NCBI RefSeq assembly: GCF_001642955.1
Contig: NZ_LWSK01000042.1
Coordinates: forward strand, 1-45,365
Length of the DNA stretch: 45,365 nucleotides
Source: Rubripirellula obstinata
GTDB taxonomy: Bacteria > Planctomycetota > Planctomycetia > Pirellulales > Pirellulaceae
Direction of reading: 5' to 3'
In this document: positions 1 through 45,365 of the stretch, piece after piece
Layout: each line of letters opens with the position of its first letter
Numbering within the stretch: the first letter of the stretch is position 1
The notes under the pieces: model-generated
Told to the model about the DNA's origin: nothing
The model's input: the letters and a program-made list of their open reading frames with translations, nothing else
The model's database searches: none
Made by a program: the position numbers and the translations under genes

Positions 1-135
1 CTTGGGTCGACAAGCAACTTGGAACGACCCTGACCGCTTTCCGCCGCCAAGTCCTGCCACGTTCGATAGGAAGCGATCCGGCCTAAATAACAAAAGCCCC
101 ATCAGATCCCAGTTGCGCAGCCCAGGCTGTGCCCG

Positions 136-161
136 ACTGAACCCTGGTGGGCCCAGCTACG
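136..161. repeat. Half copy of the CGTAGCTGG palindrome family
   Basis: Reads ACTGAACCCTGGTGGGCCC followed by AGCTACG. This matches the right arm of the full palindrome at 5705-5775 and the interrupted copy at 6915-7138. The left arm is not present here. Confidence 0.7.
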
Positions 162-205
162 AAAGATTTCGCCAAGACATTTCCCTAGCCGTTTGAGCAC
201 TCAAC

Positions 206-229
206 AAAAAGGGCCAGGCTAAAGCCTGG
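206..229 (-). terminator. Rho-independent terminator of the kinase gene
   Basis: On the minus strand CCAGGCT-tt-AGCCTGG forms a perfect 7-bp stem with a 2-base minimum loop. It is followed by CCC and a run of five T. It lies about 50 bases past the kinase stop codon, which is the expected place for an intrinsic terminator. Confidence 0.7.
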
Positions 230-276
230 AATCCAGCAAATTACGACATCTTTTGCAAGCCGCGAAATGCACCCAA

Positions 277-2055
277 TCAAAGTGGCGATAGTCGGACGAT
301 GTCGATGTCGGCGAACGTTGCTGCATTCTTGATGCAGCGTAGCTTGATTGATGTGATCGAACTTGCGTCGCATGGAAGGTTGCCGATCGGGTCGCCGTTG
401 ATCGTCAACGACGCAGATTTTTTGGTTCGCTGAAAGGTGAGACTTTGAAAAATGGGGTCTTGGTTGGGCGACGGACTAAATGTCATCGAAGTCGACGAAT
501 CTGAATCAGGTGAACTGGCGGACGATCGAAACGCTGCGGTGTATCCATCAAAGCGAAGAACACCGCATTGCGTACTCTGATCCGAATGCATGAAGCTAAC
601 TTCGACGACGCTGTCCACCGAAAGCCGCAAGCCGAACCGTAACCGCAAGTTCGGCGAATCATTTTCTGATTTCGTCAGCGGAATTGTCATCTGTGAACCT
701 TCGCTACCGACCAAGACGCGACTGCCATCGCTTGCAACGCCCGGAGACCAGCTTCCGGATTGGCGGAAAAGCGGAACACTTTCTCCATTGAATAAAGGCT
801 GCGGGAATCCATCGACTATCCACTCTTCCGCTGCCTCGTTTGCTTCCGTCACCTCAGTTGATCGGCTGTGCGAATACGCGATGGCGGCGGTGATCCCAAC
901 GACAATCAGAACGATAGTAACGAAGCCCTTCGTTTTCATACGGCGATCATGCGTTGCGTCAGCGTTTCTGCGAACGGCAGACCGGGTCTTGGGGGACGAG
1001 CGACGATCGATGTCAACCAACTCATCGATCCTCGATATCAGTTCTTCATAATCTGCGATGCGATCTTCTGGATTGGTTTCAGTCATGTCGCGAAAGAGTG
1101 CGACGGATTGTTTCGATACCGACGCATCGATTTCGTCTCGCCAGCGATCATCGCCGACTGATTTTTGCATGATTGTCCGCATCGCTGATCGATCAGAACA
1201 CGGTGGCAGCCCGGTCAACATGTGGTAAACGGTTGCGCCCATTGAATAGATATCGGCTCGCGCATCGACGTGGGTGTCATGTAATTGTTCAGGCGAAACA
1301 TACGCGGGCGTGCCAAGCGTGGTGCCGGTTGCCGTGATTTGGCTGGCGTCATTTTCTTGGGATTCGAAAGCCAATCCAAAGTCGGCGACCTTCACGAAGG
1401 GAACGCCGGGTGGCAAGTTCGTTCCTGCCGGTGCGTGGCTGAGCAATAAGTTGGCTGGCTTGATGTCACGGTGGGTGATCCCGGCATCGTTGGCATGGGA
1501 AAGCGCCGAAGCGACTTGCCGCGCGATTAACCATGTCACGTCTTCTGGAATCGGTGATTGTCGGCGAATGAACTCCGCCAGTGTTTCGCCTTCGACCAAC
1601 TCCATCGCAATGAAGAAACGTCCTTGATGAAAGCCACTGTCAAATGCGGTAACAATGTGGGGATGATGCAAGCTTGCGATCGCATGGGCTTCGCGTTGCA
1701 TCCGTGATTGGCCAGTGGTCGAAGCGTTTCGAGATCGCACGTTGATGGTTTTCAATGCAACGTCACGGCCGAGCGCATTTTGGTGCGCCCGGAACACCAT
1801 TCCACCCGCGCCGCAGCCCATCAATCCTGTTAACGCATATCCGGGTGCAAGGCTTTCGGGGCGACACAATAAATTGATCGCATCGACTTCATACAATTCA
1901 AGCATCGACAGAGACAGGGCTGCGTCAGACGGCTGGACGTTTGCTTGCAGCGAATGATCCAGGATCTTTTCGACGTGATGCCGTTCCAAAAGACCGTGCC
2001 GCATGGCGACGGCGACAAAGCTATTGTCTTCCAACTCAACCGTTTCGTCGTTCAT
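277..2055 (-). CDS. Membrane-anchored Ser/Thr protein kinase (PknB-like)
   Basis: This 592-residue protein is a Hanks-type Ser/Thr kinase with one membrane anchor. About 70 N-terminal residues precede the kinase domain (about 72-345). The glycine-rich loop GCGAGGMV is at 80-87, the ATP lysine in ALKT at 102, HRDIKPAN with catalytic Asp197 at 195-202, the DFG Asp at 225, and SPEQ replaces the usual APE. A transmembrane helix at about 377-395 is followed by a roughly 190-residue extracytoplasmic beta-rich region that resembles a laminin-G-like sandwich; that comparison is weak. The ATG at 2055 is chosen because GGAA lies 7 bases upstream; a TTG two codons earlier is also open. It follows the thioredoxin-fold lipoprotein gene by 45 bases and ends in a terminator, so it is probably the last gene of the dsbD-cysH run. 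Substrates are unknown. Confidence 0.9.
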   Translation of the reverse strand: MNDETVELEDNSFVAVAMRHGLLERHHVEKILDHSLQANVQPSDAALSLSMLELYEVDAINLLCRPESLAPGYALTGLMGCGAGGMVFRAHQNALGRDVALKTINVRSRNASTTGQSRMQREAHAIASLHHPHIVTAFDSGFHQGRFFIAMELVEGETLAEFIRRQSPIPEDVTWLIARQVASALSHANDAGITHRDIKPANLLLSHAPAGTNLPPGVPFVKVADFGLAFESQENDASQITATGTTLGTPAYVSPEQLHDTHVDARADIYSMGATVYHMLTGLPPCSDRSAMRTIMQKSVGDDRWRDEIDASVSKQSVALFRDMTETNPEDRIADYEELISRIDELVDIDRRSSPKTRSAVRRNADATHDRRMKTKGFVTIVLIVVGITAAIAYSHSRSTEVTEANEAAEEWIVDGFPQPLFNGESVPLFRQSGSWSPGVASDGSRVLVGSEGSQMTIPLTKSENDSPNLRLRFGLRLSVDSVVEVSFMHSDQSTQCGVLRFDGYTAAFRSSASSPDSDSSTSMTFSPSPNQDPIFQSLTFQRTKKSASLTINGDPIGNLPCDASSITSIKLRCIKNAATFADIDIVRLSPL

Positions 2056-2100
2056 GGGCAAATTCCGCGAACAACATGCATCCGAGAAATCGTTTGCGTC

Positions 2101-2811
2101 TTACGATCCATTGGCATCGCTAAGCACTCCCAGCATCGCACGAACGGACGGACGATCCGCCGACATGTCTGCACCGACGTAGGCCAGACGCACGTTTCCA
2201 CTTTTGTCGATGATGAAAGTTGACGGGTGGGCCAAGTTCGACGCGATGTTGAAATAGCCAACGGCGCTGAGGTCTTCGTCAAGCACCAATGGAAAGGGAA
2301 CGCTATCGACGGCAGCCTTTTCTGTTTTTTTGGCGGCTTCCACAAACTCATCTAAATGATCGCGAGCGCCTGGGTACACAACCAGGATTTCAGTATCCAG
2401 CTTTTCGAACTTGTCGTAGTTGGCAACCAAGCGAGAGGTTTGTGTCTTACAGAACGGACACAACATGCCACCGCCAAATCCCTCCGTGAATACAAGCACA
2501 ACATTTTTGCTACCCAAGTATTCTTTCAAGGCAACACGTTTTCCCGTCGTGTCCAAGAATACTAAACCGTCCAGCCCCGTGGGGACTTCGATATTGGATT
2601 GGACTTCATCTTTGAACACAATGTCGGCGGGATCTGGCATCGCCATCTTTCCCATCGGCATCGCGTTGTTAGACCCCTGGATCTTCTCGACCGAATCGAC
2701 GATATCCTGTGGTGAACATCCGGAAAGCGTAAGGCAAATTGTCATCGCTGAGAAAGTGAACAGGAACGCGCAAGTCGTGTTGAGTAGGTCGTTTCGCATG
2801 AGCATCGCCAT
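2101..2811 (-). CDS. Thioredoxin-fold (AhpC/TSA-like redoxin) lipoprotein
   Basis: The protein, about 236 residues, begins with a hydrophobic segment ending in the lipobox LSGC, so it is probably a lipid-anchored envelope protein. The rest is a thioredoxin-like fold of the AhpC/TSA-redoxin group. GGGMLCPFC carries a CxxC pair that would be the redox centre, and HPSTFIIDKSGNV is the typical late beta-hairpin with the cis-proline region. It could be a peroxidase-like or thiol-reductase protein; the exact reaction cannot be told. No strong Shine-Dalgarno motif decides the start. Three in-frame ATGs (2811, 2805, 2799) are possible and the longest is given. It lies between cysH and the kinase, and upstream is a DsbD-like electron donor that could keep its CxxC reduced. 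Confidence 0.8.
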   Translation of the reverse strand: MAMLMRNDLLNTTCAFLFTFSAMTICLTLSGCSPQDIVDSVEKIQGSNNAMPMGKMAMPDPADIVFKDEVQSNIEVPTGLDGLVFLDTTGKRVALKEYLGSKNVVLVFTEGFGGGMLCPFCKTQTSRLVANYDKFEKLDTEILVVYPGARDHLDEFVEAAKKTEKAAVDSVPFPLVLDEDLSAVGYFNIASNLAHPSTFIIDKSGNVRLAYVGADMSADRPSVRAMLGVLSDANGS

Positions 2812-2871
2812 TAGATTGTGTAGATTGAAACTTCGGTGGGCAATGAAACTTGGTGGGTGTGATTCTTCCAA

Positions 2872-3576
2872 TTAGGTGTGCAAACCGCACTCCTGTTTCA
2901 TTCCCCGGAATCGGGTGTTTCGTTCGGTGTCATCAGTCGTCGATAACGGACGGCTTGAATGATAGTCACCGACGGTTGCGTAACCTTGTTCAAAGAGAGG
3001 ATGTTGCGGCAAGTGATGTTGTTGTTGATAGCGATAGACATCCCGAGTGGTCCATTCCAAAATGGGATAGATGCGATAGCGTGTGCCGGTTCGTTTGATT
3101 GGCGGCAGATGCTTACGAAAATCAGTTTGGTCGGCTCGAAGCCCCGAAACCCAACCGTGAACATTGAGCTCTGCTAGCGCACGGTTCATCGGTTCAACTT
3201 TGCGAATCTGATCGTACTTGTTTAGGTCTTCAAGGTTCTCGCTTTCCCAAAGTCGTCCTAGACGTGATTCCATTTGCGACGGGCTCAATGCCGATTCATA
3301 GACTTTCAAGTTCAGGCCAAGCCGACGAGTCAGTGTCGTTGCATATTGGTACGTTTCTTCGTGCAGGTATCCAGTATCGACCCAGATGACCGGGACGTTT
3401 GGCATGATTTGCGTTGCCATGTGTAGCGTCACCGCAGACTGAATTCCAAAACTAGTGCTGACAGCCAATGAGTCGCCAAACTCCTCTGCCGCCCACTGCA
3501 TCAGGTGCTCTGCGCTGAGTCCAGTAAATTGGGCCTCCATCGATTCAGTCATAGATCCTTCGAGACTCGTAAGCAT
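2872..3576 (-). CDS. cysH: Phosphoadenylyl-sulfate reductase
   Basis: A 234-residue member of the CysH family, which reduces (phospho)adenylyl sulfate to sulfite with thioredoxin in assimilatory sulfate reduction. The nucleotide-binding loop is STSFGIQSAV, KVEPMN and SGLRADQ follow the E. coli enzyme closely, and the protein ends in ECGLHT with catalytic Cys230. The paired-cysteine [4Fe-4S] motifs of APS reductases are absent, so PAPS is the likelier substrate. The length is close to the E. coli enzyme (244). The ATG at 3576 has GGAA 7 bases upstream. It sits between dsbD and the redoxin lipoprotein. No other sulfate-assimilation genes are visible in this window. Confidence 0.92.
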   Translation of the reverse strand: MLTSLEGSMTESMEAQFTGLSAEHLMQWAAEEFGDSLAVSTSFGIQSAVTLHMATQIMPNVPVIWVDTGYLHEETYQYATTLTRRLGLNLKVYESALSPSQMESRLGRLWESENLEDLNKYDQIRKVEPMNRALAELNVHGWVSGLRADQTDFRKHLPPIKRTGTRYRIYPILEWTTRDVYRYQQQHHLPQHPLFEQGYATVGDYHSSRPLSTTDDTERNTRFRGMKQECGLHT

Positions 3577-3653
3577 CCTGATGTTCCTAATGCGATGTAA
3601 TACAAATTTTTGTGGTCGAGAGTCACACAGTGGTGTTGAAAAGATCTTGCGAG

Positions 3654-5564
3654 TTATTCAACTGAGTAGCTGACTCGCGAGATTCGTGATTGTTCCGGTT
3701 TTCGGGTCAATGCTTCAACAAACGGTTCACCCGACGAGAAAAGCCCATCAAGCAAGATCGGTTCGCTGGGGTTGTTGGCTGGGAAGATTGCGTAGAACGG
3801 AATGGATGCCGCGGAATTGCCAAGCTTTCGCAACAGTTCATCCACGGCGGGATTTGATTCGGTCTTATCGGCACGCAGTGCGACGGTGCCACTTTCGCGA
3901 AGCGCTGCCGCGACCGCATCGGTTTCAATCGCGGACGCTTCATTCGTTTTACAGGTCAAACACCAGTCGGCGGTAAAGTCGATAAAGACCGGTTTGCCAT
4001 CGCGAACCAGCGACTCGAACAATTCGGGCGAGTACGTTTTCCAGGCAATGTGATCAGGCGACTGATTTTCTGATACGGTTTGAATCTTTGCATCAACAAG
4101 TGCTGCACCAGTCGTTTGGCTGGCGACGAATCGGCCGACAGCCCGCTCGAATCGTGATTGCATGACGTCTTGCAACCAACCGAAGGAAACCAGTGCCGTG
4201 ACCACGACCATGGATGTTGCGATACTCCAAGCTTTCACTTGTTCGCGGGCGGGCGCGTAGCCGGGCGTTTGCGAGGCGTACCAAACGGCCATCCCAATCC
4301 CCAGCATCAGAAGTACGGTGGGAACGACCGACGCGATCGGCATGAAACTGATCAGATACACGACCGTGGCCAGCATGACGAAACCCATCAACTGCTTGAA
4401 CGTGACCATCCAATTGCCAGGCTTGGGCAGAAAACGAATCATCGATGGGAACAATCCAACGACCAAGTAGGGACTGGCCATACCAAGGCCCACCGCCGCG
4501 AAAACGCAATACGTCAAGTAGGTCGGCTGGGTGACAGCCCACGCAAGAGCCGCACCCAGAAACGGTCCGCTGCAAGGTGTCGCTAGCAGGGTGCTTAGAA
4601 TGCCCTTGCTGAATGCTCCACCGTAGCCTTCCTGTTTCGTTGTTCCATTGCCAGCGCCAATGAATCCTGGAAGCGGGATTTCCCAAACACCAAGAAAGCT
4701 GAGGCCGAACGCGAAAACGATCGCCGACAAGGTGACCGTGAATCCGGCGCTGCTGAATTGTTCGCCCCAACCAAGCCCGGCGAATACGGCAAACGTCGCC
4801 AGGATCAACATCACCGACAACAACCCGGCAGTGTACGCCAAGTTCATCAATAGAATTTGTTTGCGATCAGCATTGGCCTGCTGGACGAACGACAATAGTT
4901 TCAGGCCAACGACAGGCAGAACGCAAGGCATAAGGTTGAGCAAGAATCCGGCTACGAAAGCCAGCGGAATGACCGACCATGCGGATTGAGTTTGCGACGA
5001 CGTTACCTGAAGATTCGAGAGCGAAAAACTAGCTGTATCATCGCTTAAATTTTGATTTGAAGCGGCGACAGATTTTACCGTTTGGTAGTCGGCTTTGAAG
5101 GAATAAGTCGTGGGCGCGAAGCAGCGGTCACCTTCACAGGCTTGCGCGAAAACGGTTCCGGCGAGAACTTCGGGTGGATCGGATACTTCGGTTGCCAACT
5201 CGTCGCGGATGGTCAGCGGGGCTCGCCATTGGACGGTGCCTTCAAATTCGTGTAACTCGATCCCGAGTGATTCATGCTGAACTAAGATCGGCTTTCGATC
5301 AGCGACGAACTCTCCAACCGATTCGATTCGATCTGGAAGATCAGTGATCGCGATCTTGGTGGCAAGAAATGGCTTCGGTTGTGATTGAGCATAGATGTGA
5401 AGGCCATCGAAAACCTTTGCGGTGACGACCAATTCGGCTTCGCCGGTTTTCGTTTGTTCAATCGTTGCCGAAACGTTCACATCCGCCCAGGTATCCGATT
5501 CTTGCCCCAGCACGACTGAAGTCGTAAGAGCGAGAAACAGAATTGGAATGATTTGTTGAAGCAT
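3654..5564 (-). CDS. DsbD-family thiol:disulfide interchange protein
   Basis: This 636-residue protein has the full three-part plan of DsbD, which carries electrons from cytoplasmic thioredoxin across the inner membrane to periplasmic thiol proteins. A signal peptide (1-21, ending VVLGQ) leads into a periplasmic immunoglobulin-like alpha domain with the pair in ACEGDRCFAP. The central part (about 195-480) is a bundle of membrane helices including LMPCVLPVVGL and ATPCSGPFLG, with the cysteines typical of the beta domain. The C-terminal thioredoxin domain has FTADWCLTC at about residue 533. The start at 5564 is preferred to an earlier TTG because AAGGA lies about 9 bases upstream and the signal peptide begins there. 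It is the first gene of a run continuing with cysH (77 bases apart), the redoxin and the kinase. Confidence 0.9.
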   Translation of the reverse strand: MLQQIIPILFLALTTSVVLGQESDTWADVNVSATIEQTKTGEAELVVTAKVFDGLHIYAQSQPKPFLATKIAITDLPDRIESVGEFVADRKPILVQHESLGIELHEFEGTVQWRAPLTIRDELATEVSDPPEVLAGTVFAQACEGDRCFAPTTYSFKADYQTVKSVAASNQNLSDDTASFSLSNLQVTSSQTQSAWSVIPLAFVAGFLLNLMPCVLPVVGLKLLSFVQQANADRKQILLMNLAYTAGLLSVMLILATFAVFAGLGWGEQFSSAGFTVTLSAIVFAFGLSFLGVWEIPLPGFIGAGNGTTKQEGYGGAFSKGILSTLLATPCSGPFLGAALAWAVTQPTYLTYCVFAAVGLGMASPYLVVGLFPSMIRFLPKPGNWMVTFKQLMGFVMLATVVYLISFMPIASVVPTVLLMLGIGMAVWYASQTPGYAPAREQVKAWSIATSMVVVTALVSFGWLQDVMQSRFERAVGRFVASQTTGAALVDAKIQTVSENQSPDHIAWKTYSPELFESLVRDGKPVFIDFTADWCLTCKTNEASAIETDAVAAALRESGTVALRADKTESNPAVDELLRKLGNSAASIPFYAIFPANNPSEPILLDGLFSSGEPFVEALTRKPEQSRISRVSYSVE

Positions 5565-5704
5565 GACTTGGAATCCTTTTACGGGGATATCAACTTGGGC
5601 GAAACTGTCTCGGTGGTGATACAAAAAAAGGTCATACGGCAGGGCATTGCCGTACAACCTCCGCAAACGACATGCGTTTGCTTAGGAAATTAGGCGAAAC
5701 CTTT

Positions 5705-5775
5705 CGTAGCTGGTCCCGCCAGGGTTCAGTCGAGTATCGTTCCTGATGAACTGAACCCTGGCGGGCCCAGCTACG
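5705..5775. repeat. Full CGTAGCTGG-family palindrome (REP-like)
   Basis: A 26-base arm starting CGTAGCTGG and running to GGGTTCAGT faces its inverted copy ending CCCAGCTACG, with about 20 bases between and one mismatch in the arms. GTAG at the foot recalls REP elements. It lies between the YHS-like gene and dsbD. It is the uninterrupted sibling of the copy at 6915-7138. Confidence 0.85.
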
Positions 5776-5806
5776 GGAAGATCGGGAAGTCATTTCGGAC
5801 AGTTCT

Positions 5807-6787
5807 TTACTTGATCACTTTCAGCGATGAGGGCTGAAGCCATGAGATTTTTCCTTGGGTCTTCACGATCCTACCTTCAACAGCAAGTTCCTTATTTCCG
5901 AAACGGTCTTTGTAGATTTGCGGGTAGTTCTTGTGAGCGCCTTCGACGACCGTGACGCTGCCATCTTTTCCGACAACGGCCAAACCAAGTTCATCGGGGG
6001 CCGACAATGGCGTGACACCAAATTCGCATGCCGCACATCCGCTTCGTCCAACCAAGCGAACCCCGTTTTGGGTTGCGTTCATGCCTGACTTGTTCATCAT
6101 TTCAAGCTTTGAAACAAACTGTTCAGGAGACCCGCGAAACATGTTGGCTTCGTTGTCCGACGGAAATAGGTAACGCAGACCATTGTGAATCACCGTATGA
6201 TCAGTCGATCCGGGCATGTGTTTTCCCATCTTGACTAAGCAGACAACGCATTCGCCATCAGCACCCAAGTCGGTGTTCGCAAACTCAGCAGGATTTGCCT
6301 TGAACGCGTCTTTTTCATTGGCACTGGGGAACAGGTAAAGACGGCTGTTGTGCAGCACTGGATGTTGAACGGTTCCCGGCACACGTTTGCCAGCCTTTTC
6401 GTAACAAACGATGCAGTCACCATTGAGAGCCGGAACAAATTTTTCAGGACTGGCGTCAAACATCGCTTTGATGTTTTCACCTGGGAAGTAATAAGTCACA
6501 CCGTCGAAGGTCGAACTGATGTTTGGGCTTCCTTTTTCCCATGCTTTCTTCATCACGACGCAAACCGGGCAATAACCATCGAGCCCGATCTTGGTCTTGA
6601 CCGTGCTGCGATGGTTCATCATCGAGTTGGTTTTGACTGCCGGGCGGTTGGTTGTCGCCTGGGTGTTTCTGGTTCCGTAGCTTCTGGAACCGCTTTGTCC
6701 CAATGCGATGTTTGCAGTCATTGGAACGGTCAATGCGGTGATCGTTAAAACAGAAAGAAGTCGTCGTCGGGTGTGTCGCAGTTTCAT
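5807..6787 (-). CDS. Secreted protein with three YHS-like CxxC modules
   Basis: The 326-residue product has a signal peptide (about 1-30, ending NIALGQ) and three successive modules of about 52 residues (roughly 70-120, 121-172, 173-228). Each has a CPVC, CIVC or CVVC pair near its start, then an aromatic-F-P patch (YYFPG, YLFPS) and a final F..(S/N)P..F. This resembles the YHS/TRASH-like metal-binding fold, but the assignment is by pattern only. A fourth pair, GCAACEFG, opens a different C-terminal domain. Metal or haem binding, or thiol chemistry, in the envelope is plausible. It lies upstream of the dsbD-cysH-redoxin run on the same strand, separated by a REP-like palindrome. DsbD could reduce its many CxxC pairs, but this is inference. 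Confidence 0.75.
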   Translation of the reverse strand: MKLRHTRRRLLSVLTITALTVPMTANIALGQSGSRSYGTRNTQATTNRPAVKTNSMMNHRSTVKTKIGLDGYCPVCVVMKKAWEKGSPNISSTFDGVTYYFPGENIKAMFDASPEKFVPALNGDCIVCYEKAGKRVPGTVQHPVLHNSRLYLFPSANEKDAFKANPAEFANTDLGADGECVVCLVKMGKHMPGSTDHTVIHNGLRYLFPSDNEANMFRGSPEQFVSKLEMMNKSGMNATQNGVRLVGRSGCAACEFGVTPLSAPDELGLAVVGKDGSVTVVEGAHKNYPQIYKDRFGNKELAVEGRIVKTQGKISWLQPSSLKVIK

Positions 6788-6914
6788 GGCAAATTTTAAA
6801 AGTGAGTTAGATGGGTTGGTGTCGTCTTGCCCTGCTTAATGGTGATTGCGCACAGACGTCCGCCAACGCTGCGGATGTCTAGGGAACTGTCCCGAAATAG
6901 CTTTCCGATTTTCC

Positions 6915-7138
6915 CGTAGCTGGGCCCGCCAGGGTTCAGTCGAGCTTCATCCGATCGTGGACTGAACCCAACGCCTTGAAGGGGTTCTAAATCGTTTAAC
7001 CGCGTTGGGCATCGCCCCGCGCGTTGTGCTGACCCGAACGCGCGGGGCGATGCCCACGCGGCTAAACGAACTAACACGTTTTTTCCGGGACCAAAACTCT
7101 TCATGGCGTTGGACTGAACCCTGGCGGGATCAGCTACG
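6915..7138. repeat. CGTAGCTGG palindrome interrupted by an insertion
   Basis: The left arm (6915-6969) and right arm (7110-7138) together rebuild the same palindrome seen intact at 5705-5775. The inserted DNA (6970-7109) is flanked by TGGACTGAACCC on both sides (6958-6969 and 7110-7121). Confidence 0.8.
6970..7109. mobile_element. MITE-like palindromic element (family with GCGTGGGCATCGCC core)
   Basis: About 140 bases with terminal inverted repeats (AACGCCTTGAAG against AACGCCATGAAG) around a strong GC-rich palindrome (arms about 7002-7023 and 7039-7059, one extra T in the left arm). It carries no gene. The flanking 12-base duplication marks it as an insertion. Related copies or fragments are at 15711-15776, 18867-18945, 40669-40706 and 45238-45365. 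Confidence 0.75.
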
Positions 7139-7506
7139 TTTTGAAACAGTCTTTAGGGAAAGGCGATCGAACTGGCCCGCGGCTCACGAGAACGTCCGGC
7201 TTATCAATGTCGTAATGGCTGCCCAAAACCAATTAATCTAGCCGCGCAGCGATGACAGACCTCCGGGGCTATTCCCAAACATTCCGATAGCGCAGCGATC
7301 AACGACTATTTACATTTAGTCTGTTCGACGTCCCCTGGAAGAGGTCGAGCCAAAGCGTGAGAGAGGGCTTTCGAGCAATGCTGCTCCGTTCCGGCTGCCC
7401 AAGCGTCCAACCTCTGCCCGCTACGCGGTGGAGGTGGGAAACTGCACGACGCCCTGCGCGGACAATCGCATGCCTCAACACATTGAACATTCAGTGGGGA
7501 TGAATG

Positions 7507-10362
7507 CTACGCGTCCGAATCAGGTTCCGACGGTGGTTCGGCTGCTGGTGTTTCGGAAGAAGGTTCGCCACCGCTTTCAACCACTGCACCTTCAACGACC
7601 TCGCCTTCGACAACTTCGGCTTCGGATTCCTCTTCCGCAGGGACTCGGACGACTGCGATCAGGTTGTCGCCTTCGTCGACGTTCATGATTCGAACGCCTT
7701 GAGTGTTACGGCCGATGACGTTGATGTCGCCGGCAGCGATCCGCTGGATCTTACCCTTGCCGGTCATCATGAAGATCTCGTCACCCTCGTCCACGCGAGC
7801 GATGCCAATCACCTTGCCGTTTCGGTCGCTGGTGCGAATGTCACGCAATCCCTTGCCGCCACGTTTCTGAGTTCGATAGCGAGCACCCGATGCTGAACTG
7901 ACTTCTTCGCCACTGTTTTCTTCGCCAGTGTCATCATCCGCTGCTACTGAATCATCATCGGCTTCGTCGTTTGAATCATCGGTGGCGTCTGATTCGGCAA
8001 CGGCATCGTCGGCATTGGGACCAAAGTAGGTTCGCTTGCCGTAGCCATTTTCGCAAACAGTTAATAGGGTCGCGTTGGGATCAGCAACGACCATGCCGAC
8101 GACGTAGTCATCGCCGACCAACTTGATGCCTTTGACGCCGGACGTGTTGCGGCCCATGGGGCGTGCGTCGGATTCGCGGAAACGAATCGCCATTCCCTTA
8201 GACGTTACCAGGATCACTTCGTCGCGAGGCCCGACCACTTTCGCTTCGACCAATTCATCACCATCACGCAATTTAATCGCAATGATGCCACCACGTTTTG
8301 GACGGCTATACTGTTCCAGAGGCGTCTTCTTAACCAAGCCGCTGCGGGTGGCCATGACGACGTAGTAACCTTCTTGGTCAAAGTCGCGGATTGCCAAACA
8401 CTCGGCGACCTTTTCGTCTTTTTCAAGGTTCAGCAAGTTGACGATCGCGCGGCCCTTGGCGTCACGAGCCAATTGCGGCAAGTCGTAAACCTTTTGCCAA
8501 CGAACTTTGCCCGCTGTGGTCAGGAACAGCAGGTATGCGTGGGTGCTGGCGACGAACAAGTGTTCGATGGGGTCTTCGCTATCGGACTTGGCACCCTTGA
8601 GTCCCTTGCCGCCGCGACGTTGGGTGTTGTAAACGCTTGATGGAGTTCGCTTGATGTAGCCCTGGTGCGAAATCGACACGACCATGGTTTCCTCGGTGAT
8701 CAAATCTTCCAGATCAATGTTGCCGAGTTCTTCCATCGAAATTTCGGTGCGACGATCGTCACCAAACTTACGCTTCATGTCTTCCAGGTCATCCTTGATG
8801 ATCCCGTAGATCCGTTCCTGGCTGGCCAAGATATCTAGGTAGTCGATGATCTCGGTCAGCAATTCGGCGTGTTCGCCCGCAAGTTTTTCTTGTTCCAAGT
8901 TGACCAACTGACCCAAACGCATTCGCAGGATTTCATCGGTCTGGACACTGGTCAGCGTGTACGAATCGGATTCGCCACGTTCAAGCTGGAACTGCTTGAA
9001 GCCTTCGTCGCCAAGGGCCCGCTGCATCATCGCCGCGGGGCACTCGATGCCCATCAGCCGTTCTTTGGCTTCGGCTTGTGTTCGTGATTCGCGAATCGTC
9101 TTGATGATTTGATCGATGTTGGCCAGGGCCAATAACAATCCTTCGACGGTGTGCTTGCGACGCCTTGCGCGGGCGAGCAAGAATTGGGTTCGGCGGCGGA
9201 TCACGCTGCTGCGGTGACGGATGAACTCCGTCAACATTTCTTTCAGCGTCAATTCACGCGGCTTGCCATCGACCAACGCCAAAAAGATGACTGAGAACGT
9301 CGTTTGCAATGGCGAGAACTGGTAAAGCTGGTTGATGATCACGTCTGGATCACCGTCACGTTTGAGCTCAATGACCAAACGGACCGGTTCCTTCAAATCG
9401 CTCTCGTCACGAATCGCCGAGATGCCTTTGATCCGTTCGTCATTGACCAGATCAGCAATTTTTTTCACAACGCCGTCACGCGTTTGCTGATAAGGAATTT
9501 CGTGGATCAGGATGCGTGTACGCGTGCCCTTCTTCTCTTCGACCGACACTTTCGCGCGCAGCGTGATCGTGCTGCGACCGGTCTTGTAGCCACGTCGAAT
9601 TCCGCCACGACCGCAAATGATGCCGCCGGTCGGGAAGTCGGGGCCGGGGACGATCTCGAAGAGTTCTTCGTCGGTGATCGCTGGGTTATCGACCAACGCG
9701 ATCAACGCGTTGCAGATTTCGGTTGGGTTGTGCGGTGGAATGCTGGTCGCCATTCCGACCGCGATGCCGCCGCTGCCATTGATCAGCAGCGCGGGGAACT
9801 TCGACGGCAGGACCGTGGGTTCGGTGCGTGCTTCATCGTAAGTCGGGATGTAGTCAACGGTGTCCAGTTTGATGTCTTCCAACATCGATGCGGCAACGGC
9901 TGACAACCTCGCTTCGGTATACCGCATCGCAGCCGGCGGCAGACCTGCGATCGATCCAAAATTCCCCTGTTTGTCCACCAGCATCCGCCGCATGTTCCAT
10001 TCTTGGGCCATGCGAACGAGCGTTGGGTAAATGACACTTTCACCGTGCGGGTGATAGTTACCCGACGTGTCACCGGAAATCTTTGCGCACTTGACTCGTT
10101 TGCTGCCGGGCCCGAGATTCAGGTCATTCATGGCGACCAAAATCCGCCGCTGTGACGGTTTCAGCCCGTCGCGAACGTCCGGCAAAGCACGGCTAACGAT
10201 GACGCTCATTGCGTAGGTCAGATAGCTGTCGCGAAGCTCTTCTTCGATCGGCAAATCGATCATCCGCAAAGCGCCCGCACCACCACCGGCCGCCATGATG
10301 CCGTCTTCATCTGGTCCGCCAGTGTCTTCGTCGTTATTGTCGGTACCGTTCTCGTCAGCCAA
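7507..10362 (-). CDS. gyrA: DNA gyrase subunit A
   Basis: This is the breakage-reunion subunit of DNA gyrase, which introduces negative supercoils with GyrB. The N-terminal core starts with [17 protein letters not shown] and carries catalytic Tyr148 in [10 protein letters not shown]. The C-terminal DNA-wrapping propeller has a GyrA box [10 protein letters not shown] (about 577-586), and a second near-perfect box [10 protein letters not shown] occurs at about 828-837. At 951 residues it is longer than E. coli GyrA (875). Part of the excess is an Asp/Glu/Ser-rich insert at about 781-825, just before the second box, and an acidic C-terminal tail from about 895. In the quinolone region, Pro113 stands where E. 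coli has Asp87 and Ser83 is kept. The start is a TTG with GGAA 8 bases upstream; ATGs at 10296 and 10263 are alternatives. It diverges from the MOSC gene. Confidence 0.96.
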
Positions 10363-10554
10363 GGGGAAAGTTCCTTAGTCAGTGGTGGATGAGGACACGC
10401 GTTGAGTCCCCTTTTCAGCCCCACATTGTAGGCAGACAAAGGCTTTCTCACCAGCGGGGGAGCGACTTGCTGGGAGCCCGCTTTTGTTCGTCAAAAGCGT
10501 TGTTTTATCAGCGAATCGCGTTCGTTTTTCAGGTGCCACGAAGAGGAGTGATCC

Positions 10555-11196
10555 ATGACTCGAATTGCCAGTATCCAAATCGGCAAAATCGTCTCGGGCG
10601 GCGACCCGACCACCCGCGACGTGACCCACCGATGGTGGTCCAGTGCGTTCGACAAACGTTCGATCGCCGGACCCGTTTCCGTCGGCCCGATGGGAATCGT
10701 CGGCGACGAGGTGGCCGATAAAAAGCACCACGGCGGAGTCGAAAAGGCGATGCTGTGCTACGGCCTGAGCCACTATCAATGGTGGAACCAGAAGCATCCC
10801 GAACTAGAAATGGGGCCGGGCGGCTTGGGTGAGAACCTGACGATCCAAGACCAAGATGAAACCAGTGTTTGCATCGGAGATCGCTATCGAGTTGGTTCTT
10901 GCGAGATCGAGGTCAGTCAGCCGCGACAACCATGCTGGAAAATCGCTCGGCGCTGGGGCGTGAAGTCGTTGACCAAAGAAGTGGGCCAAAGCGGATACAC
11001 GGGCTGGTACGTGCGCGTGATGGTTGCTGGACAAATCAGCACAGGTGACGAACTAGTCTTACAAAGCCGACCAAATCCAAGCTGGTCAATCGCTCGAGCC
11101 AATGACATCCTGTTTGGGCGAGAAAAAGATCCGCACGCCGTGGGGCAGCTAAAAGAGTTGCCGGAATTATCACACGAGTTCAAGAAAGACGTTTAG
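10555..11196 (+). CDS. YiiM-like MOSC domain protein
   Basis: A 213-residue protein with a MOSC domain, the fold that handles sulfur on the molybdenum cofactor or serves as a Moco-dependent module, followed by the short helical extension seen in E. coli YiiM. YiiM takes part in Moco-dependent detoxification of N-hydroxylated base analogues. Diagnostic motifs are KKHHGGVEKA near residue 60, GGLGENLT, and QPRQPCWKI with conserved Cys127. A clear GAGGAG lies 6 bases before the ATG. It is transcribed away from gyrA over a 192-base gap and is followed directly by a palindromic repeat. No other molybdenum genes are nearby, so the physiological substrate is not indicated. Confidence 0.88.
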   Translation: MTRIASIQIGKIVSGGDPTTRDVTHRWWSSAFDKRSIAGPVSVGPMGIVGDEVADKKHHGGVEKAMLCYGLSHYQWWNQKHPELEMGPGGLGENLTIQDQDETSVCIGDRYRVGSCEIEVSQPRQPCWKIARRWGVKSLTKEVGQSGYTGWYVRVMVAGQISTGDELVLQSRPNPSWSIARANDILFGREKDPHAVGQLKELPELSHEFKKDV

Positions 11197-11198
11197 TC

Positions 11199-11257
11199 AG
11201 TGGCATAGGCTTCCAGCCTGTGATTGCGATGTCCACAGTCTGGGAGCTTTTGCCACT
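11199..11257. repeat. AGTGGCA-type palindromic repeat
   Basis: AGTGGCATAGGCTTCCAG is repeated in inverted orientation with a few mismatches (AGTGGCAAAAGCTCCCAG on the other strand). The two arms face each other across a short loop between the convergent MOSC and ABC permease genes. There is no T-run, so it is a REP-like element rather than a clear terminator. Confidence 0.7.
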
Positions 11258-11270
11258 TACTCAACGGAAC

Positions 11271-13523
11271 TTAAGCAGGTGACAACGCGGCAGTTGGGTC
11301 TGCGAATTCTTCTTCGTTGCCAACCAGGTCAGCCTTCGCATCTTCGTCTACTGATGGCAAGCGAATGAAGTAGAACAAACACATTGATGCGATCGCAACG
11401 CTGGCGATGACCCAAACCAAATTGTATTCGGGGCCGCCACCAGTGCTGGACACCAACGCTTGAGCAGCCGGATGAGTGCTTTGGGCGATCCGTTCCAGCG
11501 ATACCGAAAGCGTGTTGTTGGTCATGTGAATCAGAATGCCCGGAAGCACGCTGCCGGTTTTCAACGCGAGATAACCCAGCAACAGTCCCATGAACGTGGC
11601 GCAAATGGATTGTTGAAGCACGCCGTGCGAAATTCCAAACATGATCGCCGTGACAAAAATTGCACGGAGCTTGCCTCGGTTACGAACGAGTCCACCGAAA
11701 ATGAACCCGCGGAACGCCAACTCTTCGCAGATCGCTGGAACGACCGCCATCAAGAAGATGACTGACATCAGCGGTGCGGAACTGATTTGATCCGTGAACG
11801 GCTTCATCGCCGCCGTTGCCTGCTCGCTAATTGGATACGCATAGCTCACCAAACCAGCCAACATGACGTATGTCGGATGCAAACAAATTCCGAACACCAC
11901 CGCGATTGGCAGTGTCAAAGGATTCGACAAACGAATGCGTAGCGAATGTTTCAGCGACGTTGTTAGCACCGTCGCCATCATCAACGTGGGTGCTAGGATC
12001 ATGCCAATTTGCGGCATCATGACTAGCTTCGCGATGCCGGCGAACGTTGTCGGCATTTCTGTGACAACTAATTTCCCGAAGAACAACGCGACCAGGATAA
12101 TCGCACCGCAGGAAAACGCTTGTGTGGGCGTTGCGGCACGTTGCCGGTCTCGCCACAAGTGACGAACCCATTGGCTCAGTTCCCACTGGTCGCCACCGCC
12201 AAACAAGACCGCTTCGTCCTCGAATTGCCGACGTGCCCAGGTCACTGCTAACCACAGGCATCCTGCGGTCACTGCAGCGACGATTGGCAAGTACATCAAT
12301 GCGTGTGCATATTGACCTTCGACCAACGATCGCACCATCAAAAACATGCCGGTCACTGGGATCAAGCTGGTTCCGGCTGTTAAGGTTGTTCCAGGCAACA
12401 TCGGTAACAACACAAGCGGCAGCGTCACCATCATCAATGGCATCAAGTAGTACTGACCTTCCTTGCTGCTGCGAGCCATCGCTGCGACCGCAAGTGCCAA
12501 CGCGCTGAACAGGGCAGAAAGCGGAACGAGTGCAACCAACAACCACAGCATGGGTACCATTGGTGGCGAACCGACTTGTCCGCCGCCAACACCCATTTGT
12601 TTGAATACGAACGAACTGGTCACCAGCATGCTGCCCGCGTTTAGGATCGCTGTCATCATGCTAAAGGTGGTGACCGCGCCCAGTTTTCCCCAAACGATTT
12701 CGCTGCGAAGAGCTGGACTGCAAAGCAGCGTTTCTAAAGTTCCGCGTTCTTTTTCACCTGCGACCAAGTCGATCGCTGGATAGAACGCACCGGTCATCGC
12801 CCAAACCAACATGATAAAGGGCAGCAGCTTGCTCCAGAATGCCGCTTCGCGAGTTCGCTCCGGTGCAATGTCAATGTCTGCGAGTTTGAAAGGAGCCAGC
12901 AGGCTGATATCAATGCCGGTTGTTTCAAGTCTCTGACGAACCCAACCGCTTTGCCATTTCGACAAAATGCCGGTCAAACGATCCCTCGCAACCATCGATT
13001 GGTCCGACGCGACGTTGTAGAGCAATTGCATCGAGGCTTCTTGGTCAGAGCTTCGTGCCTGCGGGTCTGCGAACTTTGGCGGGATCACCAGCACGGCGTC
13101 GAAGATGCCGTCGCGAACCCAATTGTTGGTTGTTTCTTTGACGTTCTTGGCTTGGTTTAGGACGCCATCGTGTCGGCCAACACCGTTCCAGGTGTAGCAG
13201 AGCAGTTCCAGACGTTCATCGTTATCGGTTAGCCCGTCAACGAAGGTTTCTGTTTTGACCAACGGCGGCACATCGCCAATCAAGTGATCGGTGCCGACGA
13301 TACAGATCGACGTTGGATGCTGTTGGGTGAACTGCGCGATTTGCATCAACAGCATTCCGACCAACGGGTACAGCAAAATCGGCAGTACCGCGATCGTGAA
13401 CAGAGTCCGCCGATCTCGCAGTTGGTCCATCATTTCGCGGGCATAGATCATCCAGACGACCGACAATCTTGGCCGGCCCGCCCGTTTTGCTTTTTCTCTC
13501 AGTTGTTCGCTGCGTTCGCTCAT
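11271..13523 (-). CDS. ABC-2 permease fused to a CPBP intramembrane protease
   Basis: This 750-residue polytopic protein joins two families. The N-terminal half is a NatB-like ABC-2 permease: a cytoplasmic start, a first helix near 40-60, a large extracytoplasmic loop, then helices from about 230 with GEKERGTLETLLCSP, typical of this family. The C-terminal part (about 560-700) is a CPBP (CAAX-protease-like) domain with EELAFRG (about 598), FGISH (about 630) and HMTNN (about 668). These match the expected Glu-Glu, His and His/Asn active-site motifs, so the protease looks intact. Its ATG overlaps the stop of the ATPase gene (ATGA at 13522-13525), so the two should form one transporter. NatA/NatB systems export Na+ or peptides; here the substrate is unknown. 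Confidence 0.88.
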   Translation of the reverse strand: MSERSEQLREKAKRAGRPRLSVVWMIYAREMMDQLRDRRTLFTIAVLPILLYPLVGMLLMQIAQFTQQHPTSICIVGTDHLIGDVPPLVKTETFVDGLTDNDERLELLCYTWNGVGRHDGVLNQAKNVKETTNNWVRDGIFDAVLVIPPKFADPQARSSDQEASMQLLYNVASDQSMVARDRLTGILSKWQSGWVRQRLETTGIDISLLAPFKLADIDIAPERTREAAFWSKLLPFIMLVWAMTGAFYPAIDLVAGEKERGTLETLLCSPALRSEIVWGKLGAVTTFSMMTAILNAGSMLVTSSFVFKQMGVGGGQVGSPPMVPMLWLLVALVPLSALFSALALAVAAMARSSKEGQYYLMPLMMVTLPLVLLPMLPGTTLTAGTSLIPVTGMFLMVRSLVEGQYAHALMYLPIVAAVTAGCLWLAVTWARRQFEDEAVLFGGGDQWELSQWVRHLWRDRQRAATPTQAFSCGAIILVALFFGKLVVTEMPTTFAGIAKLVMMPQIGMILAPTLMMATVLTTSLKHSLRIRLSNPLTLPIAVVFGICLHPTYVMLAGLVSYAYPISEQATAAMKPFTDQISSAPLMSVIFLMAVVPAICEELAFRGFIFGGLVRNRGKLRAIFVTAIMFGISHGVLQQSICATFMGLLLGYLALKTGSVLPGILIHMTNNTLSVSLERIAQSTHPAAQALVSSTGGGPEYNLVWVIASVAIASMCLFYFIRLPSVDEDAKADLVGNEEEFADPTAALSPA

Positions 13524-14305
13524 CAGATTCCGGCCCCCACATCGTGTGCTAGTTCATTGTTTTCTGCGGACTCATGATTGCTGAGCAAGCCGAAGAATAA
13601 TTCTTCAAAGTCATTTTCGCTGTGTCGTGATCGCAGTTCGCTTAGCGTCCCCGAGTCCAGAATCTTGCCGCGATGCATGATGGCGATTCGATCGCATAAC
13701 CGTTCGACTTCGCTCATGATGTGTGTTGAAAAGATCAGACACTTGCCGGATTCACGAAGATCGCGAATGACGGAAAGCAAATTTCGAGCAACTAGAACGT
13801 CCAGGCCAAGCGTTGCTTCGTCAAAGATCAGCACCGGCGGGTCGTGAACCATTGCCCTGGCGATCGAGACTTTCTGTTTCATTCCCGTTGACATCTTGGC
13901 ACCGGGCGTGTCGCGAAACTCGTTCATTCGCAACTGTTCAAACAACGTTTCCACGCGATCGGTCAGTTCTTTTTTCGGCATCCCATGCAACCGACCAAAG
14001 TACTCGACCATTTCCCATGCCGTCATGCGGTCATAGATGGCGGTGTTGTTGCTGACGAAGCCAATTCTCTTACGCACTTCCGCTGGGTCAGCCGAAACAT
14101 CGAATCCCGCGACCGTCGCGATGCCAGAGGTCGAACTTAGAACCGTGCTTAAGATCCGCAGCACGGTGGTTTTGCCGGCACCGTTGGGGCCCAGCAAACC
14201 AAAAATCTCGCCGGGTTGAACTGAGAAAGAGATGCGATCAACAGCAACGAACTTCCCGCGACTGAGATCGTCATAGGTCTTCGTTAGATGTTGAACGTGG
14301 ATCAT
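13523..14305 (-). CDS. ABC transporter ATP-binding protein (NatA-like)
   Basis: A 260-residue ABC ATPase that energises the permease encoded by the overlapping downstream gene. Walker A is [12 protein letters not shown], the signature is [14 protein letters not shown], Walker B is [12 protein letters not shown], and the H-loop is FSTHIMSEV. The signature STGMKQK and the pairing with a NatB-like permease place it with NatA-type exporters rather than importers. The ATG at 14305 has no clear Shine-Dalgarno motif. Its stop overlaps the permease start by one base. No substrate-binding protein is present, as expected for an exporter. Confidence 0.9.
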
Positions 14306-14614
14306 GGCAACTTCGCTGGTGTGTTAGAACGCTTATGCAGATTGTGACGGCGCGCACCGATTCGGCGCAGCAGCGGACACGATCTTGCTTACGTTTAGAG
14401 CGTAGCTTGCAGCAAAGTTGCGGGCGGTCAGCAAGTTTGCATGGTTCCATTCAAAGCCAAGTTGCCCCCCGGATTAACCGTTATTTCCGGACAGATTACG
14501 GTAATAGACGCGTAAGTGAGCCGCGGGCGCGTAAGTGGCCGGGCATCCCGAGCTGACCGAATCCACACGGCCTACCAGTTGACGATCACCCAAGCGTGTC
14601 CGGTTTTCCGCTAC
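14306..14614. other. Intergenic region with a GTGAGCCG-family half repeat
   Basis: The 309 bases between the start of the ABC ATPase gene and the end of lipA hold no convincing gene. GTGAGCCG followed by GCGCGTAAG and GGCCGGGC at 14516-14544 matches one arm of the full palindrome at 30678-30748. The rest shows nothing I can name. Confidence 0.5.
14516..14544. repeat. Half copy of the GTGAGCCG palindrome family
   Basis: Matches the right arm (reverse strand) of the 30678-30748 palindrome over about 29 bases with few differences. The partner arm is missing. Confidence 0.55.
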
Positions 14615-15532
14615 CTATTCAGTCTCGGCCATGTCGCGGGCGTGGTAGCTGCTTCGTACGAACGGGCCGCTGGCGACTTTCTTGAAGCCCATCGATTTTG
14701 CGATCTCGCCAATCTCGTCAAATTCCTCCGGTGGAACGTAGCGCACTACCGGCAAATACTTTTCACCTGGCTGCAGGTATTGGCCCAGCGTCAGGAAATC
14801 GACGTCGTACTCTCGCAGGTCGGCAAACGCATCGATCAGCTCGCCACGTTCTTCGCCCAGACCCAACATCAAACCACTTTTGGTTTTGACGGATGGATTG
14901 TATTGCTTGACTTGCTTCATCATTTGAAGCGTCCAGCGGTAATCACTCTTGGGGCCGCGAACTCGGCGATACAATCGGGGAACCGTTTCCATGTTGTGGT
15001 TGAACACGGTCGGCGCGGCATCGATGACGATTTTCAGAGCGTCTTTGCAGTGAACAAAATCAGGCGTCAGCACTTCGGTTGTCGCACCGGTCTTTTCGCG
15101 AACGGCGACAACACAGTCGTGGAAATGCTGTGCACCACCGTCCTCCAAATCGTCTCGCGTGACGCTGGTGATGACGACATGCTTCAATCCCAAACGCGAA
15201 GCGGCTTCGGCGACGCGATCAGGTTCGTCGGCTTCGGGCAATTGCGGTGGACGTCCGCGATGAACCGCACAAAACCCGCAAGGCCGTGTACAAACGTTGC
15301 CAAGAATCATGAAAGTGGCGGTTTGCTGGCTGTAGCATTCCATCCGGTTGGGACATTTCGCGTTCTCGCAAACCGTTTCCAACTTCAGCTCTTCCATCAA
15401 GCTGTCGGTCATGTGGTTGGAATTGCTACGCGGGATCGGCCGTTTTAGCCAACGCGGCAGCCGACCGGTCGCACTGACATCGGTGCCTTCGGGGATTTCG
15501 GGTTCGGCAACAACGGGGAGACGAAAAGCCAT
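14615..15532 (-). CDS. lipA: Lipoyl synthase
   Basis: LipA inserts two sulfurs into protein-bound octanoyl groups to make the lipoyl cofactor of 2-oxoacid dehydrogenases and glycine cleavage. The 305-residue protein has the family's auxiliary cluster motif CENAKCPNRMEC (Cys55, 60, 66) and the radical-SAM motif CTRPCGFC (Cys81, 85, 88). The late RSSYHARD supplies the serine that ligates the auxiliary cluster. Length and both clusters are normal. The ATG at 15532 lacks a strong Shine-Dalgarno motif. lipB and dehydrogenase genes are not in the window. It is a separate unit downstream of the ABC exporter, transcribed on the same strand. Confidence 0.96.
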   Translation of the reverse strand: MAFRLPVVAEPEIPEGTDVSATGRLPRWLKRPIPRSNSNHMTDSLMEELKLETVCENAKCPNRMECYSQQTATFMILGNVCTRPCGFCAVHRGRPPQLPEADEPDRVAEAASRLGLKHVVITSVTRDDLEDGGAQHFHDCVVAVREKTGATTEVLTPDFVHCKDALKIVIDAAPTVFNHNMETVPRLYRRVRGPKSDYRWTLQMMKQVKQYNPSVKTKSGLMLGLGEERGELIDAFADLREYDVDFLTLGQYLQPGEKYLPVVRYVPPEEFDEIGEIAKSMGFKKVASGPFVRSSYHARDMAETE

Positions 15533-15678
15533 GCGAGAGAGTTCAAATGAGTGAAACGGAAGTGCGAGTTCGTATTGTAGTGCAGCACCAACTTTTAGCC
15601 AGACTTGGCCAATTCGCCGCAGATCGATCCAACTTCGGTTTTCATCATCAGATTTTCGCCCTCAGGATTTCTTCTAGC

Positions 15679-15711
15679 CGCTGTTTGGCCGCTGTTTAGC
15701 TGCTGTTTAGC
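15679..15711. repeat. 11-bp tandem repeat beside a palindromic element
   Basis: Three units of the form CGCTGTTTAGC (CGCTGTTTGGC, CGCTGTTTAGC, TGCTGTTTAGC) abut the left arm of the palindrome, whose own outer edge reads TTTAGCCGCG. This looks like slippage expansion of the element's edge. Confidence 0.65.
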
Positions 15712-15776
15712 CGCGTGGGCATCGCCCCGCGCGTTCGGGCCAGCGCGACGCGCGGGGCGATGCCCACGCGGTTAAA
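15711..15776. repeat. Palindromic core of the GCGTGGGCATCGCC family
   Basis: Perfect 21-bp arms (15713-15733 and 15749-15769) with a 15-base loop, extended outward by TTTAGCC against GGTTAAA with a G-T pair. The outer terminal repeats seen in the 6970-7109 copy are not recognisable here. Confidence 0.85.
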
Positions 15777-15853
15777 CAGTTTGGAAACCGTTCACTGCGT
15801 TGCTTTCCGCCCCCTGCCGCATTCAATCACGTGCCCATTACAATTCGGCAACT

Positions 15854-16372
15854 ATGGCCAAGAACAAAAAATCCAAGGGTTCCGTAGGCAAGGGCAAATC
15901 AAAGAAGAAGCCCGAGCCCGGCTTTGTGCCCGTTTCCGAAAATCGCAAGGCTCGTCACCGATACGAGATCTTGGACTCCGTGGAATGCGGCATGATGTTG
16001 ATGGGCAGCGAAGTCAAATCGATGCGGGACGGAAAACTGTCACTCGACGAAGCCCACATTCGCACCAAAGATGATTGTCTGTGGTTGGTGGGGGCCGACA
16101 TAGCCCACTATCGAAACGCTGGCGATTGGAATCACGATCCCAGGCGACCGCGAAAGTTGCTGGTGCGTTCGCGAGAATACGACAGCTTCGCCGGACGAGC
16201 ACACGAACGAGGATTAACGCTGATTCCGTTGCGAGTCTATTTCAACGAACGTGGGATCGCGAAGTGTGTGATGGGTCTAGTCAAAGGTAAAAAGTTGCAC
16301 GACAAACGCGAAACACTGAAAAAACGAGACACCGATCGTGGACTTCGCCGCGCGATGAGGCATCGTCGATGA
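15854..16372 (+). CDS. smpB: SsrA-binding protein SmpB
   Basis: SmpB binds tmRNA and is needed for trans-translation, which frees stalled ribosomes and tags their peptides. The 172-residue product has a Lys-rich N-terminus and then the OB-fold core with family motifs GMMLMGSEVKSMRDGK, HIRTKDD and RVYFNERGIAKC. The C-terminal tail KKLHDKRETLKKRDTDRGLRRAM is the part that enters the decoding site. The start is set at MAKNKK because the SmpB-like lysine-rich head begins there; an earlier in-frame start at 15800 would add 18 unrelated residues. Its TGA overlaps the ATG of the following ABC ATPase gene (ATGA), implying co-translation with an unrelated transporter. Confidence 0.95.
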   Translation: MAKNKKSKGSVGKGKSKKKPEPGFVPVSENRKARHRYEILDSVECGMMLMGSEVKSMRDGKLSLDEAHIRTKDDCLWLVGADIAHYRNAGDWNHDPRRPRKLLVRSREYDSFAGRAHERGLTLIPLRVYFNERGIAKCVMGLVKGKKLHDKRETLKKRDTDRGLRRAMRHRR

Positions 16373-17103
16373 ATCGTGACCAGCAAACCAGTGAAACACT
16401 ACTGACCGCAACCGACGTGGTCAAAACGTTTGATCAACCCGCCGATCAAAGCGGCGGTAAAGACGGACGGTTGACGGTTTTGGATCTGCCAAAGTTTACG
16501 ATCGCCTATGGTGAACAAGTCGCTTTGATTGGGCAAAGTGGTGGTGGCAAAACGACTCTGTTGCATCTGTTCGCAGGCTTGTTGGTTCCTGACAGCGGGA
16601 CGATCAACATTGCCGGCATCGAATTGAGCCGGCTTAGTGAACAGGGCCGCGATCGTTTCCGCGCCGCCAACATTGGTTACGTGTTTCAGACCTTCAATCT
16701 TTTGCCCGCCTTCACGGCGATCGAAAACGTCAAACTTGGAATGTCGTTTGGGCAAGGCAGCGTTGATGCTGGACGTGCCGCCGAATTGCTGGACCGAGTC
16801 GGTTTGTCCGAGAGAGCGAATTATCGGCCCAGTCAATTGAGTGTCGGCCAGCAGCAACGCGTCGCGATCGCTCGATCGCTTGCCGGCCAACCCAAGTTGC
16901 TTTTGGCAGACGAACCAACCGCGAACGTCGATCCCACCAGCGCCGAAACTGTTTTGGATTTGATTCGCACGTCGTGCCGTGATGAAGGCATTTCGTTGTT
17001 ATTGGTGACCCACGACATGAACGTTGCCCAGCGGTTTGACCGAGTGGACGAACTGGACACGATCAATCGAGCACTCTCGGCCCATTCCAAGCAGGCAGTC
17101 TGA
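16369..17103 (+). CDS. ABC transporter ATP-binding protein (LolD/MacB-like)
   Basis: A 244-residue ABC ATPase of the group that works with FtsX-fold permeases (LolD, MacB, FtsE). Walker A is GQSGGGKT at 55-62, the signature is LSVGQQQRVAIARSL, and Walker B is LLLADEPTANVD. These enzymes drive lipoprotein release or mechanotransmission across the envelope. Its start overlaps the smpB stop (ATGA) and its stop overlaps the permease start by one base, so the three genes are translationally coupled. A short loop with GGKDGRL near residue 30 interrupts the first strands. The substrate is unknown. Confidence 0.9.
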   Translation: MNRDQQTSETLLTATDVVKTFDQPADQSGGKDGRLTVLDLPKFTIAYGEQVALIGQSGGGKTTLLHLFAGLLVPDSGTINIAGIELSRLSEQGRDRFRAANIGYVFQTFNLLPAFTAIENVKLGMSFGQGSVDAGRAAELLDRVGLSERANYRPSQLSVGQQQRVAIARSLAGQPKLLLADEPTANVDPTSAETVLDLIRTSCRDEGISLLLVTHDMNVAQRFDRVDELDTINRALSAHSKQAV

Positions 17104-18476
17104 TGTCGTTGTTGACCATCGCGTGGCGAAACTTTTGCCACCGTCCTCTTTCCAGTCTGTTGACAACGCTTTCGCTTGCCCTTGGCGTCGGCTTGGTCGT
17201 GTTGGTGCTGTCGATTTTTGGCATCGTCAATGAAGCGTTCACTCGCAACGCAACCTTTGGCTACAACCTAGTCGTCGGCCCCAAAGGTAGTGCGTTGCAG
17301 TTAACACTGAACAGCGTTTTCTACCTGAGCCAACCGATCGAGAATCTGCCATATTCCCAGTACATGGAGATGTTTCCGCAGGCCGAACGCCAAGCCATGG
17401 TCGACCGTTTGGGTGGCGATCCAGAATTGGCGGAGCGTGATGGAAAGTATGCCGCGTTCGTTTCAGGCGGCTACGCGATCCCGCTGGCACTAGGCGATTA
17501 TTACGGCACGTTCCGAGTGGTTGGAACGACGACGGACTTCTTTGAAAAACTACGGCATGGACCGGAGCTGGATCAGCCATTTGAATTTGAGGACGGTGAA
17601 GCGTTCCAAGCGGAATCGGAGGCCAACGGATTTTTCGAGGCCGTGTTGGGGAGTCGCGTCGCGGCGGAAATGGAAGTCGGCGTCGGCGATGTGCTGTACC
17701 CGACTCATGGTGACCCCGAAGGCAAGGGCCATGAAGAAGCTTTCATGATCACCGGAGTGCTCGCGCCCACGGGAACCCCCAACGATCGCGCCGCCTTCGT
17801 CAATTTGGAAGGCTTTTACCTAATGGAAGGTCACGCCAAGCCGATCGACGAAAGCGAGAAATTCGAGCCGGCGAATGATCAGAACGTTTCAAGCGATGAT
17901 GAAGGCAAGCTTCGCCCGTTAACGATTCCCGAGCGCGAGGTCACTTCGGTTTTGATTCGGACCGGAAACATGATGTTCGCACCAGGGATGCAGAACATGA
18001 TCAACGAATCGCTGGAAGCGCAAGCGGCGGCACCCGTTGGTGAGATCTACAAGCTGATGGATGCCATCGTTGGTCCCGTCATGCAAGCCTTGTTGGGTAT
18101 CACGTTGATCACTTGCGTTGTTGCCGCCGTCGGAATTCTTGTTGCGATCTACAATTCGATGAACGACCGCCGCCGCGACATTGCGGTGATGCGGGCTTTG
18201 GGGGCTCGCCGCGAAACGGTGACCGCAATCATCGTGTTTGAGAGTTTTTTGGTGGCGATCATCGGCGGAGTCCTCGGCTGGATTCTGGCACACGCGGCGA
18301 TCGTTTTGTACAGCGGAAAAATCGAAGACCAGACGGGAATCAGCGTCAACTTCTTCACCGTCACCAGCTACGAAATTTATATTCTGCCGGTCGTTTTGGC
18401 GCTGGCGTTATTGGCAGCCTTGCTACCCGCTTGGTCAGCTTACCGAACCGATGTCGGATCGAACCTGTCGGCTTGA
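17103..18476 (+). CDS. FtsX-like ABC transporter permease
   Basis: The 457-residue protein has the four-helix MacB/LolC fold. One helix lies near the N-terminus (about 16-44), followed by a periplasmic domain of about 270 residues and three C-terminal helices (about 320-350, 375-400, 425-450). IYNSMNDRRRDIAVMRALGA precedes the penultimate helix and is the hallmark coupling segment of FtsX permeases. It would form a complex with the ATPase encoded immediately upstream. MacB and LolCDE move lipoproteins or peptides; no partner periplasmic adaptor is nearby. It ends the smpB operon. Confidence 0.9.
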   Translation: MSLLTIAWRNFCHRPLSSLLTTLSLALGVGLVVLVLSIFGIVNEAFTRNATFGYNLVVGPKGSALQLTLNSVFYLSQPIENLPYSQYMEMFPQAERQAMVDRLGGDPELAERDGKYAAFVSGGYAIPLALGDYYGTFRVVGTTTDFFEKLRHGPELDQPFEFEDGEAFQAESEANGFFEAVLGSRVAAEMEVGVGDVLYPTHGDPEGKGHEEAFMITGVLAPTGTPNDRAAFVNLEGFYLMEGHAKPIDESEKFEPANDQNVSSDDEGKLRPLTIPEREVTSVLIRTGNMMFAPGMQNMINESLEAQAAAPVGEIYKLMDAIVGPVMQALLGITLITCVVAAVGILVAIYNSMNDRRRDIAVMRALGARRETVTAIIVFESFLVAIIGGVLGWILAHAAIVLYSGKIEDQTGISVNFFTVTSYEIYILPVVLALALLAALLPAWSAYRTDVGSNLSA

Positions 18477-18664
18477 TTCGCCGAAGAAGCGTCCATCTTT
18501 TCAACGGTCCTCTCTGTATCCTTGCGACTCTCGCGACTTTGCGTCTATTTCTCAGGCACAAGCGACGCACAACTTCCAGCCCCGCGACCGGACAACGGCA
18601 AGGCAGCAGTTGTTGCCCGGGCTGACGAAAATGTGTCGCTGTCAACTTGTCACGCCCCTTGAAA

Positions 18665-18740
18665 GTAGGCCGTAGCGAGCCATAGCGAGTTACGGCGTTG
18701 CGCACATTGCCGTAACTCGCTTTGGCTCGCTACGGCCTAC
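18665..18740. repeat. Paired inverted REP (BIME), GTAGGCCG family
   Basis: GTAGGCCGTA...TACGGC forms one hairpin. An inverted second copy ending GCCTAC faces it, giving a 76-base symmetrical pair. The GTAG foot and hairpin stem match the general plan of bacterial REPs. Confidence 0.8.
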
Positions 18741-18866
18741 GTGCTGGCGATCAGGGAAATGTGCTGTTGCCACAATGCTTCGCAGCGTTCCAGTTCGTGT
18801 TGTCTGCCATGGTGCAGCTTGCCCAATTTGCTGCGTTGCAATGATTTTCATCAGGCCAGGAATCTT

Positions 18867-18945
18867 CCCGCGCGTTCGTTCCGGGTGGACGCGCGGGGCG
18901 ATGCCCAACGCGGTTAAACAATTTAGAATTCCTGCACGGCGTTGG
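18867..18945. repeat. Left-truncated copy of the GCGTGGGCATCGCC family
   Basis: The right palindrome arm and outer arm (GGTTAAACAATTTAGAATT, ending GGCGTTGG) are present, but only CCCGCGCGT of the left arm remains. The outer arm is the reverse of the left outer arm of the 6970-7109 copy. Confidence 0.65.
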
Positions 18946-19028
18946 CCGTTGCTCGTCCGCAGTCGCTGTGCTTGTGCGCGCGGCAAGTTCATCTTCGGGT
19001 TACGAGAGTCCATCAGGTTCGGTGCAGG

Positions 19029-19886
19029 TCAGTAAACAAGTTCGATCCAGCGTCCGTCGGATTCGAGCTCCGCTTTCCATTGAGACCACAGAGATCCTGC
19101 GACTGCCGCTAGCGCAGCGTCGAGTTCTTTGAGCACCTCTTTGACGCCCGCAACGTAAACGTAGGTTGTGGGTTCAGCTAACAACTTGGTCAGCTCGACT
19201 GCGCGCGACTTGATGGCGGTTTCCCAATCGATGTCATCGTTCCAGCCGGGGCGTTTGCTAAGTGCATTGATCGCATCGAATGTTTCGCGATCGTAGTACA
19301 TCGCGAAGTCATCTTTCTCGTCGTTTCGATACAGCATATCCAGTCCCGCTTGCCCGCCATGGAAAAGCATGATTCGACCGGCAAAGCCGGGCTGGTCAGC
19401 GTAGATGCTTTTGACGAACGCTCGAAACGGTGCGATCCCGGTGCCAGCACTGATCAAGATCAAGGTTGCGTTGTAATTGGCTGGGAACTTGAAGGGTTGG
19501 CCATACGGGCCGGTGATCGTCAACGTATCGTTGGTGCCTAGATCGCAAAGATAGTTCGATGCGATTCCCGGAAACTCTTCGCCGCTGTAGGGATCAAGAT
19601 ATGTACACCTGCGAACGCAGATGCCGAATCGTTGTAAGCCTTCGCTGTTGGTTTGCGGAACGTCCGCAACGCCATAGAGCCGAAAGTGGTGATCGTGTCC
19701 AAAGGCTTCCGATCCCGGTGCCAGTACGCCTAGGTTCTGCCCCACTTTGGCTTGGAAGTCAGGGTCTTGAACCTCAATCGTAATTTCACGCACCTCGTGC
19801 TCCGAATCAGGCGGGCTGATTCTCTCGCTGCTTAGCACTGTGGCCTGATAAGTGGTTGCGACATCGTAATCCTGCAGTTGCATCAT
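19029..19886 (-). CDS. Plant-type ferredoxin-NADP+ reductase
   Basis: This flavoprotein of about 285 residues belongs to the plant-type FNR group, which moves electrons between ferredoxin and NADP(H). RLYGVA is the FAD-binding RxYS-type motif, ITGPYG and SAGTGIAPFRAF give the FAD/NADP nucleotide sites, and TYVYVAGVKEV is the NADP-side motif. The chain ends in IELVY with the terminal tyrosine that stacks on FAD. An open start at 19973 would overlap the previous gene by 44 bases. I prefer ATG at 19886 (or 19883), since GGAG at 19891-19894 sits 4-7 bases upstream and removes the overlap. It is the last gene of the Rnf-PFOR cluster and offers an NADPH outlet for reduced ferredoxin. Confidence 0.88.
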   Translation of the reverse strand: MMQLQDYDVATTYQATVLSSERISPPDSEHEVREITIEVQDPDFQAKVGQNLGVLAPGSEAFGHDHHFRLYGVADVPQTNSEGLQRFGICVRRCTYLDPYSGEEFPGIASNYLCDLGTNDTLTITGPYGQPFKFPANYNATLILISAGTGIAPFRAFVKSIYADQPGFAGRIMLFHGGQAGLDMLYRNDEKDDFAMYYDRETFDAINALSKRPGWNDDIDWETAIKSRAVELTKLLAEPTTYVYVAGVKEVLKELDAALAAVAGSLWSQWKAELESDGRWIELVY

Positions 19887-19929
19887 TTCGCTCCGATTGA
19901 GTCCGAGTTTTGGTAAATCATCTTCATTC

Positions 19930-20121
19930 TTATTCGTGTATGTTGTCGCACTGCGAATCGCATCGGCAGCCATGACAACCTAGCCGTCCTTGCAACGCAT
20001 CTTGTCCGTTTGCCGCCCCCGTGACGCGAATCCAAGACCACTGCACGGCCAACCACGCGACCAGGATCGTGGTCACGCCAAGCATTGCCTTGACGAGCGT
20101 TAAAAGCAGCGGTTCGATCAT
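19930..20121 (-). CDS. NqrM-like Cys-rich membrane miniprotein
   Basis: The 63-residue protein has one N-terminal membrane helix (about 4-29) and a short tail with four cysteines, GCHGCRCDSQC (Cys49, 52, 54, 58). The C-x-C-D-x-x-C end is the same spacing as the CDCDNPC-type end of NqrM, a small membrane protein required to mature the Fe centre between NqrD and NqrE of Na+-NQR. RnfA and RnfE are the homologues of NqrE and NqrD. The gene starts 14 bases after the rnfA stop, with AAAGGAC about 10 bases upstream of its ATG, and precedes the FNR gene. The homology is inferred from motif and context; the tail is shorter than in known NqrM. Confidence 0.7.
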   Translation of the reverse strand: MIEPLLLTLVKAMLGVTTILVAWLAVQWSWIRVTGAANGQDALQGRLGCHGCRCDSQCDNIHE

Positions 20122-20135
20122 TATTAAAATGTCCT

Positions 20136-20717
20136 TTAGCTAAACAGGCCAGCGAATCCCATGAAGCAGACCGACAGAAATCCCGCGATGATCAACGTGA
20201 TCGCGGTTCCCTTGACCAGCTCCGGTGTATTTCCAAGTTCCATCTTCTCTCTTAGTCCCGCCATCAGCACCAGCGCCAGCGTAAAGCCGATTCCCGCACC
20301 TGCTGCGTAGACGATGGATTGCAGAAATCCATAGCCCTTGTTGGTTTGGAAAAGTGCCACGGCAAGGATCGCACAATTGGTCGTAATCAGTGGCAAGAAG
20401 ATGCCAAGAGCTCGAAACAATGTCGGGCTGGTCTTCTTGATGAACATTTCGACCAACTGCACCGTCGAAGCAATGACCGCGATGAACGAGATCAATTTCA
20501 GGAAAGGCAGCCCGATCATCATCAACAGTGAATTGATGCCGAATGCGGCCATCGAACTGACCATCATCACAAAAGTAACGGCCCCGCCCATGCGAACGGC
20601 CGTGTCTAATTTTCCCGACACACCCAAGAACGGGCAAATGCCCAAAAAGTACGCCAACACAAAGTTATTGATCAGGCAAGATCCAATAAAAATTGACCAC
20701 AGTGGTTCGTCATTCAC
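20136..20717 (-). CDS. rnfA: Rnf complex subunit A
   Basis: RnfA is a six-helix integral membrane subunit of the ion-translocating ferredoxin:NAD+ oxidoreductase. The 193-residue protein keeps the family's LINNFVLAYFLGICPFLGVS with Cys28 and ITTNCAILAVAL with Cys115. These two cysteines pair with those of RnfE to hold an intramembrane Fe or [2Fe-2S] centre. The start is GTG at 20717, overlapping the rnfE stop (GTGA), with AGGAG 8 bases upstream. The next gene, the NqrM-like miniprotein, begins 14 bases after its stop. Length is normal for the family. Confidence 0.94.
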   Translation of the reverse strand: MNDEPLWSIFIGSCLINNFVLAYFLGICPFLGVSGKLDTAVRMGGAVTFVMMVSSMAAFGINSLLMMIGLPFLKLISFIAVIASTVQLVEMFIKKTSPTLFRALGIFLPLITTNCAILAVALFQTNKGYGFLQSIVYAAGAGIGFTLALVLMAGLREKMELGNTPELVKGTAITLIIAGFLSVCFMGFAGLFS

Positions 20718-21364
20718 AGCGTTGACTCCTTCGCTTCTTGCAGTCGCGATTTTCGTTGTTGGTACCAGTTAATCAACAACAGCCATCCGGCCAGCGTGAA
20801 AAAGCCACCTGGCGGCAACATCATCACCACCCACTCTTGATACGATTCACCAAACAGTCGGACATTGAACAACGAACCCGCGCCAAGGATTTCGCGAACA
20901 CCGCCCAGGCACAGCAGTGCCAGCGTAAACCCCACTCCCATGCCCAGTGCGTCCAGCGCTGATCGTGCCACGCTGTTCTGCGAAGCGAACGCTTCTGCGC
21001 GACCCAGAATCAAACAGTTGACCACGATCAGCGAAATGAAAGCTCCCAGGGCTTTGTGCAGATCTAAACTGACGGCCTGGATCGCGTAATCGACGATCGT
21101 GACGAAAGTCGCGATCACCAAGATGAATGTCACGATGCGTACTTGCTTGGGCACGACATTGCGAATGGTCGAAACGACGATGTTGGACATCAGCAAAACG
21201 AACGCGGTCGCCAAGCCCATCGCCAACGCGTTGATCGCGGTGTTGGTCACTGCCAATACCGGACACATGCCCAACACTTGCACAAACACAGGGTTCTGTT
21301 TCCACACGCCTTTAATAAAATCATCCGGCGTCACTGATTGTTCTTGTTCAAATCCCACCGCCAT
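20714..21364 (-). CDS. rnfE: Rnf complex subunit E
   Basis: RnfE is the membrane partner of RnfA in the Rnf complex. The 216-residue protein has six predicted helices. It carries QVLGMCPVLAVTNTAIN (Cys34) and LIVVNCLILGRAEAFAS (Cys117), the inverted-topology counterparts of the RnfA cysteines. A strong GGAGG at 21372-21376 lies 7 bases before the ATG at 21364; a GTG one codon earlier (21367) would overlap the rnfG stop as GTGA. Either start is possible. It is translationally coupled to rnfG upstream and rnfA downstream. Confidence 0.94.
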   Translation of the reverse strand: MAVGFEQEQSVTPDDFIKGVWKQNPVFVQVLGMCPVLAVTNTAINALAMGLATAFVLLMSNIVVSTIRNVVPKQVRIVTFILVIATFVTIVDYAIQAVSLDLHKALGAFISLIVVNCLILGRAEAFASQNSVARSALDALGMGVGFTLALLCLGGVREILGAGSLFNVRLFGESYQEWVVMMLPPGGFFTLAGWLLLINWYQQRKSRLQEAKESTL

Positions 21365-22050
21365 CACGGAGCCTCCTTTTCGCGTGTCGCAAAGTCCGCC
21401 TGATGGGGATGCAGTTTAGGAATCCATCGGCCCGTGCTTTCGCTGAGCATTTTGGTGATCGCACGCGAAGAAATCGTTGCGCCGGTGATCCCGTCAATCT
21501 GCCAAGCCTCTGTTTTCTCGCCCGGTTTAACGAATTCAATTGGGTTGGCGACTTCGCTCTTTTCAGCGTTCAGGCTGACGTCGAGTGATTCAAAGTTTGC
21601 TAGAAAGTTGGCGTTCTTTTCGATTTGATCGCCCAAGCCGGGCGTTTCGCGACTCTCCAAAACGCTGGTTCCGATTACCGCTTGTTTGTCGAACGAATAT
21701 CCGTACAGGATTCGGATGATATCGGCGTAACCCATGCCTTGGGTTTCAATCGCAAGCCCGATCAGTTCATCGTTATCATCGTATCCGGCAAAAACGAGGC
21801 CGGCAGCTTCGGAGTCGGTGGGTTCAGGTTTCAGTTCGCCAGTGGTTTCGTCGATTTGAAACGCCTTGCTTGTGCTAGCACCCGGCAATACTTCCAAGAT
21901 CGCGCGTTGTCGCATTGCGATTCGATTGTTTCGGATGATGGGCTTGGTGATTTCATCGACGGTTACGATCGCCAAAGCACAAACCAGCCCAACGCTTAAA
22001 ACGACACCGTAGATTTTCGCAGGACCAGCATCCGTCGAGTCGTTCGTCAC
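21364..22050 (-). CDS. rnfG: Rnf complex subunit G
   Basis: RnfG carries a covalently bound FMN on the outer face of the membrane and passes electrons in the Rnf complex. The 228-residue protein has one N-terminal helix (about 12-32). DGITGATISSRA contains the threonine (about 192) to which flavin is attached by ApbE. The frame stays open about 300 bases further upstream inside rnfD, but that part is not RnfG-like. The GTG at 22050 overlaps the rnfD stop (GTGA), has AAAGGAG 7 bases upstream, and gives a normal family length. No apbE gene is present in this window. Confidence 0.93.
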   Translation of the reverse strand: MTNDSTDAGPAKIYGVVLSVGLVCALAIVTVDEITKPIIRNNRIAMRQRAILEVLPGASTSKAFQIDETTGELKPEPTDSEAAGLVFAGYDDNDELIGLAIETQGMGYADIIRILYGYSFDKQAVIGTSVLESRETPGLGDQIEKNANFLANFESLDVSLNAEKSEVANPIEFVKPGEKTEAWQIDGITGATISSRAITKMLSESTGRWIPKLHPHQADFATREKEAP

Positions 22051-23072
22051 GATGGGACTCCTTTGACCGCGCTTCCGTAAACCTTTGGCTGGATCCAATG
22101 GTCGATGTGTGGCGAAGCGGCATTGCCAATCAAAATCGCGTACATCACACCATCGGGCATACCGCCCCAGACTCGAATCAGCACGGTCAGAAACCCGATC
22201 AGCACGCCGTAGACCACACAACCTCGATGAGTGATTGGCGAGCCCACCATATCGGTCGCCATAAACACGGCACCCAGCATCAGTCCGCCAGAAAACATGT
22301 GAAACATTGGGCCTGCGTAGCGACTTGGATCGATCAGGTGAAGAATCGTGCAAAAGATTGCGACCGTGCCAAGGATCGATACTGGAATCTGCCAGCTCAT
22401 CATCTTTCGAGCGACCAAATAAACGCCGCCGATAATGATTAGGATCGCGCAGGTTTCTCCGGTGGATCCTGTCGTTAGACCCATCAAAAGGTCAGGCGTC
22501 GAAGTTGCTTTCTCCTCAAACTTCCAAGCCGAAAGAGGCGTTGCGGCGGACACACCATCAACGTAGACGGGCTTGGTAAACGGCACCGTTAACGTTGACG
22601 ATGGCAACGACTGAAAACGCCCCTGCGTCTGCCGCATCCAACTGGTCATCGCGGCAGGAAACGCGGCTTGTAAGACGGCTCGCCCGATCAGTGCTGGATT
22701 GAAAGCGTTACAGCCAAGCCCGCCGAACAAAAACTTCGACCCGCCAATTCCAATGACGCCACCGGCCGCAACCATCCACAGCGGCAAACCAGGCGGCAAG
22801 GTCAATCCAAGCAGGATCCCAGTGATCGCCGCGGACCAATCGCCGACGGTGGTCGGGATGCCATTGATTCGGCACAACAGATGCTCCGTCAGCACACACG
22901 AAACGACTGCCGTGATCAAAACCAGCACCGCGGATAGGCCGAACGCATAAATTGAAAACAGGCACACCGGCAACATCGCCAGCACGACGTTGAACATGAT
23001 CGTATCGACACTCGACACGGCACCAATATGCGGCGAACTTCGGATCGTTAACGTTTTCAGTCCTTGCTTCAT
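22047..23072 (-). CDS. rnfD: Rnf complex subunit D
   Basis: RnfD is a polytopic membrane subunit with covalent FMN, homologous to NqrB, and is thought to be part of the ion path. The 341-residue protein opens with SSPHIGAVSSVDTIMFNVVLAMLP, typical of the family. GGLGCNAFNPALIGRAVLQ is also conserved, and DGVSAATPLSAWK contains Thr178, the flavin attachment site. The ATG at 23072 overlaps the rnfC stop (ATGA). A longer open frame upstream runs back into rnfC and is not used. Confidence 0.94.
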   Translation of the reverse strand: MKQGLKTLTIRSSPHIGAVSSVDTIMFNVVLAMLPVCLFSIYAFGLSAVLVLITAVVSCVLTEHLLCRINGIPTTVGDWSAAITGILLGLTLPPGLPLWMVAAGGVIGIGGSKFLFGGLGCNAFNPALIGRAVLQAAFPAAMTSWMRQTQGRFQSLPSSTLTVPFTKPVYVDGVSAATPLSAWKFEEKATSTPDLLMGLTTGSTGETCAILIIIGGVYLVARKMMSWQIPVSILGTVAIFCTILHLIDPSRYAGPMFHMFSGGLMLGAVFMATDMVGSPITHRGCVVYGVLIGFLTVLIRVWGGMPDGVMYAILIGNAASPHIDHWIQPKVYGSAVKGVPS

Positions 23073-24424
23073 TCGTTTGCCTTTGCTTTCCGAATGGCAC
23101 GTTTGGCGATCCGAAATTTCTGTACCAATGGAATGTGAGACGGACAAACAAACGTGCAACAACCACACTCGAAACAATCCATCAAGTTAAACTCTTCGAC
23201 CATGGCGTCGTGTTTATTCTGTGATGCCAATAATCCCAATTGCGAGGGATTCAGAAACAGCGGACACGCATCAACGCAGTAAGCACAGCGAATGCACGGG
23301 TATTCTTTGCGGCTAATCATCTTGCCCGTATCACGCTGCGAATACGCGATGACGCCGGCGGTGCCTTTTGTGATCGGAATGTCTAAACTACTGGCGGCAT
23401 TTCCCATCATTGGGCCACCCATGATCACCGTCGATAGATCGTCTTCGGTTCCGACTGCGTCCAAAATAAATCGCAGCGTGGTGCCAATCGGGATTCGATA
23501 ATTGCCCTTCTTTTTGACCGCTGGTCCGCCGACCGTGATGATGCGTTCATGGAGGCCCATGGCGTGCGGCAACAGTTTGCCAAGTTCGGCGGTGGTCCCC
23601 ACGTTGACGCAAACGACATGCACATCCAGCGGCAGTCCGCCGGAGGGAACTTCGCGGCCCAGGACAGCCGCGGTCAACATCTTCTCTGCGCCCTGCGGAT
23701 ACTTCACCGGTAACACTTCCACGGTGATTGGTGCGCCGATGGGAACGGCAGCTCGCAACCGGTCGGCTGCATCGACCTTGTTGGATTCAACCGCGATCAC
23801 CGTTTGGGTTGCACCGGTGGCTCGCATCAAATACGGGATGCCTTTCATCACGTCGTCGGCGTGTTCCAACATCACGCGGTGGTCGGTGGTCAGGTACGGT
23901 TCGCATTCGGCTCCGTTGATCAGCAACGTGTCGATAAACTTTCCATCGGGGATTTTCAGTTTGGCATGCGTTGGAAACCCTGCACCGCCCAAGCCCACGA
24001 CTCCGGTTTGCTGAACCGCAGCAATAATCGTTTCGGGACTGGCCGAATCGATGTCGCAAGGAGTTCCTTCGATGACCTCTTGAGTCGAGGCTGGAAACGG
24101 TTCGAGAAAAAACGCCGGTTCCATCTTTCCATTGATCGCCGGCGACAACGCGATGCGGCGAATCAGTCCGGTCGCCGGTGCATGAATCGGGACCGACATG
24201 AAACCGTCCGCCTCGGCAATGCACTGACCACGAGTGACTTCGGCACCTTCGCCAACAATCGGTAACGCCGGTTTGCCGATGTGCTGCGAAAGCGGAACGA
24301 CCAACAAAGGTGCGAACTGGAATTGCTGAATCGGCAGACCGCGGGTGTCATCCTTGGAATCGGGAGGATGAATGCCGTGGGCAAACGTCTTGCTGCCAAA
24401 AAGGTCGGTAACGCCAGCACTCAT
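23069..24424 (-). CDS. rnfC: Rnf complex subunit C
   Basis: RnfC is the peripheral subunit where NAD+ is reduced, homologous to NqrF/NuoF-type modules. The 451-residue protein has an N-terminal barrel-sandwich region (HAPATG near 80), the FMN/NADH loop VVGLGGAGFPTHAKL, NGAECEPY, and two [4Fe-4S] motifs: CIRCAYCVDACP (about 375-386) and CFECGCCTFVCP (about 413-424). It is of the shorter type without the long Ala-rich C-terminal extension of gamma-proteobacterial RnfC. Its ATG overlaps the PFOR stop (ATGA at 24421-24424), directly coupling PFOR and Rnf synthesis. Confidence 0.94.
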   Translation of the reverse strand: MSAGVTDLFGSKTFAHGIHPPDSKDDTRGLPIQQFQFAPLLVVPLSQHIGKPALPIVGEGAEVTRGQCIAEADGFMSVPIHAPATGLIRRIALSPAINGKMEPAFFLEPFPASTQEVIEGTPCDIDSASPETIIAAVQQTGVVGLGGAGFPTHAKLKIPDGKFIDTLLINGAECEPYLTTDHRVMLEHADDVMKGIPYLMRATGATQTVIAVESNKVDAADRLRAAVPIGAPITVEVLPVKYPQGAEKMLTAAVLGREVPSGGLPLDVHVVCVNVGTTAELGKLLPHAMGLHERIITVGGPAVKKKGNYRIPIGTTLRFILDAVGTEDDLSTVIMGGPMMGNAASSLDIPITKGTAGVIAYSQRDTGKMISRKEYPCIRCAYCVDACPLFLNPSQLGLLASQNKHDAMVEEFNLMDCFECGCCTFVCPSHIPLVQKFRIAKRAIRKAKANE

Positions 24425-27400
24425 GAGTTGTACTTCTCGGCCCGCGCGATCAACTTCTCAATTCCTTTTTCACTGTGATCTTTCGGCATCCCCGGATGAA
24501 TGACTCCGGCGGTGCAGCGTTCCGCCGCGACCACCAAATCCTTGAATGGTCCGCCTTGTGGATCTTTGATGATCGCCTTTTTCTGATCGTTGTAAACGAA
24601 GATGTGAGGGTTCAGATTGACGCATTCGTCGCACGACGTGCATTTCGGCGTATCGATCCAAGGGGCCATGTATCCATTGGCAGCGGCGGGCTGGCTGGAT
24701 GCGGGTTGGCCGGATGCGGGTTGGCCGGATGCGGGTTGGCTGGCGGGAGGCATCAGTGCAGGCATTGCTGACGCACTTGTGGTTTCTTCTTGGTCGACAC
24801 CTGTTCCTTCGCCCAGGGCCATCTGCATGATGCCGGTCGCAATGCGATTCGATACGTCGCGTTTGATTTCGGCTTCGATGGCGCCGCGATCAATTTGCTT
24901 CTCTCCCACCCTTGCCATCGACTTCAAAATCTTCCAGAAATCGCGTCGGTCTTCGCAGGATCGAACGATCGGATTGGCAACCAGCAATCGCATCAACTGC
25001 TGATCGCGATTAACGCTCCAAACGTACGGGAACAGCCCTTCGCGGTCTTCTTCTTCAAGCTCCAGGTACTCGGCAAGCGGGACCATGTTGTCGTTCCAGG
25101 TGTCCGGTGGAGCGGCCCGGTAATGTTTGCGAAAGCGAATCTCAGTCGCGGCAAAGTCCGCAAAGGTCATCGGCAAATCCATCGACTTCTGGCGCCCATT
25201 TTCGATGTACTTTAATTCGTACGTCGGCCAATCTGCTTCCATTGCCGGGTTGCCATCCAGTTCCAAGCACTCTTGCGGCGTCGTGCCAAGATCCGGGTTG
25301 TACCTGTACAGCGGATAGGCTCGTGATTCAACGGCTAGCTTTGCCTGATGAGCACTCATGTCGTCGCCGATCCCATGCTCAGGCTGGCAAGGCGTGTACA
25401 GCGTAAACATGGCTGGCCGACGAGACTTCAAGCCTTGGATGAACCCTTCGATCACGTGATTCGGGTTGGCGATTGAGCTTTGCATGATGTAGGTCGTTCG
25501 GTGCGCCATGCCGATTAGTCCGATCTCTTTGCGAATCTCTTCCTTGCCCTTGGCCGCATTGCCGTACTGGGCCATGTCCGAAATCTGACCAAAGAATCCA
25601 GACGTGCAAGCTTGGCCGCCGGTGTTGGAATAGACCTGCGTGTCCAGGATCAGCACTTTGATCGGTTTGCCTGACATCATCGCGCGAGACAGGTTCTGGA
25701 AACCAATGTCGAACATCGCCCCGTCACCACCGATGGCGACCACTGGCGGGCAAAGTTCCCATTCTTCGTCAGTGAATTGTTGCCAATCGAAATGAGTCAG
25801 CGATTCGGCGTCAACCGGCTTACCCGCCAATTCGCCTTCCGCCATTCGGATCGTCCTAAACCCGTCGGCCATCTTTGCCATGTGTCCTTCAAAGACGCCC
25901 ATCGCCACCGAACATGGATCCTGGAACAAGTGATTCGACCAGGGGAATGGATAGGGATTGAACGGATAAGTGCTGCCCCAAACCGACGAGCAACCCGTCG
26001 CATTCAAAATGCCCGCATTGGCTCGGCCACGCCCGGTGACGCCATCGCTGTACTTCCATTTCAATTCTTGCAGCTTGCCCAGCAAACTGGTCACGTGACG
26101 TAGCCATTGTTGGTCGATCGGCTCGCCGCCATTCTGTTTTTCAACACGCCCGGCAATCCCCGCCAGCGTGACGTCGCTGTTGCCAATGTCATCGATGATG
26201 CTTGCGATCGCCTTGGGATCGCTGACGTCAATTTCGTGGACCAGTTTTGCCTGAATTTGTTGTTGCAGTTTTTGAATCAATTCGTCCAGGTGAGCAACAT
26301 GACGCTCGACGCGAGGTTGCATTAAAGCTTCGATTGTTGCGGTGAAGATGTGAACGACACTCTTTTCACCGCAACCTAGGCAGGCACCGTCGCCACTGGC
26401 CAAGGCTGAGTAGTTTTCCTTTTCAAGCAGAATTGTTTCCAGCGCACCAATGCCTTCTTCGATGTCATCGACGCGAACGTATTTCTTGGGCGTGGTCGGC
26501 AAGTCCTTCCACAAATCCCAATTCTTACGCAGCGTTTCAACGGACTCTGTTGTTTGCGTGACCGTTCGCAGTGCATCGTCGTTGCAAACTTCCACGCACT
26601 CCATACAGCCTTTGCAGGTGTAGGGATTCACCGTGATGCTCAACAAACCGCCTTCGCCCGGCGACTTGTCTTCCTTGTTCGTGAAATAGGGTCGCGACAG
26701 AGCGAACTGGAACTCGCCCAGTTCTTCGCGGAATATCTCGAATTCATGTTTCAGTTCGTCACGATCAGACGTTTCCAGTTTGCTTTCTCGCAGCGTCTTT
26801 CCGATCGCTTCGTCCAGCATTCCCGAAACATTATCGTTCTCGTTTGCTTCGGTCAAAATCCCACGAAGGTTTGTTTCGACTTGACGAACCGCACCAGGCA
26901 AATGCTTTAGCTCGGCACCATGTTTGCGAACACGATCGACGACTGTATCGAACACCTGACTGACTTCATTGACCAATCCGGGGATCGCCGTGTCGGGACA
27001 AACCGTGTAACAACTTCCGCACGCGGTACAGTTCTCCGCGATCCACTGGGGATGCTGAAAACGAATTCCCGTCATGTCGCGAAACGCAGTCGTGACCGCG
27101 GGCATCGTTCCCATCCCGCTGAACGGATCGGTGATGATGTCGTTGCCCATCCCACGCGCGTAGAAGCTGCCGGTTTCCTCCCAGAAGCGATGAATGTCGC
27201 TCAGTGGCGTTTTTCCCTGCGGCAACGATTTAAGCAGGATCGGCAAATGCGGTTCTTTGCTGTGACCGTTACTTTGCTCGGACGGCTGTTCGATCTCGCC
27301 GTGCGTCACAGGTTTTACTTCATCGAAGCCGCGTTTGACGACCGCCAAATTCTCTTCAACGATTCGTGCCCCCTTCGCACCAAACTTGCTTTTAAGTTGC

Positions 27401-29382
27401 GTGTGAATCGCATCGATCAATCGGTCATTCGACAATCCAGCTTGCTCGGCGACCGGCGAAGCGGCAAAGAACGCACCTTGAAAAGCGATGCCTTGCATCC
27501 GGAGCTGCAAATCCGGGTCGCTCGCTTCTTCACGGGCAATCTTGAACGCATCCAAGTAGAACAGTTGGATGTTTTTGTCAGCGATGATGCGACGATAGGG
27601 TTCAGGAATGCTTTTCCAAACGGCAGCGGCGGACGGTTGGTCGCTTTGAATGATGAAGACGCCGTTTTCTTTTAATCCCGCCAGTGCGTTGGTATGCAGG
27701 AACACGTTTGGATCAGGAGACAGCACTACGTCAACGTAGAAGTACTCGCTGTTGACGCGAATCGGTTCGGGGGCTGCGGACAAGTAGTACGTCGTTGGCT
27801 GTCCTTTCTTTTCTGATCCGTATTTCGGGTTCGCTTTAATCTCGAAGCCCAGCAAATCGTACAGCGTCATCGCCAGGTTTTTACCGGTCGTGATCGCACC
27901 CCAACCGCCGACCGAATGCATCCGAGCGGTGATGCTGTTCTTCGGCATCAGATTGGGATTTTCGCTGCCGCGAATCGCTAAGTCACCGATGCCCGGGTAG
28001 GCTTGTTCCAGGTTTTCTTGGTGCAGTCGTTGTTTGGGGCTGACCGGGTTGTCTCGCAGGAAGTCGATCGAAAGATAAAAGAATCGACGCTGGCTTCCTT
28101 CGGGCAGCATGTTTTCGATCGCGCCGATGATTCCTTCGGGCTGCAAATCGCGGCTGCCCATTCCAAACGATCCTGAATACAACGCCGGTGCATCTTGAAT
28201 CGCAGTGTAGGTTTCCAGATCGGGGAAAGCTGGTTGAGCAACATCGCGGCCGTTTTCCATGCAACGACTTACCGTTGCCCGCACCTCTCGCATCAACGGC
28301 AATTCAACAGCGAGCGGTTGGTCGAGCCGTTCCAGAATCGTGACGCCCTTTTTGCCCTTTAGCACGCGGCTGATCAGGTCCGCCGGGAACGGTCGAAACA
28401 TCAACAAGTCAACGACACCAACTTTGATCTTACGTGTCTCTCGCAAATAATCCGCGACCGCTTCGGCCGTCGGGATCATGCTGCCTTGGCCCAGGATCAA
28501 ATAGTCGGCGTCTTCGGTACGGTAATTCTGAACGCGTTCGTAGCGGCGGCCGGTCAGAGCGTAAAATTCGTCGAAAGCGCGTTCGGTTAAGTCGGCGATA
28601 TGGTCAAAGAAGTACGGGCGCTGGGCCGCAACGCTTTGCATGTAGGAATCCTGGTTTTGCACCGTGCCCGACATGATCGGATTATCGACATCCCACAACT
28701 CAGGAATCCGCCGCCGAGTGTCACCGTAGATGATTCGCTGGGCCGGCGTCGGAGTTTGAATGATGTCGTCGGGGCGTCCCAGAAACTCCGCAATTAATTC
28801 TCGCTCGGGAATTTGAATTGATTCGATCAGGTGCGTTGTCAGGAATCCGTCCTGTGCGATTGCGCCTGGCGTCAGTGCTAGTTCGGCCACTCGGTGTGCG
28901 ACCAGGTTCAGGTCTGCAGCGGACTGAGCATCCTTGGCGAACATCTGAAAAAAGCCAGTGTCGTCCATGCAGTGGTAATCATCGTGGCCCGCATGCACAT
29001 TCAGCGTTGCCTTGGTCATCGCACGAGCACCAACGTTCAGAACATACGTCAATCGCTTACCGACCGCCGCGTACAACGATTCGTGCATGTACGCGATGCC
29101 CTGGCCGGACGAGAAATTACTGGCTCGCAATCCGGTCATCGACAACCCGGCCGTGACGGCCGCAGCGGCGTGTTCGCCTTCGGGTTCGATAAAGATCAGT
29201 GGGCGACCGGAGACGTTGACGTATCCCTTGGCTGCGTTTTCCGCCCAGTACTCGCCCATTTGAGTTGACGGTGTGATCGGATAGGCCCCCGCAGCGTCGG
29301 TTCCGTCACGCTCACACAATGAAACAGCGGTGTTGCCATCGACGGCAGCTTTTTTTCCGGGGTACTTAAATTGCGTCGTCAT
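24421..29382 (-). CDS. Extended pyruvate:ferredoxin oxidoreductase with fused ferredoxin
   Basis: A NifJ-type 2-oxoacid:ferredoxin oxidoreductase that would oxidise pyruvate and CoA to acetyl-CoA and CO2. At 1653 residues it is far longer than usual (about 1170-1200). The order is as in NifJ: domain I with AYPITPSTQMGEYW near 40, domain II, the gamma domain (HSVGGWGAITTGKNLA near 520), [4Fe-4S] motifs CTACGSCYTVCP (about 783) and CKGCMECVEVC (about 922), then the TPP domain with CLGCGEKS (about 1000) and GDGAMFDIGFQN (about 1214). Extra parts are a helical insert between the two clusters, a coiled-coil-like insert after CLGCGEKS, a repeated Gln-Pro-Ala-Ser linker (about 1530-1570) and a C-terminal ferredoxin domain with CTSCDEC plus a remote Cys (from about 1579). 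ATG 29382 is preferred over a TTG at 29469. Pyruvate is the likely substrate by similarity only. Confidence 0.9.
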   Translation of the reverse strand: MTTQFKYPGKKAAVDGNTAVSLCERDGTDAAGAYPITPSTQMGEYWAENAAKGYVNVSGRPLIFIEPEGEHAAAAVTAGLSMTGLRASNFSSGQGIAYMHESLYAAVGKRLTYVLNVGARAMTKATLNVHAGHDDYHCMDDTGFFQMFAKDAQSAADLNLVAHRVAELALTPGAIAQDGFLTTHLIESIQIPERELIAEFLGRPDDIIQTPTPAQRIIYGDTRRRIPELWDVDNPIMSGTVQNQDSYMQSVAAQRPYFFDHIADLTERAFDEFYALTGRRYERVQNYRTEDADYLILGQGSMIPTAEAVADYLRETRKIKVGVVDLLMFRPFPADLISRVLKGKKGVTILERLDQPLAVELPLMREVRATVSRCMENGRDVAQPAFPDLETYTAIQDAPALYSGSFGMGSRDLQPEGIIGAIENMLPEGSQRRFFYLSIDFLRDNPVSPKQRLHQENLEQAYPGIGDLAIRGSENPNLMPKNSITARMHSVGGWGAITTGKNLAMTLYDLLGFEIKANPKYGSEKKGQPTTYYLSAAPEPIRVNSEYFYVDVVLSPDPNVFLHTNALAGLKENGVFIIQSDQPSAAAVWKSIPEPYRRIIADKNIQLFYLDAFKIAREEASDPDLQLRMQGIAFQGAFFAASPVAEQAGLSNDRLIDAIHTQLKSKFGAKGARIVEENLAVVKRGFDEVKPVTHGEIEQPSEQSNGHSKEPHLPILLKSLPQGKTPLSDIHRFWEETGSFYARGMGNDIITDPFSGMGTMPAVTTAFRDMTGIRFQHPQWIAENCTACGSCYTVCPDTAIPGLVNEVSQVFDTVVDRVRKHGAELKHLPGAVRQVETNLRGILTEANENDNVSGMLDEAIGKTLRESKLETSDRDELKHEFEIFREELGEFQFALSRPYFTNKEDKSPGEGGLLSITVNPYTCKGCMECVEVCNDDALRTVTQTTESVETLRKNWDLWKDLPTTPKKYVRVDDIEEGIGALETILLEKENYSALASGDGACLGCGEKSVVHIFTATIEALMQPRVERHVAHLDELIQKLQQQIQAKLVHEIDVSDPKAIASIIDDIGNSDVTLAGIAGRVEKQNGGEPIDQQWLRHVTSLLGKLQELKWKYSDGVTGRGRANAGILNATGCSSVWGSTYPFNPYPFPWSNHLFQDPCSVAMGVFEGHMAKMADGFRTIRMAEGELAGKPVDAESLTHFDWQQFTDEEWELCPPVVAIGGDGAMFDIGFQNLSRAMMSGKPIKVLILDTQVYSNTGGQACTSGFFGQISDMAQYGNAAKGKEEIRKEIGLIGMAHRTTYIMQSSIANPNHVIEGFIQGLKSRRPAMFTLYTPCQPEHGIGDDMSAHQAKLAVESRAYPLYRYNPDLGTTPQECLELDGNPAMEADWPTYELKYIENGRQKSMDLPMTFADFAATEIRFRKHYRAAPPDTWNDNMVPLAEYLELEEEDREGLFPYVWSVNRDQQLMRLLVANPIVRSCEDRRDFWKILKSMARVGEKQIDRGAIEAEIKRDVSNRIATGIMQMALGEGTGVDQEETTSASAMPALMPPASQPASGQPASGQPASSQPAAANGYMAPWIDTPKCTSCDECVNLNPHIFVYNDQKKAIIKDPQGGPFKDLVVAAERCTAGVIHPGMPKDHSEKGIEKLIARAEKYNS
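24697..24741. repeat. 15-bp tandem repeat encoding the PFOR linker
   Basis: Three copies of GGATGCGGGTTGGCC (the last ends in T) run head to tail in frame, with degenerate flanking copies. On the coding strand they give repeated Gly/Ser-Gln-Pro-Ala-Ser units in the linker before the fused ferredoxin domain. Copy number may vary by slippage. Confidence 0.85.
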
Positions 29383-29490
29383 GTCCGATGATCCAGCGGA
29401 AGCGGAATGGGGAGTAAAGCCGGAAGGTTCCGGCAATGATTCTGAATTGGATTGCCAGTGTTTCGGCAACTTTTAGTCTGTGGGGTGGGT

Positions 29491-29559
29491 GGTAGCCGAA
29501 GTCGCCAAAACTTTCGGTAATCTCCCTGACTGCCGAAACTCTTGGCGAGTTCCGCTACC
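29491..29559. repeat. REP-like palindrome between rnfB and the PFOR gene
   Basis: GGTAGCCGAAGTCGCCAAAA faces an inverted near-copy ending GAGTTCCGCTACC, with a mismatch-containing stem of about 27 bp and a GTAG foot. It lies in the 201-base gap between two genes that otherwise look like one unit. It could lower or stabilise downstream transcript; that is inference. Confidence 0.75.
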
Positions 29560-29583
29560 TGAAAATCAAATGTTGACGAAGCA

Positions 29584-30456
29584 CTAAGTTGCAGTGTCAC
29601 GCATCTCTCCTTGGCGAATGACTTTCTTGGCTGCGTTCCCCTTGACGATGCCCTTGGTTTCGTCGATCCAGACAATCGCACCGGTGGGACATCGCTGTGT
29701 CGCATCGGCACTGAGCGAACCTTTTTGGTAGTCCACCACTGGCAAGCCATTTTTCATCTCGATCAGGTTTGGTGCGTCGGATGCACAGCGACCGCACGCC
29801 GTACAACCAACTTCGCATTCTTCTAAGACCTCGTCGCCATTTGCCAAAGACGAACAGGCAACCCAAAGCCGGTGACTGACTTCGTGGATCGAAAACAGGT
29901 CTTTTGGACATGCTTGAACGCAATCGCCACACGCCGTGCAACGATCTTCGTCGACGACGGGCAACTGGCTGGGACTCATTTCAATCGCGTCAAAGTCGCA
30001 AGCCACTTCACAATCAGCCAGACCTAAACAGCCCCAAAAACATGACTTTCCGCCACCGGCAACCAACGCCGCGGCTGCACAAGACTTGTGCCCTTGATAG
30101 TGAGCCCGATTTCGAGCGACGTTGTTTCCACCAGCGCAAGCCAACCGGGCGACTCGCTTTTCTTGCACGCCCACATCGACGCCCAAGTAGGCTGCGATCC
30201 GAGCATGGTCGGGCGGCGCGCTAACAGAACACTTCGCCGGAGGCTCAACGCCCGAAACCAAGACCTCAGCAAACGCTCGGCAGCCTGGGTACCCGCACGC
30301 ACCGCAATTTGTGTGCGGCAACATCGCTTCGACGTTGTCGATTCGCGGATCTTCCACCACATGAAGCCAACGATCCGCCACCACAAGCAAGGTCGCCAAT
30401 ACGGTTGCCAACGCTCCCACGGCGGCCAGTGAAGTCAGGAGTGCGGCGATGTCCAT
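29584..30456 (-). CDS. rnfB: Rnf complex subunit B
   Basis: RnfB takes electrons from ferredoxin and feeds them into the Rnf complex. The 290-residue protein has a membrane helix (about 6-28) and a [4Fe-4S] domain with Cys51, 54, 59, 76 (TNCGACGYPGC...C). A Cys-rich middle (CAGG, KSC, FWGC, ADC) is of the longer, clostridial/Bacteroides-like RnfB type. Two ferredoxin motifs follow. CTACGDCVQACP (173-183) is standard. CTACGRCASDAP (218-229) has Ala228 at the usual fourth position, with a remote RCPTGAI at Cys256, the arrangement of single-cluster ferredoxins. It is the first gene of the cluster, separated from the PFOR gene by a 201-base gap with a palindrome. No defined promoter motif is visible upstream. 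Confidence 0.92.
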   Translation of the reverse strand: MDIAALLTSLAAVGALATVLATLLVVADRWLHVVEDPRIDNVEAMLPHTNCGACGYPGCRAFAEVLVSGVEPPAKCSVSAPPDHARIAAYLGVDVGVQEKRVARLACAGGNNVARNRAHYQGHKSCAAAALVAGGGKSCFWGCLGLADCEVACDFDAIEMSPSQLPVVDEDRCTACGDCVQACPKDLFSIHEVSHRLWVACSSLANGDEVLEECEVGCTACGRCASDAPNLIEMKNGLPVVDYQKGSLSADATQRCPTGAIVWIDETKGIVKGNAAKKVIRQGEMRDTAT

Positions 30457-30677
30457 GAGGCGAATCGCTTCTTGCTAAAGTGATCTCAATCGAACGGCGA
30501 GATCGTTTTAGGCAACGGCCGCACCGGATGCAACAATCAGCAAAACATGTGCCGCAGCAATTTTTCGCGTATCTGTTTGGCCCGCCGCGCTCATTCGCAC
30601 GCGCGCGTGCGGGATCACTCATTTGCTCCGGTGAATTGATCCGTTTCGCACAGTGTTTTTTCACGCTGGGGAATTTC

Positions 30678-30748
30678 TTGTGAGCCGCTGGCGGTAACGC
30701 CTCGGGCATTTACGTAGGCCCGGCCGCTTACGCGATCACGGCTCACAA
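30678..30748. repeat. GTGAGCCG-family palindrome
   Basis: TTGTGAGCCG and CGGCTCACAA form perfect 10-bp ends of a 71-base element whose interior continues as an imperfect inverted repeat (GCGGTAACGCC against GCGTAAGCGGCC). A half copy lies at 14516-14544. Confidence 0.7.
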
Positions 30749-30784
30749 CTCAATTTGAAAAACTGACTTGCCCTGAGCCATTTA

Positions 30785-30882
30785 GGAACGTGCGACTTTT
30801 TATAGTCGCCTTTCGCTCCGCGAAAGCAGCGGATTCGCTACTTTCGCGGTGCGAAAGGCGACACTAATTTCCCGCTCGTTCC
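30785..30882. repeat. Palindrome of the GTCGCCTTTCGC family
   Basis: 22-base arms (30805-30826 and 30841-30862) match with a single difference, and outer ends GGAACG and CGTTCC also pair. Its right outer part, read on the other strand as GTAAGGAACGAGCGGG, recurs at 44969-45002. Confidence 0.8.
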
Positions 30883-30967
30883 TTACAAGCGTTCACGACA
30901 ATTCCGCCGGTGAGCGGTAAGATGATGCGTTGCTGTTCCGTTTTCACAGTTTGTCCATTGAGAATTG

Positions 30968-32458
30968 ATGCCTGAATCAAAAAGCCGTTCCTGGATCGTT
31001 CCTGCCTTGTCGTTGATGATGTTTCTGCAGTTTTTTGCCTGGGGAGCTTGGTTTGCGACGCTGTCGGCTGCGATGGATACTCATTTGCTTGGGGCGTTCA
31101 TTGGCGGAGCTTACGAATCGGCACCGATCGCCGCGATTTTCGCTCCGTTGTTTCTGGGGTTGATCGCCGATCGTTTCTTTGCGTCCGAGCGAGTCATGGG
31201 TGTGCTGATGCTGATCGGCGGAGCGATCATGTTGATGCTGCCGGGGATTGCCGAGAGTGCTTCGACGTTTGCCACTGAATCCGCCGAAGCGATGCGAGCA
31301 GCCGGCACTTACGATTCTGCACTCTTCCTGGAAAATCAATTGGCGGAGAACGATGCAGGCAAGACGATGGTTTGGATGATTTTGGCGTACCTGCTTTGTT
31401 ACATGCCGACACTGGGGCTTGGAAACACGATCGCATTCACTCACATCCCCAGCCAGAACGAATTTCCAAAAATTCGAGTTTGGGGAACGGTCGGTTGGAT
31501 CGTCGCTGGATTGATGCTGGGCTTGATGGGTTGGTCGGCCACCTACAACATTTTTTGGCTCGGCGCGGTCAGCTCTTTGTTGCTCGGCGTGTTTTGTTTC
31601 TTCCTGCCGCACACGCCACCGCCGCTAAAGGGCAAGCCGATGGACCTGCGTTCGTTGTTGATGGTGGATGCGTTTAAGTTGTTGAAGGATCGAAACTTTT
31701 TTGTCTTTGCGATTTGCTCGACTTTGATCTGCATTCCCTTGGCGTACTACTACGGAGTCACGGCGACGTATCTGAATCAAACGGGGTTTGCTGAACCGGG
31801 TGCGACGATGGCAATCGGGCAGATGTCTGAGATCTTTTTCATGTTGTTGATTCCGTTTTTCTTTCGCCGACTGGGCATCAAAATCATGATCATGATTGGC
31901 ATGGTTTGCTGGGTGCTTCGGTACGGTTTGTTTGCGTTGGGTGCGCCCGATCAAGTGACATGGATGCTGTTGTTGGCGGTAGCGTTGCATGGCATCTGTT
32001 ACGACTTCTTTTTCGTTACCGGATTCATGTACACCGACCAGAAAGCGCCGCCCGCGATTCGTGGCCAGGCTCAAGGTTTGTTGGTTTTCTTGACTCAGGG
32101 CGTCGGCATGTTTTTTGGGTATCGAATCATGGCGGGCGGGAACCTGTTTGGTTTTATTCCGCTTGATTTGACGTTCGGTCGATATGGCGAACAAGTCACG
32201 TCGGCACCTCAGTACGTGGAAGCACTTGCGGCTGCGCAAGGAGAGCCGGAATCGGTTTCGTTTCTTGAATCGTTCAGCAAGATGTTCTCGCGGAATTTGC
32301 CCGACGGACTGGACGCGGGAATCCTGTCCGAAACCATGGCCCAGTGGCGTGACTTCTGGATTTCGCCCGCGATCATGGCGGCGATCATCCTGGTGTTGTT
32401 CACGCTAACGTTCTGGGATCGGAGCAAGCAAACCGCAGCCGACGATACGATTGCTTAG
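30968..32458 (+). CDS. NupG-like MFS transporter (nucleoside:H+ symporter family)
   Basis: A 496-residue protein with about 12 membrane helices. The start FLQFFAWGAWFATLSAAM and the loop GLIADRFFASERVMG between helices 2 and 3 fit the NupG-type nucleoside:H+ symporter branch of the major facilitator superfamily. NKVWGTVGW-like EFPKIRVWGTVGWIVAG is also typical. A periplasmic loop of about 40 residues lies between the first two and next helices (ESASTFATESAEAM). The ATG at 30968 is preceded by TTG one codon earlier; neither has a strong Shine-Dalgarno motif. Substrate is not proven; a nucleoside hydrolase gene 3.5 kb away is compatible with nucleoside scavenging but is not in the same operon. 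Confidence 0.85.
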   Translation: MPESKSRSWIVPALSLMMFLQFFAWGAWFATLSAAMDTHLLGAFIGGAYESAPIAAIFAPLFLGLIADRFFASERVMGVLMLIGGAIMLMLPGIAESASTFATESAEAMRAAGTYDSALFLENQLAENDAGKTMVWMILAYLLCYMPTLGLGNTIAFTHIPSQNEFPKIRVWGTVGWIVAGLMLGLMGWSATYNIFWLGAVSSLLLGVFCFFLPHTPPPLKGKPMDLRSLLMVDAFKLLKDRNFFVFAICSTLICIPLAYYYGVTATYLNQTGFAEPGATMAIGQMSEIFFMLLIPFFFRRLGIKIMIMIGMVCWVLRYGLFALGAPDQVTWMLLLAVALHGICYDFFFVTGFMYTDQKAPPAIRGQAQGLLVFLTQGVGMFFGYRIMAGGNLFGFIPLDLTFGRYGEQVTSAPQYVEALAAAQGEPESVSFLESFSKMFSRNLPDGLDAGILSETMAQWRDFWISPAIMAAIILVLFTLTFWDRSKQTAADDTIA

Positions 32459-32574
32459 CTAAACGAGGATTTGTCACAAAGCAATTGGCAAAAATGACTA
32501 GATCTGTGATCGATTGAAATCGTCTTGGATTAGCTTTGCATTGTTCCAAATCGCTCAAAACCAAAAGTTGCCTG

Positions 32575-33246
32575 ATGAAGAAAAAGAATCTGCTGATTGT
32601 CGTCGCGGTCGTGTTTCTGTTGATCGCTGGCATCGCCGTGTGGTTGTTGCGATCGGTGGATCATCCTGCGTTGGGGCAAGCGACACGCAGTTTTGTGGTG
32701 GACTGTTCGTTCGACAAGTTTCGTCAAATTATGATCCGCAAGAATGCGACCAAGGCGATTGTTGGCGATTCAGGAATGCGGCTGCTCGACGAACGTATCC
32801 TCGATGTTGACCTGGATACTTCCAAGGATGACCGCCCCTTTTTGAATGCGATCCGTGGTCGATCAAAAACCGATTTGGCGGCTGTCAAAGAATTGACGGT
32901 CGGTCTGGACGATCCGATGTTGGAGGCCGATGAATTGGTGCTTCGTCAAAATGCCGACATCGACGACACCAGCATGAAGGTGCGAACCGTTTCGCGACGA
33001 GCCGCGGGACGCTTAGAAGAATACGAAACCACGTTTGACGCGATCGCCGACGAAGATGGAACACGAATCACGTTGAGTGTCACGATGAAGGTTCGCGTCG
33101 CGGTTCCCAACTATTTTCGTCACCTAGCCGATGATGGCGTCCAGCAAGCAGCGGACGAGGCCATCGACGGGCAACAGAAATCAATCAGCGAATTCATCGA
33201 ACTGTACGCCGATGAGCGATTCATTTTCCCGGATTTAAAACGCTGA
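32575..33246 (+). CDS. Membrane-anchored protein of unknown function
   Basis: I do not recognise this 223-residue protein. It begins with KKK and a single hydrophobic helix (about 5-24, LLIVVAVVFLLIAGIAVWLL), so it is probably anchored with the rest outside the cytoplasm. The soluble part alternates strands and helices. A late strand-rich segment (YETTFDAIADEDGTRITLSV) followed by a long helix (GVQQAADEAIDGQQKSISEF) loosely resembles an SRPBCC-type lipid-binding fold. ATG 32575 is chosen because the anchor begins there; an earlier TTG would add 13 residues. Its stop codon lies in the first unit of a 13-bp tandem repeat. Confidence 0.75.
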   Translation: MKKKNLLIVVAVVFLLIAGIAVWLLRSVDHPALGQATRSFVVDCSFDKFRQIMIRKNATKAIVGDSGMRLLDERILDVDLDTSKDDRPFLNAIRGRSKTDLAAVKELTVGLDDPMLEADELVLRQNADIDDTSMKVRTVSRRAAGRLEEYETTFDAIADEDGTRITLSVTMKVRVAVPNYFRHLADDGVQQAADEAIDGQQKSISEFIELYADERFIFPDLKR

Positions 33247-33300
33247 TTTGAAACGTTGATTTGAAACGTTGATTTGAAACGCTGATCTGAAACGTTGATC
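33241..33300. repeat. 13-bp tandem repeat at the 3' end of a gene
   Basis: Four full units and a part unit of CGTTGATTTGAAA with C/T changes at two positions run head to tail. The first unit contains the TGA stop of the upstream gene, and the final codons before it (GATTTAAAACGC) look like the source of the repeat. Confidence 0.85.
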
Positions 33301-33312
33301 CAATCGCCAAGT

Positions 33313-33534
33313 TCAATAATGTGGCGGTCTTTCGTCTTCGAGCGAACGGTTTTCTTCGGCCGGTTTTTCTTTGGATGTTTTGAGCTGTTGTTCCAGTTCG
33401 CTGATCCGACGTTGCATTTTGTCCGAGCGGATTGCTTCGGACGTGACCACTTCGTTCAACTGATCAAAGAGCCGCTGAAGATGAGCGAGGCTGATTTCCA
33501 GTTCGGTGATTCGCTGAGCCTGCTTGTCGTCCAC
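33313..33534 (-). CDS. slyX: SlyX-family protein
   Basis: A 73-residue, mostly coiled-coil protein of the SlyX family, whose biochemical role is unknown. The heptad pattern is clear (RITELEISLAHLQRLFDQLNE, then KMQRRISELEQQL), and the chain ends in the family's hallmark PPHY. The start is a GTG at 33534 that shares one base with the TAG stop of the sugar isomerase gene, so it is translationally coupled as the last gene of a queF-isomerase-slyX set. Length matches known SlyX proteins (about 70-75). Confidence 0.85.
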   Translation of the reverse strand: MDDKQAQRITELEISLAHLQRLFDQLNEVVTSEAIRSDKMQRRISELEQQLKTSKEKPAEENRSLEDERPPHY

Positions 33535-34535
33535 TAGCGTGCTGCTTTGACGTCGCTGAAGTCTCGCAATTGATAATCCATTCCGACGTAATCAAGCACT
33601 TTGCAAAGGCCACGAAGTGCGACACCGAAACCGTCGGGGCCGCTGAATCCGCCGAATTGGCCACCGCCTTTGACGTGAGGTTCCAGGTCCATGAACACTC
33701 CGTCGGCACCACGATCGGTCATGCGACGATGGAGTTCAGGCAGAAAATCTTTCATGTCGCGCAGGATTGCTTCGTGGCCACTGTCACCGATGTCCGCCGG
33801 CACAAAGTTGCTAAGCGACGCTTCGTCCACGTGATCGATTCGGCCCGTTGGTGACGGGTCGTGATAGTCCTTGATGTGGATCCAGCCGAGCGATGGTTTC
33901 ATCGCAAGGTATTGGCCGTACGTATCATCGGCGGAGAATCCTTGGGTGACGATGTTGGCACCGTCGAAGATCGTCAGCATCGCGGGATGGTTGACCTTTG
34001 CCGCAATCGATTCGAGCAACTGTCCCGTTTGTCCCACCAAGTTCGCTTCGACTTCCAAACCAAATGTTAGGCCGCGTTTGTCGCAAGCTTCCGCGATCGC
34101 GGTCAATTGATCACTCGCTTGATCGATGTGATCTTCTGGCTTGGTTCCTTTGGGATGGTAGAACGCGAATCCGCGAATCAGTTTGGCACCAAACGCTTCG
34201 GCGCGATCGCAAGCGGTTTCGACATCTTCGGCCAAGTATTTCTCAAACGGAATGAATTTGTTGTCGGTTCCGTCATCGACGTCCAACAGTTTGACCTTGC
34301 CGATGGGCGATCCGATGCTGCTGACCTTCAACCCGTAATCACCTTGCATCTTGACCAGATGTTGGATTTCAGGATCGGACAATTGCATCACGTTCTTGAC
34401 GCCTTCGCCGGCGTCGACGAAGCGGATCGAATAGTATTTCAGGCCGACGGCGGCAAAGGCTGCGTATTGCTGGACGGCTAGTTTTTCGTTGGCGGCTTCG
34501 TCTGCAAAGCCGCTGATTAGGATCGGGATGCTCAT
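33534..34535 (-). CDS. Sugar phosphate isomerase/epimerase (AP endonuclease 2 TIM barrel)
   Basis: The 333-residue protein has the xylose-isomerase-like TIM barrel found in sugar isomerases and epimerases and in endonuclease IV. Candidate metal ligands are in [11 protein letters not shown] (Glu), TIFDGANI (Asp), WIHIKDYHD (His/Asp) and VFMDLEPHV (Glu) in late strands, the usual positions. It starts without a signal peptide, so it acts in the cytoplasm. The ATG at 34535 overlaps the queF stop (ATGA). The frame is open a further 19 codons into queF, without family similarity. The exact sugar cannot be told. Confidence 0.85.
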
Positions 34536-34912
34536 GATTCGTCTGGATGTCGGATGATGATGTTGCTGTGGAGACCGCCGCGAGGAGTCCAACGACTTTC
34601 CACGGTGGCGCTACGCGGCTTTACGACGGCGACGAAGTCATCCATGATCCGGTTGGTGACCGCTTCGTAGAAAATACCTTCGTTGCGAAACCGCTGCAGA
34701 TACATTTTTAGACTTTTCAGTTCCACGCAAACCTGATCGGGCACATAAGTGAAGACAATCGTGCCGTAGTCGGGCTGTCCCGTTTTGGGGCAAACCGAAG
34801 TAAACTCTGGGCAATGATGCTCGATCGTAAAGTTTCGTGCTGGGTTTGGATTGTCAAACACCTCCAGAGTGTCACGAAAATCACCTCCTGTTCCGTCGCC
34901 ACCGTCGCTCAA
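34532..34912 (-). CDS. queF: NADPH-dependent preQ0 reductase QueF
   Basis: QueF reduces 7-cyano-7-deazaguanine (preQ0) to preQ1 in queuosine biosynthesis. This 126-residue protein is the short, YkvM-type unimodular form. [12 protein letters not shown] holds the catalytic cysteine, [20 protein letters not shown] is the family QueF motif for NADPH binding, and a late Glu and His occupy the usual positions. No ATG is available. A TTG at 34912 with GGTG 5 bases upstream gives the family's usual N-terminus before LEVFDNP. It is divergent from queE with only 18 bases between starts, and it leads into the sugar isomerase and slyX genes. Confidence 0.92.
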
Positions 34913-34930
34913 TTTTTCACCTTTGAAACT

Positions 34931-35743
34931 ATGGAATCTTCAAGTCAAACCGAATTCTCGCATGCAGAGTCGGACCGGACCAGGGGGACCAGTCACGATG
35001 TGGTCAGGGGGACCATTGACGATGCGACCAGGGGGACCAGTCACGATGTGGCAACGCTGAAAATCTCGGAAACCTTTCAAAGCTGCCAGGGCGAAGGCAA
35101 GCTGACCGGAACGGACAGTTTTTTTATTCGCACCAGCGGTTGCAATCTGCGATGCCACTTCTGCGACACACCGTACGCGTCTTGGAACCCCACCGGCGAT
35201 CAACTCCCGATCGATCAGCTCGTCGCCATGGCCGTCGAGACAGGACTGCAGCACGTGGTTTTGACTGGTGGCGAGCCGATGTTGCCGATCCAAATCACGT
35301 CGCTGTGCGAGCTGCTTCGTGATGCTGGAATGCATGTCACTATTGAAACGGCTGGCACGATCGATCGAGAACTCGTTTGTGACCTCGCCTCGATCAGTCC
35401 CAAGCTAGAAAACAGCACTCCGGATTCGCAGCAGCATCCACGTTGGTCTGAACTGCATCAACAGCGACGAATGCCGATCGAAGTGATGCGAAGCGTGATC
35501 GATCGATCGATTGACCATCAAATCAAGTTTGTGGTCACGTCGTTGGACGACTTCGCTGAAATTAACAGCGTGGTCCGGCAATTAGACGTCGATGCGGATG
35601 CCGTGTGGATCATGCCCGAGGGCGTGACGATCGAAGCGATGGATGCGGCGGCGAGCTGGCTGAAACCGTACTGCGATGATACGGGGTACCGCTATTGCGA
35701 CCGAATGCAGATCAGGTGGTTTGGCAATCGTCGCGGAACTTAG
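34931..35743 (+). CDS. queE: 7-carboxy-7-deazaguanine synthase QueE
   Basis: QueE is a radical-SAM enzyme that contracts 6-carboxytetrahydropterin to 7-carboxy-7-deazaguanine, two steps before the QueF substrate. The 270-residue protein has [12 protein letters not shown], the cluster motif [15 protein letters not shown] and LTGGEP. An unusual N-terminal segment of about 35 residues precedes the core and contains three 8-residue repeats ([24 protein letters not shown]) encoded by a 24-bp tandem repeat. The ATG at 34931 is the first in frame outside queF. A GTG at the end of the repeat would give a core-length protein without it, so the repeat may be untranslated leader. It diverges from queF. 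Confidence 0.92.
34978..35049. repeat. 24-bp tandem repeat near the queE start
   Basis: Three in-frame units of ACCAGGGGGACCAGTCACGA plus four bases; the middle unit is diverged and the outer two are identical. It occupies the segment between the likely queE start and its radical-SAM core. Confidence 0.85.
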
Positions 35744-35920
35744 ATTGATCTGGTTTGTCGATGCAGCCAGAAGCAAGCAGATTGGGTTCCCGTAGGCCGT
35801 AGCGAGCCTAAAGCGAGTTACGGCGTCTTGGGGTATTGCCGTAACTCGCTTTAGGCTCGCTACGGCCTACGTTTGTGTATGCCATGGGATTGCCGGAACT
35901 TCGCTGCGCTTTGTTCCGGC
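35744..35920. other. Convergent intergenic region filled by REP elements
   Basis: Between queE and the nucleoside hydrolase gene there is little besides a paired REP (35792-35870) and a single REP (35892-35924). No T-run terminator is seen, and the hairpins may act as transcript ends. Confidence 0.5.
35792..35870. repeat. Paired inverted REP (BIME), GTAGGCCG family
   Basis: GTAGGCCGTAGCGAG leads a hairpin with CCGTA/TACGG stem and is followed by its inverted copy ending CGGCCTAC, 79 bases in all. It is closely similar to the pair at 18665-18740. Confidence 0.85.
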
Positions 35921-35924
35921 CTAC
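35892..35924 (-). repeat. Single REP whose GTAG foot overlaps a stop codon
   Basis: On the minus strand it begins GTAGGCCGGAAC and closes with GTTCCGGC. The framework is that of the paired REPs but with a different stem (CCGGAAC/GTTCCGG). Its TAG at 35921-35923 is the stop codon of the nucleoside hydrolase gene. Confidence 0.75.
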
Positions 35925-36862
35925 GTTTGTTGGCCTGAGTAACGTAGCGAACGGATGATGGAGGCTTCGGCGACGGCGGCGTCTACTGATGTGGCGACTT
36001 CCATGTTTAGCGGCCATTGTCGGCGCAATCGTTGATCAAACAACGTTTGGCCTCGCGAGATACCGCCTTTGGTTTCGACCTTGCCGGCCATCGGTTCCCA
36101 CTCGAAAATCTCGGGCTCAGTAACGGCAAGCAAGGTCATCGCGTCGTACAACGGAATCAGTTCACGGCCCAGCTTTTGGTGATATGTTCGGAACGCGAAA
36201 GGCAACATCTTGTGCAGCATTGACCCAGCACGCGTAAATTTGGACGGCAATTTTTCTAGCAACTCGACGCCAAAGCCAACCGACTCAGTCACGTCCAGCG
36301 GCACCAGCGTCTTGGTCGTCAAGGATGCAAAAACTTCCGATGCCGATTGCGGATCGAAGAACATATTGTGCTCGGCCGCGACGGTTGCGTTGCCCGGATG
36401 ATTGACGGATCCTCCGCTGATGACCACTTTGTCGATCAAACTAAGCGCGGCCGGATCTCGACGAGCCAAGCGAGCCAAGTTGGTTAGCGGCCCAAGGCAA
36501 ACCAGCGTGATTTGGTTGGGATATTGGTGGACCAGTTCGCTGATGATTTTGTCGCCGGACGTCTGATGTTGGCGGCCAGATTCCTCGTACTGGAATTCCC
36601 CCAAACCGTCTGGACCGTTGAGGTCAAATTCATCCGCGACCGGTGCGTCATCGGGGGCGGTGGCTTTTCCGATTCGAGGGTACCTTGGTGGGTCCAGGTG
36701 CCCGACGATCGCGGTGACGTTGCGAGTTGCCAAGTCGGCGTCGACCGTTCCAGCGGTCGGCGTGATGGCAAGCAAGTCGACACGGGGATCGAACAATGCG
36801 ATACATAGGGCAACCGTGTCGTCGATTCCAGGGTCGCAATCAATGATGAGTTTTCGATTCAT
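35921..36862 (-). CDS. Nucleoside hydrolase (IunH-like)
   Basis: A 313-residue hydrolase that splits the N-glycosidic bond of ribonucleosides. The N-terminal DCDPGIDDTVAL supplies the calcium-binding aspartates (Asp10, 14, 15). CLGPLTNLA and ISGGSV are family motifs, EHNMFFDPQSA provides substrate ligands, and IPLYDAMTLLA supplies the late calcium ligand. No signal peptide is present, so it acts in the cytoplasm. Base preference cannot be told. It diverges from trpD over about 100 bases. Its stop codon is formed by the foot of a REP element, which suggests the original C-terminus may have been altered by that insertion. Confidence 0.9.
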   Translation of the reverse strand: MNRKLIIDCDPGIDDTVALCIALFDPRVDLLAITPTAGTVDADLATRNVTAIVGHLDPPRYPRIGKATAPDDAPVADEFDLNGPDGLGEFQYEESGRQHQTSGDKIISELVHQYPNQITLVCLGPLTNLARLARRDPAALSLIDKVVISGGSVNHPGNATVAAEHNMFFDPQSASEVFASLTTKTLVPLDVTESVGFGVELLEKLPSKFTRAGSMLHKMLPFAFRTYHQKLGRELIPLYDAMTLLAVTEPEIFEWEPMAGKVETKGGISRGQTLFDQRLRRQWPLNMEVATSVDAAVAEASIIRSLRYSGQQT

Positions 36863-36962
36863 CGCAAGAGTTTACGTGGGCACCGCACCCCAGGTAAAGC
36901 CAGCATCCCCATTCTGGACGACATTCTGGAAGACGTTTCTTCGCCGCATGAACGAGAATTGA

Positions 36963-37979
36963 ATGAATCCCGCCAATCTTTTTGCAGACGCAACCCGCAC
37001 CGCCACCGCCGGAACGGATTTATCGACCGAACAGACCAGCGACCTGATCGACCAAATGCTTCGCGGGCAGGTCAGCGACGATGACATTGGATCGTTGCTG
37101 TTGGCCCTGCGTCAGAAAGGTGAATCGGTCAGCGAATTGGTCGGCGCGGCCACTGCGATGCGGCGTCACATGACCAAGATTCAACATCGACATGACATCC
37201 TGCTTGACACCTGTGGCACCGGCGGCAGCGGCAGCGGGACGTTCAATATCAGCACCGCCGTTGCCATGGTTGCCGCGGCTTGCGGAGTTCCGGTGGCAAA
37301 GCACGGAAACCGAAAAGCGACCAGTTTGACAGGATCAGCAGACGTTTTAGAAGAACTAGGCGTTCGCATCGAATCGGACGCCCAGTCCGTTGCCCAGCGG
37401 CTCGACAAGACTGGAATTTGCTTCTGTTTTGCCGCAAAACTGCATCCCGCGATGCGGCACGTTGTGGCCGTGCGGCGACAATTGGGAGTTAAAACACTGT
37501 TCAATTTGCTGGGCCCGCTGTGCAATCCAGCCGGGGCCACTCATCAGCTATTGGGAACTTCATCGGCCGACGCACAAATCAAAGTCGCCGCCGCGATCGC
37601 TCAATTGGGCACCACCAAGTCGTTCGTCATTCACGCCAGTGATGGGCAGGACGAGGTATCGCTGGAAGGCACGACGCGAGTGATCGAGGTCACGGATGCT
37701 GGCCAGGTTGAACACGAATTTTCGGCCGATGATTTTGGATTACTGCCGGTCGGGCAAGAGGCATTGGCGGCAGCCGACCCGGTCGCCAGCGCCGCGATCA
37801 TTCGCCGCTTGCTAGACGGAGAACCCGGCCCGTGCCGCGACACTGTGTTGGCCGGAACAGCGATGGCGTTGTGGTTAGTTGGGACGGTTTCCGATCTTAG
37901 GAGCGGCGTTCAAATGGCGGCCGATGCGATTGATCAGGGGAAAGCAAAGCAGACGCTGGAAGGTTTGAGAGCCGACTGA
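36963..37979 (+). CDS. trpD: Anthranilate phosphoribosyltransferase
   Basis: TrpD joins anthranilate to PRPP in tryptophan synthesis. The 338-residue protein has the usual helical N-terminal domain (LIDQMLRGQVSDDDIGSLLLALR). The PRPP loop is DTCGTGGSGSGTFNIST, followed by VAKHGNRKATSLTGSADVLEELG, and FNLLGPLCNPAG lies at the anthranilate site. Length is normal. The ATG at 36963 has only a weak upstream purine run. No other trp genes are nearby, so it stands alone as in many planctomycetes. A short stem followed by six T overlaps the stop codon. Confidence 0.95.
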   Translation: MNPANLFADATRTATAGTDLSTEQTSDLIDQMLRGQVSDDDIGSLLLALRQKGESVSELVGAATAMRRHMTKIQHRHDILLDTCGTGGSGSGTFNISTAVAMVAAACGVPVAKHGNRKATSLTGSADVLEELGVRIESDAQSVAQRLDKTGICFCFAAKLHPAMRHVVAVRRQLGVKTLFNLLGPLCNPAGATHQLLGTSSADAQIKVAAAIAQLGTTKSFVIHASDGQDEVSLEGTTRVIEVTDAGQVEHEFSADDFGLLPVGQEALAAADPVASAAIIRRLLDGEPGPCRDTVLAGTAMALWLVGTVSDLRSGVQMAADAIDQGKAKQTLEGLRAD

Positions 37980-37993
37980 AACGGTCGTTTTTT
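37973..37993 (+). terminator. Possible weak intrinsic terminator of trpD
   Basis: CGAC and GTCG form a 4-bp stem across the trpD stop codon with a 7-base loop, followed directly by TTTTTT. The stem is short, so this is a low-confidence call. Confidence 0.35.
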
Positions 37994-38045
37994 AGTATCT
38001 CGAAGAAAAATTGCACGGATCGACGCTCGCTTGGTCACTGTTTTA

Positions 38046-38120
38046 TTAGGCCGTATTGAGCACATCGAAATACGGCGTCTGACGCCTTTGCCGTATTTCG
38101 ATGCGCTCAATACGGCCTAC
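38046..38120. repeat. Paired inverted REP (BIME) with a variant stem
   Basis: TTAGGCCGTATTGAGC and its inverted copy GCTCAATACGGCCTAC flank a short centre. The framework matches the other GTAGGCCG pairs, but inner bases differ together in both arms. It ends 26 bases before the next gene. Confidence 0.8.
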
Positions 38121-38146
38121 TTTGGTGCTGAAACAACAGTGATCCC

Positions 38147-40525
38147 ATGCGATTGACCCTGCGAACTTTACTGGCTTACTTGGACAACACGCTTGAACCG
38201 GCGGATGCCGAGATTTTGCGTCAAAAGGTAACCGAGAGCGGGTTTGCGACCCAGTTGGTTCAGAAAATTCGCCAGCGGCTTGCCGATCCTTCGCTACCTG
38301 CTCCGCCGCCCGAAGCGATTGGCCCGGTTCACGACGCAAACGTGATTGGTGAATATCTGGACAGTACGCTGCCCAACGAACAGGTTTCTGAAATCGAGCG
38401 TGCTTGTTTAGAACTGGACGCAAATCTGGCTGAGGCGGCTGCTTGTCACCAAATCTTGACCATGGTGTTGGGCAACAAAGCCGATGTGCCGGCTGGTTTG
38501 CGTGAACGAATCTATCAGTTGCCCGATCGCGAAGTCGAGCGGATTGCGGCGTCGAGTGATCGTTTCTCATCAATCTCGATGGACGATACACCGTCACAAA
38601 ATCGTGCCCGCACCGGTGGATCACCGTCGTTGGCTTCGCAAGATGATTTACCAACGATCGAATCCGCCGATCCGGAAAATCATGATTCGGTGCAACCGGT
38701 CGGCATCAGCGATTCGGGCGTCTTCGATGCGCCAACGCGTTTGCGACAATCCGATGTGGTCAATCCAGAAGGTGCCGGGTTCAGCAGCCCGACCGCATCC
38801 AACAATGCTCAGCTACGTGCCAAGGCGGAAAGGGATAGCATTTACGGTGGATCGATTCGTCCTTCGCGGATCACGCCCTGGTTAGTTTCGCTGGCGGTCG
38901 TCGCAGTATTGTTTTTTGCGATCGCTCAGATTTTCAGACCGCTGCTTCCCAAGAATCAAAAGACAGAATTAGCAGACAACAACATCCCGACGGACGTGAT
39001 TGTGCCACCAAGTGAAGCACCACCGATGGTTGCATTGGATCCAGTCATTCCGGATGCCATTGTTTCGCCAGGAGATCTGCCAAGCAGCGAACCAGAAATC
39101 GTCAATGCAGCAATAGCCCCCACCGAGACGACGGAAGCATTACCGGCTCCTGAACTGAATCCAGATTCAATGCCTGCCCCTGAACCAAGCCCAGTCGAGC
39201 CAAACCCAGTCGAATCAAACCCAGTCGAACCTGTTTTGGATGAACCGGGCGACTTCGCTGCAGATTCCGAGATGGTCCCGCCTCCGGTGCAACGAGATGC
39301 GACGCCCGTTGCACCGCCGCTGGCAAGCGAAATCGCGGTCGAAGCAGAACCAGTAGAAAAAGCTGAATCGAAACCAGACGCCATGGCCCCAGTCGCGATG
39401 ATCGATGGCAGCGACTCCATGATTGTTGCGTTAAACGCAGAAGGAGTTTGGGAAAAACTTGATGAATCAGGCGTGGTAACCGCCAACACGCCCGTCATCT
39501 GCGGTCCAAAGTTTCGCGGTATCATGGAGACAGAGTTTTCTCCAAGGATCGAATTGATCGGTCCTACGGGCGTGCGATGGTTGGCGATTGGTGAAGATTC
39601 CTACGGACTGGAAGTCGAATTTGGCCGTTTGCTGATCACGTCGAAAGAGCCTGATTCGATGCTTTCACTGAAACTAGGTGCTCGCCCCATGGAACTGTTT
39701 TTTGCGGACGAAGAAACCGTGGTGGCAGCCAGCATCAAGCGTTTCCGCAGCCCAGGCGTCGATCCACTCGATGCACCCGAGCAACTTGAATTGATGGGCA
39801 TTTTGACGATCCAAGGCAGTGTTCAGGTCAAGCATGATGGCGAGACATCCGAAGTAACGACTGGTGAACAATGGGTCAAACGCGGCGAAGATTTCCCGAC
39901 GGTGTCGCCGCTTGGTAAGGTTCCGAATTGGATTTCAGCGCCACCCAGCGACGAAAAATCGCTCGACGATACCGCTCGCGATGGCTTGCTTGACTTGGTG
40001 GATGCCGACGAATCACTCGACCGCTCGCTTCACGAAGCCACGTTGTTCCGGCGTTCTGAAGTCGCGGCTCTTGCTGGCCAAACGATGTTGTTTCTTGGCC
40101 AAGGCGACGTCTACTTTGGCGGAGACGGGATTTTGAACGAGCCAAAACAGCGTCAGTATTGGCCGGAGCATTTCACGGCACTGGTGGCGACTTTGGACCG
40201 TGGCCCAGAGTCGGCTGAATTGCTGATGCAGGCGATTGTGAAAATGGACGCAGCCAACGCAAAGGTGCTCTATCGATTGCTCGTCGGCTATTCCCAAGAA
40301 CAGCTTGCTGCCGGCGGCGACGAAGAATTGGTCCGTTTGTTGGATTCCGAATCGATGGCGGTTCGCGTCTTGGCCCTCGAAAACCTTCACAAAATCACCG
40401 GAACCACACTGTATTTCCGAGCTGAAACCGACAACCGAGCTCGCCGTACACCCGCAATCCGCAAATGGATGGTTCGACAGCAGAAGGGCGACATCCGATG
40501 GCCAAACGGTGCGGGGAGCCCGTAG
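38147..40525 (+). CDS. Membrane protein with anti-sigma-like and FecR-like regions
   Basis: This 792-residue protein has a recognisable plan but no firm family name. The cytoplasmic N-terminus has two similar segments (LLAYLDNTLEPADAEIL near 10; IGEYLDSTLPNEQVSEI near 68) that resemble degenerate anti-sigma zinc-finger regions without the full His/Cys set. A low-complexity stretch follows, then one membrane helix (about 242-264). Outside the membrane come a Pro/Glu/Asn repeat (PVEPNPVESNPVEP, about 341-363), a beta-rich domain (about 421-585) similar in feel to FecR (LIGPTGVRW, LEVEFGRLLI), and a helical, HEAT-like C-terminus. This order suggests a transmembrane signalling protein acting on an ECF sigma factor, but no sigma gene is adjacent. 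ATG 38147 follows a REP pair. Confidence 0.75.
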   Translation: MRLTLRTLLAYLDNTLEPADAEILRQKVTESGFATQLVQKIRQRLADPSLPAPPPEAIGPVHDANVIGEYLDSTLPNEQVSEIERACLELDANLAEAAACHQILTMVLGNKADVPAGLRERIYQLPDREVERIAASSDRFSSISMDDTPSQNRARTGGSPSLASQDDLPTIESADPENHDSVQPVGISDSGVFDAPTRLRQSDVVNPEGAGFSSPTASNNAQLRAKAERDSIYGGSIRPSRITPWLVSLAVVAVLFFAIAQIFRPLLPKNQKTELADNNIPTDVIVPPSEAPPMVALDPVIPDAIVSPGDLPSSEPEIVNAAIAPTETTEALPAPELNPDSMPAPEPSPVEPNPVESNPVEPVLDEPGDFAADSEMVPPPVQRDATPVAPPLASEIAVEAEPVEKAESKPDAMAPVAMIDGSDSMIVALNAEGVWEKLDESGVVTANTPVICGPKFRGIMETEFSPRIELIGPTGVRWLAIGEDSYGLEVEFGRLLITSKEPDSMLSLKLGARPMELFFADEETVVAASIKRFRSPGVDPLDAPEQLELMGILTIQGSVQVKHDGETSEVTTGEQWVKRGEDFPTVSPLGKVPNWISAPPSDEKSLDDTARDGLLDLVDADESLDRSLHEATLFRRSEVAALAGQTMLFLGQGDVYFGGDGILNEPKQRQYWPEHFTALVATLDRGPESAELLMQAIVKMDAANAKVLYRLLVGYSQEQLAAGGDEELVRLLDSESMAVRVLALENLHKITGTTLYFRAETDNRARRTPAIRKWMVRQQKGDIRWPNGAGSP

Positions 40526-40566
40526 CAAATCCCTTGCTAGCGCTGCTAGGCTGTGAAGTTAACTCA

Positions 40567-40627
40567 TTCTTAAACGTAAACTTGAACTTCAACCTAAACT
40601 TTCGCCGTGAGAGTTTAAGTTTAAGAA
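40567..40627. repeat. AT-rich inverted repeat
   Basis: TTCTTAAACGTAAACT (40567-40582) pairs with AGTTTAAGTTTAAGAA (40612-40627) with one mismatch across a 29-base loop, and ACTTCAAC and GTTGAAGT can pair as an alternative. It could be a transcript end or a protein-binding site. Confidence 0.6.
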
Positions 40628-40668
40628 AAAGTTGAAGTACAAATTTTGGGATTGCTCATTTATTCACA

Positions 40669-40706
40669 GCCCACGCGGTTAAACGATCTGGAATTGCCTC
40701 ACGACG
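40669..40706. repeat. Arm fragment of the GCGTGGGCATCGCC family
   Basis: GCCCACGCGGTTAAACGAT and the following GGAATTG...ACGACG match the right arm of the 18867-18945 copy with several changes. The palindrome core is lost. Confidence 0.55.
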
Positions 40707-40811
40707 TTTCCAGGCCGAGAAGCTACTCGCCTATACCCGACGCTGGGTGATCTCTAAACTTAGCCTTCGTTGACTTCCAAACGTTTGCCTTCTCGCTACC
40801 GCTGCATCTTT

Positions 40812-42266
40812 ATGTCTGACACCATCGTCATCTTCGGCGCCTCGGGCGACCTGACCAGTCGCAAGCTGATTCCGGCACTCTACAATTTATTTGCGAAAAA
40901 TCGATTAGCGAATGATTCCAGAGTCGTCGGTGTTTCTCGAAGTAAGTTTGAACACGAACAATGGCGAGCGTCGCTTCGAGAAACGACCGAAAAATTTTCC
41001 AGCGATTCATTCACAGATGAAACTTGGGAAGCGTTCAGCCAAAACGTTTTCTATCATCCTGGCGATATCAAAAATCCGGATGACTTTGTCTCGCTAGAAA
41101 AATTCTTGCAGTCGATTGAACCAGAGAAATCTTGCGGGCGAGTCTATTATTTGTCGACGATGCCTCAGTTGTATGAAACTGCGATCGCTCAAATGGGCAA
41201 GGCAGGTCTTGCGGATGATTCCAACGGCTATCGACGCGTCATTATTGAAAAGCCATTTGGCACCGACCTGAATACTGCGAAAGCGTTGAACGAATCGATT
41301 CATCACGCGTTTCGCGAAGACCAGATTTATCGGATCGATCATTATCTGGGCAAGGAAACGGTCCAGAACATTTTTGCATTGCGATTTGCCAACAGTATTT
41401 TCGAGCCGATCTGGAACCGCAACTTCGTTGATCACATTCAGATCACGGTTGCCGAAGAGGTCGTGATCGGACGACGCGCCGGTTACTATGACACGTCAGG
41501 AATCCTGCGTGACATGTTCCAAAACCACCTGTTGCAACTGATGATGATCACGGCCATGGAACCGCCCGCCAAATACGATGCGGCACTGGTGCGTGACGAA
41601 AAGGTAAAGGTATTGCACAGCGTTCGAACGATGCACGGCAGCGACTTTGCGAAAAATACGTTTCGTGGCCAGTACGATGGTTACTTACAAGAAGAAGGCG
41701 TTCCGGCCGGCAGCGAAACAGCGACCTTTGCCGGGTTGAAATTGTACTGCGATAATTGGCGTTGGAAGAATGTTCCTTTTTACTTGCGCAGCGGCAAAGG
41801 CATGTCATGCCGAACAACGCAAATCGTGATTCAGTTCAAAAATGTTCCTCATATTTTGTTCGGTGAAAAAACACGCGAACCGCTGGGCAACCGACTGGTG
41901 ATTCAAGTTCAGCCGGCCGAAGGGATTCAACTGCACTTTGAAACCAAGGTGCCTGATTCGGAAATGAAGACGCGGACCAGCACGCTGGACTTCAGTTTCC
42001 GGCATACGGCCAATGGAGGATCGATTCCGGATGCCTACCAACGCTTGTTGATGGATGCGATTCAAGGTGACGCAAGCTTGTTCGCGCGAGGCGACGAAGT
42101 CGAATTGGCCTGGAGCATTATCGATCCGATCATCGCAGCGTGGCAAAGTCCCGCGGCACCCGAGCTGTTTAGCTATCCGACGGGATTGTGGGGGCCAACC
42201 GAATCTTCGGATTGGATTCAATCGCAGAAACGAGAGTGGTTCGATGTCTGCCCGGTGTTGAAGTAG
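40812..42266 (+). CDS. zwf: Glucose-6-phosphate 1-dehydrogenase
   Basis: Zwf oxidises glucose 6-phosphate with NADP+ (or NAD+) as the first step of the oxidative pentose phosphate or Entner-Doudoroff route. The 484-residue protein has the nucleotide loop FGASGDLTSRKLIPALYNL at 6-24, EKPFGTD near 147 and the active-site RIDHYLGKE near 173-181. All match the family, and length is normal (about 490). The start is the ATG before SDTIVIFGASGDL; an upstream TTG would add 14 unrelated residues. No 6-phosphogluconolactonase or gnd gene lies nearby. Confidence 0.95.
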   Translation: MSDTIVIFGASGDLTSRKLIPALYNLFAKNRLANDSRVVGVSRSKFEHEQWRASLRETTEKFSSDSFTDETWEAFSQNVFYHPGDIKNPDDFVSLEKFLQSIEPEKSCGRVYYLSTMPQLYETAIAQMGKAGLADDSNGYRRVIIEKPFGTDLNTAKALNESIHHAFREDQIYRIDHYLGKETVQNIFALRFANSIFEPIWNRNFVDHIQITVAEEVVIGRRAGYYDTSGILRDMFQNHLLQLMMITAMEPPAKYDAALVRDEKVKVLHSVRTMHGSDFAKNTFRGQYDGYLQEEGVPAGSETATFAGLKLYCDNWRWKNVPFYLRSGKGMSCRTTQIVIQFKNVPHILFGEKTREPLGNRLVIQVQPAEGIQLHFETKVPDSEMKTRTSTLDFSFRHTANGGSIPDAYQRLLMDAIQGDASLFARGDEVELAWSIIDPIIAAWQSPAAPELFSYPTGLWGPTESSDWIQSQKREWFDVCPVLK

Positions 42267-42342
42267 ATCATCGACGCGCAGGTCGTATCATCCGGTAAGT
42301 CATCGTGTCATCCGGGAAGTCACCGCGGGCGATCGGGAAAAA

Positions 42343-43737
42343 GTGTTGAACGAAAACAACCGAACGTGGTCGCTTCTTGCGATTCTGATTGTAACGTCGC
42401 TCACCTTTGCCGCTGCCACGGGTCGTCTGACGCCGCATCATGTGGACGATACGCCAAGTTATCTGGAGTACCCGTTTGATTCTCTTTCGTCGGCACTAAG
42501 CAGCGTTCGAACGCCGGGTTACCCCGCGATACTGCAAGTGTTGCAGCGCACGATCGGACTGTCCGTGGTTCCTGCGTTTCAATGGATCGTCGCATGTGTT
42601 GCCGCTTGGTGGTTTGCAGTCGAACTTGGGCAATGGAAAGCGTCGCGAATTGCAATGTGGGTTTCGGCCTTTGCAATCGTGTTTGGCTGCACATCGCTGG
42701 ATCACCAATCGACGTTGGCGACCGATGCATTGGCGGCGTCCGTCGGCGTGGTGACGGTTGCAATGACGTTGCGATGGATTCGACGAGACCGTCGGCACAT
42801 CGATGCGGCGATGGTGATTTTGGCGGCGATGTTGGCAATCCTGCTGCGGCCCGCGTATTTGCCAATCATCATTTGGATTGGATGCTTGGGAATCGTTTTG
42901 TTGCCGCCGACGGGTGACGTTTTCCCATCGCTGAAGTCCCGTGTTTTGTCTTCGCTGCGGGTGACTGGTTTTTGTGTCGTTCTGATTTTCAGTTGGATGA
43001 CGATGCGATGGGCGGTTGTCGATGACTTTGGGTTGTTGCCGTTTGGTCACCAAAACCTGGCGGGGCTGACTTTGCAGATGGTCAGTGATGACGAATTGAA
43101 AGACATCGCAAGTGAAGACCCAAATCCGATGACGATGCAGTTGGTGAACGAGGCGATCAAGCAACGTGACAGTGCTTTGGTGAAATTCCAAAGAGGCCCT
43201 GGGCTGCCCACAATGACGATGGAAAGTCAGTGGAACGATGTCATTTATCAGGCGGTCGTGCCAGCGTCCTTCGAATTGCACCCAAGCGATCCCGTCGCCA
43301 GGCACCGCATCATCGGCGACTTGAACCGGTTGGTGATTCAAAAGTATCCAGGCCGTTACGTTCGCTGGTTGGTACTCGCGTTACGGCGAGCGGTGTGGGG
43401 AACTGCCGCAAATATCCTGATGAACCCTTTGTTTCTGTTTTTTTGGGTAATCGCCGGATGCTATTGGTTGGCCAGAATTATGATCCGTCAGCCCTGGCGA
43501 TCGGATAATCAGGATAACCCGCACAGACAGGTTGCTGAGCGCGCGGTCGGGCATTCGCCTGCGGTAACCTTAATAGCGGTGGTTGCTCTTTCCTACGCAG
43601 TGGTCATGGTGAGTTTTGTCGTTCTTACCAGCCCTCCGATTGGACGATTTGCCGACGCATCATCCATTTTGATACCGTGTTGGTTGATGACATGGGCCAG
43701 CGAATCACTGATGATTCAGTCCGAAAAGGTCGCCTGA
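42343..43737 (+). CDS. Polytopic membrane protein, possibly glycosyltransferase-like
   Basis: The 464-residue protein has about 10-12 predicted membrane helices and one extracytoplasmic region (about 225-330). Near the N-terminus DDTPSYLEYPFDSL and SSVRTPGYP resemble the first loop of ArnT/PMT-type (GT-39/GT-83) lipid-linked glycosyltransferases, where an Asp and an R-T-x-Y-P stretch are common. No other family motif is firm, so the function is tentative. The start is GTG at 42343 (or TTG at 42346); no ATG precedes the first helix. It lies 76 bases after zwf, with two imperfect direct repeats (TCATCCGGTAAGTCA, TCATCCGGGAAGTCA) between. A family 2 glycosyltransferase follows, which fits an envelope-sugar role. 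Confidence 0.7.
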   Translation: MLNENNRTWSLLAILIVTSLTFAAATGRLTPHHVDDTPSYLEYPFDSLSSALSSVRTPGYPAILQVLQRTIGLSVVPAFQWIVACVAAWWFAVELGQWKASRIAMWVSAFAIVFGCTSLDHQSTLATDALAASVGVVTVAMTLRWIRRDRRHIDAAMVILAAMLAILLRPAYLPIIIWIGCLGIVLLPPTGDVFPSLKSRVLSSLRVTGFCVVLIFSWMTMRWAVVDDFGLLPFGHQNLAGLTLQMVSDDELKDIASEDPNPMTMQLVNEAIKQRDSALVKFQRGPGLPTMTMESQWNDVIYQAVVPASFELHPSDPVARHRIIGDLNRLVIQKYPGRYVRWLVLALRRAVWGTAANILMNPLFLFFWVIAGCYWLARIMIRQPWRSDNQDNPHRQVAERAVGHSPAVTLIAVVALSYAVVMVSFVVLTSPPIGRFADASSILIPCWLMTWASESLMIQSEKVA

Positions 43738-43848
43738 ATTCGCGTTTTCCCGTTGAAAGAGTAATCTTGGCGGACGATGCTAAGGAGTCCGCTTGTTGGG
43801 CTTTCGCAAAACCAAGAACCCAATCCACGACTTCTGAACCATCTTTTC

Positions 43849-44943
43849 ATGTCTCGCTCCACTATCCCACAGGTCTCGATTGTTGTCGCTTGCTACAACG
43901 CCGAGCCATTTTTGAGGGCGGCGATGGAGTCAGTGCTTGCGCAATCGTTTACCGACTGGGAAATGATTGTCGTCAATGATGGTTCAACCGATGGTTCGCC
44001 GCAGTACTTGCACGATCTCGCAAAGCAAGATGATCGCGTTCGAGTCATCGATCAGTCTAACCAAGGTCAGAACGCCGCGGCCAACCATGCGATCTCATTG
44101 GCGAAGGCACCTCTTGTCGCGCGAATGGATGCAGATGACGTTTGTGATTTGCATCGTTTGGAAAAGCAAGTCGCGTTTATGCGAGACAACCCGACCGTTG
44201 GTTTGCTAGGCACGCAAATTCGACGCTTAGGTGATCGCAGGTCTGGATTGCATTCCAGTTTTCCGACCGATCACGACGAAATTGTTTCAGCGCTGCTTCA
44301 GAACCATCATGCGATCTGCAATCCGACGATTGTGTTTCGGCGTTCGCTGTTCGAGCAAATCGGCGGCTATTGGGAACACAACATTGCCGAAGATTGGGAC
44401 ATGTTTTTGCGAATGGCCGAGGTGTCTCGTTTAGCAAATTTGGACGAAGTTCTTTTCTCTTATCGATTTCATCGCGGCAGCATCAATGGCCGGCGAATCG
44501 TCGAGGCGCAATTGTTCAATGAATACGCTGCGTCGCAGTGGCATTTGCGGCGACAGGATTTGCCTGGAACTTCTTTCGAGCAATTCATCAGCGATCACCG
44601 ATCAAGTCGCTGGCCGACATCTTGGTTGTTTTCGATCGACAGTCATTCGATCGGCCAGTATCGGCAAGCGGTGGCGGAAATCTACAGCGGCCGATCGATT
44701 CGCGGATCGATGCGTCTGTGCTTTGCGATGGCAATGTCTCCGCTGCGGACGTTACGGCGAGCCAAACGGATGTCCGGGCGAATTCTATTTGGTTCTGACC
44801 AGTCCGTCGTTCACGCCGACCCAGTTCAGGATTTACCGATCGTCGCGAGTCGCACAGAACGGGAATCGAGCTCGCGTCAATCGCAACCGAATGTTTCAAC
44901 CAACCCTGATGATTCGGTCAAGGCAGTCGCAGGAAAAGGATAA
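43849..44943 (+). CDS. Family 2 glycosyltransferase
   Basis: A 364-residue GT-A-fold glycosyltransferase that would add a sugar from a nucleotide donor to a cell-surface glycan. SIVVACYNAEPFLRAAMESV opens the domain, VVNDGSTDGS binds the nucleotide, ARMDADD is the metal-binding DxD motif, and EDWDMFLRM holds the likely catalytic acidic residues. The last 100 residues form helices and a polar tail without clear membrane helices. The start at 43849 is taken because the GT-A fold begins just after it; the frame is open 24 codons further upstream. It follows the polytopic membrane gene by 111 bases on the same strand. Confidence 0.88.
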   Translation: MSRSTIPQVSIVVACYNAEPFLRAAMESVLAQSFTDWEMIVVNDGSTDGSPQYLHDLAKQDDRVRVIDQSNQGQNAAANHAISLAKAPLVARMDADDVCDLHRLEKQVAFMRDNPTVGLLGTQIRRLGDRRSGLHSSFPTDHDEIVSALLQNHHAICNPTIVFRRSLFEQIGGYWEHNIAEDWDMFLRMAEVSRLANLDEVLFSYRFHRGSINGRRIVEAQLFNEYAASQWHLRRQDLPGTSFEQFISDHRSSRWPTSWLFSIDSHSIGQYRQAVAEIYSGRSIRGSMRLCFAMAMSPLRTLRRAKRMSGRILFGSDQSVVHADPVQDLPIVASRTERESSSRQSQPNVSTNPDDSVKAVAGKG

Positions 44944-44968
44944 GCCGTTGTCTTGTGATCCGCTGACC

Positions 44969-45002
44969 GTAAGGAACGAGCGGGGAATAAGTGTCGCCTT
45001 TC
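44969..45002. repeat. Half copy of the GTCGCCTTTCGC family
   Basis: GTAAGGAACGAGCGGG and the following GTGTCGCCTT match the right end of the 30785-30882 element on the other strand over about 33 bases with a few changes. Confidence 0.65.
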
Positions 45003-45154
45003 TCAACTGGAACTCAGGGGACGTCGTCTTAATTACTGCCGGATTGGTGTCGTCACTCATCCCGAGGGAAGTCGAACAAATCAATGCAAATTGTCGTTGA
45101 TCGATCCGCGATCATAACGTTGGTGAATAGTCCCGGCGGGACGGAAGCTCTCTG

Positions 45155-45174
45155 CCGGGGATGTAAATCCCCGG
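45155..45174. repeat. Short perfect hairpin
   Basis: CCGGGGAT, loop GTAA, ATCCCCGG. It lacks a following T-run on either strand, so it is not called a terminator. Confidence 0.6.
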
Positions 45175-45194
45175 ATGGCAGCGTTATATCTCAC

Positions 45195-45223
45195 CAATTC
45201 TCTGGCTCGGTTACAGAGAATTG
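45195..45223. repeat. Perfect 10-bp inverted repeat
   Basis: CAATTCTCTG and CAGAGAATTG around a 9-base loop. It could be a protein-binding site or a transcript hairpin; nothing further can be said. Confidence 0.6.
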
Positions 45224-45237
45224 ATGTGGGGTAGCCA

Positions 45238-45365
45238 TCAACGCCGTGAAGGGTTTCTAAATCGTTTAACCGCGTGGGCATCGCCCCGCGCGTCCATGCG
45301 GGGCGTAACGCGCGGGGCGATGCCCACGCGGCTAAACGAACTAAACCGTGTTTTCCGGGACCAAA
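45238..45365. mobile_element. MITE-like palindromic element cut by the window end
   Basis: From CAACGCCGTGAAGGG through perfect 21-bp arms (45272-45292, 45309-45329) to TTCCGGGACCAAA, it follows the 6970-7109 copy closely, including both outer arms. The right terminal repeat lies beyond the window. Confidence 0.75.

Follow-up and report, generated by a model that had tools for sequence, protein, structure and literature searches.

A four-cysteine mini-protein gene behind rnfA in Rubripirellula obstinata marks an Rnf subtype and possibly serves its iron-sulfur cluster

Introduction

According to the relevant sections of a 2025 review (PMC12174285), RnfA and RnfE hold a [2Fe-2S] cluster in the middle of the membrane by means of four cysteines, and insertion of the [2Fe-2S] cluster into NQR seems to need NqrM. 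The same sections describe NqrF as combining a single helix with a flexible ferredoxin domain and an FNR-like part. ApbE is a flavin-maturation enzyme; in V. cholerae its gene, together with nqrM, comes after the nqr genes, as stated in the corresponding parts of PMC12174285 and PMC6209661. In addition, the FeoB_associated family (PF12669) consists of small proteins with a Cys-rich motif that is commonly tied to iron binding in the portion of PMC8749426 dealing with it.

Here we describe a small gene, called mini, that lies behind rnfA in Rubripirellula obstinata. The window, that is, the whole stretch of DNA that was analysed, is 45,365 nucleotides long.

The rnf locus of the window and the mini gene

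All genes of the locus lie on the minus strand and follow each other in the transcription order rnfB-nifJ-rnfC-rnfD-rnfG-rnfE-rnfA-mini-FNR. The features are as follows.

29584..30456, minus strand: rnfB, full length (TIGR01944 76.3 bits, cut-off 68.7; PF04060)
24421..29382, minus strand: nifJ, pyruvate:ferredoxin oxidoreductase with a C-terminal ferredoxin domain (Pfam)
23069..24424, minus strand: rnfC (TIGR01945 479 bits)
22047..23177, minus strand: rnfD, start ambiguous (TIGR01946 331 bits)
21364..22143, minus strand: rnfG, start ambiguous (PF04205; TIGR01947 88.8 bits, below the cut-off of 102)
20714..21367, minus strand: rnfE (TIGR01948 246 bits, cut-off 213.4)
20136..20717, minus strand: rnfA (TIGR01943 238.4 bits, cut-off 229.3)
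19930..20121, minus strand: mini, 63-aa single-helix four-Cys protein (sequence, homologues, selection)
20020..20115, minus strand: codons of the predicted helix, mini residues 3-34 (AlphaFold2 model; K/R 44:2 in 22 minis)
19948..19977, minus strand: codons of the mini Cys tail, C49-x2-C52-x-C54-x3-C58 (sequence, Cys counts)
19029..19883, minus strand: FNR-like flavoprotein, a frequent 3' neighbour of mini (PF00175; start inferred)

The window RnfB comprises an N-terminal hydrophobic helix (recognized by eye), the FeS domain and further Fer4 domains. The possibility that mini is a stand-in for a missing RnfB was rejected for the window, since RnfB is present there. At its C-terminus the window NifJ has an additional ferredoxin domain with a single cluster (PF13370, residues 1576-1629), preceded by a Pro/Ala/Gln-rich linker. 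FNR/PetH-type NCBIfam models scored below their cut-offs on the FNR-like flavoprotein. Its ORF as called (19029-19973) overlaps mini; because four relatives align only from query residue 25-28 onward, the true start is probably 19883, and therefore the mini and FNR genes would not overlap.

The mini gene starts with ATG 14 bp behind the rnfA stop and encodes 63 amino acids. This agrees with the first-pass annotation, which had placed the gene next to the 3' end of rnfA and described a 63-residue protein with one helix and the cysteine spacing C49-x2-C52-x-C54-x3-C58. A structure prediction, which that annotation had also proposed, gave a single helix at residues 3-34 (AlphaFold2, mean pLDDT 92-98 in the first three ten-residue blocks) and a tail of low confidence. 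The cysteines that it had pointed out in RnfA (C28/C115) and RnfE (C34/C117) are likewise kept, those of RnfE being 35/118 if an upstream GTG is the start.

At E<=1 the window protein had no match among the Pfam and NCBIfam models, and annotation is therefore likely to overlook the mini-marked Rnf subtype. Among the mini relatives, one match to AimP_fam of NCBIfam (E 6e-4) and one to Fer4_9 of Pfam (0.0065), each in one of 12 members, were taken as chance. FeoB_associated (PF12669) was weakly matched by nine of the 16 members of set A4 (best E 4e-4; member 1 reached 18 bits, cut-off 27) and by none of the 15 members of set A3. Unlike that family, the window mini sits between rnfA and FNR, in an rnf and not a feo context. 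The mini of locus L171 also weakly matches the FeoB-associated Cys-rich family (E 0.0034).

Distribution of mini in the family, the phylum and other phyla

A first search with the mini protein as query gave 15 matches at E<=0.01 across 149 genomes from the family. Nine of these matches are small ORFs that follow rnfA immediately, and the remaining six were taken as chance. A search with the mini alignment, scoring at most 15 candidates per genome, found few, and most of its weak matches, which were not checked individually, are probably chance. Because short proteins are easily missed and the alignment search found few, rnfA was taken as bait. TIGR01943 matched at 208 bits or more in 19 of the 149 genomes, separated by a gap from the best of the remainder, which scored 199 bits and is NQR-type. 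Mini lies behind rnfA in 14 of these 19 genomes with true RnfA. Among the remaining five, RnfB follows rnfA in G042 and an NqrF-like [2Fe-2S] protein in G009, G104 and G122, while the contig piece of G073 ends behind rnfA. Three of the 14 family minis (G113, G088 and G038), and that of G198 as well, were identified as minis from their position, helix and cysteines; against a group-1 HMM built without them they scored 20.5, 14.3, 12.9 and 7.9 bits, respectively, the last three being at noise level.

TIGR01943 had 117 matches at E<=1e-57 in 94 of the 392 genomes surveyed in the phylum (53 loci, G000, G018 and G038 of the family set, and 61 more), and all of these were classified. Behind the rnfA-type gene lies mini in 21 of them and RnfB in 42; an NqrF-like protein is encoded there in 27, and the remaining 27 have none of these. 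The phylum threshold is loose, and the 27 NqrF-like loci may include some genuine nqr loci, with scores down to 196 bits, the NqrE range in the family. G435, which matched the references for both RnfB and the NqrF-like protein, is counted as NqrF-like. Mini was called from a hydrophobic stretch and at least three Cys in 40-115 aa, and the reference proteins were largely those of the window, so distant or odd minis could hide among the 27 loci classified as none. In the 69 phylum loci where RnfB or an NqrF-like protein follows rnfA, mini was sought and found in none.

The RnfA surveys are blind to mini and yet recover the same place, the pooled pN/pS of mini is 0.30 (seven independent pairs), and in other genera protein searches find matches at E=1e-15 to 1e-8. 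Therefore mini is beyond chance, a real and conserved gene, and the conservation in related genomes on which the first-pass annotation had made its proposal depend was indeed found.

Mini might also be a remnant of the RnfB N-terminus, or a paralogue of it, stranded behind rnfA once rnfB had moved in front of the other genes. In favour of this, none of the 42 loci with RnfB behind rnfA has a mini there. Like mini, the N-terminal part of RnfB (PF04060) has a helix, a short linker and C-x2-C. A genome search with mini alignment A1 matched the N-terminus of the window RnfB (E=0.057), and hhalign against 18 RnfB N-termini scored 22.9, compared with a shuffle maximum of 20.8 (0/120). However, this similarity is not robust: with 44 RnfB sequences the score fell to 13.4, which 26 of 100 shuffles reached, and the HMM search gave RnfB 11.8 bits, among noise. 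Meanwhile, mini differs from the RnfB N-terminus in having no Pfam match and in being encoded in addition to a full RnfB, and the purifying selection speaks against a mere relic. We regard this origin as very improbable.

Named records were scanned with the pattern D[AV]L[GQA]GRxGCH. All 16 loci found, from Planctomycetes CA13, two Opitutales MAGs, eight Myxococcota/Deltaproteobacteria MAGs, three Acidobacteria MAGs and two 'uncultured bacterium' MAGs (taxon labels of MAGs are the submitters' own), have mini behind rnfA and before FNR; owing to the pattern-based selection, the conservation of the D-L-G-R-G-C-H block in these loci is biased and their FNR count is not unbiased. Mini marks an Rnf subtype that is spread over about four bacterial phyla.

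Groups and single origin of the minis

Group 1, the window type, carries W-x2-V-Q-x2-W and then D-x-L-x-G-R-x-G-C-H-x-C, usually with two further Cys; group 2 minis are shorter. The profile comparison of the two groups scored 24.6, which none of 100 shuffles reached with the Cys columns fixed (21.1, reached by 4 of 120 shuffles, in an earlier comparison), suggesting that they form one family. Among the 17 phylum mini loci other than G421, G000, G018 and G038, G523 belongs to group 1 and has FNR, and the mini of G198 looks intermediate, with only 7.9 bits to the group-1 HMM.

Four Cys are found in 24 of the 27 group-1 tails (five in two, three in G198) and in nine of the 15 group-2 tails (three in four, five in two), the tail cut omitting one linker Cys in L235. 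Their spacing shifts from C-x2-C-x-C-x3-C in the window to C-x2-C-x5-C-x7-C or -x8-C in L223 and its kin. In the group-2 minis of L285 (G421), L171 (G454) and L207 (G488) the tail reads G-x-C-G-N-C, and no apbE match lies in the stretch examined behind them. K/R residues after and before the hydrophobic core number 44:2 in 22 minis, 40:0 in the 15 group-2 minis and 62:9 in 28 NqrMs; this excess predicts a cytosolic tail, the same topology as that of NqrM.

The helix is well predicted and its end (W-x2-V-Q-x2-W) well conserved, as would be expected of a structural or regulatory subunit that packs on RnfA/RnfE and whose cysteines bind Zn or form disulfides, with no part in cluster assembly. RnfH of A. 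vinelandii, in the section of the review that treats it, is an additional subunit of Rnf that has no cofactor (PMC12174285). However, the four Cys of mini are kept though the tail is otherwise of low identity, and we consider a purely structural or regulatory subunit unlikely.

Phylogenetic trees were reconstructed with FastTree and midpoint rooting, leaving out G122, G073, L220 (the same record as G087), L224 and L228. The RnfA+RnfE tree, built from 83 loci, unites all 44 that bear mini in a single clade (local support 0.993). When 61 loci were added, giving an RnfA tree of 144 sequences, all 45 mini loci again fell into one exclusive clade (support 0.998). The mini-bearing Rnf is a monophyletic subtype with a single origin.

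Comparison with NqrM

NqrM (DUF539, PF04400) resembles mini in its comparable size, one helix with positive charges after it, four Cys (in 25 of 28 NqrMs and 24 of 27 group-1 minis) and position beside the sister complex. By prediction, both proteins have a helix and a cytosolic Cys tail, and group-2 minis lie mostly beside apbE, as NqrM does. However, in contrast to NqrM, mini is positioned with Rnf and not with NQR, and homology between the two is not detectable. PF04400 did not match the window mini at E<=1; it matched one of 15 mini relatives (E=0.026), and a weak match in G037 (E=0.083) lies in frame on its mini. In profile comparisons with 28 NqrMs, all from one bacterial family, group 1 scored 12.0 and 12.3, values reached by 53 of 120 and 68 of 100 shuffles, and group 2 scored an unconvincing 18.6, reached by 20 of 100 shuffles; like the other hhalign values, these rest on small alignments. 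The group-1 HMM search gave NqrM 11.0 bits, which is noise level. In addition, the GSCGG segment that follows the helix in the NqrMs of the family is absent from all 27 group-1 tails. NqrM homology was therefore rejected, and the resemblance appears to be one of build only, a helix and four Cys. Of the NqrM-like reading in the first-pass annotation, the conserved, Rnf-linked helix and four-Cys protein beside an intact RnfA/RnfE cysteine site stands, whereas descent from NqrM, for which a family profile search had been suggested, does not.

The genome of the window has an NqrM of its own. The single PF04400 match there at E<=0.001, on contig C68, is the end of a 447-aa ApbE-NqrM fusion (PF02424 4e-87, PF04400 1.9e-5; locus L001). 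The fusion gene immediately follows a complete nqrABCDEF set, whose genes were identified by NCBIfam models scoring above their cut-offs (L326).

G000, contig C68, 1492-2832, minus strand: ApbE-NqrM fusion (PF02424, PF04400)

Among the listed NqrM frames of the family, 20 of 30 are at least 430 aa long, an indication that such fusions are frequent in this family, the Pfam check having been made on that of the window's genome alone. Thus, mini lies in the rnf locus and NqrM of the same genome in the nqrABCDEF locus. Since mini coexists with NQR and NqrM in the same genomes, including that of the window, NqrM does not appear to replace mini.

Gene neighbourhood of mini

The RnfA surveys yielded 32 distinct mini-bearing genomes (14 of the family, 17 of the phylum, and G421). 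The 3' neighbour of mini is FNR in 13, including G000 and G087, and ApbE in 12; neither was found within the stretch examined in seven (G018, G126, G198, G454, G488, G167 and G421), that stretch covering only about 0.5 kb, up to the end of the contig, in G167 and 1.5 kb in G421. ApbE follows mini in 12 of the 17 phylum mini loci (G421, G000, G018 and G038 apart), and in 11 of the same 17 mini overlaps the rnfA stop by four bases. The downstream gene varies within the clade (FNR, apbE or neither), while mini is constant.

Upstream, the order rnfB-nifJ-rnfCDGEA is found in the window, G013, G037, G112 and G023, and in all eight group-2 loci with an rnfB match on the rnfA contig. TIGR01944 was matched at E<=1e-12 in 15 of 16 genomes (15 of group 2, and G198), in some by the ferredoxin part only, and had no match at this threshold in G220; the match lies on the rnfA contig in eight of the 16, all eight with rnfB-nifJ-rnfC upstream. 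G018 has rnfB-rnfCDGEA-mini, without nifJ and FNR.

The neighbourhood with FNR raises the possibility that mini is a small redox subunit with a permanent Fe-S tail, which together with the downstream FNR would form a split, NqrF-like NADPH entry to the RnfA/RnfE cluster. Mini and FNR offer parts comparable to those of NqrF, that is, a helix with four Cys followed by FNR, in 13 of the 32 RnfA-surveyed genomes and in all 16 pattern-scan loci, and an NqrF-like helix-[2Fe-2S] protein occupies the same place in 27 of the 117 phylum loci. However, the parts are separate genes, no ferredoxin domain was found, the spacing of the cysteines shifts, and the window locus also encodes a full RnfB. Moreover, mini persists in genomes without any FNR homologue: none was found genome-wide at E<=1e-15 in the mini-bearing G018, G198, G454, G326, G309 and G358, the last four of which belong to group 2. 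This existence of mini without FNR weakens the split arrangement, which we regard as quite unlikely.

A possible role in handling the Rnf cluster

The explanation that we tentatively prefer, with belief and doubt nearly in balance, is that mini is an accessory protein of this Rnf subtype whose tail binds Fe or [2Fe-2S] transiently and helps to build or protect the RnfA/RnfE cluster. It is the best reading because mini is always behind rnfA in the clade, independent of FNR, ApbE and NifJ, and combines a membrane anchor with four loosely spaced Cys. The helix would anchor mini in the membrane beside a newly made RnfA/RnfE pair, with the four-Cys tail presumably on the cytosolic side. There the tail would most likely bind Fe or a [2Fe-2S] cluster for a limited time, and might thereby assist in building or protecting the buried [2Fe-2S] of RnfA C28/C115 and RnfE C34/C117. 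Floating Cys ligands would be more in keeping with a carrier than with a fixed electron-transfer domain. Such a role would be analogous to the one presumed for NqrM on NqrD/NqrE, but played by a separate protein family; a maturation role is plausible as a functional analogy, in which metal binding, the target, the maturation step and the steps from binding to transfer are all inferred.

The usual gene order of the subtype is rnfB-nifJ-rnfCDGEA-mini. Points in favour of this reading are the constancy of mini in its clade, the single origin, the closeness of its start to the rnfA stop, the retention of four Cys at varying spacing, the predicted topology shared with NqrM, the ApbE genes that often follow mini, and its presence in genomes that also have NQR with NqrM. 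On the other hand, homology to NqrM is not detectable, and mini is absent behind 96 of the 117 rnfA-type matches of the phylum; evidently, the cluster can form where mini is lacking. The number of Cys varies from three to five in group 2 and is three in G198, and the low HMM scores of G113, G088, G038 and G198 also count against the reading.

It is conceivable, though slightly less likely than not, that a factor for cluster insertion or protection was invented twice, as NqrM for NQR and as the unrelated mini once in a single Rnf clade. If mini does have the role proposed here, it would be, to our knowledge, the first known maturation factor dedicated to Rnf, as well as a gene marker of an Rnf subtype. 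A literature search found no description of such an Rnf-linked protein, in a body of texts from which most subscription papers were absent. As a constant, Rnf-linked, four-Cys membrane protein, mini offers a concrete gene for testing the assembly of the Rnf cluster.

Loci with NqrF-like proteins behind rnfA

Loci L066, L067 and L068 and further phylum loci combine a TIGR01943-scored Rnf with an NqrF-like Fer2 protein (PF00111) behind rnfA, and look like an RNF/NQR intermediate. In genus g10, the NqrF-like ORF behind rnfA ends without an FNR domain. In L290, L301, L307 and L308, an FNR match lies 3' of the NqrF-like protein behind the rnfA-type gene, and the protein is possibly a full NqrF.
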